A DNA stretch of 64,000 nt from Bartonella sp. MM73XJBT.G (GTDB taxonomy: Bacteria > Pseudomonadota > Alphaproteobacteria > Rhizobiales > Rhizobiaceae), in contig NZ_JAQISW010000002.1 of NCBI RefSeq assembly GCF_028618435.1, positions 1 through 64,000 of the forward strand, in the 5' to 3' direction. Below, one piece after another: positions 1 to 64,000 of the stretch (the first letter of the stretch is position 1; each line of letters opens with the position of its first letter). The notes under the pieces were generated by a model that did no database searches, was not told the origin of the DNA, and worked only from the letters and a program-made list of their open reading frames with translations. The position numbers and the translations under genes are program-made.

Positions 1-1484
1 AATCTGCCCCTTATTGTTTCTGCTTGGGCGGCGCGGCCATACCGCACGCCATCCTGCTTGTTCCTTAATGCCCCAGATACGCCGTCCTTCACGGGGGTGC
101 ACATAATTATAAACAGCCTGTGTGTGTCCACCACCGGTATCAATACAAGCAGCCGTTATCTTGATGCCGTCTTTGTAACCTAGATGCGGCCAGCGTCTTG
201 CAAGATATTCATCCAATTGGTCCCATACTTCAAAAGAAGAGGGATCACCAGGAATGACGTGATAATCAATATGCCAGCTTTCTTCACTGCGTCCCCATCC
301 CACCACTTCAAGCTCTAACCGGTCATTTTGCACATCAATACCCGCTGTCAACAACACGGCTTGTTCTGGTGCAAGGGGATAATCTTCACGTTTTGCATAA
401 AGGCTGTCTGGATCAACAACTTCGCCTGTTCTGTCTTCCCATGGCTCTCCAAGAACTGTATTAATAAAAACTTGCAAAAGAGAGGGTCTTCTTTGGCTCT
501 TAAAAATTCGCGCGCACAATCGCCCCAAGTCAGCCATGGCGAATAAAGCGCTGAAATATGGTAAGAACGCAGACGAGGCTTACTTGACTCCTGTGTTGCG
601 ATCCAGCAAGCACCGTTTTCTTCTGCCATTAAGGTGGACTTACGATGTTCGGCATGTTCATGACCACAATGCGCACAAACAAACACAGCTTTTTCGGGGG
701 CGCCTTTTGGCCACTTGATTTGTGACCAAACAATGGGCTGTAGAACACCACATGCATCACAAGGTACGTTGTAATATCGCTGGTCTCCTAGCACAAAATC
801 CTTGGCGATACGGCTTGTGTCACGGTGTGTCGGCGTGGACAATTTAAAAATTTTACGTTGAATAAAAGCAGAGGTTCGTTTTTCAGCAATTGTTACAGGA
901 TCGCCTTCATTATCGACATTCAATGGGTAAGCATCGACTTCATCCAAAACCAAATAGCGAATAGGAGAAGAACGCAATCCAGCAGCACTATTTGCTCCGG
1001 TAATCATCAATGTTCCTCCATAAAATTCCTTTGAAAACATTGTATTTCCACTGTCTCGTGCACGAGCAGGAGCAATGCGTTCACTTAAAGCAGGGCTAGC
1101 TGAAATCATCGGATCAAGACGAGACTTTGACAGTTTCTTAGCGGTCTCAACTGTCGGCATCACATAAAGGGCAGGTCCTGGACTATGATGAATGGCATAA
1201 CCACAAAAGTTCAATGCTGCTTCCGACATTCCAATCTGAGCCCCCTTCATCACAACCGTTGTTTCAGTCGGATCATAAACAGAAAGATTATCCATGATCT
1301 CTCGTAAATAGGGGGTACGTATAGTCCTCCATAATCCAGGCTCAGCACTTGTAACTGTGCTCAAATAACGATTTTTATCAGCCCACTGGGAAACAGTATA
1401 AGGCGGGTCAGGACGGCGTCCTTCATTCGCATAGCAAAAAAAGAGCCCAGCATCAGAGGACGAGGGCGAAGCATCACTTATCAT
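1..1484 (-). pseudogene. Phage terminase large subunit (GpA type), frameshifted, runs off the window
   Basis: Packaging ATPase/nuclease of a lambda-like phage. The first 335 or so residues are open from the ATG at 1484 and carry a Walker-A-like GAQIGMS (about residue 80) and a Walker-B-like YLVLDEVDAYP. At the four-A run 476-479 (four T on the coding strand) the frame is lost and the track ends at a stop near 348. Reading one extra T restores a long frame through LGEPWEDRTGE and the nuclease start TAGIDVQNDRLE, open to base 1. So one base is missing, by real decay or sequencing error. The start overlaps the end of the small subunit by 11 bp. Confidence 0.85.
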
Positions 1485-2043
1485 GTTCTGGATTCTCTTC
1501 TAAAATGTTGGGATCGTGAAAAGAAACAGGGACGACATTTTCCACTAAAGCTTTGCGCATATGATGATCGATAGCTCCAATAAGGCTCGCAGCATCACAT
1601 CCCACTTGCGCCGCAATTTCAGTACCAAAGCGATAGGCAAAGTTGAGCATTGTATCTCGATGCGCTCTTCCAAAGTTCCATGCTTCTTTTCTCACTTCTT
1701 CTCGATCAACAGTTGTTTCGCGTAACTTTTCCAGGGCAATCTTTTCTTTTGCTAGCGCAACTTGCATTCGCTCCAGTTTAATCTTGTATTCATTGGCTCC
1801 ATCTGTGGAGGCTTGTTTGATCTTTGTCCGCACCTTTCCATCAGGCGCTAAAAGTGAAGCAGGGCGCTTTGTTGGATTCTCATTCCAGATGCTTGTGGCA
1901 AGGACTTCATTGACAGAACCATCTTCAAAAATAGCTGCATCAAATTTACCTGTCTTTATCCGAGAAACAACCGCATTATGTGAAACACCCATCTTCTTCG
2001 CAAACGCACGAACCGATAGACCTTTACGCGTTTTCTTATTCAT
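1474..2043 (-). CDS. Phage terminase small subunit
   Basis: DNA-recognition subunit that would bring the large terminase to the packaging site. The N-terminus has a helix-turn-helix-like stretch (VRAFAKKMGVSHNAVVSRI), followed by a charged, probably coiled region (KLERMQVALAKEKIALEKLRE) that fits oligomer formation. I start it at 2043 because AGGAG lies 7 bases upstream; an in-frame ATG at 2073 has no such site. It overlaps the large subunit by 11 bp, the usual terS-terL arrangement. About 189 residues. The function rests on position and the HTH, not on a sharp signature. Confidence 0.75.
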   Translation of the reverse strand: MNKKTRKGLSVRAFAKKMGVSHNAVVSRIKTGKFDAAIFEDGSVNEVLATSIWNENPTKRPASLLAPDGKVRTKIKQASTDGANEYKIKLERMQVALAKEKIALEKLRETTVDREEVRKEAWNFGRAHRDTMLNFAYRFGTEIAAQVGCDAASLIGAIDHHMRKALVENVVPVSFHDPNILEENPEHDK

Positions 2044-2079
2044 AGTTGCTCCTTGCCTTGATTTTTTTCTCATCTTGAG

Positions 2080-2439
2080 GAATGGGGCTTTCGGCGTACC
2101 AAGAAAGAAAGCTTTACGTCATGAACTGAAAAACGGGCTTCAATGCGATAAGGAGACATTTTACATATCATACTGTACACACTGAAATCATTATTTATCA
2201 ATGAGTTAAGTGTACAATGTACAGTCAAATTGAAAATTCTGTTGCTAGCGATAGTTCGCGCTAGCCTGCCCCGCAACGAAGCCAACCCGCTGGGAAGTAC
2301 CTTTTGCATTGATTTTATTGATTTTTTTATGGAAATAACAAAGTGCAAGTGATAATTTGTTTTTAAAATTGTCATAAGAATATGTAATGTATAAACCAAT
2401 AAGGATATGTAATATAGAGATAAAGTTTGGAAACATGAT
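2080..2439. other. Candidate cos / TerS-binding region between the tail gene and terS
   Basis: No convincing gene lies here. A GC-rich inverted repeat, GCTAGCG at 2244-2250 and CGCTAGC at 2259-2265, sits in otherwise AT-rich DNA. Between it and terS there are three copies of the palindrome TGTACA (2174-2179, 2211-2216, 2218-2223), each within an A-C/G-TGTACA context. A GC-rich symmetric site followed by three short repeats and then terS is the layout of lambda cosN-cosB. This is inference; a regulated late promoter would be an alternative. Confidence 0.35.
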
Positions 2440-3017
2440 CTAGCCTCTTTTATTGGTAGCGTATTCTTGACGAGCAAGTTGTCTCTGTATGTTTTTGGTT
2501 AGTCTTTCACTGGCATATTGTGCGATAGCATTTGCAATCTCTGGTTTGGACATCACTTTAGCAATTGATGGTCCTTCTTGTTTTGCAATGGGGAATTTAT
2601 CGCTGTCCACTCTTTGAAACACATTCCCCCCATTTTTAAATCAACGCGCTTTGGAAAATTCCCCCCCTTAATAAAACCATGGGTCAAGATTTCTTTCTTT
2701 CCAAACATTGTGTAAGTCACACCGCGTTTTGTCTCTTTTGCCTTAAAAAATTTAAGAGGTATCGGTGTTCCAGAACCGGTGATATCTGTCTCGAGAAACT
2801 TTGCTGTAGCCTTTTCTTTAATATAAACACCTTTTTTAACACGCTTTGGTTGGGCTGATGAGAGGTCGGCAACTTGCTTCTCCGTAAAGCGCTCGACTTG
2901 CTTTGCTGCGGTGTTAACAGCATTCCGTAAAGCCCAATTAAGGCGTGGTGCTTGAAGATTGGTAAAGGTATCTTTTACCTGTTGAAGATACCACTTTTGA
3001 TGGATGATTAATTTCAA
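2440..3017 (-). pseudogene. Prophage minor tail protein Z (GpZ family), one frameshift
   Basis: Tail assembly protein. The N-terminal frame (3017 to about 2630) has the family pattern QPKRVKKGVYIKEKATA, TGSGTPIPLKFFKAKETKRGV and a GGNFPKRVDLKMGG segment. At the six-C run 2626-2631 (six G on the coding strand) the frame is lost; one more G gives NVFQRVDSDKFPIAKQEGPSI, the expected continuation, in the frame that ends at 2440. So a single base is missing. The start overlaps the preceding small gene by 4 bp. Finding this tail gene just ahead of the terminase genes is out of order for a lambda-like phage. Confidence 0.75.
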
Positions 3018-3340
3018 TTTTTAAGCTTTTTAGCAGGAGGTGTTGATGGCTTGGAAACTTTAGGTGTTTTGGTCTGTTGAAGTGAAGTTTCTTCTGTTCC
3101 TAGTTCAGAAGATGTTTGTACAACTTCTTTTTCGATTGGCTTAGTCTGTTCAATTACCTTTTCAGATTTTATTGTGGTTCTACTTTCAACAAAGGGTTTT
3201 ACGGCGTTTGCTCGTTTAAGTCGGGCATAGACTTGATTGGAAATCTCTACAAATGGATTACTTGAAGTTGATGGTTCAAAACGAATAGTGCTTTTGTTAT
3301 CGCCAACAACACACATTGGTTTGGTGATGATTGCTTTCAT
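3014..3340 (-). CDS. Small phage protein of unknown function
   Basis: 108 residues. The first 50 residues look folded (MKAIITKPMCVVGD, then VYARLKRANAV); the rest is a low-complexity tail rich in K, T, S, E and P. AAGGAG lies 8 bases before the ATG. Its stop overlaps the start of the tail protein Z gene in a 4-bp ATGA junction, so the two are probably translated together. Small proteins of this kind sit among head-tail genes in other alphaproteobacterial prophages, but I cannot name a function. Confidence 0.6.
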   Translation of the reverse strand: MKAIITKPMCVVGDNKSTIRFEPSTSSNPFVEISNQVYARLKRANAVKPFVESRTTIKSEKVIEQTKPIEKEVVQTSSELGTEETSLQQTKTPKVSKPSTPPAKKLKN

Positions 3341-3702
3341 CTTGACTCCTTTTGAGGCAATTAATTAATGACATCATTGGTCAATTAATGGCTTTTGATG
3401 TATGCAAAATAGATAAGTGAATTTTATCAATAAAAACAGTATGTTAAACCATTTTTAAAGCTTAATATTTTATCAAATTTTAAGGGATATTTTTGAATTT
3501 TAGATACAATACAACTAGTACAGTGAAGCTATTAAATAAAAATTTTCACGCATTGTCAATAAAAAAATCACGATATTGTGTATTTTTTTATTTTTTACCT
3601 AAATCTGGTGCTCAGAGAAATAAAATGACGCAAAAATTTTCTATTCAAATGAATCTTTTATATAACTTTTCCGTCTCAAGGTAAGATAAAAATTTGAAGA
3701 AA
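3341..3702. other. AT-rich spacer
   Basis: Between the small phage gene and the toxin gene. It contains repeated TTAATTAAT-like runs and no open frame with a ribosome site that I would believe. Confidence 0.5.
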
Positions 3703-4035
3703 TTACGTAAGAAATGTTGATAGCTTAGCAAGGACTTCGTTCATAATCATGGGAGGAACTGTTTCCATTTTTTTCCCCAGGCGCGCTCCAATATCAAGAG
3801 CACGTGGCTGGTCACAACGTATCACACCTGTTGTATGCAATCCTACTCCCATTAATGAGACAGCAAAACCTGCTGTTCTAGCAAAATTTCCTCCGCTTGT
3901 AATAGGTAAGACAATGGGTGTTTTCGTTACACGATTAAACGCTTCCGGTGATACAATCAGTACAGGACGCGTTCCTTTTTGCTCATAGCCCGAAGATGGA
4001 TCAAGAGATACAAGCCAAATTTCACCTCGCTTCAT
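3703..4035 (-). CDS. MazF/PemK (ChpB-like) toxin, endoribonuclease
   Basis: Type II toxin expected to cut mRNA. The fold signature is clear: KRGEIWLVSLDPSSGYEQKGTRPVLIVS at the N-terminus, then VLPITSGG and GVIRCDQPRALD. At about 110 residues it is the usual length. A GTG at 4038 is possible, but the ATG at 4035 overlaps the antitoxin stop as TGATG and gives the family start MKRGEIW. It is cotranscribed downstream of its antitoxin. It is intact, unlike several neighbouring phage genes, as expected if the pair is held by addiction. Confidence 0.85.
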   Translation of the reverse strand: MKRGEIWLVSLDPSSGYEQKGTRPVLIVSPEAFNRVTKTPIVLPITSGGNFARTAGFAVSLMGVGLHTTGVIRCDQPRALDIGARLGKKMETVPPMIMNEVLAKLSTFLT

Positions 4036-4292
4036 CACAAGAGCTCTTTACCAACAGGTTGAGTCATAAACCACTCCAAGTCCTCATCTACGAAATCATC
4101 TGACGGATTGCATTGAGCTAATAATTCATCAAGAGTATAACTAGGAAATGCCTGTGGTTTCACAATCAATTGTCCATTATCAACAGCCAAACCAACTTGC
4201 GTGTTTTCAGTAAGATGGAGAATATCAAGCAAGGCAGGTGGTATAGAAAGCATCACTGACCCTCCAACTTTACGTAATTTTGTTGTATGCAT
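4035..4292 (-). CDS. MazE/ChpS-type (AbrB fold) antitoxin
   Basis: 85 residues. The N-terminal half is a swapped-hairpin DNA-binding domain (TTKLRKVGGSVMLSIPPALLDIL, then LIVKPQ), and the acidic C-terminus (NPSDDFVDEDLEWFM) is the part that in this family wraps the toxin. It precedes and overlaps the toxin. A TTATAT-N4-ATATAA inverted repeat at 4313-4328, just upstream, lies where the complex would bind to repress its own promoter. Confidence 0.85.
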   Translation of the reverse strand: MHTTKLRKVGGSVMLSIPPALLDILHLTENTQVGLAVDNGQLIVKPQAFPSYTLDELLAQCNPSDDFVDEDLEWFMTQPVGKELL

Positions 4293-4312
4293 AAAACACC
4301 CTCTCTAAAATA

Positions 4313-4328
4313 TTATATAAAAATATAA
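4313..4328 (-). promoter_or_regulatory. Possible autoregulatory operator of the MazEF-type pair
   Basis: Perfect inverted repeat TTATAT/ATATAA with a 4-bp centre, 21 bp upstream of the antitoxin ATG. It overlaps a plausible -10 region. The region is very AT-rich, so chance symmetry is possible. Confidence 0.3.
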
Positions 4329-4385
4329 CATTTTATAAGCTATTTCAAGAGTTTCTGATACTTTTATAAAAATACTCGTAAAACC

Positions 4386-4934
4386 TTACCATTTATTTTG
4401 GGGGTCAAAATATTTTAGAAGAGCATTAAGAACGATACGTAATGAAGGTACAAGATATGATAATGTTTGATCTTCTATAATAAGATATTGCAATGCAACA
4501 TAAAAATTGTACTGTCTGTAAAGGTGTTGTGTTTCTTTTATTACCTCTTGCATATTAAAAAATTGTTTTGTTGCAAATTCGACCCATTTCTCTCTTGCTG
4601 CTTCATCAGAGGATGAGGGCATTTTATCATAAATTGCATTAGGTAATCCTTTTGCACATAAATAGTTGTTTCTCACTTCAAGATATTTTTGTGCTGCATC
4701 ATACTGATCTTGGTTAATCACACCTTGCAGATAAAGCCGTCCGATATAGGTAGCGGAAAGCGGATTTTTTGCTTCTTCTATGGTCAAGCCAAAGCGTTTG
4801 GCACGCATTTCTATTGCTAATTTTTCAATGGGATCATGGGGCATTTTTGTCCGTGAGATACGACCATTGGGTTCTCTGATACATCCGTTGATCCGTGGAC
4901 GACCACGTTTTGCACGTTTTTTTCTTTTTGTCAT
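4386..4934 (-). CDS. Phage protein of unknown function
   Basis: 182 residues. The N-terminus is strongly basic with an AT-hook-like KRGRPRI (MTKRKKRAKRGRPR). The middle is helical (LAIEMRAKRFGLTIEEAKNP; YIGRLYLQGVINQDQYDAAQKYLEVRNNYL), and the C-terminus is hydrophobic and helical. The gene follows ssb by 11 bp and so is probably in its operon. It may bind DNA, by the basic N-terminus. The family is not recognised. Confidence 0.6.
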   Translation of the reverse strand: MTKRKKRAKRGRPRINGCIREPNGRISRTKMPHDPIEKLAIEMRAKRFGLTIEEAKNPLSATYIGRLYLQGVINQDQYDAAQKYLEVRNNYLCAKGLPNAIYDKMPSSSDEAAREKWVEFATKQFFNMQEVIKETQHLYRQYNFYVALQYLIIEDQTLSYLVPSLRIVLNALLKYFDPQNKW

Positions 4935-4945
4935 ATTTTTTTCAA

Positions 4946-5389
4946 TCAGAATGGTATGCTGTCATTAAGAGATGCACTATAATCGGAGACACCAGAGGCG
5001 ATAGCATAATTTTGAGAAGTTACGGGTGAGGGGTGTGCAGATTGCTCTTTCTTTGCATCAAGTAAATGCAATTCCCCTTTATATTGTGATAAGACAATCT
5101 CTGTTGTGTAACGGTCAATACCGTTTTTATCTTGCCATTTACGGGTTTGTAATTTGCCTTCTACGTAAATTTTTGAGCCTTTGTGTAAATATTGAAGAGC
5201 AATTTTTGCCAAATGCGGATTAAAAACCACAACGGAATGCCATTCTGTTTTCTCTACTTTTTGATTGGTATTTTTATCTGTATAGCTCTCAGACGTCGCC
5301 AACCGAAAATTGACAACTTCAGCACCAGAATTCATAGTTTTGCTTTCGGGATCAGCTCCAAGATAGCCAATTAAGATCACTTTATTCAT
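4946..5389 (-). CDS. ssb: Single-stranded DNA-binding protein
   Basis: Binds ssDNA during phage replication and recombination. OB-fold signature: [14 protein letters not shown] at the N-terminus, [23 protein letters not shown], and [21 protein letters not shown] linker follows, and the tail ends DSIPF, the acidic tip that recruits partner proteins. The ORF extends to 5407, but the family start MNKVIL corresponds to the ATG at 5389. At about 147 residues it is shorter than chromosomal SSBs, in line with a phage copy that works with the ERF and YqaJ proteins encoded on the other arm. Confidence 0.9.
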
Positions 5390-5607
5390 CATGTTTGTAA
5401 GTTCCATTTGATTTGCATTTTATACACATAAAATCTTATCATAAGTTAATTATTTTTTCAATTATTTCAGTTAATTAATTACACTTTTTTAAAGTATTAG
5501 ATTATAATGTTGCTTGATAAATTATTTAAGCAAAAAGCCATGTCTTACAAATGGTATAGCTTTTTCGTTTTGCCTTCAGTTTTTCAATAAGCATCATCTA
5601 AATTAGC

Positions 5608-5629
5608 AAAGTCTGTATCAGACTTTTTT
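5608..5629 (+). terminator. Short intrinsic terminator upstream of hicAB
   Basis: AAAGTCTG/CAGACTTT stem with a TAT loop, running into six T. It points rightward, so it would insulate hicAB from any transcription entering from the left. Confidence 0.45.
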
Positions 5630-5672
5630 GTACGATTTATTGTTGACTATCGAACCTTTTTGTGCGATATTA
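5625..5672 (+). promoter_or_regulatory. hicAB promoter with a repeated operator-like motif
   Basis: A sigma-70 type promoter, TTGACT at 5643-5648, 17 bp, GATATT at 5666-5671. The motif TTTTTGT(A/G)CGAT occurs twice as a direct repeat, at 5625-5636 and 5657-5668, 32 bp apart, flanking the -35 and covering the -10. This suits cooperative autorepression by HicB, which is inferred. Confidence 0.5.
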
Positions 5673-5699
5673 GTTTTATTGCAAAGTGGGAGAGGCTAA

Positions 5700-5891
5700 A
5701 TGAAACGAGAAGCGCTGCTTAGAGAGTTACGTAAAGAAGCCAGAAAAAGAGGTATTCATTACAGTGAGGCTCCAGATGCCGGCAAAGGATCGCATTATTT
5801 GGTAACTTTTGGAGATAAGACGACCGTTATAAAATCTGGTGAATTAACCCCACTCTATGTGAAAATAATCAAAAAACAGTTAGGGGTATGA
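5700..5891 (+). CDS. hicA: HicA toxin, mRNA interferase
   Basis: 63 residues with a small dsRBD-like fold. The key pattern is KGSHYLVTFGDKTTVI, with the catalytic His of the GSH motif at about residue 30, and the C-terminus ends VKIIKKQLGV as in many HicA proteins. GGGAGAGG precedes the ATG. The antitoxin gene follows 65 bp downstream, in the usual toxin-first order. It faces against the leftward phage genes, as expected for a self-controlled cargo gene. Confidence 0.9.
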   Translation: MKREALLRELRKEARKRGIHYSEAPDAGKGSHYLVTFGDKTTVIKSGELTPLYVKIIKKQLGV

Positions 5892-5956
5892 AGTTTTCTA
5901 AATGTTTTTATACCTCTCACAGAAGCACTTTCATAATAGCAAGGAGATTTAAAGAT

Positions 5957-6385
5957 ATGGAATATACTTATCAAGCAAAGTTTGAAACTGATCCAGATGG
6001 TGGTTTTGTTGTAACCTTTCCAGATGTACCAGAAGCAATAACAGCTGGAGAAAATAGAGCAGAGGCATTAGAGAATGCTGTTGAAGCGTTAGGATTGGCA
6101 TTACGTAGCTATCCGATGCGTGGTTTGCCTCTCCCTATACCGCAGCAGTATAAAGGTCTTATAGAGGTAACAGTAGATGCGTGGAATGCTCTTAAGCTCG
6201 CAGTGGTAGAAGCTTTTAATGAAGCTCATATTACCAAAACAGAATTAGCCAATCGTTTGGGTAAGAAAGAAACTGAAGCAAGACGCATTCTTGATCTAAA
6301 TTATCCAACGAAACTTCAAACACTAGAGCAGGCACTGACTGTTCTTGGTAAGCAAGTTGTGATTACAATCAAAAACGCTGCTTGA
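5957..6385 (+). CDS. hicB: HicB antitoxin
   Basis: 142 residues. N-terminal partial RNase-H-like HicB domain (YQAKFETDPDGGFVVTFPDVPEAITAGENRAEALENAVEAL), then a C-terminal helix-turn-helix (KTELANRLGKKETEARRILD) that would bind the hicAB promoter. The open frame begins at 5888, but AAGGAG at 5941-5946 sits 10 bp ahead of the ATG at 5957, which also starts the family pattern. It neutralises HicA and represses the operon. Confidence 0.9.
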   Translation: MEYTYQAKFETDPDGGFVVTFPDVPEAITAGENRAEALENAVEALGLALRSYPMRGLPLPIPQQYKGLIEVTVDAWNALKLAVVEAFNEAHITKTELANRLGKKETEARRILDLNYPTKLQTLEQALTVLGKQVVITIKNAA

Positions 6386-6390
6386 AATAT

Positions 6391-6415
6391 CTTCCCCACC
6401 TTAAAGATGGGGAAG
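6391..6415. terminator. Terminator between hicB and the converging phage operon
   Basis: Perfect 8-bp stem CTTCCCCA/TGGGGAAG with a 9-nt loop, followed by a T-rich stretch on the plus strand. It lies between convergent genes and could act in both directions. Confidence 0.7.
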
Positions 6416-6428
6416 GGCATATTTTACT

Positions 6429-6707
6429 TTAAGCAACCTTTTTAATGGGGTTATCTAAATCTGGCTCGTAAGCGCGCAATAAAGACTCTATAATCGGAGG
6501 TGGTCTTAAAGTTCCAAAATGTGTAATCATTGCCAAAATTTTCAGTGCATTTGGGGTTTCGTCTTGAAGCTTAAAAATTAAAGCTTTTTCTATCGCATCC
6601 ATAGTCTCGATAAGAGTATTAAAAGCCTTATCTTCAATATCATCACGATCAGAAAACTGATACAACGCCATCCATAAATCACATAAAAAATCGATACTGG
6701 TATTCAT
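6429..6707 (-). CDS. Small phage protein of unknown function
   Basis: 92 residues from the ATG at 6707, where GGAGG lies 7 bases upstream; the longer frame to 6740 lacks a ribosome site. It appears all-helical and acidic (MNTSIDFLCDLWMALYQFSDRDDIEDKAF; LIETMDAIEKALIF). The ATG overlaps the antirepressor stop by 4 bp (ATGA), so it should be translated together with the antirepressor. Function not recognised. Confidence 0.6.
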   Translation of the reverse strand: MNTSIDFLCDLWMALYQFSDRDDIEDKAFNTLIETMDAIEKALIFKLQDETPNALKILAMITHFGTLRPPPIIESLLRAYEPDLDNPIKKVA

Positions 6708-7432
6708 TGCACACCTCCATGGATTTGTTCTCTCAAACATGCCAAACCTCTTGAAGTGATTTTTGTTGAAGGGAGTACCTTTTCTGTGCCATCAGGTCTT
6801 TGGATAGTGATAGCAGGGCAATCCATGAAGCCTTTCTTGATCTTGTCTTGATAGGGTAATAAAGGTGCCCCTGGAGCTCGACGATAGACCCAATCATGTT
6901 TACGTAGGTAATCGGTCAAATCCTTAGGTCGTACCTCTAACATCTTTGCTGCTTCAATAAGACCGAACAGCCCATCAGAACGTTTTAAGCCCTCCAAAGC
7001 TTTTGCTTTTGGAGTCAATTCAGCAATGGTGTTATCCTTCTGCTCTATTTGGCTTTGTAAGTGATTCAAAACACCAAGCAATGCTTCGGGTTTAGAGTAG
7101 TCAACTTGTGGTGTTGTTACTTGTTTCAAAAGCCGTTCACATTTGATAAAGTATTGACGTGCTTCATGCCCTTTATCATTACGCTCTATCATCGAAAGAT
7201 GTTTAGCCACGTCTAACGTAATGTGGTATTCTTTTATTTTTCCACCCCGGTAAAAATTTACCGCAGTTATAAAGTTTATATTTTCCTGAAATTTACATTC
7301 TTTAATGCGATTTTTAATCCAATTTCTAAATTCAGACTTTATTTCCAAAAACGCATGCAAATCACGAGCGTTTACCGTTTGAACAGTTTCCTGATTAATA
7401 GTTTGTTCCGATATTGGAATAAGAGTGTTCAT
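6704..7432 (-). CDS. Phage antirepressor (AntA/AntB plus KilAC domains)
   Basis: 242 residues. The N-terminal AntA/AntB domain reads VNARDLHAFLEIKSEFRNWI, then HITLDVAKHLSMIERNDKGHEARQYFI; a linker with a coiled stretch (QSQIEQKDNTIAEL) leads to a C-terminal KilAC domain (LFGLIEAAKMLEVRPKDLTDYLR and WVYRRAPGAPLLPYQDK). Antirepressors of this kind block the lysogenic repressor and push the phage towards growth. AGGAG at 7438-7442 precedes the ATG and is buried in a hairpin. A C4-like antisense RNA and a leader frame lie directly upstream. A second, broken copy is at 11769. Confidence 0.9.
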   Translation of the reverse strand: MNTLIPISEQTINQETVQTVNARDLHAFLEIKSEFRNWIKNRIKECKFQENINFITAVNFYRGGKIKEYHITLDVAKHLSMIERNDKGHEARQYFIKCERLLKQVTTPQVDYSKPEALLGVLNHLQSQIEQKDNTIAELTPKAKALEGLKRSDGLFGLIEAAKMLEVRPKDLTDYLRKHDWVYRRAPGAPLLPYQDKIKKGFMDCPAITIQRPDGTEKVLPSTKITSRGLACLREQIHGGVQ

Positions 7433-7440
7433 GTGAACTC

Positions 7441-7508
7441 CTATTGGTTAGAGGTTTTCTATTGACACTCTATGAAGAGTGCCGGGTGCTAGAAAACACG
7501 GCCAATAG
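7441..7508 (-). promoter_or_regulatory. Hairpin that masks the antirepressor ribosome site and pairs with the C4-like RNA
   Basis: On the minus strand CTATTGG (7502-7508) can pair with CCAATAG (7441-7447), GTTTTCT (7491-7497) with AGAAAAC (7454-7460), and CACTC with GAGTG in the centre. The AGGAG of the antirepressor lies at the foot of this hairpin. The 5' arm is also complementary to the upstream C4-like RNA: GTGTTTTCTAG at 7489-7499 matches CTAGAAAACAC at 7654-7664. Confidence 0.6.
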
Positions 7509-7636
7509 TCCGTCGTTATGCTTTCCCTGCGAAGGTATTTTATAGCACAACCACACCCGACAAGATCTTTATATGCTACCACATATAATGAGTCAAAATC
7601 TTTAATGTTCAGAAGATTGATTATTTCGGCAATCAA
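7448..7636 (-). CDS. Possible leader peptide frame (Icd-like position) before the antirepressor
   Basis: 62 codons from a TTG at 7636, ending 15 bp before the antirepressor ATG. No good ribosome site is seen and the start lies inside a hairpin. Translating ribosomes would cross and open the hairpin that hides the antirepressor start, as in the P1 icd-ant coupling. The peptide resembles nothing I can name, and it may be a translated leader only in the regulatory sense. Confidence 0.35.
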   Translation of the reverse strand: MIAEIINLLNIKDFDSLYVVAYKDLVGCGCAIKYLRRESITTDYWPCFLAPGTLHRVSIENL

Positions 7637-7670
7637 TCCGCTATTGGTTTAAGGTGTTTTCTAGGCACCT
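7615..7670 (-). ncRNA. C4-type antisense RNA upstream of the antirepressor
   Basis: The transcript expected from the promoter at 7677-7706 begins near 7670 with the hairpin AGGTG (7666-7670), loop CCTAGAAAA, CACCT (7652-7656), then ACCAATAG (7641-7648), then a perfect stem GATTGATT (7631-7638) / AATCAATC (7615-7622). The loop region and ACCAATAG are complementary to two blocks, GTGTTTTCTAG and CTATTGG, in the antirepressor leader at 7489-7508. Two antisense blocks, a two-hairpin RNA, and position in the same operon as ant match phage P1 c4. Ends are approximate. Confidence 0.65.
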
Positions 7671-7676
7671 GATTCG

Positions 7677-7706
7677 ACAATAGACATATTGTTGCCATAT
7701 TGTCAA
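7677..7706 (-). promoter_or_regulatory. Promoter for the C4-like RNA and antirepressor operon
   Basis: TTGACA at 7701-7706, an 18-bp spacer, TATTGT at 7677-7682 (minus strand). The -35 overlaps the stop codon of the upstream gene (7703-7705). Confidence 0.65.
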
Positions 7707-8029
7707 GCAGCTTCTGATCGTTTTTTAATCTCTCTGTTAAGCTCATCTATCAACGCTTCATAATTCAATACGCTCTTAGGCAAATGACCACCATAAACCC
7801 ATGCTTTTACTTGTGCCTTGGTACTGAAATCCGCATTCTTTGGTATGGTGTAATACTGACCGCCATCAAATTTTTCACACTCTCTCCTGCCATCTTCATA
7901 TTCGTAAAGGTTGTAAAAATACTCTGCTGCTCCATCTCCCCATGGAACATATCCAACAGCTGTTGCCACAAACTTTTTTTGCATGGGCTTTTTACGTTGT
8001 GTTAAGAAGAGATGTTGTAAAATCTGCAT
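7703..8029 (-). CDS. Phage protein of unknown function
   Basis: 108 residues from the ATG at 8029, which has AAGGA 7 bases upstream; a second ATG at 7984 gives a shorter product (MQKKFVATAVGYVPWGDG). Central aromatic stretch (AAEYFYNLYEYEDGRRECEKFDGGQYYTIP), helical C-terminus (NYEALIDELNREIKKRSEAA). Its stop codon lies within the -35 of the antirepressor promoter. No family recognised. Confidence 0.5.
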   Translation of the reverse strand: MQILQHLFLTQRKKPMQKKFVATAVGYVPWGDGAAEYFYNLYEYEDGRRECEKFDGGQYYTIPKNADFSTKAQVKAWVYGGHLPKSVLNYEALIDELNREIKKRSEAA

Positions 8030-8209
8030 GTCTTAATCCTTAAATTTGCCAATAGGGTTATTTGACTCAAATTTGACTGTACAGAGCGTTTTATATTACA
8101 GATGTGTTTTCATCATAAAATCTTTAAATCGCTTTGTACGGTGCACTTTTGTCGATTTAAACACATACCTAATCGTAAAATGATCAGCACTTTTCACTAT
8201 TTTGCTGTT

Positions 8210-8824
8210 TTAAGCCGCTTTAGAATTGCTACTGTCATGACACTCTTCACTAGGCTTGCCTATTCTCATGAATGAAATGCGCTTGCCTCCTAAGGCTAGG
8301 TTACGCGTATTTTCAACTGCTGTAAAAACTCTCTCGGCAACACCATAAAGCCTGCTTTCTAAATCACGACAATACTGCGCTAGATCAGCGCATGAGGGCA
8401 CAAATGTTGTGGACATGCCTTTTGCTTCACCACGTATAAGATTTTTAACAGCTTGCAATAAAGACCAGAGTGAAATGCCGTTAAGAGCTGCGATATAAGC
8501 CTTTGCACGCGCTTCTACATTTGAAACTTTTTGCATTGTCAAACCGCCTTCAAGCACATCAAGCGCCTCTGCAATATCTTCAACAGACGCTTTCACGGTA
8601 AGTAAGTTTTGAACAGTCTGATAAGCTTCTAAAGCTTGTTTCTCTAGGGTTGCTGTCAATTGAATGCCATTTCTCAAGGTCCATGGAAACTCCAGAGTTA
8701 CACATCGCTCTATCTGTTGCACGGTATCTTGTAGAGGCGTCACTAAGCTGTGTTGCACCGATAAGATTACGGATTGTCTCTCCGGTACCACCGCGAGTTC
8801 TTTGATCTTTTGAAAAGTTTCCAT
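8210..8824 (-). CDS. Phage protein of unknown function, overlaps the replication gene in another frame
   Basis: About 204 residues from the ATG at 8824 (GGTGG just upstream; another ATG at 8836). Mostly helical (LEKQALEAYQTVQNLLTV; ISLWSLLQAVKNLIRG; DLAQYCRDLESRLYGVAERVF), no transmembrane segment. Its first 80 or so codons overlap the 3' part of the DUF1376 gene in a different frame. The composition of this frame looks more natural than the overlapped tail of its neighbour. Function unknown. Confidence 0.55.
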   Translation of the reverse strand: METFQKIKELAVVPERQSVILSVQHSLVTPLQDTVQQIERCVTLEFPWTLRNGIQLTATLEKQALEAYQTVQNLLTVKASVEDIAEALDVLEGGLTMQKVSNVEARAKAYIAALNGISLWSLLQAVKNLIRGEAKGMSTTFVPSCADLAQYCRDLESRLYGVAERVFTAVENTRNLALGGKRISFMRIGKPSEECHDSSNSKAA

Positions 8825-9689
8825 TGTTTCCACCATTGTTGTTCGTGTTTTTCGTTTTTTCTAAATCCTCGATAGCCTTTCGCACCCAGTTACGCCATGT
8901 TGCTTGCCAATCGGTTTTGGTTGCATTTGCTCCGGCTTTTGAACGCCAGTAATCTCGAAACTTTGCGATTTCGACTTTGACGCGCTCTGGAGGCAAGCCC
9001 TCTGCAATGGCAAAATCGTAATCGGGTTCAAAATCCGCAGGCAATCGACAACCGCGATTAGCTTGCGCTCGTTTTGCTTTTTTGGGAACGTTCTCTTGCT
9101 CGTGAATTGGAGGTTGGTTGTCTGATGATGTTGTGATTTGCTCTGATGTGGTCTCAACAGCAGCAACCTCTGTTGGCTCGTCAACCAAATCGTTTGTTTC
9201 TAAACTTTCAGAATTAATTTCTTTTTTTGCTAAAACGTTAGTTTTAGTTTTTTTATATATATTCTTATTCTGGTTCTTTATAGCTTGATTTTGCTTAGCG
9301 TTTGCTTCAGCAAAATTATTAACATGTTGTTTTGTATTATTTTTTGCTTGTGCACCTTTTTTACCAGCCTCACTACGAACTTGCGATATGTGCTCTTTTT
9401 TATCAGCAAAATCGTTTAGCTCTTCTTCAACGCGCGTATTCCACAATCCATTATCTGTCTCAACAAGTTTATCATTCCTCATTAAGTATTCGACAATAGC
9501 TGCAAATTTTTTCTGCGAACAATTGCAAGCACGTGCAAGCGTTTCAAAATCTTCTTTAATTGGTGCTTTTTTATCGTACATGCGAACGAGAAGCGTCATA
9601 TAAGCGCCCCTTTGCTCTAACGTCATTCCATCTGTACCACTTATCCAGTCGTACAAATGGAATCTTATCCATGGCATACCATTAGACAT
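8580..9689 (-). CDS. DUF1376 (YdaU-like) phage replication protein
   Basis: About 369 residues from the ATG at 9689, which has AAGGGG upstream (another ATG at 9695). The N-terminal DUF1376 winged-helix domain reads WIRFHLYDWISGTDGMTLEQRGAY and TLARACNCSQKKF. A long polar linker rich in N, Q, K and T follows, then a C-terminal module (LPADFEPDYDFAIAEGLPPERV, KFRDYWRSKAGANATKTDWQATWRNWVRKA) as in phage replication proteins. The last 80 or so residues are Ser/Cys/Arg-rich and overlap the next gene, so the true end may be earlier or frameshifted. It overlaps the RuvC-like gene by 8 bp. Confidence 0.75.
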   Translation of the reverse strand: MSNGMPWIRFHLYDWISGTDGMTLEQRGAYMTLLVRMYDKKAPIKEDFETLARACNCSQKKFAAIVEYLMRNDKLVETDNGLWNTRVEEELNDFADKKEHISQVRSEAGKKGAQAKNNTKQHVNNFAEANAKQNQAIKNQNKNIYKKTKTNVLAKKEINSESLETNDLVDEPTEVAAVETTSEQITTSSDNQPPIHEQENVPKKAKRAQANRGCRLPADFEPDYDFAIAEGLPPERVKVEIAKFRDYWRSKAGANATKTDWQATWRNWVRKAIEDLEKTKNTNNNGGNNGNFSKDQRTRGGTGETIRNLIGATQLSDASTRYRATDRAMCNSGVSMDLEKWHSIDSNPRETSFRSLSDCSKLTYRESVC

Positions 9690-10158
9690 GCGCATCCCCT
9701 TCTTTTATTAAATATAAAATTGCTAAAGCATCTGCTTCGTTGTCGTCTTTAGGCGTATGTCCTTTGGAACATATTGCCTTAATCATTTCTTCTTTTGAAG
9801 CATTACCCTTCCCTGTTGTCGCTTTCTTAATTGTACCAACTGGAATGCCTTCGTACGGTATCTGATGATGTTCACACCAAGCCGTTAAAGTTGCTAGAAA
9901 GCCACCGTAAATATGAGAAGCGTCTGTACCCACATGCCGGCGCACCTCTTCAAAATACACCGCGTCAATTTCATCAACAGATCTCTTTAGTTCAGTAAGC
10001 CACCGTTTAAAGCGTAAATAACGCATACCACCGCCTTCAAAACGGCGTGATTGAAAATGTTCTGTATCACTTGTTATGTGACCATCAGCACCGCATATAG
10101 CCCAGCCAGTCTTGCTACCTAGATCAAGACAGAGAATGGTTTGTGCATGCGTGATCAT
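9682..10158 (-). CDS. Phage RuvC-like Holliday junction resolvase
   Basis: 158 residues with an RNase-H fold. Catalytic acids are visible: Asp in LCLDLGSKTGWA (about residue 12), Glu in VYFEEV (about 70), and the C-terminal pair in KDDNEADALAI (about 140). It would cut branched DNA made during phage replication or packaging. AAGGGGGG precedes the ATG. It is the second gene of the leftward early operon and overlaps the replication gene. Confidence 0.85.
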   Translation of the reverse strand: MITHAQTILCLDLGSKTGWAICGADGHITSDTEHFQSRRFEGGGMRYLRFKRWLTELKRSVDEIDAVYFEEVRRHVGTDASHIYGGFLATLTAWCEHHQIPYEGIPVGTIKKATTGKGNASKEEMIKAICSKGHTPKDDNEADALAILYLIKEGDAHV

Positions 10159-10224
10159 AATCCCCCCTTAAGGCTGTTGCGTATTTATCTGCACGCCATG
10201 ATGACATGCATAGTGATTAAGCTT

Positions 10225-10473
10225 TTAAAAATTGTGCTGCTGGTGCTCGTTATTATCTGTAGAAGCAATAGTAAAAGCAGGCATAGAACTGTTCTTTAAT
10301 TGTTGTAGTTTCAGATAACTTTTTAATGATAATCCTTTGCCTTGTTCCCACCGACAAACAGAAGCTTGCTTAACGCCTAAAAGGTCTGCTAATTCCTTTT
10401 GTGTTAGAGATAAACACTTTCGGATAGATTTAATCTTTAATTTTTCCTCTGTGCCCATTTGAATTGAATCCAT
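10225..10473 (-). CDS. Cro-like HTH regulator (XRE family)
   Basis: About 82 residues from the ATG at 10473; the frame can be extended only to a TTG at 10494, which lies inside the operator. HTH pattern LSLTQKELADLLGVKQASVCRWEQGKG, with a polar tail. It diverges from the CI-type repressor and starts the leftward early operon, the place of Cro in lambda. It probably competes for the TATACGCAA operators. Confidence 0.75.
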   Translation of the reverse strand: MDSIQMGTEEKLKIKSIRKCLSLTQKELADLLGVKQASVCRWEQGKGLSLKSYLKLQQLKNSSMPAFTIASTDNNEHQQHNF

Positions 10474-10485
10474 TATCTTTAACCA

Positions 10486-10506
10486 TATACGCAATTGTAT
10501 ACAATT
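10486..10506. promoter_or_regulatory. Phage operator between the divergent cro-like and cI-like genes
   Basis: TATAC-GCAATT-GTATA inverted repeat overlapping a perfect 14-bp palindrome AATTGTATACAATT (10493-10506). The half-site TATACGCAA recurs in the operator at 11257-11274, so one repressor probably reads both. Confidence 0.6.
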
Positions 10507-10559
10507 AAATTAAAAAAACAATAGATTTTTTTAAATTTAAAAATCATAAGTGATTAATT

Positions 10560-11162
10560 ATGACAAAAAACATCATTGCTACATTGCAAATATTGCAATC
10601 TGAATTTGGTCTCAGCCAACAAGATCTTGCAGAGAGATTAAATGTAACCCAAGCAACCATATCAAGATGGTTGGGGAGTGAGTCAGATCCGAGAGGTTCA
10701 CATAGAGATGCAATTCTAGAACTATATAAAAGCTTAAAGGGCTATAACCAAATTACTACACTCGTTCCTATTATGGGGTATGTAGGAGCAGGACTAGAGA
10801 TTGATACAGATGTTGAGAAAATTCCAGAAGATGGGCTTGAAACAGTTGAAATACCATTTGATTTACCTTTTGAAGCATTAGGTTTCATGGTTCGTGGAGA
10901 TTCCATGTATCCTGTATATAAAGATGGTGATTTAATTGTAGTTAAACATCTGCAAACAAAGCCAGTAAGCGATTATTATGGTGATGAAGTTGTTGTTCTA
11001 ACAGAAGATAATAAGCGATTTATCAAACAAATTACTCGTTCTCTAGAGGGCATTGTACTTAAATCATGGAATGCAGACCCTATTAAAAATGCTAAGATAA
11101 AATGGGTTGGAGAAATAGTTGCAATACTACCACGTAAATCTTATCGTCCACTTATGAAATAA
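10560..11162 (+). CDS. CI-type phage repressor with LexA-like S24 peptidase domain
   Basis: 200 residues. N-terminal HTH (FGLSQQDLAERLNVTQATISRWLG), then a LexA/CI self-cleavage domain: cleavage site in GYVGAGLEID (Ala-Gly), catalytic Ser in VRGDSMYPVYKDGDLIVV, catalytic Lys in NKRFIKQIT. It should hold the lysogenic state and be inactivated through RecA. It starts at the ATG at 10560, with only a weak ribosome site. It diverges from the cro-like gene. Confidence 0.9.
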   Translation: MTKNIIATLQILQSEFGLSQQDLAERLNVTQATISRWLGSESDPRGSHRDAILELYKSLKGYNQITTLVPIMGYVGAGLEIDTDVEKIPEDGLETVEIPFDLPFEALGFMVRGDSMYPVYKDGDLIVVKHLQTKPVSDYYGDEVVVLTEDNKRFIKQITRSLEGIVLKSWNADPIKNAKIKWVGEIVAILPRKSYRPLMK

Positions 11163-11246
11163 GTCCAGCAAAGCTTTTGATTCTATTATTCTGAAGCTAA
11201 TATTTATACACAAATGTAAAAAAGTGGAATATTCGTAATTTTTCTC

Positions 11247-11275
11247 TTGATTTTATTTATACGTTTGCGTATAAG
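11247..11275 (+). promoter_or_regulatory. Rightward early promoter with embedded operator
   Basis: TTGATT (11247-11252), 17-bp spacer, TATAAG (11270-11275). A perfect inverted repeat TTATACG-TTTG-CGTATAA (11257-11274) fills the spacer and -10. It shares TATACGCAA/TTGCGTATA half-sites with the cro/cI operator, so the repressor would shut off the recombination operon. Confidence 0.75.
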
Positions 11276-11328
11276 TGTTATATCAATTAACACAAACAAT
11301 CGCCAAGAGGCGTTAGGGAGGGGAAATT

Positions 11329-11703
11329 ATGGAAAAGCCAATTCTCATAAATTCTAATGAAATTTTATTAGTTACCTACGATGATGATCAAAACATTGGT
11401 CGGTCAGGACCGCTTGATGCAAGCCAAATTCTAAGCATTGTTGATGAGGGAGATGATGCCATCCAAATCTTTCGTATAAATCCTTCTGAAAAGAGTTGTG
11501 AAGACATTTCTGAACAGATTGCAGAAGCATATGTAAAAGAAAATATCGAACGTCTCGATGAAGATAGTGAGGTTCATTACTTTATACGTGAAAGTGATAT
11601 CTACAATGAAATTTTAGAAGAGATCGCAGAAGAAAAATATGAAGATGAAATGTACGGTACTTATGAACAACAGCACCGTTTGCGTTCTTGTGATGTGCTT
11701 TAA
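11329..11703 (+). CDS. Very acidic phage early protein of unknown function
   Basis: 124 residues with 33 Asp/Glu against 10 Lys/Arg, net charge near -23. Acidic runs are spread over the whole chain (VTYDDDQNIG; VDEGDDAIQ; ERLDEDSEVHYF; EILEEIAEEKYEDEMYG). A strong AGGGAGGGG site precedes the ATG, within a small CGCC/GGCG hairpin. It is the first gene of the rightward operon under the phage operator. Size, charge and position resemble DNA-mimic or anti-defence proteins, but there is no recognisable family, so this is inference. Confidence 0.7.
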   Translation: MEKPILINSNEILLVTYDDDQNIGRSGPLDASQILSIVDEGDDAIQIFRINPSEKSCEDISEQIAEAYVKENIERLDEDSEVHYFIRESDIYNEILEEIAEEKYEDEMYGTYEQQHRLRSCDVL

Positions 11704-11710
11704 AATTCTG

Positions 11711-11736
11711 AAGGGCGTTTAAAAAGCGCCCCCTTT
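11711..11736 (+). terminator. Hairpin after the acidic early gene
   Basis: GGGCG (11713-11717) / CGCCC (11727-11731) stem with an A-rich loop, followed by CCTTT. It could partly limit read-through into the antirepressor remnant. Confidence 0.4.
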
Positions 11737-11768
11737 CATCCATCAGTCCCATCAACATGAGGTCCGTA

Positions 11769-12512
11769 ATGGAAAAGCTTATTGCTATTCAGCACAACAC
11801 AATTAAAAACGAAACTGTTCAAACAGTAAATGCACGTGATCTGCATGCTTTTTTAGAAGTAAAAGCCCGCTTTAATGATTGGATTGTTAACCGTATTAAA
11901 GAATGTAATTTTCGAGAAAATCAAGACTTTATAAGTTTTACTAAAAATTTAGTAAAACCCCAAGGTGGGCGCACAAGCTTAGAATACTACCTCACATTAG
12001 ATATGGCTAAGCACCTTTCGATGATAGAGCGTAATGACAAAGGGCATGAAGCCAGAGAGTATTTTATAGAATGTGAACGGCGTGCAAAGCAAGCAGTAAC
12101 ACCACAAATCGATTATTCAAGTCCAAAAGCTATGATTGGATTTTTGAATTATTTGCAAGGTCAAATAGATCAAAAAGACACCATCATTGAAGATTTAACA
12201 CCAAAAGCCATGGCACTTGAAAGCTTATAACGTCATGATGGCCTTTTTGGTCTTACAGAAGCCGCGAAAATCCTCGAAATGCAACCAAAACAATTCATTC
12301 AATTCTTACAGCAAAAAGGTTGGGTTTATAGACGTGCAGCAGGTGGAAATTTACTCCCTTATCAAGACAAAATCCAAAAGCAACTTATGGATTGTCCAAC
12401 CATCACACTTCAAACCGCCAGTGGAATAGAAAAAGTTATTCCTTGCGCAAAAATCACAGCAAAAGGAATTGGTGTGCTGTCTCAAGAACTTAAAAGACAA
12501 AGCATGCATTAA
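11769..12512 (+). pseudogene. Second antirepressor copy, interrupted by an in-frame stop
   Basis: A paralogue of the gene at 6704, with the same AntA/AntB (VNARDLHAFLEVKARFNDWI) and KilAC (LFGLTEAAKILEMQPKQF, WVYRRAAGGNLLPYQDK) domains. A TAA at 12228-12230 stands where the intact copy has a Lys codon; the frame continues without a shift to 12512. The upstream part would yield a 153-residue N-terminal domain. A KilAC-only product from the internal ATG at 12279 is conceivable. The start at 11769 follows the alignment with the intact copy; an upstream ATG at 11757 is in frame. No C4-like leader precedes this copy. Confidence 0.85.
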
Positions 12513-12524
12513 GAGGCTGTCACT

Positions 12525-13055
12525 ATGGAAAAGAAATACGAACTTACTGACGAAACAATCGAAGTTGATGGACACATTACGCTTTACCGCATCCGTGCAT
12601 TGAAAGACTTTGGAGATGTAAAGGCAGGTGATCTTGGCGGCTTTATAGCAAAAGAAGACAACCTATCGCATCATGGTAATTGCTGGATTGGGGGTTATGC
12701 CAAGGTTTATGATGATGCTAAGGTTTACGAAAATGCACAAGTTTACGACAAATCTCGTATCTATGGCAAAGCAGAAGTTTTCGATGAACCATGCATTTAC
12801 GGTCATGCAGAAGTTTACGGTGATGCATATATTTGCGGTGAACCGCACGTTTTTGATAATGCAGAAGTTTATGGCAATGCACAAGTTTACGAAGAGGCAT
12901 ACATTTACGATAGGGCGCGTGTTTACGGCAATGCGCAAGTTTACGGTGATGCGCATATTTACGGTCATGCAAAAATTTACGGTGAAGCATGTGTATGTTG
13001 GGACGACTGGATTGATGGCGATAAAAGAATCTCAACTAGAAAACAAACCAGATGA
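12525..13055 (+). CDS. Hexapeptide-repeat (left-handed beta-helix-like) phage protein
   Basis: 176 residues. An N-terminal 50-residue cap (YELTDETIEVDGHITLYRIRALKDFGDVKAGDLGGFI) resembles YdcK-like phage proteins. It is followed by about 17 six-residue units of the pattern V-Y-G-x-A-x (KVYENAQVYDKSRIYGKAEV and so on to about residue 160), which predicts a left-handed beta-helix. At the DNA level the units form 18-bp imperfect repeats (gtttacggcaatgcacaa type), and for that reason several other frames are also open here. No catalytic His is obvious, so a transferase activity is doubtful. Function unknown. Confidence 0.75.
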   Translation: MEKKYELTDETIEVDGHITLYRIRALKDFGDVKAGDLGGFIAKEDNLSHHGNCWIGGYAKVYDDAKVYENAQVYDKSRIYGKAEVFDEPCIYGHAEVYGDAYICGEPHVFDNAEVYGNAQVYEEAYIYDRARVYGNAQVYGDAHIYGHAKIYGEACVCWDDWIDGDKRISTRKQTR

Positions 13056-13177
13056 GAAAATACGAACGACTAATCTTATAGTATCTCTATAAGCCGTTTC
13101 TAACCAAACCAACCAACTTTTAACACATGCGTGATTCACGCCACGGGGGAATTGCGCTTTAAATGGAGGAAATCAAG

Positions 13178-13939
13178 ATGAATGAACTAACTACCACACA
13201 AACGGAATTAGTGGAAAAAACAAACGCTTGTGAAACCAACTCTACAGCTATGGAGCTTATTTTAGAAAGAGCTTTACAAAGTGATGTAGATCTGGATCGT
13301 CTCAAGAGCCTTCTTGAATTGCGAGAAAAGGAGATAGAACGACAAGAGCGCCAGAACTTTGTCCGTGATCTTTCTGCTATGCAAATGGAATATAAAAACA
13401 TCGAACAAAATGCTCTTAATACACATACTAAAAGTATCTATACAACGCTTGATAAATATATTGATGCAATCAAGGAAACTCTTGCAAAACATCACTTTGC
13501 CTTGTTTTCTCAGATCAAAGAACAGAATTCAAATGGCATAACCGTGGAAATGACTTTAAAGCATATATCTGGCAATGAAATATCAACACAAGGAACATTT
13601 CCCTTTGACGCTACAGGGAGCAAAAACAGCATACAAGCGGTTGGCTCTACAATTACCTATGCACGCAGATATCTGTTAGGCATGCTTCTTAATGTCGCAA
13701 GAAAAGAAGACGATACAGATGGAGCCACAATTCTTGCTGGTATCTCTTCTGAACAGATGAATGAAATCAAAGAATTAATGGAAAAGACACAAGCAAAGGA
13801 AAACGATATTCTTGCTTTTATAGGCGTAAAAAATCTCACACAGATGTCTTATAAACAAGCCCAAACCGTTTTGTTTGCTTTGAAAAAAAAGCAACGCTCG
13901 CAAATGAATAAAGCACAACAAGAGCAACCGGCGGTGTGA
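13178..13939 (+). CDS. ERF-family single-strand annealing protein
   Basis: About 253 residues from the ATG at 13178, 9 bp after GGAGG (the frame can start at 13163). ERF signature: KNIEQNALNTHTKSIYTTLDKYIDAIKETLAKHHFALFSQI and the core SIQAVGSTITYARRYLLGMLLNVARKEDDTDG. It anneals complementary strands during phage recombination and genome circularisation. It is paired with the exonuclease gene 1 bp downstream, giving a Red-like module. Confidence 0.9.
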   Translation: MNELTTTQTELVEKTNACETNSTAMELILERALQSDVDLDRLKSLLELREKEIERQERQNFVRDLSAMQMEYKNIEQNALNTHTKSIYTTLDKYIDAIKETLAKHHFALFSQIKEQNSNGITVEMTLKHISGNEISTQGTFPFDATGSKNSIQAVGSTITYARRYLLGMLLNVARKEDDTDGATILAGISSEQMNEIKELMEKTQAKENDILAFIGVKNLTQMSYKQAQTVLFALKKKQRSQMNKAQQEQPAV

Positions 13940-13940
13940 A

Positions 13941-14564
13941 ATGGAACAAAGAACAGCAGAGTGGTTTCAAGCCCGTTTAGGTAAAGTCACCGCTTCAAAC
14001 ATTTATAACATACTTAGCAAAACAGCTAAGGGAACGCCTACAAGCAAATATGAAGAGTACAAAATAAAACTTATGACGGAGCGATTAACAGAGGAAATAA
14101 GCCAATCTTATATAACGCCAGCTATGCAATGGGGCATTGAACATGAAGAAGATGCCTTGAGAGAATATGCATTCATTTATGATACAGAGGTCACAAGGTG
14201 TGGATTCATCCAACATCCCACAATCCAAATGGCTGGTGCTAGTCCTGATGGGCTTATTGGTGAGGACGGTTTAATTGAGATTAAATGCCTACAATCACCA
14301 AACCATCTACGCTTTTTTATAGATGACACTATCAAGCCTGAATATCACGCGCAAATGCAATTCCAAATGGCTTGTACGGGACGTAAATGGTGTCATTTCA
14401 TGAGCTATAATCCAAACTTTGTAGGTAAATCCACTAATTTGAGAATGAAGATCAAACGCGTCAATCGTGATGAAGAACAAATCGAACAAATCAATCAAGC
14501 GGTTGAAATCTTTTTAGGGGAAATAGAACAAGAGATGCAAAAGATTTTGACGAAAGCCGCTTGA
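13941..14564 (+). CDS. YqaJ-type (lambda exonuclease family) recombinase
   Basis: 207 residues. Nuclease motifs are in order: TAEWFQARLGKVTASN (about 5-20), GIEHEEDALREY, then MAGASPDGLIGEDGLIEIKC with the metal-binding Asp, Glu and Lys, then YHAQMQFQMACTG. It would resect double-stranded ends to feed the ERF annealing protein. It is separated from that gene by one base, so translation is coupled. Confidence 0.9.
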   Translation: MEQRTAEWFQARLGKVTASNIYNILSKTAKGTPTSKYEEYKIKLMTERLTEEISQSYITPAMQWGIEHEEDALREYAFIYDTEVTRCGFIQHPTIQMAGASPDGLIGEDGLIEIKCLQSPNHLRFFIDDTIKPEYHAQMQFQMACTGRKWCHFMSYNPNFVGKSTNLRMKIKRVNRDEEQIEQINQAVEIFLGEIEQEMQKILTKAA

Positions 14565-14570
14565 CATTAT

Positions 14571-14598
14571 GGGGGTGCTTTCTCCTCCCAGCACCCCC
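14571..14598 (+). terminator. Strong hairpin after the exonuclease gene
   Basis: Perfect 9-bp stem GGGGGTGCT/AGCACCCCC with a 10-nt loop. No T run follows, so it may slow decay or pausing rather than fully terminate. Confidence 0.45.
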
Positions 14599-14636
14599 AC
14601 CCATTTACATAACATAAAAAATAGAAAGGTAATGAG

Positions 14637-14840
14637 ATGATATTTGATGATGGTGATAGATATGTAACAACTCGTGAGTGTGCACAGCTTTTTAGTGTAT
14701 CCACAACAACGATTCGCAATTGGGTGCTTCAGGGGTTGTTTCCGGAGCCATACAAGCTAGGGAGAGCAGTGAGGTGGAGAAAGAAAGAGATCTTAGCCTT
14801 TACTCCAGAGAAAAATAAGGAGCAAATAGGAGTAAATTAG
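14637..14840 (+). CDS. Excisionase-like / AlpA-type HTH protein
   Basis: 67 residues. A MerR-like winged helix (YVTTRECAQLFSVSTTTIRNWVLQGLFPEPYKLGRAVRWRKKEIL) is nearly the whole protein, as in phage Xis and AlpA proteins. AGAAAGG precedes the ATG. It is the last phage gene before tRNA-Thr, where an integrase-excisionase pair is expected, yet no integrase follows. Confidence 0.7.
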   Translation: MIFDDGDRYVTTRECAQLFSVSTTTIRNWVLQGLFPEPYKLGRAVRWRKKEILAFTPEKNKEQIGVN

Positions 14841-14942
14841 ATAAAGTTGTATAAACCGTAAAGGGTGGTCTAAAAGGTGGTCTTAAAAAAGACAATTAAA
14901 GAGAAAATCTATATATTTCAATATGTTTAAGAAATAAAACGG

Positions 14943-15015
<73 letters not shown>

Positions 15016-15201
15016 ATAACCACGTAGGAGTTAGCACAAACTTACAAAAAGGAAAACAGAAAATTATCAATTTTTGTACATATTAAAAGAAAATTATATA
15101 ACAAATAAAAAATAATCAGCTTATTTCTTTTTTAACGATGTTTACAGTAGCGTCGAAATATCCTTACTTATAGAATCTGATGATAGTCTATCGTTCTTGA
15201 A

Positions 15202-16560
15202 TCAAAAGTCTGAAGAAGTCTGTTGCTGAGAAAGGTATTTTTCTAGCCAGTGAATATTATAATTACCGTTTGCAACATCTTGATTGTTAATGAGCTCACG
15301 AAAGAGAGGAAGTGTCGTTTTAATCCCATCCACGACAAACTCATCTAAAGCACGTCGTAAACGCATCATACATTCTAAACGGGTACGTCCATGAACAATC
15401 AGCTTTCCAATCATGCTATCATAATAAGGAGGAATTCGATAACCTGAATAAGCACCTGAATCAACACGAATTCCTAAACCTCCAGGGGTATGAAAATGTG
15501 TAATGGTTCCCGGTGACGGGGTAAAGGTAAGAGGATCTTCTGCATTAATACGGCATTCAATGGCGTGACCGAAGAAACAAACATCATCTTGTGTCACTGA
15601 AAGCTTGCAGCCTGATGCAATATGAATTTGTTCATGAACTAAATCTATACCTGTAATTTCTTCAGTTACAGGATGTTCGACTTGTAAACGCGTATTCATT
15701 TCAATGAAATAGAACTCACCATTTTCATAAAGAAATTCGACAGTACCAGCTCCACGGTATCCGAGTTGAGCACAGGCATTTGCAACAATACTACCAATTT
15801 TTTTTCTTTCAGTTTCATTAAGAGCAGGTGATGTAGCTTCTTCCCATACTTTTTGATGTCGTCGTTGAAGTGAACAATCACGTTCTCCTAAATGAATAGC
15901 ATTTCCCGCACCATCACCTATAACTTGTATTTCAATATGACGAGGCTTTTCTAAATATTTCTCTATATAAACAGCGTCATCACCAAAGGCTGCTTTTGCT
16001 TCTGAACGCGTTGTTTTAAGAGCTATCGAAAATTCTTGTTCAGAATGAACGACTTTCATACCACGTCCACCACCACCGGCAGACGCTTTGATAATAACGG
16101 GATAACCAATTTCACGAGCAGTGCGTAAAGCATCTTCTTCTTCTGTGACAGCTCCATCTGAACCAGGAACGACAGGAATACCAAGTTTTTTGGCAGTTTT
16201 TTTGGCCTCAATTTTATCGCCCATGATTCGAATATGAGCAGCCGTTGGGCCGATGAATGTAATATCATGGGCTTCTAAAACATCTGCAAATTTTGCATTT
16301 TCAGAAAGAAAACCATAACCCGGATGAACGGCATCAGCTCCTGTAATTTCACAAGCAGCTATAATTTGCTGAATACTCAAATAAGAATCTCGAGCAGGAG
16401 GAGGGCCAATACAGACACTTTCGTCTGCAAGACGAACATGCATTGCATCTGCATCAGCAGTAGAGTGAACAGCTACAGTTTTTATACCAAGTTCTTTACA
16501 TGCACGCAAAACGCGAAGAGCAATTTCTCCCCGATTAGCAATGAGGATTTTTCGAATCAT
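15202..16560 (-). CDS. accC: Acetyl-CoA carboxylase, biotin carboxylase subunit
   Basis: 452 residues, full length. It carboxylates the biotin of AccB using ATP and bicarbonate, the first step of fatty acid synthesis. N-terminal domain [25 protein letters not shown]-grasp with [10 protein letters not shown] (about 165), [15 protein letters not shown], and the catalytic [26 protein letters not shown] region. It follows accB by 14 bp in one operon. The gene ends about 190 bp upstream of tRNA-Thr in the coordinate sense, clear of the prophage. Confidence 0.97.
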
Positions 16561-16574
16561 AGCTACCCCTCGCT

Positions 16575-17075
16575 TTATTCAACAATAATAAGTGGTTCAC
16601 CAAACTCAACAGGTTGGCCATCTTCGACAAGAATAGTGGTTACTTTGCCTGAGCGTGGTGATGAAATTTGGTTCATTGTTTTCATCGCTTCAATGATTAG
16701 TAACGTCTCTCCTTCAGAAACATTTTGCCCTACTTCTACAAATGGTTGAGCACCTGGAGAAGGGGCAAGATAAGCTGTGCCAACCATTGGAGAGGTTATG
16801 GTATTTTTTGATTTATCTTCTTGGAGAGGCTGTATGGGAGATTCGGTTGTTGGGACTTGAGAAGATGTTGCAGAAAAGCTAGGAGTGGCAACAGGGGAAT
16901 AAATTACTTGTTCGGAAGAAGTTGAGTTATTTTGGCGTGAAACACAAATACGAAGTTCTCCTTGTTCAACTTCAATATTTGTTAAATTCGTATCATTCAA
17001 AATTTCAGCAAGATCGCGAATAATTTTTGTATCAATTGCGGTATATTTTTCCGAATCTATTTTTTTTGTTGCCAT
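16575..17075 (-). CDS. accB: Biotin carboxyl carrier protein
   Basis: About 166 residues from the ATG at 17075, preceded by GGAG; the frame runs to 17111 without a better site. N-terminal segment, a flexible S/T/P/Q-rich linker (residues 50-90), then the biotinyl domain ending [21 protein letters not shown], with the biotinylated Lys in EAMKTM. It carries carboxybiotin between AccC and the carboxyltransferase. Cotranscribed with accC. Confidence 0.96.
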
Positions 17076-17328
17076 TTTAATTCTAACTCCTTGATCAATA
17101 AAGATCGCCATTATCTCATTTTATGACTGAACATCTCTAGATTAGGGATGATATCTTTTGAGGCTTTAAAGATTTTTATTTCCTTTAAGTCATTATACTT
17201 TGCAATTTTAAACTCGTCTCTGCTGTATGCAAAATTGCATTTATAAGCCTGTTATCAAAAAAGAGAAAGCATAAAATCACTTCATTTATAGTATTCTTCC
17301 TAAAATGGATCAGGTATAAAAAAGCTAT

Positions 17329-18201
17329 TCACTGTATATTGTCTATCGCTTGCTTTAGCATATCCTGGCTGGCTGCACCGATGAGTATTTTATTACCGAT
17401 AATGTAAGAAGGCGTTCCTGTAATATGAAGTGCAGAGGTAATTTGAATATTTTCTTTAAAGGTGTTTTGCAGATTAGGATCTTTTATTGCATTACGGAGT
17501 TTTTTTTCATCTGCTCCTAATGAAACAGCTATTTTTATAGCTTTAGCTTCATTTACACGCCCCTGATGTATTAAAAGCGTTTTGTGAAACTGTGGATATT
17601 TTTCTGGAAATTGTTTTCGAAATGCATAGGCAACAGTATGGACGGCTATAGAATCAGGTCCTAAAATTGGCAAATCCTTGATAATGACTCGTAAATCTGG
17701 GTATTCTTTTATCAAGTTTTCTATATTCGAATAGGAATTTTTACAATGTTGACAGTTGTAATCAAAAAAATCAACAAGTACTTTTTTGCCATTTGGATTG
17801 CCTAAAACAGCGTCATGAGGAGAGTGGAAAATCTCCTTTTTTAACGAATGGATGACAGAGGTTTGTCTTTCGCTTTCGTATTCATTCTGCTTTTCTAGCT
17901 TGTCTTGAAGGATAAGCTGCATTTCAATCATAATTTCTGGATGATTAAGAAGATACTCTCTCACAATTTGTTGAATTTGATGAGAATCAATATGGGAGGT
18001 AACTTTTTCCTTAAGCTTAGATAAAAAGTTAGAATCTTCCAGAAGTTGTATTTTAAGATTTTCTAAGTTTAAATGATTTTCTGTTTTGGGGTGTGATGTT
18101 GCATTTGATAAAGAAGGGAAAAAAAATAAAATACTTAATATAACAGAGGTTAAAATTTTTGAAACAAGTGTTACTTTTGGATTTTGAAGTTGATGAGTCA
18201 T
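17329..18201 (-). CDS. DsbA-family (Com1-like) periplasmic thiol oxidoreductase
   Basis: 290 residues. Signal peptide (SKILTSVILSILFFFPSLSNA), a helical N-terminal domain of about 100 residues (FLSKLKEKVTSHIDSHQIQQIVREYLLNHPEIM), then a thioredoxin-like domain with the active site DYNCQHCKNSY (CQHC) and cis-Pro loop ITGTPSYIIG. It probably acts in disulfide exchange on exported proteins. It stands alone, divergent from glpD. Confidence 0.88.
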   Translation of the reverse strand: MTHQLQNPKVTLVSKILTSVILSILFFFPSLSNATSHPKTENHLNLENLKIQLLEDSNFLSKLKEKVTSHIDSHQIQQIVREYLLNHPEIMIEMQLILQDKLEKQNEYESERQTSVIHSLKKEIFHSPHDAVLGNPNGKKVLVDFFDYNCQHCKNSYSNIENLIKEYPDLRVIIKDLPILGPDSIAVHTVAYAFRKQFPEKYPQFHKTLLIHQGRVNEAKAIKIAVSLGADEKKLRNAIKDPNLQNTFKENIQITSALHITGTPSYIIGNKILIGAASQDMLKQAIDNIQ

Positions 18202-18540
18202 CTGTATCCCTTCATATTTTCTATCGTGTTATTTAAGTGAACTATATGAAAAGCGTTATCTCTGTGCAATAAAGCATTAGCTATAGTTGTTATTCACAAA
18301 TGAGCAAAAACGTCAATTTTTCTCTAAAAAACTTTATATGATGCACATTTTTAAAGATTATGTTTTTTCGAAGATAAAAAAAATCTCTTTAATTTGTCAA
18401 ATGTTGTTTTGATAAAAGGGTATCAAAAAGCTTTTTATGCGTATTTATTGTGGAAAAAAGCAGATTGATAATACAATGAAACGCACTTGTATTGATTTTT
18501 TAATGTTACTTTATTGAGTAGTGTGAAACAAAATTAAATC
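18202..18540. other. Divergent AT-rich spacer
   Basis: Between the DsbA-like gene and glpD. It should hold both promoters, but I see no clear consensus or operator. Confidence 0.4.
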
Positions 18541-20070
18541 ATGAAAAGTAAAATTATGAAAACCATAACGCATTATGAGCTGTTTATCATTGGAGGAGGG
18601 ATAAACGGGTGTGGATTGGCAAGAGATGCAGCTGGACGCGGTTTTAAAGTAGGATTAGCTGAAATGAATGATCTTGCATCGGGGACATCGAGTGCATCAA
18701 CAAAGCTTATTCATGGGGGGCTTCGTTATCTTGAACACTATGAGTTCAAACTTGTTCGTGAAGCGTTAAAAGAACGGGAGATCATTTTACGTATGGCTCC
18801 ACATATCGTGCGTCCTTTGCGTTTTCTTCTTCCTTATCATAAAGAGTTGCGTCCTGCTTGGATGTTGCGTTTTGGACTTTTTATTTATGATTATTTAGGG
18901 AAATGGAATCAGAAATTGTGGCGCAGTAAAACGATTAATTTTTCAAAAAAGTTTTGCTCTATACTGAAGAAAGAATATCAGAGAGGTTTTGAATATTCTG
19001 ATGCCAGAGTCGATGATGCCCGTTTAGTCATTGCCAACGCGCGTGATGCAGAAAAATGCGGAGCAGATATAAAAGTACGGACAGAAGTTCTCTCTTTAAA
19101 AAAAGAAGAGAAAAAATGGCGTATCATTCTACAAGATAAGTTAAGTGGCAAAAAATACAGTGTCACAGCCTCTTATGTCGCAAATATGACAGGTCCGTGG
19201 ATTGATCATGTTTTGACTAGCATATTAAACTGTAAAGAACATCCACCTGTACGGCTTGTTAGAGGTTCTCATATTTTGGTTCCAAAGCTTTATACGCATG
19301 ATCGTGCTTATATTTTTCAAAACGGTGATGGACGTATTATATTTACTATTCCCTATCAAGAAGATTTTACTTTGCTTGGAACTACAGATTGTGATTATCA
19401 GGGAAATCCAGCCAATGTTCATATTACAGATGCAGAGATTAGTTATATTTGTGCAGCAGCCAGTGAATATTTCATACAACCAGTGTCGCCTAAAACGATT
19501 GTTTGGTCTTACTCTGGAGTTCGTCCACTCTATGATGATGGGGCTTCAAAAATGCAAGAAATTACGCGCGATTATGTTTTGAAAGAAATAGGAACAGGAA
19601 GTACACCAAAAATTCTCAATCTTTATGGTGGAAAAATTACAACTTATCGTAAATTAGCTGAAGATGCGATGAAATTTGTTGAAAAAGCGCTTGGTAAAAA
19701 GGGGGCATCATGGACGGCTAATGCAGTTCTTCCCGGCGGTGATTTTCCTTATAACCAATTAGATACAATCGAAAATAGGATTGCTTTTTTGACGCCAGAT
19801 TTAGATGCTTTTACACATCGCAGACTTGCACGCTCCTATGGTACAGAAGCATTGGTGATATTTGCTGATGGTAAGGCGAATAGAGGAAAAAATTTTGGAC
19901 ATGGACTTTATGAAATAGAAGTAAAATGGTTAATGGAAAAGGAATGGGCAAAAACATCTGAAGATGTGTTATGGCGTCGTTCAAAACTTGGCCTTTTCTT
20001 TAATGAGCAAGAGGTTGAGATTCTTTCTTCCTATATGCAAAGCCAAAAAGAAATTGAAAAACATTTATAG
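18541..20070 (+). CDS. glpD: Aerobic glycerol-3-phosphate dehydrogenase
   Basis: 509 residues. FAD-dependent, membrane-associated oxidation of glycerol-3-phosphate to dihydroxyacetone phosphate, feeding quinone. Dinucleotide-binding motif FIIGGGINGCGLARDAAGRG at the N-terminus, then STKLIHGGLRYLEHYEFKLVREAL, and LNLYGGKITTYRKLAED in the C-terminal part. No glpF, glpK or glpR is seen next to it. Starts at 18541 or 18556 are both possible; neither has a strong ribosome site. Confidence 0.95.
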   Translation: MKSKIMKTITHYELFIIGGGINGCGLARDAAGRGFKVGLAEMNDLASGTSSASTKLIHGGLRYLEHYEFKLVREALKEREIILRMAPHIVRPLRFLLPYHKELRPAWMLRFGLFIYDYLGKWNQKLWRSKTINFSKKFCSILKKEYQRGFEYSDARVDDARLVIANARDAEKCGADIKVRTEVLSLKKEEKKWRIILQDKLSGKKYSVTASYVANMTGPWIDHVLTSILNCKEHPPVRLVRGSHILVPKLYTHDRAYIFQNGDGRIIFTIPYQEDFTLLGTTDCDYQGNPANVHITDAEISYICAAASEYFIQPVSPKTIVWSYSGVRPLYDDGASKMQEITRDYVLKEIGTGSTPKILNLYGGKITTYRKLAEDAMKFVEKALGKKGASWTANAVLPGGDFPYNQLDTIENRIAFLTPDLDAFTHRRLARSYGTEALVIFADGKANRGKNFGHGLYEIEVKWLMEKEWAKTSEDVLWRRSKLGLFFNEQEVEILSSYMQSQKEIEKHL

Positions 20071-20752
20071 TCGTTTAACTTTAGCAGGTTTTATCTGCAA
20101 TATTGTAAAATATTTTTCTTCAGAAGATCTTAATACAATCCATAAACATTGAAAAATGCTGTTTGTCTATATTCTTAATTTAGTTTTTTGTAACAGCCAT
20201 AAAATGGCAAAATTGGATGGAATATTTAGAATGAAATTTGTTTATCCTATGACGGAAAATTTAATAAATACCACCAAGAAAAACGCATTGAGAGAAAATA
20301 ATTTATAATCGGATTTGTATGGAAGAAGAAATTTTTGTTTTTTATTGGAGAAAAAATAAAAGCACTTTCTATTGCGTTTGTTTTACAACGAATTGAAAAA
20401 GGCTAAAGAAAAATAAGCCTATCGTGGAAAATTGTGGAATGTTTTAGTTTATTATTTTAAACTCTCTGGTAAAATCCGTAAGGATGAGAAGTTAATGACA
20501 TAAAAAACTTTAAAATGAGTTTTTTGTACATTACAGGTGAAGATCTTCTTTTTTCATGTTTATATACTTTAGCGTTACTCTATAAAAATTGTGGTTTAAT
20601 ATGCTTGATTATCGTCAACCTTTATATCAATTGAATAAAGGCGCTGTTGGTATATTCATAATGGTTTCAGAGAATAAAGCTTTCTGTAAACTAAAAGGTA
20701 AGTATTTTCCTCTGTATAAAGAGAGATACTGGGATATAAGAGCAGTGCCCTC
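20071..20752. other. Long non-coding spacer
   Basis: About 680 bp of AT-rich sequence between glpD and dusA with no convincing gene, RNA or repeat. Confidence 0.5.
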
Positions 20753-21736
20753 ATGATATTTTACAATGTTCCATCGCCTGTAAAATTTGCAGTAGCACCA
20801 ATGTTGGACTGGACAGACCGACATTGCAGATTTTTTTATCGTCTTTTAACAAAAAAAGCACTCCTTTATACGGAAATGGTGGTAGCAGATGCCGTCATTC
20901 ATGGTGTTCGCAAACAATTGTTGGCTTTTAACCATAAGGAATGTCCAGTTGCATTACAATTAGGGGGAGAGGATCCGAAAAAATTAGCAGAGGCTGCACG
21001 GATTGCTGAAAATTTTGGTTATAATGAAATAAACCTCAATGTTGGTTGTCCATCAAATCGTGTTCAAGCAGGTGTATTTGGAGCTTGTTTGATGTTATAT
21101 CCTGATACTGTGGCAAATGCTGTGGAAGCCATGAAAAAAGCAGTTACGATACCTGTAACGGTCAAATGTCGTCTTGGGGTTGACGAGCAGAATGAAGAAT
21201 TAGCTTTAGATCTTTTAGCAGAGAAAGTTTGGAATGCAGGATGTGATGCCCTTTGGGTTCATGCGCGTAAAGCGTGGCTAAAAGGATTAAGTCCAAAAGA
21301 AAATCGCAATATTCCACCCCTTAATTATGAAAGAGTTTATAAATTAAAACGTAAATATCCTCATAAATTCATTGGGATAAATGGTGGAATTAAATCAATT
21401 GATGAGATAAAAGAACACTTGATTTTTTGTGATTCTGCCATGGTTGGGCGCCAAGTTTATCATGATCCAACTTTGTTAAAGCATATTGATTTTGAACTCT
21501 ATGGTGAGTCGCAGAATAATTTGAGTGAGAGTGATCTTATTGAAATCATGTGTGATTATGCGGCTCAACATATTGTATCGGGAGGGCGTCTTTCTCATGT
21601 GACGCGTCATATGATTGGTTTATTTCATGGGCGGGGAGGGGCTCGTCGATGGAGACAAATATTATCTAATGAGGCGACAAAACCAAATGCAGATATCTAT
21701 ATTTTGAAAGAAGCTTTTTCTGCACTCATGGGATAA
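20753..21736 (+). CDS. dusA: tRNA-dihydrouridine synthase A
   Basis: 327 residues, FMN-dependent reduction of uridines in the tRNA D loop. TIM-barrel start FAVAPMLDWTDRHCRFFYR, catalytic Cys in INLNVGCPSNRVQ (about residue 103), and the DusA-specific HARKAWLKGLSPKENRNIPPL. C-terminal helical domain with HMIGLFHGRGGARRWR. The ATG at 20753 begins the family pattern. Single gene in its neighbourhood. Confidence 0.95.
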   Translation: MIFYNVPSPVKFAVAPMLDWTDRHCRFFYRLLTKKALLYTEMVVADAVIHGVRKQLLAFNHKECPVALQLGGEDPKKLAEAARIAENFGYNEINLNVGCPSNRVQAGVFGACLMLYPDTVANAVEAMKKAVTIPVTVKCRLGVDEQNEELALDLLAEKVWNAGCDALWVHARKAWLKGLSPKENRNIPPLNYERVYKLKRKYPHKFIGINGGIKSIDEIKEHLIFCDSAMVGRQVYHDPTLLKHIDFELYGESQNNLSESDLIEIMCDYAAQHIVSGGRLSHVTRHMIGLFHGRGGARRWRQILSNEATKPNADIYILKEAFSALMG

Positions 21737-22101
21737 AAGCAAGACATTAACATGTGTAAAGTTCAGATCCTTTGTATTTTGATCATTTGGATTTTATAGT
21801 TTGGGGAAATTTATAACTTTTATTATGAATAAGGATATTAAAGTTTATATATTAAACGGCATGTTGATGACATCTATTAGACAGAAAAATAGGTTAAAGA
21901 TATCCTGTAAAGCTCGTCATAACGTCTTGATGCTATTTTGAATCTTGCATGTTTCTTATTGGGGTAGAAAATGGAATATAGAAGTCTTCGCTATAATATT
22001 TAATATTTTAAAAACACTATTTAAAAAAGCAATAAATTATTCATACCCTATCTATATGACGTGATTTTCATTAAACATTGTAGATTTTAAAAGGTATTCT
22101 C
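21737..22101. other. AT-rich spacer upstream of cobT
   Basis: No gene seen, and no B12-box or cobalamin riboswitch-like core was found. Confidence 0.4.
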
Positions 22102-23109
22102 ATGACAGCTCGTCCATTTGATGATTTTCGTACTTTACTTACAAATTTACCTGTTGCTGATGAGTTTTCGATAATTTTAGCTAAAAAACGGCAAGAAAAC
22201 TTAACAAAAGCGCGAGGATCATTAGGAAAACTAGGAGATATTGCTGTTTGGTATGCGGGGTGGAGAGGCACAGAAAAACCTATCGTAACGCGGCCTTTGG
22301 TCGCTATTTTTTCTGGAAACCATGGTATCGTAGAAGAGAATGTTACGCCATATCCACAATCGATGACACAAAAGATGGTTCAAAATTTTGCATCTGGTGG
22401 TGCTGCTATCAACCAAATTTGTATAGCTTATGATCTTGGATTAAAAATTTTTGATTTAGCACTGAAATATCCAACAATAAATATTACAAAGGATGCCGCA
22501 ATGGATGAGCGGAGTGCGGCTGCTACAATGGCATTTGGCATGGAATCCATTGCTGGTGGGACAGATCTTTTATGTATCGGTGAAATGGGGATTGGAAATA
22601 CAACAATAGCTTCAGCTTTATGCTTTGCATTATTTGGGGGAGAAGTTGAAGAGTGGACAGGAAGTGGTATGGGATCGGAAGATGATTTTTATCAGCGTAA
22701 AATAGCAGCGATTAAGACAGCTGTCGCTTTGCATAAAGAACATTTCAACGATCCTTTTGAGATAATGCGTCGCTTGGGAGGGCGTGAAATTGCTGCTATG
22801 GTTGGTGCTATTTTAGCAGCAAGAATGGAAAAAATACCCGTTATTTTAGATGGTTTTGTGGCAACAGCTGCTGCTGCTATCCTTTATAAAATGCATCCAA
22901 GAGCTCTTGAACATACCCTTGTTGGACATGTTTCTTCTGAGGAAGCTCATCGTAAACTTTTAAAAAAAATTGGCAAAGAGCCACTTCTGGATTTGGGAAT
23001 GTGCCTTGGTGAGGGGGCCGGAGCCGCTATGGCTGCTGGTATCGTCAAAGCTGCTGTTTTAACACATGCGCAAATGGCGGTTTTGGAGCAAGAAAGTTTG
23101 AATACTTAA
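22102..23109 (+). CDS. cobT: Nicotinate-nucleotide-dimethylbenzimidazole phosphoribosyltransferase
   Basis: 335 residues. It makes alpha-ribazole phosphate for the lower loop of cobalamin. Family marks: RPLVAIFSGNHGIVEENVTPYPQSMTQKMV, LLCIGEMGIGNTTIASAL, PVILDGFVATAAAAIL, and LDLGMCLGEGAGAAMA with the catalytic Glu near residue 317. It is intact. No other cobalamin gene is in the window, so it may support salvage or remodelling. Confidence 0.95.
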   Translation: MTARPFDDFRTLLTNLPVADEFSIILAKKRQENLTKARGSLGKLGDIAVWYAGWRGTEKPIVTRPLVAIFSGNHGIVEENVTPYPQSMTQKMVQNFASGGAAINQICIAYDLGLKIFDLALKYPTINITKDAAMDERSAAATMAFGMESIAGGTDLLCIGEMGIGNTTIASALCFALFGGEVEEWTGSGMGSEDDFYQRKIAAIKTAVALHKEHFNDPFEIMRRLGGREIAAMVGAILAARMEKIPVILDGFVATAAAAILYKMHPRALEHTLVGHVSSEEAHRKLLKKIGKEPLLDLGMCLGEGAGAAMAAGIVKAAVLTHAQMAVLEQESLNT

Positions 23110-23139
23110 AAAAATATGAGAAGGACATAAAAAAAACTT

Positions 23140-23628
23140 TTAAGTTTGTTCATTCGCCTTTTCATGTAATTTAATATAATTAAGTGGAAGTTCTGTTGTA
23201 TATTTAATCTGTTCCATTGCAAAAGAAGATGAAACATCACGGATATCAATTTTAGAAATTAATTTTTTATAAAAAAGATCATAAGCTTCAATATCGGGAA
23301 CGACAACACGCAATAAATAGTCAATATCCCCGCTCATTCGATAAAATTCAATGACTTCACGGAATTCTTGCACAATCTTTGAAAAGCGCTTAAACCATTC
23401 ATGACTGTGGGTGTTTGTACGAATAGAAACAAAAACAGTAACGTGCGCATTTACTTTTTCTGGAGAAAGAACGGCAACGCGACGCTGAATAACACCTTCT
23501 TCTTCAAGTTTTTGAATTCTACGCCAGCAAGGAGTGGTCGAAAGCCCCACTTTTTTAGCAATATCAGCTACAGAAAGTGTCGCATTTTCTTGCAAAAGAT
23601 GTAAAATTTTTCGGTCAAGACGATCCAT
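23140..23628 (-). CDS. Lrp/AsnC-family transcription regulator
   Basis: About 162 residues from the ATG at 23628 (the frame reaches 23640). N-terminal HTH LDRKILHLLQENATLSVADIAKKVGLSTTPCWRRIQKLEEEGVI, then the RAM ligand-binding domain with EFYRMSGDIDYLLRVVVPDIEAYD. Probably an amino-acid-responsive regulator; the target is unknown. It converges on cobT with a 30-bp gap. Confidence 0.92.
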   Translation of the reverse strand: MDRLDRKILHLLQENATLSVADIAKKVGLSTTPCWRRIQKLEEEGVIQRRVAVLSPEKVNAHVTVFVSIRTNTHSHEWFKRFSKIVQEFREVIEFYRMSGDIDYLLRVVVPDIEAYDLFYKKLISKIDIRDVSSSFAMEQIKYTTELPLNYIKLHEKANEQT

Positions 23629-23649
23629 ATTTTTTCTCAATATTTTAAT

Positions 23650-24279
23650 CTATAAAAATTTACGTACTAAATGACGCAAATATACAATAAGCTCATCATT
23701 AAACCATGGATTTTTCTGTAGCCAAGCAGTATTTCGCCATGATGGATGAGGTAAAGGCATAACATTATAGCCTCGAGGCTGAGAGATGGAAAGGATATTT
23801 CTCCAATCACGAACAGTTGCTGAAACGGTTTTATGTTTTAATTCTGTAATATGCCACTTTTGTGCATAACTGCCAATAGCAAGAACAAGCTTTATTTGAG
23901 GCATCGCTTGAAATATCTTCTCATGCCATATTTCTCTACATTCACGTCTTGGTGGCAAATCAGTTTTATTTTTGTCATAACCTGGAAAACAAAATCCCAT
24001 AGGAACAAACGCAAAGAGAGATCTATTATAAAACTCTTCTTTTGTTACGTTAAGCCAATCACGTAATCTTTCACCAGAGCGATCATTAAAAGGAATAGAT
24101 GTTTCATGAACACGCAATCCTGGGGCTTGTCCTGCGATTGCAATTAAAGCCGTATGGGATAAATAAACAACGGGATTTGGTTCATGAGGAAGAGGAGAGA
24201 AATAATATGGTTGTTGGATACAAACCCGACAGGAATAGATTTCTTTTTCAAGTTTGATAATTGGGCTACATTGTTTCAT
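23650..24279 (-). CDS. Uracil-DNA glycosylase superfamily protein
   Basis: 209 residues. Family marks: IAIAGQAPGLRVHETSIPFNDRSGERLRDWL near the N-terminus, FVPMGFCFPG, VLAIGSYAQKWH, and the active-site-like LPHPSWRNTAW near the C-terminus. Only one Cys pair (SCRVC) is at the N-terminus, so a four-Cys iron-sulfur cluster as in family 4 enzymes is not evident. Base excision activity is plausible. It lies 21 bp beyond the Lrp gene, in the same direction. Confidence 0.82.
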   Translation of the reverse strand: MKQCSPIIKLEKEIYSCRVCIQQPYYFSPLPHEPNPVVYLSHTALIAIAGQAPGLRVHETSIPFNDRSGERLRDWLNVTKEEFYNRSLFAFVPMGFCFPGYDKNKTDLPPRRECREIWHEKIFQAMPQIKLVLAIGSYAQKWHITELKHKTVSATVRDWRNILSISQPRGYNVMPLPHPSWRNTAWLQKNPWFNDELIVYLRHLVRKFL

Positions 24280-24305
24280 TAGTCAATAAAATTTAAAAAT
24301 ATTTT

Positions 24306-24866
24306 TTACTCTGTGCGAGGATGTGCTTTGCGCCATTCTTTGGGTCGTTGAAAACTTGATGCCCATATTCCTCTTTTTTTTCTTCTGGCTTCTTGCTCTT
24401 CTTTGGGGTAATCATAATAGCTTACAGCCCAACCATTCTGTACAAGTGCGGCATTGATATCGCTAACTTGTTGCGTTTGACATGTTGCAAGGATACGGCG
24501 ATATTTATCTGTTTTATGCCAATGACATGTAACAGATTGGTTTTCTACCAATTGTTCTAAATATTTTTTTGCCTCAAGTCCACAAGGGTATCGTAGCTTT
24601 TCTTTTCCACAAAATTGATGAAGTTCAGGAGCATCAATGCCAACTAGCCGAATCTTAATGGAAGAAATCATGATGGAATCGCCATCAATGACAAGAGTCT
24701 TTCCTTCAATAGAATTTTTAGAAGAAAATTTTTCTTTTTGGCGCAACGTCTGAGTCGGCTTAAAATAAGTTGTCATCATGATAAGAATGCTAGCTGTGAT
24801 AAAAATACTAAAACCGATAATTTTATTTAAGCTTCTTAGATTAAAATGGGAAAAGTTTTTTTTCAT
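24306..24866 (-). CDS. Thermonuclease-family (SNase-like) protein, membrane-anchored or secreted
   Basis: 186 residues. An N-terminal hydrophobic segment (KIIGFSIFITASILIMMTTYF) acts as anchor or signal. The OB-fold nuclease domain has VIDGDSIMISSIKIRLVGIDAPEL (Asp, Arg and Asp of the active site), the second Arg in DKYRRILATC, and the end ARRKKRGIWASSFQRPKEWR. Four Cys could form disulfides. It would cut nucleic acids outside the cytoplasm. Confidence 0.88.
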   Translation of the reverse strand: MKKNFSHFNLRSLNKIIGFSIFITASILIMMTTYFKPTQTLRQKEKFSSKNSIEGKTLVIDGDSIMISSIKIRLVGIDAPELHQFCGKEKLRYPCGLEAKKYLEQLVENQSVTCHWHKTDKYRRILATCQTQQVSDINAALVQNGWAVSYYDYPKEEQEARRKKRGIWASSFQRPKEWRKAHPRTE

Positions 24867-25102
24867 GAAATAAAGAAACTGCTACTATCATTATAACGCA
24901 TTCTATTGAGCATTGCTTATCATTCTTTCAAAAACTTCATTCACATGACGAAAAAAGCATTCCGTTTTAATGATAAAATTTCGTTAGATATTACAAAAAT
25001 AAAATATGCATTCAGTATAATATGTAAGCAACTTAAATAATAAATCAACTTAGCTAAATCCATATAGGCCAATACAAATTTAAAGTTATACAGATTTCAA
25101 AA

Positions 25103-25146
25103 TAAAAACAACAAAAAACACTCCTCAAAAAATAACTTTGAAGAGT
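25103..25146 (-). terminator. rpmG terminator
   Basis: On the minus strand ACTCTTCAAA (25137-25146) pairs with TTTGAGGAGT (25120-25129) with one mismatch, and is followed by a T-rich run. It lies 55 bp after the rpmG stop. Confidence 0.75.
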
Positions 25147-25200
25147 AATAATCCCGCATTTCTTTGGGAGTATAAAACCTATCAATAATGATTGGCTTAT

Positions 25201-25368
25201 TTATTTAATTTTCGTTTCTTTAAATTCAACGTGTTTTTTTACAACTGGATCATATTTACGTTTGCTCATTTTATCTGTCATTGTACGGCTGTTTTTCTTT
25301 GTTACATAGAAAAAACCAGTATCTGCAGTTGATAAAAGCTTGATCTTAATGGTTGCTGCTTTAGCCAT
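25201..25368 (-). CDS. rpmG: 50S ribosomal protein L33
   Basis: 55 residues: [20 protein letters not shown] at the N-terminus, then [21 protein letters not shown] and a Lys-rich end. This is the zinc-free type, as the two Cys pairs of the alternative L33 are absent. It stands alone between a transporter pseudogene and the nuclease gene, with its own terminator downstream. Confidence 0.96.
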
Positions 25369-25471
25369 AATGCAAAAATCCTATTTATACTGAAAAAAAT
25401 ATCATCGCTGTTAGAACTTATTTCCAACATCATCAAATTTTCCGGCAACAGTACGGATGTTCTCAAAAAAG

Positions 25472-26555
25472 TCAAGAGCTGATTAGTTTTCTCATAAGTT
25501 GGGTAAATACCAAAATGACATATAAACCAAAAAGATCAAAAATATCCATGGATTTTCCGATAAAAGTTGGTCCTATGAACATACCAATTCCATAGCAAAA
25601 AGTAAAAGCAGAATTAGCAGCAGCAAGTTCTTGCCCCCTAAGACGTGCACCACCTAGATGTGCAAGACCAATTGTATAAAGGCTCGCTGATACACCACCT
25701 AGAATAAATAGATCAAACATCAGAATCCATAGATATTGAATAATCCATGGTACTATAAAAATTTCCACAAATCAGCGGATAGCGCCTATCTTTGGCATAG
25801 TCGCTTAACATACTGATAGGAATTAAGAGAAAAATATTCCCGAGTGCAAGGGTTGCCATAAAGTGTGCTGCTTCATTTTCATTATAACCAATGGATAAAC
25901 TAAAGGGGATTATAAGCGTTAATGTGCCCATTTGAATGGCCCCATAAACAAGAGCCGCCATCATCGCGTTTGGAACCTGAAAAAGATAACGAAAAAATGG
26001 CGTATATTGATTTTTTTGAAATTCTGGACTTAATTTCCAAGCTGCAAGAATTGGTATAGTAGCAAGTATAATAAGGCTACAGCCAACAGCAAAAGGAATA
26101 AATCCTTGTGTTCCCACTTTTGCTAACAGTGTTAGACCTATCACAAACCCTAATTCTAAGACAATAGCATAAATAGAAAGGATCAAACCGCGTTTTTTGG
26201 GAGGAGCATAACTGTCATAGTAAAATGCAATATAAACTTTAAAATAAACCAATCCCATATGAATTCAAAAAAAATAGAATCCTAAAAAACTTAGAGATCC
26301 TATCTCCATCATAAGCAATATTGTCTGAGCGACGCTTAAACATAAAGCAATTCGAGACGTAAAAATAGCTGCAATAATTGTGGCGATTCCACCAACTGTT
26401 CCACTATAGCCGATCGTACTGTTGGAAAGCTCTTTCTCTGCCATAAGAAGAGAGACAAGTTGTGTTCTCATTGCTAATGCTGTTCCAACAATGCCAATGG
26501 TTGCAATAGCGGCAATAATTGCACGCAAGGGATTATTTTGAGAGTTTTTTTTCAT
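25472..26555 (-). pseudogene. Major facilitator superfamily transporter, decayed
   Basis: Three fragments in different frames from one gene: 26555-26265 (helices 1-3, with ATIGIVGTALAMRTQLVSLLM), 26258-25713 (the APPKKRGLILSIYAIVLELGF loop and following helices), and 25768-25472 (LFILGGVSASLYTIGLAHLGG and the last helices). Between the first two pieces, residues of the central region are missing as well as the frame. It needs at least two frame changes and carries a deletion, so it cannot make a working carrier. Confidence 0.85.
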
Positions 26556-26867
26556 GAGAATGGCTTAAGGTACTTTTGTAATGAAGAGGCAAGCTGAAAT
26601 GAAAGAAAGATCAAACAAACCTTTGCAGATTCTCTCTCTTCATTGAGTATAAAAAAAACTCTGCAATACTTTTAATACAAAATAAAACATATGCTCTTAA
26701 TATGTCAAAGAAAGCATATTGTATACAAAAATGATATAAATATTCAATATTATAGACAGTTTCTTAGTTTAAATCATTATGATATCATTTATTATTAACT
26801 ATTAAAGAGTGAATGAAAAGCTTTATTATTTTTCAATAAAAATTTAAGAAATATTTTTTACTTTTAA
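26556..26867. other. AT-rich spacer
   Basis: About 310 bp downstream of rnr with nothing convincing. Confidence 0.4.
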
Positions 26868-29138
26868 CTAATATTTTCTTCTTCCATAAAAATGGCGCTT
26901 TTGTTTTTTTAATTTGTTTTTATGGTAGGATATCGATGAAAATTTGATTGGACGGGGCTCTGTTAAAAGCTCGAAGCTTAAAGCACCAGCAAAAGGCTGT
27001 ACGGTTATAAGTTTTACTTCTACAATATCACTAAGCTGATAGCCTTTATGGCTATGTTGTCCTATAAGAATATGTTGCGCTTCATCGAAATGATAATAAT
27101 CATTTTTAAGTGTAGAAATATGGACAAAACCATCTGTATTGAGTTTATCAAGAGAAATAAAAAGCCCTGCTTTTGTGACTCCAGAAATACGGCCTGTAAA
27201 AATACGGCCAATTTTATTCGTTAAATAGTGCGCAACAAGCCGATCAATCGTTTCTCTTTCAGCAATCATTGCACGCCGCTCGTACAAAGAAATTTGCGTA
27301 GCAATTTCTGCAAGGTTTTGTTCTTGTGTATCCGTTAATTGATCATTTCCTAGTTTGAGAGCTTTAATGAGTGCTCGATGAATAACAAGATCAGCATAAC
27401 GGCGAATTGGTGATGTAAAATGTGTATAGTTTTGCAAATTCAAACCAAAATGTCCACTATTTTTAGGATTGTATTCTGCTTGTGATTGTGAACGCAATAT
27501 AACTTGATTGACAAGTTCTTGTTGTTCCGTATGAGCAACCTTTTCTAAAATTCTATTAAGACGTGCTGATGTTAATTCAGCACTTTTTGAGAGGGATATT
27601 CCTAAACTTTGAAGGAAATTCCGCAATATTTCTTGTTTGGCAAGAGAGGGTTTGTCATGAATACGATAAATGAGGGGCTGATGATGTTTTTTTAATGTTT
27701 CAGAAGCTGCAATATTGGCTTGTATCATAAACTCTTCAATCAAATGATGGGCTTCTAAATGTTCTTCACTCACAACATCTTGGATGCATCCATTTTGATC
27801 AAGAATAATCTTTTTTTCTGCTATTTCTAGTTCTAGGGGCTGTCGACGATTTCGAGCGATTTTAAGACATGCATAAGCATTCCATAAGGGGTGCAAAATA
27901 TTCTCAAACAGGGAAGCATTTTTTTTATGGATATGTTCTTTTTTTGCCAATTGTACTTCTTGATAGGAGAGTTTGGCTTTTACACGCATCATAATACGAT
28001 GAAAACTATGTTTTAGTTTATTACCATTTGCATCAAAAATCATACGAACGGCTAAAGCTGGTCTTTCTTTTCCTTCACGCAAAGAACATAAATCATGAGA
28101 AAGGCGTTCAGGTAGCATTGGTACAACGGTATCAGGAAAATAAACAGAATTTCCACGTTTTAATGCTTCTTTATCTAAAGCGCTTCCTGTTTTGATATAG
28201 TAAGAAACATCTGCAATAGCTACAATAATAATCCAACCACCATCATTTGTAGGATCCTTATCCTTGCTTGCATAGACTGCATCATCATGGTCTTTTGCAT
28301 CTGGTGGATCAATCGTAATAAATGGTAATTGTCGCCAATCTTCACGATTATCCATATTAGCAGCTTTGATATGTTTAACTTCCTCAAGAACTCTTTCAGG
28401 AAAAATATAAGGAATTCCTTTTGAAAGAAGAGCAATCATTGAGAGTGTTTTCTCACTCTTAATATGCCCTAAAACATTTTTTATTTGCGCACTTTTAAGT
28501 CCATAACCAGTATTTTTTTTTATTTCAACTTCAACGAGATCATCCGTTTCAACCTTCATTTCTGGAGATATTTCAACGATGAGCTCATTGGTTTTGCGGT
28601 CTATAGGTTCAAGACGCCATTGATTATTTTCTAACTTTCGTACAACACCAAATGTGTTCTTTGGGGATATATCAATTTTACGAATAATTCGCCCCGTATA
28701 AGGGGAATTTTGAGAATTTTTATTTCGAAAAACTTTTACAAGAACATGATCTCCAACACCAATGCTCCCTCCCTTTATGTGACGAAAAGAGTGTATTTCA
28801 ATATTAGGTTTTGGCGTATCTTCCCATTCAAAAGGTTGTGCAATAAAACCCCCATCTTTATCACGGCCGCTAATTTTTACTAAAGTAACAGGGGGTAATT
28901 GTCCTTTGTTTATTGCTCTTTTGCGCTGTTTAGATATAAGATTTTGATCCTTTAATGTACGTAATATATCTCTAAGCCAGATACGAGAATTGCTTTTTAA
29001 GTTAAAAGCTTTGGCGATTTCTCGTTTACTTAATCGGTTAGGGTTTTCATTGATAAAGGAAAGAATTTCTTTCCTATTGGGCAAATTTCCCCCCCTGACT
29101 GAGGAGAGGAATTTTACGTTTTTTTCACCTTTAGCCAA
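26868..29138 (-). CDS. rnr: Ribonuclease R
   Basis: 756 residues. Processive 3'-5' exoribonuclease. N-terminal winged helix (NPNRLSKREIAKAFNLKSN), cold-shock domains, then the RNB core with FITIDPPDAKDHDDAVYA (metal-binding Asps), SVYFPDTVVPMLPERLSHDLCSL and YTHFTSPIRRYADLVIHR. C-terminal S1 domain (RISGVTKAGLFISLDKLNTDGFVHIS) and a basic tail. It starts 3 bp after topA, so it belongs to that operon. Confidence 0.96.
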   Translation of the reverse strand: MAKGEKNVKFLSSVRGGNLPNRKEILSFINENPNRLSKREIAKAFNLKSNSRIWLRDILRTLKDQNLISKQRKRAINKGQLPPVTLVKISGRDKDGGFIAQPFEWEDTPKPNIEIHSFRHIKGGSIGVGDHVLVKVFRNKNSQNSPYTGRIIRKIDISPKNTFGVVRKLENNQWRLEPIDRKTNELIVEISPEMKVETDDLVEVEIKKNTGYGLKSAQIKNVLGHIKSEKTLSMIALLSKGIPYIFPERVLEEVKHIKAANMDNREDWRQLPFITIDPPDAKDHDDAVYASKDKDPTNDGGWIIIVAIADVSYYIKTGSALDKEALKRGNSVYFPDTVVPMLPERLSHDLCSLREGKERPALAVRMIFDANGNKLKHSFHRIMMRVKAKLSYQEVQLAKKEHIHKKNASLFENILHPLWNAYACLKIARNRRQPLELEIAEKKIILDQNGCIQDVVSEEHLEAHHLIEEFMIQANIAASETLKKHHQPLIYRIHDKPSLAKQEILRNFLQSLGISLSKSAELTSARLNRILEKVAHTEQQELVNQVILRSQSQAEYNPKNSGHFGLNLQNYTHFTSPIRRYADLVIHRALIKALKLGNDQLTDTQEQNLAEIATQISLYERRAMIAERETIDRLVAHYLTNKIGRIFTGRISGVTKAGLFISLDKLNTDGFVHISTLKNDYYHFDEAQHILIGQHSHKGYQLSDIVEVKLITVQPFAGALSFELLTEPRPIKFSSISYHKNKLKKQKRHFYGRRKY

Positions 29139-29141
29139 ATT

Positions 29142-31721
29142 TTATGTCTCTTTTACTTTTACTTTTGCTTTTGTTTTGGAAGAAGCTTTTTTTGACGTTG
29201 TCTTTTTACGCGATGCTTTAGCCGATATAAGTTCTAATGCCTCTGAAAGGGTTACACTAATGGGATCTTTATCTTTTGGCAATGTTGCATTAACTTTACC
29301 CCAATTGACATAAGGACCATAACGTCCATTGCGCACAGTGACAATTCCTCCTTCGGGGTGCTCTCCTAATGTTGCAAGTGCTGTAGATGTTGTTCTACTT
29401 TGCTTGGTTTTATTTTCTTGGTGTTCTGCCAATACTGTAATAGCACGATTGATACCAATATCAAAAACTTCATCCGCATGAAGAAGGCGCGCAGATTTTC
29501 CATTATGACTAAGGTAGGGACCATAGCGTCCAATTGTCGCTGTGATCATTTTGCCTGTTTCAGGATGCGTTCCAATTTCACGGGGTAGGGAGAGTAAAGC
29601 CAAGGCTTTATCAAGAGTGATATTTTCCGCCTGCCATTCTTTTGGTAATCCCGTACGTTTGGCTTCTTTGCTTTCACCAAGTTGAATATAGGGACCAAAA
29701 CGGCCATTGCGAAGAGAAATATCTTTTCCTGTTTGAGGATCAACACCAAGCATCACAGGTTCCTCATTGTGCACAGCTTTATTTTCTTCTTCTGTATCTG
29801 TCCCAAGTTGGCGTGTATATTTACATTCTGGATAGTTGGAACAGCCAACAAAAGCACCATAACGACCAAGTTTTAAGGATAATTGACCATTTTTACACAG
29901 AGGACAGGAACGCACATCACTTCCATCTTCGCGTTCAGGAAAGGCGAGAGGTGCTAATGTTACATTTAAAACATCAAGGACATTGGCGATACGAAGCTCT
30001 TGGATATTGCTAATAGATGCATTAAATCCATCCCAAAAATCACGCAATACGTCTTTCCAAGAAAGTTTGCCATCAGAGATAAGATCCAGCTTTTCTTCAA
30101 GATCTGCTGTGAAACCATATTCTACATAGCGATTAAAAAAATTTTCAAGAAAGGCTGTAACAATACGCCCCTTAGCATCAGGAATTAGCTTCCGCTTATC
30201 AATGACAATATATCCACGATCACACAATGTTGCCAATGTGGAGGCATAAGTTGAGGGGCGACCAATTCCCAATTCTTCAAGTTTTTTAATTAATGAGGCT
30301 TCAGAATAACGGGAAGGGGGCTCTGTGGTATGTTGTACAGATTCGACTTTTTCTTTCGTAAGTGCTTCACCTGTATTTATTTGTGGTAAACGTGTTGATT
30401 CATTTTCTTCATTATTTTCTTCGTCTCGTTGATCTGTATAAACGGAAATAAAACCGTCAAAACGAACAATAGATCCTGTTGCTCGAAGATTTGCACGGTT
30501 GTCTCCTTGCTGGGCTTCAATTTCAACGGTTGTACGTTCAATTTCAGCAGAACGCATTTGGCTGGCAATAGCGCGCTTCCATATCAACTCATAGAGCTTT
30601 GCCTGATCACTGTCGAGAAAATTGCGAACTTGGTTGGGGGACCTTTGAAAATCTGTTGGACGGATTGCTTCATGTGCTTCTTGTGCATTTTTTGCCTTTG
30701 TTGAATAAAAACGTGGTTTTTCAGGAACATAGTCATTTCCAAAAGATTCATGAATTACTTTTCTTGCTGTATCAATGGCTTCTGGCGCTATTTGCACACC
30801 ATCGGTACGCATATAAGTAATAAGTCCCGCCATTTCACCGTTAATTTCAATTCCTTCATAAAGCTTTTGGGCAATTTGCATCGTGCGAGAAGCTGAAAAG
30901 CCTAATTTTGAAGAAGCCGCTTGTTGTAGTGTAGAGGTAGTAAAGGGAGGAAAAGGATTTCTTTTTGTAGGTTTTGCTTCAACACTGAGTGTATGATATT
31001 GGGCCTTCTCCAACATAAGGCGAATTTGATCTGCTTGTTCTTGAGATTGAATATCAAGTTTGCCAATCTTTTTTTGATTAAACATTGTCAATCTTGCTTG
31101 AAAATGATCATTTCTGATGGTTTTTAACTGTGTTGTAATGGACCAATAATCTTCTTTGATAAAATGTTCTATTTCTGCTTCACGGTCACAAATAATCCGC
31201 AAAGCAACCGACTGAACACGTCCAGCCGAGCGTGCACCAGGGAGTTTACGCCATAAAACAGGTGAAAGTGTAAAACCAACAAGATAATCGAGAGCACGAC
31301 GTGCAAGATAGGCATCGACAAGTGATGTATCAATATCCCGCGGATTGTTCATAGCATCAAGCACAGACTTTTTCGTGATGGCATTGAAGACAACTCTTTT
31401 TATAGGTTTATCTTTTAAAACTTTTTTTTGATGAAGAACATCCAGAATATGCCATGAAATAGCTTCCCCTTCACGATCAGGGTCTGTTGCTAAGATAAGG
31501 CTATCGGCCTCTTTAACGGCTTTTGCTATTTCATTTAAACGTTTTTCAGCCGCAGAATCTATATCCCATTTCATTGAAAAATCTTGATCCGGTAAAACGG
31601 AGCCATCTTTTGCAGGCAAATCACGAACATGTCCAAATGATGCGACAACTTTGTATTGAGACCCAAGATATTTATTAATTGTTTTTGCTTTTGCTGGAGA
31701 TTCAACGATAACGATATTCAT
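29142..31721 (-). CDS. topA: DNA topoisomerase I
   Basis: 859 residues, type IA topoisomerase relaxing negative supercoils. TOPRIM start NIVIVESPAKAKTINKYLG, DPDREGEAISWH, and active-site Tyr in GLITYMRTDG (about 315). One C4 zinc finger is seen (CPLCKNGQLSLKLGRYGAFVGC), followed by three GRxGPY repeats (GRFGPYIQLG, GRYGPYLSHNG, GRYGPYVNWG) and a Lys-rich tail. First gene of topA-rnr. Confidence 0.97.
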   Translation of the reverse strand: MNIVIVESPAKAKTINKYLGSQYKVVASFGHVRDLPAKDGSVLPDQDFSMKWDIDSAAEKRLNEIAKAVKEADSLILATDPDREGEAISWHILDVLHQKKVLKDKPIKRVVFNAITKKSVLDAMNNPRDIDTSLVDAYLARRALDYLVGFTLSPVLWRKLPGARSAGRVQSVALRIICDREAEIEHFIKEDYWSITTQLKTIRNDHFQARLTMFNQKKIGKLDIQSQEQADQIRLMLEKAQYHTLSVEAKPTKRNPFPPFTTSTLQQAASSKLGFSASRTMQIAQKLYEGIEINGEMAGLITYMRTDGVQIAPEAIDTARKVIHESFGNDYVPEKPRFYSTKAKNAQEAHEAIRPTDFQRSPNQVRNFLDSDQAKLYELIWKRAIASQMRSAEIERTTVEIEAQQGDNRANLRATGSIVRFDGFISVYTDQRDEENNEENESTRLPQINTGEALTKEKVESVQHTTEPPSRYSEASLIKKLEELGIGRPSTYASTLATLCDRGYIVIDKRKLIPDAKGRIVTAFLENFFNRYVEYGFTADLEEKLDLISDGKLSWKDVLRDFWDGFNASISNIQELRIANVLDVLNVTLAPLAFPEREDGSDVRSCPLCKNGQLSLKLGRYGAFVGCSNYPECKYTRQLGTDTEEENKAVHNEEPVMLGVDPQTGKDISLRNGRFGPYIQLGESKEAKRTGLPKEWQAENITLDKALALLSLPREIGTHPETGKMITATIGRYGPYLSHNGKSARLLHADEVFDIGINRAITVLAEHQENKTKQSRTTSTALATLGEHPEGGIVTVRNGRYGPYVNWGKVNATLPKDKDPISVTLSEALELISAKASRKKTTSKKASSKTKAKVKVKET

Positions 31722-31993
31722 AATTTTACCCGAATATTGAAATAAAAACTTTTTTATAAACGCCTTTCACGTGAATAGCTAATGGCAATTGCTTAAGAAC
31801 ACATAAAAAAAATATTAGCCATATAAAAAACATGAATATTGTACAACTTGTGATTGTTATTATTAAAGCGCACCCTATATAGAATTACACGATTTATTTT
31901 TAACTGTTATTACAAAAGCGTACGGCGAATTACTAAAATACTAAGATGACGTCTATTGAGAGGTGGAGGGGAAATGCTCAAGGATAGAGGATT

Positions 31994-32200
31994 ATGTTTA
32001 TAAATCATTTGAAAGTTATCCAATATATTACAGACATGTCAAAGCAAATGAATCAGATGGCGCGTCAGGCGCATAGTCCGCTTTTAGCATTGCTTTTGGA
32101 TATGGTTGCCAAAGAAGGGCAAAGCATTATTAATAGTGCTGAGGCTCTTGGGGAAGATCAAGATTCGACAATGACACACAACCACCAGAGTGTCGAATAA
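31994..32200 (+). CDS. Small protein of unknown function, antisense overlap with dprA
   Basis: 68 residues, helical, Met- and Ala-rich (MSKQMNQMARQAHSPLLALLLDMVAKEGQ) with an acidic tail. GAGG lies just before the ATG. Its last 71 bp overlap the 3' end of dprA on the other strand. The composition and clean start suggest a real gene, but no family is recognised. Confidence 0.45.
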   Translation: MFINHLKVIQYITDMSKQMNQMARQAHSPLLALLLDMVAKEGQSIINSAEALGEDQDSTMTHNHQSVE

Positions 32201-33365
32201 GCTTTCCAGCAAGCTCGAGTTCTACCAATAAGAGGTAGAGAGTTGGGAGTGGAACACCTGCGTGGGTACTGAGTGTATCTATGTCGATTGGCGTTGTCGA
32301 AAGAGCAGAGAGAATTGCTGCGCGTGCTGCATCATCATCACCCATTAAAGAGGGATGAGAGTTTTTTTCGTCTACTGAATTACAATCCTCCTTTTCAAGT
32401 TGTAAAGAGGATGGTTCCTCAAAAAAATTGAGTTGGGAATTGGGAAGCGATGAAATTAATGGCGTAAGTGTTTCTATGATGTCAGAAGGATGTGTGGTGA
32501 GGAGAGCGCCGTCCTTTATGAGGTTGTTTGTACCAACAGACCTTGGATCAAGTGGAGAACCGGGAATAGCAAAAATCAACCGTCCCATTTCAGCTGCTTG
32601 ACGTGCGGTAATTAAGGATCCTGAACGCAGGGCAGCCTCCACAACCAAGAGACCGAGTGAGAGAGCTGCAATAATACGATTTCTTCTTGGAAAATCGATA
32701 GCGCGCGGCTTCCAAGAGATGGGCATTTCGCTGATGATGGCTCCACCGTTGGCGATGATATCTTCATACAACTTTTTATTTTCAGGAGGATAGATATGAT
32801 CAATTCCCCCAGCCATGACTGCAACAGTTCCTGTTTTTAAACTTGCTTGATGCGCAACGCTATCAATTCCACGAGCAAGCCCAGAAATTGTTACAAAGTC
32901 TTCTTCTCCGAGAAAATGCGCAAACTGAGCTGTAAGTTTTTTTCCAGCAGCTGAAGCATTTCGAGAGCCTATAATTCCAATCGAAGTTTTTTGAAAAATT
33001 GAAACATTACCTTTGATAGCAATAAGTGGCGGAGGAGCTTCTGTAACTTTCAGAAAAACTGGATAATCTGGTTCTCCCATACCAATAAACCGAATACCTA
33101 ATCTTTCAGCTTCTTGTATTTCTTTTTCTGTATCTTCTAAGCTTGCTATTTTAATAGATGCAGAACCGCCTCCTTTTCTAATAAGTTCTGGCAGCGCTGC
33201 TAAAGCATTTTCTGCTGTTTTATAATGATCAATGAGATTGCGAAAACTAACAGCTCCAATATTTTCACTGCGCAATAACCGTAACCAGCTTAGACGTTGA
33301 CGATCAGTAAGCAGGATTCCTTTATTTATCTCTGTTTTGCGTACCAATCTTACTTTCTTCCCCAC
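32130..33365 (-). CDS. dprA: DNA processing protein DprA
   Basis: 411 residues. It loads RecA on incoming single-stranded DNA in transformation. N-terminal helical domain ([21 protein letters not shown]), Rossmann core with [44 protein letters not shown] and [16 protein letters not shown], then a linker and a C-terminal winged helix ([32 protein letters not shown]). The frame opens with a GTG at 33365 and overlaps plsY by 44 bp; the start is uncertain. Confidence 0.94.
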
Positions 33366-33954
33366 TTAATAATCTACTGATATTTGCACAATGTTTTATG
33401 AACACAAATAGGCTCATCGCGATCAGCATACAACAGAAATAAAAATTGGAAAAATAAAAAACGAATATCGGCGTGACTGTAACAGCAATAAGCGCAGATA
33501 ATGAAGAATAACGCATGAGAAGAAAAATTGCACTCCATACAATAATAAAAATAATTGCTGCGGGCCAATATCCGCCTAAGCAGACCCCTAAATAGGTTGC
33601 AACACCTTTACCACCTTTAAATTTAAGCCATACGGGAAAAAGATGTCCTAAGAAAGCAAAAAAACCCGCTAGAGAAATAAGAACACTCTTATCGAGCGGA
33701 TCATTAAAGAACTTTATAACGAAAATAACGATAGCTCCTTTCAACATATCACAAAGAAGTGTTAGAGCAGCAACTTTTTTATTTCCTGTTCGTAAAACAT
33801 TTGTTGCTCCAATATTTCCGGAACCAATTGCTCTTATATCGCCAAGTTTGGCCAATCTCGTAAATAGAAGACCAAATGGAATCGATCCGATGAGATAAGA
33901 TACGAGGAAAATAAACCATGGAGTAGACTGAAAAAATATTTTTGCTTCATTCAT
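33322..33954 (-). CDS. plsY: Acyl-phosphate:glycerol-3-phosphate acyltransferase
   Basis: 210 residues, several transmembrane helices. It makes lysophosphatidic acid at the start of phospholipid synthesis. Conserved motifs: [36 protein letters not shown], and [21 protein letters not shown]. It lies between pyrC' and dprA, all in one direction. A 44-bp overlap with dprA suggests linked translation. Confidence 0.95.
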
Positions 33955-33966
33955 TCAAGAATCTCA

Positions 33967-35268
33967 TTACGTTTGTCGGTCAAGTTTAAAAACGGATTTC
34001 CCTTTTACAAAGGTTTGAAGTACACGTCCTTGAAAACGTGCATTTTCAAAAGGCGTATTTTTTGAACGTGAATAAAACTTCTCTGTTGAAACAACCCATG
34101 GTTCTTCAAGATCAACCACAATAAGGTCCGCATAAGCACCTTTTTTGAGTGTTCCTGCATCGAGTCCAAAGAGCTTTGCAGGCGTTGTTGACAAAAGCTC
34201 AGCTATTCGGAGAAGAGATAGGCTCTCATCATGATAAAGACGCAAAGCTGCACTCAATAAGGTCTCCATACCAATAGCACCAGCTGCTGCATCATTGAAG
34301 GGTAAATGTTTTGTGTCGATACCTTGAGGATCATGGGAAGAGACAATGATATCTATCGTCCTATCTCTTATTGCTTCAATCAGTGCTATCCGGTCTTCTT
34401 CTGTACGCAATGGGGGTATAAGATGGAAAGAAGTTTGATATTGACCAATATCATTTTCGTTGAGAGATAAATGATTAATCGATACACCAGCTGAAATTTT
34501 TTCACTGCGCTGCTTGCTTAAGCGAAGAGCATCAGCAGAGAGCGCTGTTGATATCTGGGCGGCATGATAGCGGGTTTGCGTTAATGTCGCTAAGCGCAGA
34601 TCCCTTTCAAGTGGGATAACTTCTGCTTCACGGGGGATTCCAGAAAGCCCTAGCCAACTGGCGAGCAACCCTTCATTCATGACACCTTTTCCTGTAAGGT
34701 CCTTATCTTGTGTTTCATGTATCAAGGGAACATCAAAATCGCGTGCATAAGTCATTGCACGTCGCATAACAGATGAATTTTGAAGTGTTTTTTTTCCTTC
34801 ACTAAAAGCAACAGCTCCTGCATCTTTGAGCAAACCAAATTCGGTTATTTCTTCTCCGTTGAAACCTTGTGTGATTGCTGCAACGGGATAAATATTGACC
34901 GATGACATTTCCCCTGCTGTGCGCTTAATGAATTGAACGAGGACAACATTATCAATAACTGGGTGCGTGTCGGGCATCATAAGAAAGGAAGTAATGCCGC
35001 CTGCTACCGCTGCTTGACTTGCAGATGCAATTGTTTCACAATTTTCGTTTCCTGGTTCTCCAACAAAAACACGTGCATCAACAAGTCCAGGGAGAATTGC
35101 TTTGTTTTGTGCATTAATAATTTCTGCTTCTGTAGGCATTCCCTGATTCAAAGCTTCTTTTCCAGCGGCTATAATCCGTCCATTTTCAACAATAACTGTA
35201 CCAATTTCATCGATTGTACGTGAAGGATCAATAATACGAGCATTTTGAAAAACAATTGGTTTTATCAT
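33967..35268 (-). CDS. Dihydroorotase-like protein without zinc ligands (PyrC'/PyrX type)
   Basis: 433 residues from the ATG at 35268, which overlaps the pyrB stop as ATGA. It has the fold of class I dihydroorotases ([55 protein letters not shown]). The usual DxHxHLREPG is [10 protein letters not shown] here, so both His ligands and the Arg are gone. The catalytic DHAPH region reads SSHDPQG. It is probably not an active enzyme. In other bacteria such proteins pair with aspartate transcarbamoylase as a structural partner. Confidence 0.85.
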
Positions 35269-36230
35269 TTTTTTTCTCCATTGATCTTCAAGCGTGAATC
35301 TAATAAAGCTTCCATGACGGCCATACGCACTGCAATTCCCATTTCTACTTGTGTATGAATCATACTTTGTGGTCCATCGGCTATATCGGATGCAATCTCC
35401 ACACCACGGTTTATGGGACCAGGATGCAAAATAATGCAATCATCTTTAGCATAAGCCAAATTTTCTTTATGTAAGCCAAAATAATGAAAATACTCACGTA
35501 TAGAGGGAATAAAAGAGCCTGCCATACGTTCATGTTGTAAGCGTAACATCATGATAACGTCAGCATCTTTAAGACCTTCTTTCATACTGTTAAAAACCTC
35601 AACGCTCATATCGACAATCCCTGTGGGTAAGAGTGTGGAAGGTGCAATAACACGAACTCGGGCCCCCAAAGCATTAAGACTGAGGATATTAGAACGCGCG
35701 ACACGCGAGTGCAAGATATCTCCACAAATGGCAACCGTTAATCCTTCAATACGACCTTTTGCTCTTTTAATGGTGAGAGCATCTAATAAAGCTTGGGTTG
35801 GGTGTTCATGAGAACCATCACCGGCATTAATGACACAACAATCAACTTTTTGTGCTAATAGAGCTGCTGCTCCCGCACTGCTATGGCGAAAAACCAGTAT
35901 ATCTGGCTTCATCGCATTAAGTGTTGCAGCCGTATCAAGTAACGTTTCCCCTTTTTTTACAGATGAGTTGTCGATCGCTACACTCATCACGTCTGCTCCC
36001 AACCGTTTGCCTGCTAATTCAAAAGAAGATTGTGTTCGCGTAGAAGCTTCAAAAAAGAGATTAATTTGAGTCCGCCCATACAAAATAGATTTTATTTTAT
36101 CAACTTTGTTAGAAAGAATAATGTTTGCTTCTGCACGATCAAGCAATGTATTAAGATCTTGTACACTCAGATCTTTAATAGCTAAAAGATGTTTATGAGG
36201 GAAAAGTGGAAAAAAATTATCTTGAATCAT
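35265..36230 (-). CDS. pyrB: Aspartate carbamoyltransferase catalytic chain
   Basis: 321 residues. Second step of pyrimidine synthesis: carbamoyl phosphate plus aspartate to carbamoyl aspartate. Carbamoyl-phosphate site [15 protein letters not shown], then [26 protein letters not shown] and the C-terminal [13 protein letters not shown]. No pyrI regulatory chain is nearby. It overlaps the dihydroorotase-like gene by 4 bp, consistent with a non-catalytic DHOase partner in one complex. Confidence 0.97.
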
Positions 36231-36356
36231 AGCATTCTTCTTTATCTCTCTTTAAAACGGATTTAACAAGCATTTGTTTGAATATGATAAATGTTTCTTA
36301 ACTCTAAAAAGACAAATAGTCTATGATATGAATGATTTGAATATAGGAATAGACTT

Positions 36357-37976
36357 ATGAGTGCTGTCTCTGCGCAAAATGCTCGTCGAAAAAATACATT
36401 TCTTAGCGATACGCTTATGTTTCGTATAGCCTCTACTTTACCTAAGTTTTTACTAGCAAGCTTTGAAGAAATAGGGGATTTTACTGCGAGTCGAGAGGCA
36501 TGGAAGCTTTCTTGCTTAGCGAATCATTATAAGCCTTTGTTGTATTATAACGATGAATGGGGGCAACAGGTAGAAAAATTAGAAATACATTCTTCCTATA
36601 AAGATCTTCAAAAATATTCTAGACAAGCAGGGTTGGTCACTTCACTTTGGGAAAATACTTCTTCAGAAAATGGGGTACGCTATCAAGCACGTGCGATTCG
36701 TTTGGCTTTATCTGCTGGTTTAGAAACAGGGCATTTGAATGAAGTTATTATAACGAGTGCAGCGATTGCTGTTTTAATTAGTGATAGTGACATCTTTAAA
36801 AAATGGCAAAATGTCCTTTTGTCACGCCAATATGATTCCTCATCAAAGCCTATTGATCATAAAAAATCTGCTTCTCTAACGTGTGCTTTTGATGACATTG
36901 AACAATACGCTTTCAATTTTCCAAGTGTTAAGAAAATTTCTTTTGATGAAAATATGGAACGTGATCTGTATCGTTTAAATGTTGTAAAAACTAATGTTAT
37001 TAATCCTACAGCTGATGGATATCTTGTTAGTGCAGATTTAAATGGTCATTTAAGTTGCTTTTTTGTTCCACGTATACAGGAAAATGGTGCATTAAATGGA
37101 CTGATATCGATTCGTCATTTAATTCAGCGTTCTGGAGAACATTTAACCCCAGAGGGAGTTGTTGATTTTCAAGGCAGTTATGGCTGGCTTTTGGGAAATG
37201 CTGGAGAAGGGCTTAAAGTTATTAAAGATATCGAGACGATGATGCGTTTTGATCAATCTGTCATATCGGCAGGTGTTTTGCGTGCTGCTCTTCAATTTGG
37301 TATAGATTTTTTCCGCAAAAAAACACCAAATCAGCCTTTACCACCACTAACAGAACGTATTTTTGCAGATATTGCATTAGATATTGCTGCTTCACAAGCA
37401 TTGGTTTTGCGTTTAGCGCGAGCCTTTGATAATGCAGCAAATGACCGTTCTGAAGCCGCTTTCGCTCGCATTATGACACCTATTATTGCTTATCACGTCA
37501 GTCAATTGGTTGTGCCTATTATTGGCGAAATTATTGCACAACTTGGTATTGAAAGCTTTATAGAGAACAATCCATTATCACAAATGTTGCATAATGGACC
37601 TGCGCGAATTGTGAGAAATAGTTCGGCTAATCAATTGGTAAAGGATGCCATTCTTATTGCTGAAAAAGCGCCGAGTTTGTTTCAGAAATTGTTAGAAAAA
37701 ATTGCTCTTGATATTGGCCCAGCAGGACCACGTACCATTGAAATTATTAAGTCTGCCAGTGATATGGCCGCGGCAAATGAAGGAGCAGGAAGATTTTTTG
37801 TTGAACAAGTAGCTTATGCAGCAGCTGCTGCATCATTATGTTTTACGGATATAGAACACGTTGCAAATGCCTATATGGAAAGCCGCCTTGGTGGACAATG
37901 GAGATCTTCTTATGGGATGCTTATTGCGCGCTATAATGCAGGGCATTTGCTCAATGTTCTCTATCCTTCCATATGA
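36357..37976 (+). CDS. AidB-like acyl-CoA dehydrogenase family protein, diverged
   Basis: 539 residues. It aligns in outline with Aid[58 protein letters not shown], and [10 protein letters not shown]. The region before this, where AidB has the TEKxGGSD motif and a substrate/FAD contact loop, is short and unlike it ([22 protein letters not shown]). So flavin binding or activity may be lost. It converges on ruvX with a 16-bp overlap. Confidence 0.75.
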
Positions 37977-38440
37977 TGAAAGTTTTGAATTCTATTGAGA
38001 GCACCTTGTAATATAAAAGCAGCAGCTGCCGAATCAATTCTGTTTGCTCTTTTAGTACGTGATACATTCATTTCTAAAAGAGAACGTTCTGCGGCAATGG
38101 TTGATAAGCGTTCATCCCAAAAAACAAATGGAATTTCTGTATGTGCTTTCATATTACTTACAAAAGCCTTAGTTGCTTGAACACGAGAGCCACTGCTTCC
38201 ATTCATGTTAAGAGGTAAGCCAATGATAACAACGCCTACATTTTCATGATCAAAAATTTTAATCAGTGTGCGAGCATCTTCTGTGAATTTTTTTCGCTGA
38301 AGTACAGGACGGGGATTTGAAACAATTAGCCCCATATCAGAAATCGCAATTCCAATCGTTTTTGTCCCTAAATCCAAGCCTGCTATTGTTTGTCCAGGCA
38401 AAAGATGTGTCATAACTTCATTGATATTAATAACAGCCAT
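37961..38440 (-). CDS. ruvX: RuvX/YqgF, putative Holliday junction resolvase / pre-16S rRNA nuclease
   Basis: 159 residues with RNase-H fold: [16 protein letters not shown] at the N-terminus, [42 protein letters not shown], and a C-terminal [11 protein letters not shown] with the last acidic residue. Members trim the 5' end of 16S rRNA. It is divergent from gatC. The 3' end overlaps the AidB-like gene. Confidence 0.92.
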
Positions 38441-38586
38441 AAGAATTATAATACGTTTTTTAATGTTTCAGATCTATAATTATATTCTTTATTTATGTTA
38501 TCTAATATTCTTGCGCTTGCAAGTGCAGCCTTGTATAGCCAGAATAAAGATTAACAAATAAAAGAAAACAGAAAGGCGTAAAGAGT

Positions 38587-38874
38587 ATGTCTGTTGATCA
38601 AGAAACCGTTAAGCGGGTTGCACGTTTAGCGCGGATTGCCATCCACGATAATGAGATAGAACCTATGACAAAAAAATTCAATGTTGTTTTAGGTTTTGTA
38701 GAGCAATTGAATGAAGTTGATGTCAGTGAAGTTGAACCATTAACATCTCTGATACCGATGACTCTACGAATGCGCGAAGATCATGTTACAGATGGCAATA
38801 AAGTAGCGGATATTATCGCCAATGCCCCTGTTACAGAAGAAAATTTTTTTCTTGTCTCAAAAATTGTTGAGTAA
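38587..38874 (+). CDS. gatC: Glu-tRNA(Gln)/Asp-tRNA(Asn) amidotransferase subunit C
   Basis: 95 residues. Small subunit that supports GatA folding: [47 protein letters not shown] matches the family. It is 31 bp upstream of gatA in an operon; gatB is not in the window. Confidence 0.96.
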
Positions 38875-38905
38875 CTTTTTATATTTTTGAAATTTGAGAA
38901 CCAAT

Positions 38906-40390
38906 ATGACTGATTTAACAACTCTCACAATTGCACAAGCTCGTGATGCTCTCATAAAGAAAAAGCTCAAAGCAACGGAACTAACAGAAGCCTATTTAAA
39001 AGCTATAGAATTGGCTAATCCTACTTTGAATGCTTATGTAACAATAACAGCAGAACAAGCAAGAAAAATGGCTGCTGAATCAGAGGATCGCTTGGCGAAA
39101 GGAGAGGGGCGGCTTTTAGAAGGGATTCCCTTAGGAGTTAAAGATCTTTTTGCAACCCGTGGTGTTCATACTCAAGCTTGTTCAAATATCCTTGATGGTT
39201 TTAAACCGCGTTATGAATCAACCGTTACGGCTAATTTATGGCAAGATGGTGCCGTAATGCTAGGAAAACTTAATATGGATGAGTTTGCTATGGGGTCCTC
39301 TAATGAGACATCATATTATGGTCCCGTTATTAATCCATGGAGAAAAAAAGGCTCGAATGAAAAACTCGTTCCTGGTGGTTCTTCGGGGGGATCGTCTGCC
39401 GCTGTTGCCGCACAAATTTGTGCGGGTGCAACAGCAACAGATACAGGTGGCTCAATACGTCAACCAGCAGCTTTTACGGGGACTGTAGGAATAAAGCCAA
39501 CTTATGGACGTTGTTCACGATGGGGTGTTGTCGCGTTTGCTTCATCCCTTGATCAAGCTGGACCTATTGCTAGAGATGTTCGTGACTGTGCTATCTTACT
39601 CAGATCAATGGCCTCTTTTGATGAAAAAGATTCTACTTCTGTGAATTTACCAGTTCCTGATTATGAAAGTTATCTTGGTCAATCAATTAAAGGAATGAAA
39701 ATTGGTATTCCAAAAGAATATTATCTGGATGGAATGTCTTCTGAAATTATTAAACTTTGGCAAAATGGAATAAATTGGTTAAAAGATGCAGGCGCTGAAA
39801 TACACGATATTTCTTTACCCCATACAAAATATGCTCTACCTTCTTATTATATTATAGCTCCTGCAGAAGCCTCTTCTAATTTAGCGCGTTATGATGGTGT
39901 CCGTTTCGGTTTGCGTGTACCTGGAAAAGATATCATTGAAATGTATGAAAAGACACGTTCTGTTGGTTTTGGTGATGAAGTCAAGCGGCGTATTTTGATA
40001 GGGACTTATGTTCTTTCATCAGGCTATTATGATGCCTGTTATCTAAGAGCTCAAAAAGTAAGAACACTTGTAAAACGTGATTTTGATCAATGTTTTGATT
40101 CAGGCATTGATGCTATTCTTACACCAGCAACACCAACACCTGCCTTTGGTATTGCTGATGAAAAAATAAAAAATGATGCTGTCGCAATGTATCTTAATGA
40201 TATTTTTACTGTGCCGGTTAATATGGCTGGTTTACCAGGAATTTCTGTTCCTGCTGGTTTGTCATCAAATGCTTTACCCTTGGGATTGCAATTGATTGGT
40301 AAACCTTTTGCTGAAGAGGTCATTTTTCAAATGGCACATATTATTGAACAAGCTGCAGGAACATTTTGTGCAGAAAAATGGTGGATATAA
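38906..40390 (+). CDS. gatA: Glu-tRNA(Gln)/Asp-tRNA(Asn) amidotransferase subunit A
   Basis: 494 residues from the ATG at 38906 (the frame opens at 38894). Amidase-signature enzyme that releases ammonia from glutamine for charging tRNA-Gln. The Ser-Ser-Lys triad is intact: Lys in [12 protein letters not shown], the Ser pair in [15 protein letters not shown] and [16 protein letters not shown] strong terminator follows. Confidence 0.97.
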
Positions 40391-40402
40391 TTATCAAACT
40401 GA

Positions 40403-40435
40403 AAAGCATTTCTCATCAGTTATGAGAAATGCTTT
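40403..40435. terminator. Terminator between gatA and livF
   Basis: Perfect 14-bp stem AAAGCATTTCTCAT/ATGAGAAATGCTTT with a 5-nt loop, between convergent operons. It probably works in both directions. Confidence 0.75.
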
Positions 40436-40481
40436 CTTAAAAGTGAGTAGGGGTGGACTCTATTTCCTTAATTTTTTGTCT

Positions 40482-41192
40482 TTATCCACCAAGATAGGCT
40501 TCTTTAACGCGCGGATCAGAAAGCATAGCTTTTCCTTCACCGTGAAATAAAATATGCCCTACCTCTAAAATATAAGCATAATCAGCTATAGAAAGTGCAG
40601 CAAATGCGTTTTGTTCAATAAGAAGAACAGTTTTTCCCATATCATTAATTTTCCGGATAATCGAAAAAATCTCCCGGACAAGAAGGGGGGCTAATCCCAA
40701 TGAGGGCTCATCTAATATAACCATATCAGGATTGCTCATGAGTGCGCGCCCTACAGCAACCATTTGTTGTTCTCCACCTGACATTGTTCCTCCCAACTGT
40801 TTTGATCTTTCACGTAGACGCGGGAAAAGATCAAATATCCATTCAATATCACGAGAAATTCCCTGTTTATCATGACGGATATAAGCACCCAGATGGAGAT
40901 TTTCTAAAACAGTGAAATGGGGCATAATACGTCGCCCTTCAGGGCTTAGAGCAATCCCTAATCGCAAAATCTCTTCTGGTGATTTTTTAATAATTGATTC
41001 ACCATTATAGGTAATTTCTCCATAAACAGAGCGATTAAGTCCTGTAATAGAGCGTACAATACTGCTTTTTCCTGCACCATTCGCTCCAATTAAAGTAATA
41101 ATACTTCCTTTTTTTATGGACATGGAAAGATTTTGGACAGCTTTAATGGCGCCATAATGAACGTGAAGATTTTTTATTTTAAGAATATCCAT
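40482..41192 (-). CDS. livF: Branched-chain amino acid ABC transporter, ATPase LivF
   Basis: 236 residues from the ATG at 41192, preceded by GGAGA and matching the family start MDILKIKNLHVHYGAIKAV; the longer frame to 41276 lies within livG. Walker A GANGAGKSSIVR, signature MSGGEQQMVAVGRAL, Walker B DMVILDEPSLGLAP, LivF-specific LSPEGRRIMPHFTV. It overlaps livG by 14 bp. Last gene of the livKHMGF run. Confidence 0.95.
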   Translation of the reverse strand: MDILKIKNLHVHYGAIKAVQNLSMSIKKGSIITLIGANGAGKSSIVRSITGLNRSVYGEITYNGESIIKKSPEEILRLGIALSPEGRRIMPHFTVLENLHLGAYIRHDKQGISRDIEWIFDLFPRLRERSKQLGGTMSGGEQQMVAVGRALMSNPDMVILDEPSLGLAPLLVREIFSIIRKINDMGKTVLLIEQNAFAALSIADYAYILEVGHILFHGEGKAMLSDPRVKEAYLGG

Positions 41193-41961
41193 AAACATCT
41201 CCGCCAAGATAAGCTTCAATAACTTTTGGGTCATTACGAATTTCATCTGGTGTGCCATTGGCAATGCAACAGCCATATTCCATAACCAAAATATGTTGGC
41301 AAAGTCCCATAACTACTTTCATATCGTGCTCAATAAGAAGAATTGTAAGATCAAAGTCCTTTTGCACTTTTGCTATGAATTTTCTAAGATCTTCACTTTC
41401 TTGCGGATTCATGCCAGCAACAGGTTCATCAAGAAGAAGCAATTTAGGCCTTGTGGCTAACGCACGTGCGATTTCTAAACGCCGTTGTACACCATAAGGT
41501 AAAGCTGTTGCCAATTGATTGGCAAGATGATCAAGTTGTAGCCGTTCAAGAAGTTCCATGGAATTTTTATAAACTTCTCTTTTTTCTCTCATTGCTTTTG
41601 AAAAAAAGAGAGCCGAATAAAACCAAGGATATTTTTGACGGACATGAGCGCCTACCATAACGTTCTGTAAAACCGTCAACCCTGAGAAAAGACGAATATT
41701 TTGAAATGTTCGGGCAATATGACGCCTGCAGACAATATAAGGAGGTTCTCCAGAAATTTTTTGCTCATCAAAAAGAATGGTACCACTTGTAGGGGCATAA
41801 AATCCAGAAATCATATTGAAAACTGTTGTTTTTCCGGCACCATTGGGACCAATTAATCCAGTTATGCTTCCTCGTTTAATGGCCATGTTAACGTTATTGA
41901 CAGCAATTAATCCACCAAAACGCATTACAATATCATTGAGTGAAAGAAGAATGTCGTTCAT
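41179..41961 (-). CDS. livG: Branched-chain amino acid ABC transporter, ATPase LivG
   Basis: 260 residues. Walker A GPNGAGKTTVFN, signature LPYGVQRRLEIARALAT (diverged from LSGGQ, as is common in LivG), Walker B LLLLDEPVAGMNPQ, and H-loop IEHDMKVVMG. With LivF it powers uptake. It overlaps livM by 4 bp and livF by 14 bp. Confidence 0.95.
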   Translation of the reverse strand: MNDILLSLNDIVMRFGGLIAVNNVNMAIKRGSITGLIGPNGAGKTTVFNMISGFYAPTSGTILFDEQKISGEPPYIVCRRHIARTFQNIRLFSGLTVLQNVMVGAHVRQKYPWFYSALFFSKAMREKREVYKNSMELLERLQLDHLANQLATALPYGVQRRLEIARALATRPKLLLLDEPVAGMNPQESEDLRKFIAKVQKDFDLTILLIEHDMKVVMGLCQHILVMEYGCCIANGTPDEIRNDPKVIEAYLGGDVYGYS

Positions 41962-43016
41962 AGCTTTCCCTCAGTATTAGAAAACTTTTTGCGTACCAAA
42001 AAGCTATAAATTCCATTCCATGAGAATTCACGTTGTCCCATCAACCCTTTTCTCCAAAATAAAATAATTACCAGCAATAAAAGAGAGAAAACAACCATGC
42101 GAAGTCCTGGTGTTTCTGGAATATGTATAAAGCCTAAGTCAAATGGACTTTCAATAATACGAAGCCATTCAAGCATGACGGTAATAATAATGCTGCCAAT
42201 AACGCTTCCTGTAATTGAGCCAAGACCACCAGCAACGACAATCATCAAAATATTAAAAGTGAGCAAAAAATTAAACATTTTCGGATCAATGGTTGAAATA
42301 AGAGCAGCCATTAATGCGCCACCTACACCTGCAAAAAACGCTCCAACAGTAAAAGAAAAACTACGGTAGAAAAAAGCATTAATTCCCATAGTTTTCGCAG
42401 CAATTTCATCATCACGAATAGCCCGTAATACATTACCCGTATTGCTTCGCAGTAAGAGAGCAATAAAGAGAATTGTAAATGTTAACCAACCATAGTTCCA
42501 CCATAATGTTGCATTTTGAGGTATTCCTTTGATTCCCAAAGAACCATTTGTGAGAGATGTCGCATTCGTAATGACAATGCGGATAATTTCTGCAAAACCC
42601 AATGTTGCAATTCCCAGATAATCGCCACCAAGACGTAATATTGGCAAAGCAATTAATAAACCGATAATTGCTGCACACAAACCACTGATAACAACAGCAA
42701 CAAAAAAAGGGAATTGCAGATGAGATAATGGTTCAGCTATGGGGTCAAGAATCCACATCATCTCTTTTTGTTCAGGGGAAAGAAGTAAAATTGCACAGAC
42801 ATAAGAACCAATAGCCATAAAGCCAGCATGTCCAAGGGAAAACATACCTGTAAAGCCATAAATCAAATTAAGTGAAATTGCCAATATTGCATTAATAGCA
42901 ATTAGATTGATGATACGAAGTGTATAATCATTAAAATGGTTATCCGCATAGAATAAAAAACCTATAAGAACGAAAATACTCATACATGATAAAAAGGTTG
43001 TCGCTGACTTTACCAT
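41958..43016 (-). CDS. livM: Branched-chain amino acid ABC transporter, permease LivM
   Basis: 352 residues with about nine membrane helices. LivM pattern: NLIYGFTGMFSLGHAGFMAIGSYVCA, PILRLGGDYLGIATLGFAEIIRI, RAIRDDEIAAKTMGIN (ATPase contact loop), VAGGLGSITGSVIGSI. It overlaps livH by 1 bp and livG by 4 bp. Confidence 0.95.
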   Translation of the reverse strand: MVKSATTFLSCMSIFVLIGFLFYADNHFNDYTLRIINLIAINAILAISLNLIYGFTGMFSLGHAGFMAIGSYVCAILLLSPEQKEMMWILDPIAEPLSHLQFPFFVAVVISGLCAAIIGLLIALPILRLGGDYLGIATLGFAEIIRIVITNATSLTNGSLGIKGIPQNATLWWNYGWLTFTILFIALLLRSNTGNVLRAIRDDEIAAKTMGINAFFYRSFSFTVGAFFAGVGGALMAALISTIDPKMFNFLLTFNILMIVVAGGLGSITGSVIGSIIITVMLEWLRIIESPFDLGFIHIPETPGLRMVVFSLLLLVIILFWRKGLMGQREFSWNGIYSFLVRKKFSNTEGKL

Positions 43017-44092
43017 TAGATTTTCTCCTGACTTTTTTTACCCATTAATCCCGTGGGCAATACCAATAAAATCAGAATCAATAAAATGAAAGCGAAGGCA
43101 TCACGATATCCAGATAGCGCGGGAAAAAATGCGATAATCATAATTTCAATAAACCCTAATAATAATCCTCCCAACATTGCCCCTGGTATTGAACCAATAC
43201 CTCCGATAACAGCAGCGATAAAGGCTTTAAGACCAGGAAGAACGCCCATATAAGGCTGAATTTGAGGATAACGTAAAGACCACATAATGCCGGCTATAGC
43301 AGCAAGTGCTGAGCCTATCCCAAATGTAAATGCAATGACTTTATTGACAGAAACCCCCATCAAACGTGTCGTTTCAATATCATGAGAGATTGCACGCATA
43401 GCAAGACCAGGCTTTGTTTTATGGATAACCCATAACAGTAAAACAATAAGAATCAATGACACAATGGGAACAATCAATGACATGGGAGCAATTCTAATGA
43501 TACCTTCTGCTTCTGATCCTAGGTGCCATAAAAATGGTGTTACCAGAAAATCTGGTTGTTTTACACCTTTGGGAACACCACTAAAGAGTACAGTAGCAAG
43601 ATTTTCAATAAAAAAAGAAACACCAATTGCACCGATAAGAGCCGAAATACGCGGCGCATGACGTAGAGGTTTATAAGCGAGTTGATCAACAATAATCCCC
43701 ACTGCACTTGTAATAAAAATGGAAAAACAAAGAGCTAAAATCCAGATTGGGGTAAAATCTTGTGGAGAAATTTTTAAATAATAAACAACCCCTAACGTAA
43801 AAATTAAAAAAACAGCAATCCAATAAAATGAAGGACGCCTTCTAAAACCTATAAATACTGAATAATAGATAAGAGTAGCGAGGAACAAAAGAAGAAGTGC
43901 GGCCCACGCAGGCATAAAGCTAATTGTGGAAAAGAAAACAAAATAGGCTCCCAGCATAAAGATATCACCGTGAGCAAAGTTAATCAGTCTCAATATACCG
44001 TAAATCATGGTGTACCCAATAGCGATAAGCCCATAAAGAGACCCCAATGCCAGTGCATTAAAAAAATACTGGATGAACATTTCAGTGCTCAT
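43016..44092 (-). CDS. livH: Branched-chain amino acid ABC transporter, permease LivH
   Basis: 358 residues, polytopic membrane protein. LivH pattern: LGSLYGLIAIGYTMIYGILRLINFAHGDIFMLGAY, DQLAYKPLRHAPRISALIGAIGVSFF, and AVIGGIGSIPGAMLGGLLLG. It is longer than many LivH by an insert in the second membrane region (RRRPSFYWIAVFLIFTLGVVYYL). It follows livK after a hairpin. Confidence 0.95.
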   Translation of the reverse strand: MSTEMFIQYFFNALALGSLYGLIAIGYTMIYGILRLINFAHGDIFMLGAYFVFFSTISFMPAWAALLLLFLATLIYYSVFIGFRRRPSFYWIAVFLIFTLGVVYYLKISPQDFTPIWILALCFSIFITSAVGIIVDQLAYKPLRHAPRISALIGAIGVSFFIENLATVLFSGVPKGVKQPDFLVTPFLWHLGSEAEGIIRIAPMSLIVPIVSLILIVLLLWVIHKTKPGLAMRAISHDIETTRLMGVSVNKVIAFTFGIGSALAAIAGIMWSLRYPQIQPYMGVLPGLKAFIAAVIGGIGSIPGAMLGGLLLGFIEIMIIAFFPALSGYRDAFAFILLILILLVLPTGLMGKKSQEKI

Positions 44093-44147
44093 CTCTCATC
44101 CTTCCACATTCGTTAATTTACATAGGATAATAAGATTTTTTAAACTT

Positions 44148-44174
44148 TTGGTTGAGAAAAATATTCTCAACCAA
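44148..44174 (-). terminator. Attenuator-like hairpin between livK and livH
   Basis: Perfect 11-bp stem TTGGTTGAGAA/TTCTCAACCAA with a 5-nt loop, 37 bp after the livK stop. It sits inside the operon, so partial termination or 3'-end protection would leave more livK message than permease message. Confidence 0.6.
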
Positions 44175-44211
44175 TTTTTGCATTTCAATTTTAATACGTA
44201 CAATTCTTAAA

Positions 44212-45345
44212 TTAAAAAGCAGGTTTAACTTCTTCTAAATAAACACGTTTTCCATCCTGTATTTTAATGATACCAATAGGAATTCTAGGGTTATGATTTT
44301 CATCCATCGACATATCACCAAAAGGCGTTTGAAAATCTTTTAACTTGCTTAGCGCAATCGTAATTTTCTCACGATCAGCGCTGCCAGCATTTTCAATGGC
44401 CTTCATAAACATCATATAACTCGTGTATCCCAAAACTGAATTGATATTGGGCTCTTTATCAGGATAAGCTTTTTTCCATTCCTCTGTAAACTTTTGCGCA
44501 GCGGTTGACATATTTGGCATATCCTCACTATAGGGGAGTGTCGTATGTAAGAAACCTTCTGCCGCACTTCCTGCAATGGTAATGGTTTCTGGATTATCCA
44601 TGGCATCTCCACCCATAATTTGAAACTTCGCTCCTAATTCACGCGCTTGTTTCATGATGATGGCACCTTCAGAAAAGTAAGATGGAATGAACAAAATATC
44701 AGGTTTTTTTGCAATAATCTGTGTGAGAACAGCTGAAAAATCCTGATCTCCAGAATTATAATTTAAGTTTGAGATAACTTCACCACCTAATTTTTTGAAA
44801 GCTCGCGTAAAATAACTTGCAAGCCCAATGGCATAATCACTTGAAATATCTTTGAGGATAGCGGCTTTTTTTGCCCGTAAAACTTGGCTTATATAAGTTG
44901 CAATGCCGATTCCTTGATAGGAATCAATAAAACAAGCGCGAAAGTAATATTTTTTACCCTGTGTAACAAGGGGACTCGTTGAAGAAGTTGCTATGGTCGG
45001 AGTCTTTGCTTTTTCAGATATTTCACCACCTGCTAGTGAGAGTGAAGAACCATAGCTACCAATGATTCCACTTACCTTTTCACTTGCTGTTAAACGCATA
45101 ACAGCATTTGCCGCTTCAACTTTATCAGATTTATTATCAATAATAACAAGCTCCACTTTGCGTCCCAAAATTTCTGGGACTTGTTTATGGGCTAATTCGA
45201 TCCCTCGAATTTCAAGCTGACCTCCAAAGGCATTTTGACCACTTAATGGAAGATAAACACCAATTTTGATAGGTTCACTCGCATAAACATTCGCTGTAAA
45301 TGCCATAAAAGTGGCGATTGTCGTAAGGATTTTCTTCAATTGCAT
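44212..45345 (-). CDS. livK: Branched-chain amino acid ABC transporter, binding protein LivK/LivJ type
   Basis: 377 residues. Signal peptide (KKILTTIATFMAFTANVYASEP), then a type-1 periplasmic binding fold: IKIGVYLPLSGQNAFGGQLEIRGIELAHKQ, VSGIIGSYGSSLSLAGG, DISSDYAIGLASYFTRAFKKLGGEV, and ILFIPSYFSEGAIIMKQARELG. It captures the substrate for LivHMGF; exact specificity cannot be read from sequence. First gene of the operon. Confidence 0.93.
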   Translation of the reverse strand: MQLKKILTTIATFMAFTANVYASEPIKIGVYLPLSGQNAFGGQLEIRGIELAHKQVPEILGRKVELVIIDNKSDKVEAANAVMRLTASEKVSGIIGSYGSSLSLAGGEISEKAKTPTIATSSTSPLVTQGKKYYFRACFIDSYQGIGIATYISQVLRAKKAAILKDISSDYAIGLASYFTRAFKKLGGEVISNLNYNSGDQDFSAVLTQIIAKKPDILFIPSYFSEGAIIMKQARELGAKFQIMGGDAMDNPETITIAGSAAEGFLHTTLPYSEDMPNMSTAAQKFTEEWKKAYPDKEPNINSVLGYTSYMMFMKAIENAGSADREKITIALSKLKDFQTPFGDMSMDENHNPRIPIGIIKIQDGKRVYLEEVKPAF

Positions 45346-45670
45346 TGCGCATTTTCCTTAATTGAATTGTTGTTCTTGACCTTATATTGAACTTCTTCAT
45401 CACGCAAGTTACACATTAATGAAAATATCATTATGTGAAAAACTTTTATATGAGCTTTTTTGTTTGGTCCCTTTTTTAGGATATGTAAAGCTTACAATCA
45501 AATAGTTTTATAAATATTTTTTATAAATTTCATGTTGATATTAACGTGTAAGAGATACGACAATATGGGGAAATCTTATCTTGGGGCTTGCGTGTTGATA
45601 CAAGAGCAATGTTTACTTAAACCTAGAGAATCAATATTGTACAATTTATAAGCTACAGGATCACGTTATT
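45346..45670. other. Divergent spacer between livK and the cold-shock gene
   Basis: Must hold both promoters. The long leader of the cold-shock gene may be structured, but I see no specific motif. Confidence 0.4.
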
Positions 45671-46249
45671 ATGACGAGTAAGGATGCATTAAAAGATTGT
45701 TCCCTATCTGAGGAGAGTATAGGTACTTGTGGGGAGATTATCGAAATCAGTGGTGTCATTAAGTGGTTTGATGGTAGTAAGGGCTATGGATTTATTGTAC
45801 CTGATTTGCCTCATTTCCCTGATATATTATTGCATGTTACAGTCATGCGAAGGGATGGTTTCCAAACAGCTTTGGAGGGCGCTAAAGTTATTTGCGCTGT
45901 GGAAAAAACTGAGCGAGGGTTAAAATGCGTTCAAGTGAAATCCATCGATTGTTCTTCAGCAGTTCATCCATCAGAAGTTCCTGCCCGTACTCATGTTGTT
46001 GTTACTCCAGAAAGTGGTCTAGAGCGTGCAATTGTTAAGTGGTTTAATCGTGACAAAGGTTTTGGTTTTCTTAGCCGTGGGCAGGGGACAGAAGATATTT
46101 TTATTCATATGGAAACGTTGCGCCGTTTTGGTTTAGCAGAGCTTCGTTCAGGGCAAGTTGTTCTTGTCCGATTTGGTAAAGGGGAAAAAGGTTTGATGAC
46201 AGCAGAAATTTATCCAGATATAGGATTTCCTTTTGCAACAACACATTAA
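45671..46249 (+). CDS. Protein with two cold-shock domains
   Basis: 192 residues. Two cold-shock domains in tandem: the first has GVIKWFDGSKGYGFIVPD (RNP1-like) and ILLHVTVMR, the second has AIVKWFNRDKGFGFLSRG and IFIHMETLRRFG. They are joined by a 30-residue linker with an N-terminal 25-residue extension. It probably binds RNA or ssDNA as a chaperone. Double-domain forms are typical of Rhizobiales. Confidence 0.93.
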   Translation: MTSKDALKDCSLSEESIGTCGEIIEISGVIKWFDGSKGYGFIVPDLPHFPDILLHVTVMRRDGFQTALEGAKVICAVEKTERGLKCVQVKSIDCSSAVHPSEVPARTHVVVTPESGLERAIVKWFNRDKGFGFLSRGQGTEDIFIHMETLRRFGLAELRSGQVVLVRFGKGEKGLMTAEIYPDIGFPFATTH

Positions 46250-46486
46250 ATCGCTACTCATTGAATTTTACGAATGAAGTCATTACATTTTTGTATTTTT
46301 AAAAGGGTGTTATTGTATAAATAGCTATAGAGGGTCTTTGTTATGGCTCTTGTGAGTTTATAAACTAAGTAAGAAAAATGCGTGTACTTATTGAAAAAAA
46401 TAAGGAAAGCAAGAGAACAACTCTCTAGTTTTTTGGCTTTTAAACTCTGATATTTTTTATTTTAGAAACAAAGTATAAATTTTTTT

Positions 46487-47014
46487 GTGGTAGAGACAAG
46501 AGTGTTACAGCCTTTTAAAAAAGGATATATTGTTTTATGGGCGATGCTTTTTATGTTAGAAATGCGCGTTGTTGTCGCGAAGGAGCCCATAGAGATTCCT
46601 GTCCATTCGGTTCTTTTAGAAATACACACAAGCCAAGGTATAGTTTCTTATAAGGTAGAGATTGCTTTTACTCCCTCTCAAGCAGCAGCGGGTTTAATGT
46701 ATCGGACTGATTTTCCACGCGATCGTGCAATGCTTTTTAAGCAGAAGAAAAATTATCAATCGGGAGGTGAACAAAAGCTTTTTATGTGGATGAAAAATAC
46801 ACCATTGCCCTTAGATATGATTTTTTTAAACTCTAAAGGGGTTATTGTATCGATTATTGAAAACACTTCTCCATTTTCAAAAAAAATCATTTCTTCAGGC
46901 GTTCCGGCAGCTTTTGCACTTGAGATTAATGCTGGTGAGGTTTCTGAAAAACAGATACAAAAAGGGCAACATATTATTCATCCTGTTATTTGTGGAAAGT
47001 GTAATAAACAATGA
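46487..47014 (+). CDS. DUF192 protein, exported
   Basis: About 175 residues from a GTG at 46487; other starts are possible (GTG at 46502), as no clear ribosome site is seen. A hydrophobic N-terminal segment (YIVLWAMLFMLEMRVVVA) is a likely signal. DUF192 core: AFTPSQAAAGLMYRTDFPRDRAMLF, FMWMKNTPLPLDMIFL and SGVPAAFALEINAGE. Function not established. It overlaps the next gene by 4 bp. Confidence 0.85.
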   Translation: MVETRVLQPFKKGYIVLWAMLFMLEMRVVVAKEPIEIPVHSVLLEIHTSQGIVSYKVEIAFTPSQAAAGLMYRTDFPRDRAMLFKQKKNYQSGGEQKLFMWMKNTPLPLDMIFLNSKGVIVSIIENTSPFSKKIISSGVPAAFALEINAGEVSEKQIQKGQHIIHPVICGKCNKQ

Positions 47015-47784
47015 CAGCTGAGGACGTTCGTTTTTTTGAATATGATGGTTTGCGCTTTGCTTATCGAGAAGAAGGGCAAGGTGCACCTATTTTGTTGATT
47101 CATGGTTTTGGATCTTCTGCTCGGGTGAATTGGTATACAACGGGTTGGTTTCGTATTCTCACTGAAGCGGGATATCGTGTTATTGCTCTTGATAATCGAG
47201 GGCATGGAGATTCAGTTAAAAGTTATGATCCTAGCTTTTATACACCTCAAGCTATGGCTGGCGATGCGGTCAAACTCTTACAGCATTTAGAATTATCTAA
47301 AGCCCATGTTATGGGGTATTCTATGGGAGCTCGTATTAGTGCTTTTATGGCTCTTTTATATCCAACATATGTGAACAGCGTTATTTTTGGTGGTTTAGGT
47401 ATTGGTATGGTAACGGGTGCAGGAAATTGGGAACCTGTTGCTGAGGCTCTTTTAGCGGAAGATCCCTCTACCATTACCAATACGCGTGGTTTAATGTTCC
47501 GTAAATTTGCTGATCAAACGAAAAGTGATAGACGTGCTCTGGCTGCTTGTATTATCACATCAAAACAGGAGTTAACGGCGTCTGAAATTTATAAAATTGA
47601 ACAACCCGCACTTGTTGCCGTTGGTTCATTAGATGAGATTGGCGGTGCTGCAGAGCCATTAGCAGCTTTGTTGCCTTGTGGTGAAGCTTTATCAATTCCT
47701 GATCGAGATCATATGCTTGCTGTAGGTGATAAAGTTTATAAAAAAGGTGTTATCAATTTTCTTTCTCGTTATCCTATAAAATAA
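47011..47784 (+). CDS. Alpha/beta hydrolase
   Basis: 257 residues. Oxyanion motif LLIHGFGSSARVNW, nucleophile elbow VMGYSMGARIS (Ser about 108), acid in VGSLDEIGG, His in PDRDHMLAVGD. Substrate unknown. It starts in an ATGA overlap with the DUF192 gene, so the two are co-expressed. Confidence 0.9.
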   Translation: MTAEDVRFFEYDGLRFAYREEGQGAPILLIHGFGSSARVNWYTTGWFRILTEAGYRVIALDNRGHGDSVKSYDPSFYTPQAMAGDAVKLLQHLELSKAHVMGYSMGARISAFMALLYPTYVNSVIFGGLGIGMVTGAGNWEPVAEALLAEDPSTITNTRGLMFRKFADQTKSDRRALAACIITSKQELTASEIYKIEQPALVAVGSLDEIGGAAEPLAALLPCGEALSIPDRDHMLAVGDKVYKKGVINFLSRYPIK

Positions 47785-48364
47785 AAATTTTGATAGGTCT
47801 TAGCATTTACAAAAATACCCAATATTTTCGTGTATAAACTCAAAAGCTTGTTTAAAAACTTCTCCATTTTGACATAAGTTTTTTTCACTTATTTTGTATA
47901 TTTTTTAAAATATGTAATTCTTTTAAAGCTAGATAACTATATTTAAAATTTGTTGAACAGAATTGTTTTTGAGTGACGTAATAATATTTTTTGCTAAAAA
48001 ATCTAAGTTCAAATAAAAATTATTATTATTTTATTTTTTATAAAAGGGACAAAATTATAAATCGTTGATTAATTTTTCTTCTAAATATGTATTCATAAAT
48101 ACAGATGCTAAAACTGGAGATAAAGTAAAATTATTTAAAATATACAGTTTTCTGCCATTTTTTTATCTATACGAGTATATTTAATAATGATAGACTCCTT
48201 TTATAAAAGTTCTTTATGAATATATAAAGAAAAAGTTGTAAATATATGTAATATTAAGCCAATATTCAGATTAAGCTTTTTAACTGGCTTTACAGAATCA
48301 GATAAGTGTCTTATTCGCGCGACATGCGGTTATTTAAATTGTTTCAAAAAAACAGGAGAGCATA
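47785..48364. other. Very AT-rich spacer
   Basis: About 580 bp without a credible frame, RNA or repeat. Confidence 0.5.
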
Positions 48365-48577
48365 GTGAATGCTGATGAAATAAAAAAACTTGATAATTAT
48401 TTAAAAAATACATTCCAAAACTCAGCATTGCAAGTCAGAGCACGGCCTAAAAAGGATGATTCTTGTGAGGTCTATATGGGGGATGAGTTTTTAGGCGTTA
48501 TCTATCGAGATGAAGATGAAGATGAGCTATCCTATAATTTTTCAATGGCTATATTAGATATTGATTTAGAAACTTGA
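48365..48577 (+). CDS. DUF3126-family small protein
   Basis: 70 residues from a GTG at 48365, with AGGAGA 7 bases upstream. The sequence EIKKLDNYLKNTFQN...VRARPKKDDSCEVYMGDEFLGVIYRDEDEDELSYNFSMAILD matches this small alphaproteobacterial family of unknown role. It converges on radC. Confidence 0.85.
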   Translation: MNADEIKKLDNYLKNTFQNSALQVRARPKKDDSCEVYMGDEFLGVIYRDEDEDELSYNFSMAILDIDLET

Positions 48578-48621
48578 TTGGCTATTCATCCTTGAATGAA
48601 GTCTTTTTTCCCCATAAAGGT

Positions 48622-49416
48622 TTATATGAGTTTTAATGCTTTAAAGCTTGTATGGTTGTGGCGTGCAATAATAAGGTGATCATGAACCGTAATACCTAAT
48701 GCATTTGCCGCGTCTTTTAATCTGTATGTCATTGTTATATCTGCATCAGAAGGGGTAGAATCACCAGAAGGATGATTGTGGACTAAGATAAGTCCTGATG
48801 CGGATAACTCTAAAGCTCGAAAAATAACTTCACGAGGATAAACAGGGGTATGATCAATGGTTCCAGTTTGTTGGACTTCATCAGCAAGTAAGCCGTTTTT
48901 CTTATCGAGAAATAAAATACGAAATTGTTCACGTGTTTCGTGAGCCATAACAGCTTTACAATATGCTAGTACTTTATCCCATGATGAAAAAATATCGCGT
49001 TTAAACAACTCTGAACGAGCAAGACGTCCAGCAACATCTGAAATAATTTTTAAATCAATTGCCGTTGCGGGACCACATCCTTGAACCTCTTGAAGTCGAT
49101 GAATATCAGCTCCTAATACATCAGCTAATGAACCAAAATGTGCTATCAAATTTTTAGCTATAGGCTTTGTGTTTGCCCGAGGTATTGTGCGAAAAAGCAA
49201 TAATTCAAGATATTCATAATCTTCAAGAGCATTTCCTTTTGACTTTAAATAACGTTTTCGAAGACGCTCACGATGTCCTTGATAATGTTTATCAAGCTGT
49301 GTGTTTCTCTTAAGTTCTTTACTTTTTCTTTCTGATACTGGGGTGGGTGGAGAATTTGATGTTAATGCAAAGTGAGTACTTTGAATATTTTCCTTTTGAT
49401 TTATTTTTTTAACCAT
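48622..49416 (-). CDS. radC: RadC/DUF2466 JAB-domain protein
   Basis: 264 residues. N-terminal HhH-like part ([46 protein letters not shown]), C-terminal JAMM domain with [20 protein letters not shown], the metal-binding His-x-His and Asp. Despite its name, a repair role is not established. It is 17 bp downstream of map in the same operon. Confidence 0.93.
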
Positions 49417-49433
49417 AACATCTCTACAGTGGA

Positions 49434-50264
49434 TTAGATCTGCGAATTTGGAATATAAAAGATATTTTTAGGCGATTGTGTAAATATTTCATACCCTTCA
49501 TTTGTGACACCAATTGTATGCTCATATTGTGCTGTCAAAGAGCGATCACGAGTAACAGCAGTCCAACCGTCAGATAAAATTTTAACTTGTGGCTTACCAA
49601 GATTAATCATAGGCTCAATTGTAAAGATCATCCCTTGTTTTAATTCGATTCCTTCTCCAGGATTTCCATAATGAAGAATATTGGGGGTATCATGAAACAG
49701 TTGACCGATACCATGTCCGCAAAAATCTCTCACAATTGAGCACCGTTCAGATTCTGCATACTGTTGAATGGCAGCACCAATATCCCCTGTCGTTGCTCCA
49801 GGTTTAACGACAGCAATGCCCCTCATAAGACTTTCATAGGTTATTTGTAAAAGGCGTTCTGCAGCACGTCTAATTTTTCCAACAGGATACATCCGGCTTG
49901 AATCACCATGCCAACCATCAAGAATAAAGGTCACATCAACATTCACAATATCGCCTTCTTGCAAGGGTCTTTTATTAGGAATACCATGACAGACAACGTG
50001 ATTGATAGATGTGCAGCATGAATGATTGTATCCATGATAATTTAGGTCAGCAGGAAGAGCTCCTTTTTGGGCACCAAAAGTAAATACAAAATCATCAATT
50101 TCTTGCGTAGTGACACCAGGTTTAATAAGATCCGTAAGTGCATCAAGACATTCTGCAGCAATACGACCAACTTCACGCATTTTAGCGAAAGCATAGTCAT
50201 CGAAAATGCGAATTTTCCCGTTAAATTTTAAAGGGGCTTTATTATATTCAATATATTCAATCAT
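49434..50264 (-). CDS. map: Methionine aminopeptidase, type I
   Basis: 276 residues. Metal ligands are visible: Asp in [19 protein letters not shown], His in [16 protein letters not shown], Glu in [11 protein letters not shown] and the final Glu in [10 protein letters not shown]. It removes the initiator Met. It overlaps sfsA by 8 bp. Confidence 0.96.
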
Positions 50265-50973
50265 TGTTTTTTCTGTTTTCTATTTTTACTCTCTCAATCG
50301 GAAAAATACCTTCTACACTTAACTGACATTTTACAGCATAACATTCTACCCCCGATTTTAATGCTAAATCAAATTTACGTCCATAGAGTGGATCAAGGTC
50401 ATGACAGATGGTAAAAGCTGCACAATCTTCTCGTTGAATAACATAAAGCATAGCAGCTCGTTTTCCTTGTTGTACGACCTGTATGAGCTCATCAAGGTGA
50501 CGGGCTCCTCGTTTTGTTACGCTGTCTGGAAATTCTGCTAATCCTTTTTGACGAATAAAATGGACATTTTTGACTTCTAGGTAACAATCAGGAAGAATGT
50601 CATCCCGTAAAAGAAAATCAATGCGCGATTGTGTTCCATAGCGTTGCTCTTTTAAAATTGTTTTATATCCACTTAATTCAGGTATCAATCCGTTTTGAAT
50701 TGCTTCTAATGCAAGTTTATTAGGTAAAGCGGTATTAATACCAACTAAAGTATTATCAGATTCGACAATTTCTAATTGATAGGCATATTTTCTCTTGGTA
50801 TTTTTATGATATGAAAGCCAAATATTGGCGTTGGAAGCTGTCAATCCAAGCATTGATCCTGTGTTTGGTACCGACACAGTGAAGATGTGTTGGTCATCCT
50901 GTTTAACATCTGCAAGGAAACGTTTATAACGACGGATAAGCTTTGCAGGAAAAAGTTTGGGAATAAAGTACAT
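50257..50973 (-). CDS. sfsA: SfsA family protein
   Basis: 238 residues. Family marks: RYKRFLADVKQ, HIFTVSVPNTGSMLGL, SRIDFLLRDDILPDCYLEVKNVHF, ELIQVVQQGKRAAMLYVIQREDC. First gene of sfsA-map-radC. SfsA was described as a sugar fermentation regulator with nuclease-like fold; its role here is unknown. Confidence 0.93.
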   Translation of the reverse strand: MYFIPKLFPAKLIRRYKRFLADVKQDDQHIFTVSVPNTGSMLGLTASNANIWLSYHKNTKRKYAYQLEIVESDNTLVGINTALPNKLALEAIQNGLIPELSGYKTILKEQRYGTQSRIDFLLRDDILPDCYLEVKNVHFIRQKGLAEFPDSVTKRGARHLDELIQVVQQGKRAAMLYVIQREDCAAFTICHDLDPLYGRKFDLALKSGVECYAVKCQLSVEGIFPIERVKIENRKNND

Positions 50974-51272
50974 ATTTCTTTTTTAGGATTTATAATTTCA
51001 TAATTCAACTGAGATTATGATTTGTAAGAGCTATTCCCATTTAAAAAATAAAATTGATGTAAAAAACGCCATGATATCTTATATAAATTGTTATAAACTT
51101 CATCGTTCACTTTAATGGCTTTTAAAATTTTTATGAGAGAAATCTATACTCTTTGAATGGAAGGATAACATTGCCTATAATTTATTATTAAGCAACATTA
51201 GAGTACTGTGAAGAAAGTTACGTTAAAAAAATAGTGGAGAGAGAAATCGTTAAATGAAACTAGGTAAGGTTG

Positions 51273-52103
51273 ATGGCTGGAACGAATAAGAATCGTGAAA
51301 ATTTAACAAATGGACCCATTATTATTTTAGTTGAACCGCAGCTTCCAGAAAATATTGGCATGGTCGCAAGGGCAATGGCAAATTTTGGGCTTTCTAAGCT
51401 TCGGCTCGTCAAACCTCGAGAAACATTTCCAAATGAAAAAGCTAGAGCTGCAGCAAGTAAAGCTGATCATGTCATTAACAACACCGTGATTTTTGACACA
51501 TTGCGTGATTCAATTGCAGATTTACATTATGTTTTTGCGACAACAGCCCGTGAAAGATGCGGATTTAAAACTGTAAAAAGTGCTGTCGAAGCAGCAAATG
51601 TACTCCGTCAGCGTGAGAATATCGGACATAAAACAGGTATTGTCTTTGGAAGAGAGAGATGGGGACTAGAAAATAATGAAATTAGCCTTGTGGATGAAAT
51701 CATCACTTTTCCAGTTAATCCTGCTTTTGCGTCACTTAATATTGCACAAGCGGTTCTTTTGATGTCTTATGAATGGATGAAAGCAGGTCTAGAACATGTG
51801 AGCGATACGGCATTTCATGCAGTAAAGATGGAGCCTGCAAATAAAGCAGCCTTTCATGGTTTTTTATCTCAATTGGAAGAGGCTTTGGATATCCGTGGGT
51901 ATTTTAGGCCCCGAGAACGAAAAGAGGTTATGCTTACAAATTTACGCTCTGTTTTTACGCGTGCTAACTTTAGTGAATCTGAGGTTCGCTTATTGCGAGG
52001 CGTTATATCTTCATTGGATCATTTTTCTCCACAATATCCACGGGGGAGTAGAGCCCCTAACGAGCGTGATCGTCAAAAAATTAAAAACAAGTGTGAAAAC
52101 TAA
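51273..52103 (+). CDS. trmJ: TrmJ-type SPOUT RNA methyltransferase
   Basis: 276 residues from the ATG at 51273 (a TTG at 51270 precedes it). It would 2'-O-methylate tRNA position 32. SPOUT knot: IIILVEPQLPENIGMVARAMANFGLSKLRLV, GIVFGRERWGLENNEI, ASLNIAQAVLLMSYEW; C-terminal dimerisation extension with RPRERKEVMLTNLRSVF. It overlaps murI by 1 bp. Confidence 0.92.
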   Translation: MAGTNKNRENLTNGPIIILVEPQLPENIGMVARAMANFGLSKLRLVKPRETFPNEKARAAASKADHVINNTVIFDTLRDSIADLHYVFATTARERCGFKTVKSAVEAANVLRQRENIGHKTGIVFGRERWGLENNEISLVDEIITFPVNPAFASLNIAQAVLLMSYEWMKAGLEHVSDTAFHAVKMEPANKAAFHGFLSQLEEALDIRGYFRPRERKEVMLTNLRSVFTRANFSESEVRLLRGVISSLDHFSPQYPRGSRAPNERDRQKIKNKCEN

Positions 52104-52930
52104 TGGATGTACGACCTGTTCTTTTTTTTGATAGTGGTATTGGTGGTTTAACAGTGTTGAGGGAAGCGCGCATTTTTATTCCTGAAATACAATTTATTTA
52201 TGTAGCTGATGACGCAGGGTTTCCTTATGGTAATTGGGAAGAAAATGTTCTTAAAGAACGCATTTTAAAGATTTTTACAAATCTTTTAGCACGCTATAAT
52301 CCCGCCTTATGTGTAATTGCTTGCAACACTGTTTCTACATTGATGATGGCAGATCTACGACAGAATTTCCCTCATGTTCTTTTTGTGGGAACGGTTCCTG
52401 CAATTAAATCAGCTGCTGAGCAAACGAAATCTGGTTTTATTTCCGTATTAGCGACTCCTGGAACTGTTAAACGTGCCTATACAAATGAATTAATTAACTC
52501 TTTTGCTGGACAGTGTCATGTTAAGCTTGTAGGAAGTGAAAAGCTTGCTGGATTTGCTGAAGATTATTTACGGGGAAAATCTATCAATTTAGAAGTGTTA
52601 AGAAAAGAAATCTTGCCATGTTTTGTGGAAAAAAATGGCAAATATACTGATGTTATTGTTTTAGCCTGCACGCATTATCCTTTTTTGATTAACTTCTTTC
52701 GTGAACAAGCTCTATGGTCTGTTGACTGGATTGATCCAGCAAAAGCGATCGCCAAACATATCAGGTCATTATTGCCCTTGTCGAAAAAAATACATCAGAC
52801 CCCCGTAAAGAAATATCAAGATTTTGCATTGCTGACATCGAAAAATATCACTTCTTCAACGGAGAATTTGTTAAAAGGATTTGGCTTAAAACTGATGAAA
52901 AGAGTTGACTTTGGGATACGGGATCAATAA
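52103..52930 (+). CDS. murI: Glutamate racemase
   Basis: 275 residues. Makes D-glutamate for peptidoglycan. FFDSGIGGLTVLREA at the N-terminus, DDAGFPYGNW, first catalytic Cys in VIACNTVSTLMM, second in VLACTHYPFLI. The ATG overlaps the trmJ stop by one base. Confidence 0.95.
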   Translation: MDVRPVLFFDSGIGGLTVLREARIFIPEIQFIYVADDAGFPYGNWEENVLKERILKIFTNLLARYNPALCVIACNTVSTLMMADLRQNFPHVLFVGTVPAIKSAAEQTKSGFISVLATPGTVKRAYTNELINSFAGQCHVKLVGSEKLAGFAEDYLRGKSINLEVLRKEILPCFVEKNGKYTDVIVLACTHYPFLINFFREQALWSVDWIDPAKAIAKHIRSLLPLSKKIHQTPVKKYQDFALLTSKNITSSTENLLKGFGLKLMKRVDFGIRDQ

Positions 52931-52968
52931 AGATACTCCAGCTTTTTCTTTCAAGAAAATAGCTGTCA

Positions 52969-52999
52969 TTGACGTGTCCCGTGGATAGCTTTGCATAAT
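52969..52999 (+). promoter_or_regulatory. Possible rpsD promoter
   Basis: TTGACG at 52969-52974 followed by TGCATAAT-like bases at 52992-52999 (17-19 bp spacing). It leaves a leader of about 95 bp before rpsD. Confidence 0.35.
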
Positions 53000-53101
53000 T
53001 GGTATGTTAAGCTATTCTGTCAGTCTTTTATGTTTAAAGGCAGAGGAGGGCGCGTTTCCTTGGGATCTTCAGATCTCGTGTTTTATTTTAAAGGAAATGC
53101 G

Positions 53102-53719
53102 ATGAGTAAACGCGAAACAACAAAATATAAAATTGATCGACGTATGGGAGAAAATATTTGGGGTCGTCCAAAATCTCCTGTCAATCGTCGTGATTATGGT
53201 CCAGGTCAGCATGGGCAGCGCCGTAAAGGAAAACTTTCTGACTATGGGGTGCAATTGCGCGCTAAACAGAAGTTGAAGGGGTTTTATGGCGATATTTCAG
53301 AAAAGCAATTTCATAAAACTTATGTGGAAGCTGCTCGTCGTCGAGGTGATACAGGTGAAAATCTTATCGGTCTTTTAGAATCGCGTTTGGATGCTGTTGT
53401 CTATCGTGCAAAATTTGTGCCTACGATTTTTGCTTCTCGCCAATTTATTAATCATGGTCATGTGAATGTAAATGGGCGACGTACAAATATTCAATCGTAT
53501 CGTTGTAAGCCAGGTGATGTTATTGAGGTTCGGGAAAAATCAAAACAACTTTTGTTGGTTTTAGAATCAGTACAGTTAGCGGAACGTGATGTTCCCGATT
53601 ATATTGAAGCAGATCATAAACATATGAAAGCGACCTTTACACGTATTCCTGCCTTTGCAGATGTTCCTTATGCTGTGCAAATGGAACCTAATTTGGTCGT
53701 TGAATTTTATTCTCGATAA
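53102..53719 (+). CDS. rpsD: 30S ribosomal protein S4
   Basis: 205 residues from the ATG at 53102, after AAAGGAAA; the open frame extends to 52991, but the S4 start [20 protein letters not shown] fixes the site. S4 RNA-binding domain [34 protein letters not shown]. Primary 16S rRNA binder. It stands apart from the alpha operon, as is normal in Rhizobiales. Confidence 0.97.
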
Positions 53720-53980
53720 TTTTTTATGAGAAAAGTTGTTTCTCTTCTATTATTATAATTTCAAACTGTTGTGTTGTTTTTATAATCTTTGAAGTTAGAA
53801 AATATTTTCAAATGGTTCTATATTAAGTTTATTACACTATTCTAGTGTTATAAGCTTATATAGTTCCATTTCTTTTTTTCGTATCTGTTTTTATAAAGTT
53901 AAAAAACTTAAATGTAAGCTTGCTTTATATTTATTTCTATCTTTGCAATATGAGCTATTACTTGTGCAGGATATGGTCTT

Positions 53981-54853
53981 ATGAATGATGTTTCCGTTGA
54001 ATATCAGGCAATAGAAGAAAACGAAGAGGATGATCTTTTGGCAAGCAAAGCAGATGATTGTCATCCAATATTTCGGCGCGCTCCTTCAAGTGTGGAATTT
54101 AATAAATTGCGCAAACGACTTTTGCGTCATATGCGACAAGCTTTGGATGATTTTTCTATGCTTTCTACTGGAAAAAAATGGCTTGTTGCTTTATCGGGCG
54201 GAAAAGACTCTTATGGCTTATTAGCACTTCTTTTAGATTTAAAGTGGCGTGGTCTTTTACCTGTTGAAATTCTTGCTTGTAATCTTGATCAGGGGCAACC
54301 AGGTTTCCCTAAACATATTCTTCCAGACTTTTTCACTTCTTATAAAATTCCCTATCGTATTGAATATCAAGATACTTATTCCATTGTTACAGATAAATTG
54401 GTAGAAACACAGACATATTGTTCACTTTGTTCTCGATTGCGACGTGGTAACCTCTATCGCATTGCACGTGAGGAGGGCTGTTCGGCATTAGTTTTAGGGC
54501 ATCACCGTGATGATGTTTTGGAAACGTTTTTTATGAATTTGTTTCATGGTGGTCGATTAGCCGCTATGCCTGGAAAACTTAAAAATGATGAAGGTGATCT
54601 TTTTGTGTTACGTCCTCTTGTCTATGTCGCTGAGGAAGATATGGAAAAATTTGCTCAAGCAATGCAATTTCCAATTATTCCTTGTAATCTTTGCGGTAGT
54701 CAAGATGGTTTACAACGTAATGCAATGAAAGAAATGCTGAAAAATATAGAAAGACAAATGCCAGGACGTAAAGATACAATGATTCGCGCTTTAACGAATG
54801 TACGCCCAAGTCACTTACTTGATAAGAAGTTCTTTGATTTTAAAATGTATTAA
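53981..54853 (+). CDS. ttcA: tRNA 2-thiocytidine biosynthesis protein TtcA
   Basis: 290 residues. PP-loop ATPase that thiolates C32 of some tRNAs. PP-loop [14 protein letters not shown], iron-sulfur Cys pairs in [12 protein letters not shown] and IPCNLCGSQ, and [20 protein letters not shown]. Full length and intact. Confidence 0.95.
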
Positions 54854-55387
54854 TAAAAATGAGATCTAAAAAATAAGTTTAATCAGTTTAAGATAAGGTA
54901 CTTATTTATAATGATAATTTATTGCTTTGCAATTTAACAATCGTAGGAGTTTTATTTTAAATTTTCTTATTTTATCCATAAAAAAACATCCACCCACATA
55001 TCACAAGTGAAGCTATTGTACTTATAAACACAATTTAAAAAGCTTTCTTTAAATAACCAATAACTATCATAATATTGAAAATGGGAACATGATATAAATT
55101 ATTGGTTTTCTCTTTTTTAATGTAAAAATGAGAGAATTTTGTAGATTTTATCTTATCCTGTTGTGCCGTAAATCACCATTATTTAGAACAGTAAACCAAA
55201 ATTGTTTTAAGAACTTGATAAAAATAAGTATTTTTAGAATGTACAGTGATCCTTCAGGGAAGGGATTGCTTATAAATTCTCGTGAAGTGAGTCACACAAG
55301 TAACCCAACCCTATTGTAAACTGGTGCTTTTTTATAAACTAACTCTGATGGAAAACTTCGTCATTGGGATGAAAATAAGTTCAATTT
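54854..55387. other. AT-rich spacer between convergent ttcA and rimO
   Basis: About 530 bp. A frame at 55128 is open for 63 codons but has no ribosome site and unnatural composition. Nothing else seen. Confidence 0.45.
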
Positions 55388-56701
55388 TTAAACGGCTATA
55401 CCATAAAGGTCATAGGCATCAGATTGTTCAATTTTAACGGTGACAAATTCACCGACACGCAAGGGGCGTCGTGATGATATGTGGACAATACCATCTATTT
55501 CTGGAGCATCGTATTGACTACGTCCTTTGGCAACTTTTCCTTGACTTTCATCGATAAGGACTTGGAGTCTTTTTCCAATTTTTTTCTTTAAAAGATGTGT
55601 AGAAATTTGTTGTTGTTTTGCCATAAAGCGATGCCAGCGGTTTTCTTTTATGTCTTCAGGAATATTTTCTAATCCCAAATCATTTGCAACGGCTCCTTTT
55701 ACTTCTTCATATTTAAAGCATCCAGCGCGTTCAATTTTCGCTTCTTCTAACCATTCTAGAAGCATATTAAAATCCTCATTTGTTTCGCCTGGAAATCCAA
55801 CAATAAATGTTGACCGTAAGGTGAGATCTGGACATATTTTTCGCCACTTTTCAATTCTACGGTTTGTTTTTTCCATAAGAGCAGGACGCTTCATATGACG
55901 CAAAACAGTCGGTGATGCATGCTGAAAAGGTATATCCAGATAAGGGAGAATTTTTTTTGCCGCCATAAGTTCGATAATCTCATCCACATGGGGATAAGGA
56001 TAAACGTAATGCATACGCACCCAAATGCCCATATTACCTAGTTCGCGACAAAGGTCAAAGAATTTTGTTTTGATTGTTCGACCTTTCCAAGAATTTTCGA
56101 GATATTTAAGGTCAATACCATAAGCACTCGTATCTTGTGAAATAACCAAGAGCTCTTTTACACCTGCTTGTACAAGTTTTTCAGCTTCTCGAAGAACATC
56201 ACTGATGGGACGTGAAGTGAGATCACCACGCAGTGTAGGGATGATACAAAAACTACAGCTGTTAGAACATCCTTCAGAAATCTTTAAATAGGCATAATGG
56301 CGTGGTGTTAAACGAATACCTTGGGGAGGAACTAAATCAAGAAAAGGATCATGAACAGGGGGAATTGCTGTATGAACAGCTTGTATAACACTTTCATAAG
56401 CTTGTGGTCCTGTAATGGCCAATACATTAGGGTATTCTTGGCAAATAACCTCAGGATCAGCACCAAGACACCCTGTTACAATCACTTTTCCATTTTTTTT
56501 GAGAGCTTCATCAATATTGGCTAATGATTCTTTTCTGGCAGAGTCAAGAAAACCACAGGTATTCACAATAACGACATCAGCTCCTTGATGTTGACGCGAA
56601 ATTTCATACCCTTCAGAACGGAGACTTGTAATAATTCGCTCAGAATCTACAAGTGCTTTTGGGCATCCAAGAGAGACAAAACTAATACGAGGTGCTATCA
56701 T
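55388..56701 (-). CDS. rimO: Ribosomal protein S12 methylthiotransferase RimO
   Basis: 437 residues. Radical-SAM enzyme that methylthiolates an Asp of S12. N-terminal MTTase domain [15 protein letters not shown] and [14 protein letters not shown], radical SAM CxxxCxxC in [26 protein letters not shown], and a C-terminal TRAM domain ([25 protein letters not shown]). Intact. Confidence 0.96.
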
Positions 56702-57163
56702 GATGATCCTATAATTACTGTGAACGATTGCGTTTCGCTTTTATTGACTTTAAAAGTAAGAAATGTTCTTTATTTTTATAGATAACAATCTGTTATAAAT
56801 TTATTTTATTTTTTTCTAGATTATTTTGTGTGTGCTTACAAATTTATTTTATTACACTGTCAAATGCTGTTTTGAGGGCGATGATATTAAGACAGACTCC
56901 TTCAAAGCATTCAAGATCTTTTAGAGTATTTGGTGAATATTTTAAAGCTTACTTGTCGAGCCTTGTATTAAGTGAACAACATATGAGAGAAAAAGAGAAC
57001 CAAAACTTACTCGATAAGGTTTTAAATTTGTTTATAAACCGAATTGGTTGAATCCTTTGGTTGTAGGAAGAAAGTCAACTGCGTGTGGCACAATATCAAA
57101 AAATACTCAGCAGTTTTTTACTACATTTTATTGCGATATTTATCGCGTATATAGGTGTATTTT
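56702..57163. other. Spacer between rimO and lexA
   Basis: About 460 bp. A 73-codon frame opens at a GTG (56830) but has no ribosome site; I do not count it as a gene. Confidence 0.4.
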
Positions 57164-57877
57164 TTAATATTTGCGAATAAGTCCGGTAAGTTTACCTTGT
57201 ATTTCTACACGTTCGGATTTGTATGTACGTACTTCGTAGTGAGGATTGGCGGCTTCTAATGCAACAGAGGTCCCTTTGCGTCGATAACGTTTTAATGTTG
57301 CCTCTTTTTTATCAATAAATGCGATAATAATTTCACCTGATATTGCTGTATTTTGACGTTTCACAATAATCGTATCTTTATCAAGGATACCAGCCTCCAC
57401 CATAGAATTATCTTTAACTTCTAATGCATAGTGCTCACCTGTATTAACCATATCGTGTGGAAGAGAAAGTGTGCTTGTTTGTTGCAGTATAGCAGAGGCG
57501 GGTACACTCGCAGAAATACGTCCCATAATGGGAATTGTGGTATTTTTTTTTTCTTCTTCCTCAAAATTTTCAAGATTAGCTAAGTTTGTTGATATTTTTC
57601 TTTTATTTTTTTCTATCATACTGGGAGAAATCTTACGTGCTAAAGAAAGGCTAAATGTTATTTTCTCAGGGAGTCGAATCACCTCTATTGCACGAGCACG
57701 ATTGGGTAAACGACGTATAAAACCTCGCTGTTCTAAGGCTACAATGAGCTTATGAATGCCAGACTTTGAAGAAAGTTCTAAAGCATTTTTCATTTCTTCA
57801 AAAGAAGGGGGAACACCTGTTTCTTTTACATGATTGTGAATAAACAAGAGGAGCTCATATTGTTTACATGTCAGCAT
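57164..57877 (-). CDS. lexA: LexA repressor, SOS response
   Basis: 237 residues, the longer alphaproteobacterial type. Winged HTH (GVPPSFEEMKNALELSSKSGIHKLIVALEQRGFIRRLPNRARAIEV), linker, then S24 peptidase with catalytic Ser in VKDNSMVEAGI and Lys in EATLKRY. The scissile site, normally AAG in GRIAAGVP, reads GRISASVP, so Ala-Gly is Ala-Ser. No GAAC-N7-GAAC or GTTC-N7-GTTC box is visible in the 80 bp upstream. Confidence 0.94.
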   Translation of the reverse strand: MLTCKQYELLLFIHNHVKETGVPPSFEEMKNALELSSKSGIHKLIVALEQRGFIRRLPNRARAIEVIRLPEKITFSLSLARKISPSMIEKNKRKISTNLANLENFEEEEKKNTTIPIMGRISASVPASAILQQTSTLSLPHDMVNTGEHYALEVKDNSMVEAGILDKDTIIVKRQNTAISGEIIIAFIDKKEATLKRYRRKGTSVALEAANPHYEVRTYKSERVEIQGKLTGLIRKY

Positions 57878-59057
57878 TCAATGTTCCAATCAAAAGAATA
57901 AAAAAGATTACAGTAAAAAAACAAGTGTATATTATAATAATTCTAAATTTATTTTGCTAAATCAAAATTATTTTCTTTAATTTTTTATCTTATAAGTGAA
58001 GTTAATGAGGTAACATGTTTATTTATAGACATATTTAAATATGATAAGTATGAAATTTATTTTAATAAATTTATCATAATATTATTTATATATTATAAAA
58101 CTATACTAATATTAAATGACATACAAAAAATATTTTATAGCTCTGAATGAATTATTCAATATCCAATTTTATGGTCAGAGTTATTCCTTTATTTTTTGTA
58201 TATCTACGTGTTTTATAATTTTCTCATATAAAAAGTTAAATAAAATACATTCTTTCAATAGCGTGACGGATCACTTTATGTATATTTAGAATCATTTTTA
58301 CATTGTTTCTGTTTTTTTATTGTTTAGTCAAATTATCTATAGCTAGAATAATAAGCATAATTTAGAGTCATGTCAGATATTTTCAATGAGGCCAAATTTT
58401 TCTGTTTAACATCTGCTTTATTCTATAAAATAGCTGGCTTTCGTTATAGAATCATCGTGCCTGAATAAAAGCCACCTCCTCAAAATGCCATTGTTGCTCA
58501 TTCGCATATTTATTAAAAATAAGATATCTCTTAATGTGCCGCTTTCCTCAAGATGATCTTGCAAATAACATAAGATCTATTGTGCAACGCTATCTTTACA
58601 TCTCAAAAGCTTTACACTACCATACCTATTTTCCGCCCCTCATGTTATGATAATTTTTGCTTATTGAAAGAAAATACAAAAGACATTTTCATTTCTTTTT
58701 TAATCGATTTATTCTTCTCTTTGTATTGAGAGAGAAAATGATAAATTATTATAAATCAATGTTTTATTTTATAAATCTCGTTCATGCTTAAAAATTAAAA
58801 CATAAAGATATAAAAGTAATATAGAGTAGGAAGTATTTTTCTGCTCTATCCATAATGCTTAATAGCCTATGTGTGGAGAGAGGGGGTTTTTGTAATTTGG
58901 GCATTTCTAATCTATGAAATATTTTTTATCGTTAAATTATTTTCGCATCGAGATTTCAAAAAGAAGATCAAAGAGCAACTCTACAATGACGAAGAAAGGG
59001 AAAAAACGGAAAATTATTGATAACTAAAAAAAATAATAATATTTTTTTCAAAAAGTG
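57878..59057. other. Long non-coding region upstream of lexA
   Basis: About 1.2 kb, strongly AT-rich. On the minus strand around 58650-58440 there is a degraded 60-70 codon frame with one internal stop, which may be the remains of a gene. Nothing else is convincing. Confidence 0.4.
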
Positions 59058-59086
59058 TTGACCAAATGAAAAGTCAACCGTATGTT
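59058..59086 (+). promoter_or_regulatory. tRNA-Lys promoter
   Basis: TTGACC (59058-59063), 17-bp spacer, TATGTT (59081-59086), about 50 bp before the mature tRNA. Confidence 0.6.
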
Positions 59087-59096
59087 CCCTTCACTT

Positions 59097-59128
59097 TCTG
59101 CAAACTAGATAGTCTGCAAACTAAATAG
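59097..59128 (+). repeat. 16-bp tandem duplication in the tRNA-Lys leader
   Basis: TCTGCAAACTAGATAG at 59097-59112 followed directly by TCTGCAAACTAAATAG at 59113-59128, differing at one base. It lies in the 5' leader just after the promoter. Confidence 0.8.
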
Positions 59129-59137
59129 CTTGTGTGA

Positions 59138-59213
59138 GAGCGCGTAGCTCAGCTGGTAGAGCAACTGACTTTTAATCAGTAGGTCCAGGGTTCGAATCCC
59201 TGCGCGCTCACCA
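59138..59213 (+). tRNA. tRNA-Lys (anticodon UUU)
   Basis: Cloverleaf with acceptor GAGCGCG/CGCGCTC, D arm AGCTCAGCTGGTAGAGC, anticodon stem CTGAC with loop containing TTT, T arm CAGGGTTCGAATCCCTG, and encoded CCA. Confidence 0.96.
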
Positions 59214-59279
59214 ACTCTAAAGGATCTCAATAGGCTATACAAAAGTTTGAGAATCTTTTTTATTTTAATTCTTTTTATT

Positions 59280-59490
59280 TTTTTAACTGCCCTAATTTTG
59301 GGAGATCTTTTTTATTGATTCTGTAGCCAATCCTTTTCTCGTAGCTTTTTTCTATAGAGTTCTCCTCTGCCCAATCCGAAAGTGCTTTAAAACTTGCGAT
59401 ATAATTACACCTGCGCTGATAGCAAGTGTGGCTACACGTTTTCGTAATTCATGGGCTGTTTTTAATACCCGCCGCATTACATGAAATAAG
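59280..59490 (-). pseudogene. Gene remnant downstream of tRNA-Lys
   Basis: On the minus strand one frame reads MRRVLKTAHELRKRVATLAI from about 59475, and after a frame change the sequence continues FKALSDWAEENSIEKSYEKR and RIGYRINKKDLPKLGQLKK to a stop near 59285. Both pieces have protein-like composition. The position next to a tRNA suggests leftover mobile or phage DNA. The family is not recognised. Confidence 0.35.
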
Positions 59491-59793
59491 TTGGTAAAAT
59501 CGTCATACTTATTTACAATTTGTATTTATTCACAACTTATCTTATAAAGTAGATTTTCTATAACGTATTGATTTATATATTTTTTATTTTTTTATACTTT
59601 TATATAGCGCATTTATTTTTTATGACAATCATAAAATGGTTAACAATATGTTAATTTTTTGATAAAAGAGGCGAATTCAAGGATGGTATATGCGCGAGGG
59701 ATATCATTTAAAAGCGTGAATTCTTCTCTCGCGTGCAAGAAGCGTGATGTGGTTTTTACAGCAGTACTTAACAGAAATAAGTGGACTGAATAG

Positions 59794-60690
59794 ATGCCTT
59801 CAAATAGTAAAAAGAAATTTACTTCTATTATCAAAAAAACATTTCAATTATTTTCTATGATCGTTATTTCTCAATCATTGGTGTCTTGTTGCTCAAGCGA
59901 AACCGCACATTTTTCAATAAAAGATTTCTATCATAATAAACCAATTGACGTAAATACTTCTGTTCTACCGAAAAAAATATCCAATAATAAAAATCAATCA
60001 GAAACCAAAAAACGTGGGCGAGCGATTGTTGGTAAACCTTACCAGATAAAAGGAAAGTGGTATTATCCTGAAAATGATCCAACGTATGCACGTGTTGGCG
60101 AAGCATCATGGTATGGTTCGGATTTTCATGGGCGTTTAACGGCAAATGGTGAAATTTATGACATGAATCTTTTGACTGCTGCTCATCCTACAATGCCTTT
60201 GCCTAGCTATGCTCGTGTTACTAATTTGAAAAATGGATCTTCACTCATTGTTAGAGTGAATGATCGCGGACCTTTTATGAAAGACCGTATCATTGATTTA
60301 TCAAAGCAAGCTGCAACAATACTTGGTTATGTAGATAGGGGCGTCGCAGATGTTAAAGTAGAATATATTGCTGAAGCACCTATTGGTTATTATGATGATG
60401 CATATTTAATGGCCTCTTATACTCCTGGAAATGCTGCTTCATATTCATTAGCGTTAGAAAAGGTTTCGAAAAAAAGAGAAACTGTTTTGTTCAAGGAGCA
60501 CAATATAGAAAACAAAGAAAAGTTAGCTAAAGCAGATTCTGTTTCACAGGAGAAACATAATAAAGCTGTTGCAGTAAAATTACCAGAAATTGGTCCTATC
60601 ATGGTTAATAAGCCAGTGCCATTTGATCAAGTTGCTTCTGTAAATAAACTAAACAAAAGAACAAAGCTCAATTGGTTACAACTTTTTTAA
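59794..60690 (+). CDS. rlpA: RlpA-like septal ring lytic transglycosylase / lipoprotein
   Basis: 298 residues. Lipoprotein signal ending SLVSCC (lipobox Cys about residue 31). The double-psi beta-barrel domain has GEASWYGSDFHGRLTANGEIYD, LPSYARVTNLKNG and VRVNDRGPF with its catalytic Asp. The C-terminal third is disordered and K/E-rich; no SPOR domain is seen. It probably acts on peptidoglycan at the outer membrane. It precedes the carboxypeptidase gene by about 900 bp. Confidence 0.9.
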   Translation: MPSNSKKKFTSIIKKTFQLFSMIVISQSLVSCCSSETAHFSIKDFYHNKPIDVNTSVLPKKISNNKNQSETKKRGRAIVGKPYQIKGKWYYPENDPTYARVGEASWYGSDFHGRLTANGEIYDMNLLTAAHPTMPLPSYARVTNLKNGSSLIVRVNDRGPFMKDRIIDLSKQAATILGYVDRGVADVKVEYIAEAPIGYYDDAYLMASYTPGNAASYSLALEKVSKKRETVLFKEHNIENKEKLAKADSVSQEKHNKAVAVKLPEIGPIMVNKPVPFDQVASVNKLNKRTKLNWLQLF

Positions 60691-61612
60691 AGAAATCTGT
60701 TGATTTTTAATCGATATCATTTTCAAATTAAACTATTAAAAAAGGGGAAGAGTGTTACTATTAATAATTTAAGGTATCTCTCCAATCCGTTGCCGATCTT
60801 TTTTAGTTTTATGACTGTATTTGCTCATCAAACACGAACTTTTTCTGCGGTGACAGCTTTTACCAAATGAAGGTAAGAGGATTGTATGAACCTGTTGGTG
60901 TAATTATCTGAAATGATTGCACAGTCTAATTGGTAAAGAATATAAAAGCTAAAAAGCAAAAAATATTCCCTTTTGATTTGACTTTGCGGCCTTCGATAGC
61001 CACCCAAGGTAATAATACCTTATGAAGAGATTATGTATTTCCTCATGCTTTTTTACTGATTTCTTAATGGAGTAACTCTCTTCACTTAAACTAAACACCT
61101 CAAACAAAATACCCTTTTGCGTTGTCAATTCACACGTGCTCGTTTTAAGGAGACATATCTGGCTCTCAAGCCTATTTTATGACAGCGTTCGTAAAGAATA
61201 AAATTGTAAAGCCATTAGGCATCCCCCTTATTTACACGTATGAAACTTAAACGAAATACCATCATACATTTTGCAAAACTCTTATGTTTTGCAATAATCC
61301 TTGGCAGTTGAGAAATTTATAAAAAGTATTTTTACTCTCTCTTTAATAATCTTCACCTTATACTAACTCTACTTATAGAGGGTAAAAGAGTGATTTTAAT
61401 TGATTCAAAAAGGAAAAAATCAAAAGAGAATTTTACAATATTTGGGTCAGCTTTAAGTTTAAAAAGTGATCACTTGTCATAAATAAATTAATATCCTACC
61501 CATGAAAAAGATAAAGCCTCATGTTGTCAATAATTTCTCGATTTACAGAAATAAAAGAGTTTTTTCCTATATAATGATTCTTTGTATTGATTTTGGGATG
61601 GGAGGAGCGGCT
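60691..61612. other. Spacer with possible gene debris
   Basis: About 920 bp. On the minus strand from about 61180 to 60960 a 70-codon frame without a start codon reads as plausible protein (CELTTQKGILFEVFSLSEES, KKSVKKHEEIHNLFIRYYYL). It may be a remnant; the family is not recognised. Confidence 0.35.
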
Positions 61613-62776
61613 ATGTGTACAACATTAAGGGTCTTATTGACCTTATGGGGAATATTAGCATTTAACCCGTGCGGAAGAGCACAAGATTTTCAAACTTCTG
61701 CCTCACAAGTGTTGTTACTTGATGATGATACAGAAACAATACTTTATGAAAAACAAAGTGATATTCCTTTTTTTCCTGCTTCATTAGCAAAATTAATGAC
61801 AGCGGAAGTCGTCTTTCATCAATTAAAGGAGGGATTGTTAAGAAGTACCCAAAAATTCAAGGTTAGTGAAAATGCTTGGCGCAAGGGTGGGGCACCTTCC
61901 GGTACAACCACTATGTTTGCAAAAATAAAGACAGAAATCAGAGTGTCTGATCTTTTGCGTGGTTTAATTATTATGAATGGAAATGATGCTGCTATTATCC
62001 TTGCTGAAGGAATATCCGGAGATGAGTCTCATTTTACAAAGCTGATGAATCAGCGCGCTAGAATAATTGGACTATCTGAAAGCCATTTTGTTAATGCAAC
62101 AGGGTTTCCCGAAGAGGGACAATTTGTAACAGTGCGCGATATGATTACATTAGCGCGTTATATTGCTAAGGAATATCCAGATTATTATACACTTTATCGT
62201 GAGCCTCATTTTACGTGGAATAATATTTTTCAACGAAATAAAAACCCTCTTATTTCTAGGGAAATAGGTGTAGAAGGATTTGGTTTTGGCTACAGTGAAA
62301 AAGAAGGATTTTCAATGGTTGCCACCATTTATAAAAATCATCGGCGTCTTTTTTTAGCAATCAATGGTTTGCAAGATGGTAAAAAACATACAAAGGAAAT
62401 AGAACGTATTCTTCAATGGGGAATGACAGCTTTTGATCTCAAAACGATTTTTACAAAGGAAAAAATGGTTGGTCGTGCTTCTGTTTATGGCGGTAAAGAA
62501 AATTTTGTTCCACTTATTGTTAAAAAGCCGATAAGTTTTATGCTTTCAAATGAAAAAGAAGTCAATGTTAAAGCAAAAATTAAATATCATGGCCCATTGA
62601 AAGCACCCATTATTTTAGGGCAATCAGTTGGGGTTATTCAAATTTTAGAAGATAAACAGGTTCTTTTGGAAAGACCAGTTTTTGCCGGCGAAAATGTTCG
62701 AGAAGGAAGTTTCTTTACAAAAGTAAAAGATGCATTCTATGAAATAACAATTGGATGGTTACGGAAATATTTATAG
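61613..62776 (+). CDS. D-alanyl-D-alanine carboxypeptidase-like protein (PBP5/DacF family)
   Basis: 387 residues from the ATG at 61613, which has GGAGGAG at 61601-61607; the frame opens at 61502 without a ribosome site. Signal peptide (TLRVLLTLWGILAFNPCGRAQ). SxxK motif ASLAKLMTAEV is present, and the second motif reads NGND where SGN is usual. The third, KTG, appears as GFG in VEGFGFGYSEKEGFSMVAT. C-terminal PBP5-like beta domain. It would trim peptidoglycan stem peptides; activity is uncertain because of the lost Lys. It lies upstream of tmk. Confidence 0.85.
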   Translation: MCTTLRVLLTLWGILAFNPCGRAQDFQTSASQVLLLDDDTETILYEKQSDIPFFPASLAKLMTAEVVFHQLKEGLLRSTQKFKVSENAWRKGGAPSGTTTMFAKIKTEIRVSDLLRGLIIMNGNDAAIILAEGISGDESHFTKLMNQRARIIGLSESHFVNATGFPEEGQFVTVRDMITLARYIAKEYPDYYTLYREPHFTWNNIFQRNKNPLISREIGVEGFGFGYSEKEGFSMVATIYKNHRRLFLAINGLQDGKKHTKEIERILQWGMTAFDLKTIFTKEKMVGRASVYGGKENFVPLIVKKPISFMLSNEKEVNVKAKIKYHGPLKAPIILGQSVGVIQILEDKQVLLERPVFAGENVREGSFFTKVKDAFYEITIGWLRKYL

Positions 62777-62805
62777 TTACGCGCTAATAGGATTAAGGTT
62801 TATAC

Positions 62806-63450
62806 GTGTCAGGTTATTTTATCACATTCGAAGGAGGGGACGGGGTAGGAAAAACAGTGCAAATTTCTTTACTTGCTGAATATCTCTCTTACCAAGGTTA
62901 TGATGTTGTTACAACGCGAGAACCAGGAGGAACACCAGGGGCTGAAGCAATCCGGCATATTTTGTTGTCAGGGCAGGCACAACAATATGGAGCGTTGATT
63001 GAAGCTGTTTTGTTTACAGCAGCACGCACCGACCATGTTGCCGAGATTATTGCGCCTTCTTTGCAAAAAGGTAAAATCGTTTTATGTGATCGCTTTATTG
63101 ATTCTACACGCGTTTATCAAGGACTCAATGAAACCGTCAATTCTTCTCTTCTTTCTATTTTAGAGTGTGTTGCACTCAACGGTATCATGCCTCATTTAAC
63201 ATTTTTATTAGATATGCCAGCAGCGTGTGGTATAAAGCGTGCAAATTTACGAAGAAAAAAAACAGAAGCAATCGATTATTTTGAAAAAGATCAGTTGGAA
63301 ATCCAAGAACAAAGGCGTCAAGCTTTTCTTCAATTGGCCCAACAAGAGCCACAGAGATTTCGCGTTATTGATGCGAGTGTCTCGGTGGAAGTCGTTGCTA
63401 ATCAAATAAAAAAATTTTGTCATCAGATATTGTTGGATCAATTTTCATGA
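62806..63450 (+). CDS. tmk: Thymidylate kinase
   Basis: 214 residues from a GTG at 62806. P-loop FITFEGGDGVGKTVQ, DR-motif TTREPGGTPGAEAIR, CDRFIDSTRVYQG. It makes dTDP. It is 29 bp after the carboxypeptidase gene and overlaps holB by 4 bp. Confidence 0.96.
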   Translation: MSGYFITFEGGDGVGKTVQISLLAEYLSYQGYDVVTTREPGGTPGAEAIRHILLSGQAQQYGALIEAVLFTAARTDHVAEIIAPSLQKGKIVLCDRFIDSTRVYQGLNETVNSSLLSILECVALNGIMPHLTFLLDMPAACGIKRANLRRKKTEAIDYFEKDQLEIQEQRRQAFLQLAQQEPQRFRVIDASVSVEVVANQIKKFCHQILLDQFS

Positions 63451-64000
63451 GTGATGTCATAAATATCTTACGCCAATATGATGATATTGATACAATTTTA
63501 TCTCCGTCCCAGAATAACGTTATTTTTGGTCATGAAGACGTTCGTTACTTTTTGACACAAATGCTTAAAGAAAAGCGTTTGCATCATGCGTTATTATTTG
63601 AAGGAGAATATGGAATTGGAAAAGCAACATTAGCGTTTCATCTTGCTTGGAATATTTTAAGTTGTCAAAAGGGAATTTTCTTAAAACCCGATCTTCATTC
63701 TATTCCATGGCGCCAAATTACACAGGGGAGTCATCCTGGTCTTTTGTATGTTTCACGTCGATTTGATGTAAAAACACAAAAATTTAAAACAGGAATACTC
63801 ATTGATGATATCCGTGATGTTATGCATTTTTTAAGCCGAACATCGCAAGATAATGGATGGCGTATTATTATTATTGATTCTGCAGACGATATGAATAGAA
63901 ATGCAGCCAATGCAATTCTTAAAATACTTGAAGAACCTCCTGCAAAGACTCTTTTTATTATTATCGCGCATTCTTTAGGAAGATTACTTCCAACCATTCA
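63447..64000 (+). CDS. holB: DNA polymerase III subunit delta', 5' part
   Basis: Starts in an ATGA overlap with tmk and runs past the window end; 184 codons are visible and open. Clamp-loader AAA+ features: FGHEDVRYFLTQMLKEKRLHHALLFEGEYGIGKATLAFHLAW, IIIIDSADDMNRNAANAILKILEEPP, FIIIAHS. The tmk-holB order is typical of Rhizobiales. Confidence 0.94.
   Translation, partial: MSDVINILRQYDDIDTILSPSQNNVIFGHEDVRYFLTQMLKEKRLHHALLFEGEYGIGKATLAFHLAWNILSCQKGIFLKPDLHSIPWRQITQGSHPGLLYVSRRFDVKTQKFKTGILIDDIRDVMHFLSRTSQDNGWRIIIIDSADDMNRNAANAILKILEEPPAKTLFIIIAHSLGRLLPTI

Follow-up and report, generated by a model that had tools for sequence, protein, structure and literature searches.

A predicted C4-type antisense switch with an sRNA-Xcc1-like core in the leader of a Bartonella antirepressor gene

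The stretch of DNA analysed here (the window) comprises 64,000 nucleotides of Bartonella sp. MM73XJBT.G, whose genome of 2.23 Mb is available in 69 contigs. An antirepressor gene (ant) is located on the minus strand and a CI-like S24 repressor, a candidate target of Ant, on the plus strand; the same stretch also encodes a terminase and a single-strand DNA-binding protein. The window DNA gave no match to the phage collection and partial matches to seven Bartonella plasmids, and all relatives of ant kept by the genome scan were found in Bartonella (78/78). A second AntA gene on the plus strand is apparently split over two frames (11757-12230 and 12279-12512, the second part recognized by sight), and no match to the RNA family RF02221, to which the core of the ant leader is related (see below), was detected in front of it (11757-12512). 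A YdcK-type beta-solenoid gene without RNA leader is located at 12525-13055 (plus strand; Pfam). Additionally, a HicA/HicB-like pair was seen at 5700-6385 (plus strand; HicB just below the Pfam cut-off, HicA by sight), and a MazF/PemK-like pair with antitoxin at 3703-4292 (minus strand) by sight only. The features that are relevant for the leader are as follows.

6704-7432, minus strand: antirepressor gene ant, AntA and KilAC domains, 242 aa (PF08346, 1.8e-23; PF03374, 7.9e-21; PHROG anti-repressor Ant)
7441-7447, minus strand: block b2 (CCAATAG), the last AG of which opens the AGGAG ribosome site (7438-7442); perfect in 162/170 copies
7454-7461, minus strand: block a2 (TAGAAAAC), target near the ribosome site; supported by pairing of a within its own region
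7472-7562, minus strand: antisense core, sRNA-Xcc1-like, with stem P1, P2 with internal loop, P3 and joining strand (RF02221)
7489-7499, minus strand: antisense block a (GTGTTTTCTAG), in the joining strand, between P3 and the 3′ side of stem P1 (sequence and a words)
7502-7508, minus strand: antisense block b (CTATTGG), in the P3 loop (word pairing and helix counts)
7615-7638, minus strand: hairpin 2, directly after b1, weak and A/T-rich in Bartonella; 69.8% of cells paired, 7/8 pairs changed on both sides, in a gapped part of the alignment
7641-7647, minus strand: block b1 (CCAATAG), the target of the antisense loop on the upstream side; 97.6% of b1:b cells paired
7652-7670, minus strand: hairpin 1 (AGGTG/CACCT) with block a1 (7654-7664) in loop and 3′ arm; helix 94.6% paired in 41 sequences, a1:a 11 bp
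7677-7706, minus strand: promoter-like TTGACA-18-TATTGT (TTGACA 7706-7701, TATTGT 7682-7677), 10/12 matches; transcript start expected at about 7670
10560-11162, plus strand: CI-like S24 repressor (PF00717, HTH_3; phrog_4 transcriptional repressor)

The promoter, the two hairpins and the complementary blocks described in the first-pass annotation were recovered on the minus strand when the sequence was checked. CTAGAAAACAC (7664-7654) pairs at 11 of 11 positions with GTGTTTTCTAG (7499-7489), and CCAATAG (7647-7641) at 7 of 7 positions with CTATTGG (7508-7502), the A at 7648 being unpaired. The arm carrying a and b has alternative partners at the ribosome site of ant, namely CCAATAG (7447-7441) and TAGAAAAC (7461-7454). 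The duplex energy, which had been proposed as a check, was −25.1 kcal/mol for this single arm with the 5′ block, and only 1 of 2000 shuffled targets (mean −11.5) was as low; for the ribosome-site block it was −18.1 kcal/mol, a value reached by 46 of 2000 shuffled targets. Three promoter-like sites were counted on both strands of the 401-bp region (shuffles: mean 1.2, sd 1.4). Because hairpin 2 is weak and the terminator scan of the window leader called none, early termination of transcription is here regarded as no more than a possibility. Folded alone, the core formed stems P1, P2 and P3, block b lying in the loop of P3 and block a in the joining strand; in the minimum-energy fold of the whole leader the arm was fully paired with a1/b1, stems P1 and P3 were broken, and the ribosome site was free of the arm.

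The first-pass annotation had named the Rfam C4 model as a check for its proposal of a C4 antisense RNA. The C4 model (RF01695) gave no match in the window at gathering scores, no match in 7380-7760 even at E≤10, and none in the source genome or in the control genomes, and c4-2 (RF02944) and c4-a1b1 were likewise without match in 7380-7760 at E≤10. The names c4-2 and c4-a1b1 reportedly come from a 2017 paper on 224 candidate RNAs. When 16 related RF02221 loci were compared with C4, c4-a1b1 and isrK at E≤1, no match was obtained either. C4, c4-2, c4-a1b1 and isrK were thus discarded as the family of the element since none of the models matched. Instead, the core (7472-7562) matched RF02221 with 46.6 bits (E 2.5e-7), which is below the gathering score of 53, and it shares with sRNA-Xcc1 both the fold and the conserved core; judged by its sequence, it is a relative of sRNA-Xcc1. 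The source genome contains 14 RF02221 matches at E≤1 with scores from 34.3 to 54 bits, one of which (54.0) exceeds gathering. In genome surveys whose filters miss weak matches, 32 of 61 Bartonella genomes had a copy above the cut-off and 41 of 61 had one at E≤0.001, and 58 of 398 Pseudomonadota genomes, the source genome included, had a match at E≤0.001. Stems P1, P2 and P3 were 92.6-100% paired in 41 sequences.

The architecture of the leader corresponds to that of the C4 system of phages P1 and P7 (RF01695; targets c4-a1b1, RF03163). The phage P1 record annotates the order a1, b1, C4, a2, b2 and icd, and the window presents the same order of a1 and b1, antisense RNA, a2 and b2, and ribosome site. 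In phage P1, a1 and a2 pair with nucleotides 51-57 of C4, i.e. the strand between P3 and stem P1, and b1 and b2 with the P3 loop; in both systems the P3 loop holds b, the joining strand holds a, and b2 continues into the ribosome site. The distances are similar: from a1 to the RNA 88 nt in P1 and 102 nt in the window, for the RNA itself 77 and 91 nt, and from the RNA end to the ATG 51 and 40 nt. Hairpin 2 of the window sits where phage P1 has a hairpin with a T run. The system of P1 controls an antirepressor, and in the window the AntA/KilAC gene, whose control would be of the same kind, comes next. In contrast, the window element belongs to a different RNA family, has a shorter stem P1 and a conserved internal loop in P2 (AAUACAA ... 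GGGGAA, RF02221 consensus), and is followed directly by ant without icd. The P1 C4 sequence itself scored 68.8 bits with the Rfam C4 model. C4, c4-a1b1 and c4-2 are placed in one Rfam clan and RF02221 in none; because of this, and because no C4 model matched, the likeness to phage P1 C4 is taken as one of architecture and topology, and common descent is not supported by the sequence models.

Since the order of the parts and the placement of a and b are as in phage P1, the middle RNA (7472-7562) is interpreted as the antisense RNA and the flanking blocks as its targets. The annotation had assigned the antisense role to the 5′ hairpin; the comparison with phage P1 reverses these roles, a1/b1 being the target, and the 5′ hairpin was dropped as antisense RNA. 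C4-type control of an antirepressor is supported as to block order, topology, the AntA/KilAC gene and the covarying blocks, but not as to the distribution of roles or the RNA family. An adjoining leader frame, also part of that proposal, exists as a 62-aa frame (7448-7636); however, stem P1 and the b loop are separated by 50 to 55 nt depending on the copy, so that the frame is not conserved, and it was rejected as an equivalent of icd. Open frames of at least 50 codons occurred in 66 of 170 loci, a count that says little either way.

Two further phage systems resemble the element. The immunity of phage P4 (seqA, CI, seqC) likewise involves a processed small RNA between two complementary targets on its own transcript, as described in the accessible part of PMC4825925; it acts on transcription termination of replication genes and not on an antirepressor. 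IsrK of the Salmonella prophage Gifsy-1 (RF01394) comprises, according to the same partial source (PMC4825925), a leader RNA at the 5′ end and a processed RNA farther downstream, ahead of anrP; unlike it, the 16 related RF02221 loci had no isrK match at E≤1.

When the 14 copies of the source genome were placed side by side, most of them showed one word upstream (b1), its reverse complement in the P3 loop (b), and the word once more where the next gene has its ribosome site (b2), and a second word (a) repeated this pattern in the same three regions. A profile search of the loci yielded 349 matches, none of them from non-Bartonella loci, of which 319 were full-length and 174 distinct; 4 of the 174 could not be parsed and 170 were analysed. 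These comprise 85 with a copy in named Bartonella records and the 14 of the source genome, the rest being from other genomes of the genus or viral contigs, and together they contain 34 distinct words. Pairing was scored with exact pairs and fixed windows, so that weaker pairings are missed. Block b was perfectly complementary (7/7) to the upstream region of its own copy in 154 of 170 cases and to that of copies with another word in 37 of 6365 sampled pairs (0.6%); for the downstream region with the ribosome site the values were 162 of 170 and 14 of 6365 (0.2%). Block a (runs of 8 or 9 nt) matched its own upstream region in 127 and its own downstream region in 148 of 170 copies, compared with 152/5764 and 110/5764, respectively, for copies with another a word. 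With anchoring at fixed positions, b1 matched in 154/170 copies and b2 in 154 of the 167 in which it could be placed, and complete triples were found in 149/170 copies and for 32/34 words.

The relatedness of the copies was controlled in two ways. In 41 sequences picked by overall identity only, blind to the words, the whole structure was 97.2% paired, and when one partner was slid by 1 to 3 columns this fell to 33-42%. On a tree from which the word regions had been excluded, 50 pairs of copies were phylogenetically independent and differed in word; both members were perfect at b1 in 38, at b2 in 40, and at both sites in 32. These comparative tests show the blocks changing together and thereby remove the doubt over them: the complementarity goes far beyond chance once relatives are compared, and the conservation in related copies that the annotation had looked for is strong.

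The exceptions often look like 5′-half swaps between copies. In L003 (source genome), L054, L088, L111 and L145 the upstream b1 carries the word of another copy, as if the 5′ half had recombined. In L014 (source genome, C33) b1:b is intact and b2 has no match, and a different kind of gene follows. Several leader copies of the source genome directly precede YdcK-type beta-solenoid genes (L002 by Pfam; L004, L010, L012 and L013 by sight). As for the predicted duplex energies among the 14 copies of the source genome, the ribosome-site block that the arm binds best is that of the same copy in 13, and the a1/b1 that it binds best is that of the same copy in 10, one of them tied. At the ribosome site it is the window copy that deviates, its arm preferring the block of L010 (−16.8) to its own (−15.6). 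A b word is common to L006 and L009, to L010 and L011, and to L001, L003 and L014. L007 and the window core (7472-7562) have the same b word CTATTGG within one genome; cross-binding via this common word was considered and dropped, as the predicted pairing of the arm with the L007 ribosome site is weak (−9.8) and L010 is the stronger partner.

Outside the genus, 30 RF02221 loci of other Pseudomonadota were analysed. A two-block match of at least 12 bp to the own upstream region was present in 28 of them (non-self 93/870), and 19 had such a match to the downstream one (non-self 34/870), with a permutation p of 5e-5 in both directions; the remaining 11 of these 30 loci had no 12-bp two-block match downstream. 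Moreover, the core pattern was found in at least 120 stretches of viral contigs, 80 of which were analysed and gave 76 distinct loci (1 too short, duplicates merged). Matches of at least 13 bp were present with the own upstream region in 54/76 (non-self 259/5700) and with the own downstream region in 43/76 (non-self 88/5700; permutation p = 0.0002 for both). The proteins encoded downstream of the viral loci (n=70) were assigned to P22_AR_C (17), KilA-N (13), Bro-N (10), AntA (9), P22_AR_N (7), Rha (7) and ORF6N (7), counts that may overlap between families. In the upstream control (n=70), AntA, ORF6N and P22_AR_N occurred once each among the best 25 of 47 families. For these counts 70 of 71 downstream and 70 of 72 upstream ORFs were scanned, overlapping duplicates being left out; the downstream ORF was the longest in the stretch and the upstream control the nearest of at least 100 aa where present, so that the two choices differ slightly. 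Judged by these assignments, the next gene at viral loci is mostly of antirepressor type. For the genome loci (n=28, one ORF per locus for 28 of the 30 loci) Bro-N (5), Rha (3), SymE (2), HTH_38 (2), P22_AR_N (1), KilA-N (1) and Rap1a (1) were found, and many of these 28 proteins had no known family.

Individual loci were additionally inspected by reading. A Pseudomonas plasmid carries the b word at all three places together with matching a blocks before a BRO gene, and in Escherichia phage HEMP4 the b word stands at all three places before an AntA-like reading frame. In Aggregatibacter phage S1249 the upstream copy of the word is clear and the copy at the ribosome site is not; the next listed gene is annotated as 'possible bacteriophage antirepressor'. 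This phage (L412) has tandem RF02221 matches at 1502-1588 and 1736-1819 (68.6 and 47.3 bits, the second below gathering) before the antirepressor gene. When a 301-nt HEMP4 leader was used as query, 441 of the 5,426 complete E. coli genomes gave a match of 60 to 100% identity, and in 351 of these it extended over 80% or more of the query. The eight E. coli matches listed were all annotated as antirepressor (Ant or AntA/AntB family). At L207 a CRISPR array of regular repeats (24-1193) lies a few hundred bases upstream of an RF02221 locus.

A comparison with the Brt RNAs of Bartonella henselae was made in genome G461, which matches at 100% a prophage contig that we take to be that of B. henselae and which is hence presumably B. 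henselae itself. The accessible text of PMC5387305 describes nine Brt RNAs with lengths of 194-203 nt that precede XRE-type trp genes within 277 kb of the genome, judges them genus-specific by BLAST and proposes a riboswitch. In agreement with that description, as far as the source is available (PMC5387305), G461 contains nine XRE genes over the Pfam cut-off which span 276.9 kb, two of them alike and one with a stop; a tenth, sub-threshold XRE match is also inside this span. None of the 11 RF02221 matches of G461 was located at the nine Brt loci, and a Brt profile gave 14 matches at E≤1e-5, all in Brt loci and none at the window element. The idea that the window element is a Brt RNA proper was dropped once the nine Brt loci had been located; it has neither an XRE-type trp gene directly downstream nor a detectable sequence match to Brt. 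Both are multi-copy leader RNAs in mobile regions of Bartonella before regulator genes, with a similar stem, P3 loop and joining strand, but the downstream gene is of XRE type for Brt and encodes AntA/KilAC in the window. Among 8 distinct Brt units, a and b were both complementary to upstream blocks in 4 (four different word sets, 15 bp or more), b only in 1, and neither in 3. At this threshold 1 of 56 non-self comparisons matched, between two units with a common word, and at 12 bp or more the contrast was weak (self 5/8, non-self 12/56). Downstream of the Brt core no strong a2/b2 match was found. The sequences are suggestive of the Brt RNAs being a partial version of the antisense design.

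Taken together, we assign a probability of about 85% to a C4-type, phage P1-like antisense switch before ant, in which the core acts on ant via its release and the masking of the ribosome site. One transcript starting at about 7670 would contain a1/b1, the folded antisense RNA (7472-7562), a2/b2 at the ribosome site, and ant. Release of the folded core as a small RNA (about 90 nt) is probable, C4 of phage P1 being released likewise; processing by RNase P at the 5′ end of stem P1 is among the marks of C4 RNAs. By analogy with phage P1, its P3 loop (b) and joining strand (a) would pair with a2/b2, cover AGGAG and stop translation of ant, and the prophage would stay silent as a result; we infer that this repression can be relieved. 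When it pairs with a1/b1, either in cis or on a different nascent transcript, the antisense RNA may be titrated or transcription may end early. Because the words differ between copies, each antisense RNA is expected to act chiefly on the gene of its own copy or on an incoming phage that carries an identical word. Words are also described as differing between P1 and P7 in the part of the literature that was available.

The weakest of the competing explanations, which we regard as very improbable, holds that the repeats stem from a mobile leader that was recently duplicated and gene-converted, and do not reflect pairing. The many copies per genome (14 here) and the visible 5′-half swaps would fit it. 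Against it, the words differ and nevertheless stay complementary at three places, 5 of the 7 b1:b pairs have changed on both sides where the slid controls remained only 33-42% paired, 32 of the 50 independent pairs are complete at both sites, and the covariation holds in the 41 sequences chosen by overall identity and blind to the words. It is also improbable, though somewhat less so, that RNAs of the sRNA-Xcc1 type mainly act in trans on many host or virulence mRNAs and that their place before ant is a by-product of phage carriage. They are so described for Xanthomonas, with control by HrpG/HrpX, and target predictions exist for Xylella, as far as the accessible texts go; this explanation is opposed by the strong downstream-gene bias and by the finding that, in Bartonella as well as in other Pseudomonadota and viral loci, the RNAs are complementary to their own adjoining gene more often than to that of other loci.

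A more serious competitor, though still an unlikely one, is a cis-only attenuator similar to a riboswitch, in which the arm alternates between a1/b1 and a2/b2 in one transcript without a separate antisense RNA: pairing with a1/b1 would free the ribosome site (ON), pairing with a2/b2 would mask it (OFF), and the balance would be shifted by a ligand or a stalled ribosome. In its favour, the leader folds at minimum energy with the arm paired to a1/b1; as this fold breaks stems P1 and P3, the core may fail to be released here, in line with a cis switch. The threefold occurrence of the words would also suit mutually exclusive helices, and a riboswitch or heme-responsive attenuator has been proposed for the Brt RNAs in the available portions of Tu 2016 (PMC5387305) and a 2021 review. 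The Brt RNAs were moreover observed at about 200 nt and not as a 90-nt product in the accessible part of that work (Tu 2016, PMC5387305), which was counted against release of the core. However, the core keeps a conserved three-helix fold (92.6-100% paired) that would be needless for a simple arm. Furthermore, sRNA-Xcc1 was cloned and end-mapped in Xanthomonas as an RNA of 88 nt, according to the accessible text of PMC2996969, and since this is about the length of the core it supports release. Finally, C4 of phage P1 has the same architecture and acts, in the literature available to us, as a separate RNA. The released antisense RNA is therefore retained as the favoured reading.

sRNA-Xcc1 is known as a trans-acting sRNA and is not tied to C4 in Rfam. 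It has been described upstream of symE in integron cassettes of Xanthomonas (PMC12444791, available in part), and C4, isrK and sRNA-Xcc1 lie near each other in one Xylella genome, where the accessible part of the report draws no link between them (PMC12189769). A literature search, partly limited to incomplete texts, found no link between sRNA-Xcc1 and C4; Chen 2011 and the 2017 survey of 224 candidate RNAs were beyond its reach. Priority for the link is thus not certain, and either of these papers might hold part of it.

With these findings sRNA-Xcc1, which recent papers treat, in their accessible parts, as a plant-virulence or vesicle-borne sRNA, would gain a likely function and mechanism and be joined to the classic C4 immunity logic of phage P1. 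Going by sequence comparison, the design with three copies of a word, and with different words, recurs under RF02221, in viral contigs as well as in Pseudomonadota outside Bartonella. Sequence matching one coliphage copy of the leader was found in 441/5,426 E. coli genomes, so that the mechanism is testable in laboratory E. coli, and the proposed Brt 'riboswitch' becomes testable as an antisense switch. Tentatively, and at somewhat less than even odds, RF02221 RNAs may form a widespread, gene-independent barcode system, in which a hypervariable word occurs three times per locus and each phage copy silences, apart from incoming relatives with the same word, no gene other than its own (an antirepressor, a SymE-type toxin or another gene). 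Polylysogenic Bartonella would then carry many immunity groups side by side, new groups would arise via concerted word change or half-swaps, and the badA-affecting Brt RNAs would be a domesticated branch in which the antisense core persists and the target at the ribosome site has been lost. The finding suggests how polylysogens may keep many antirepressors under separate control.
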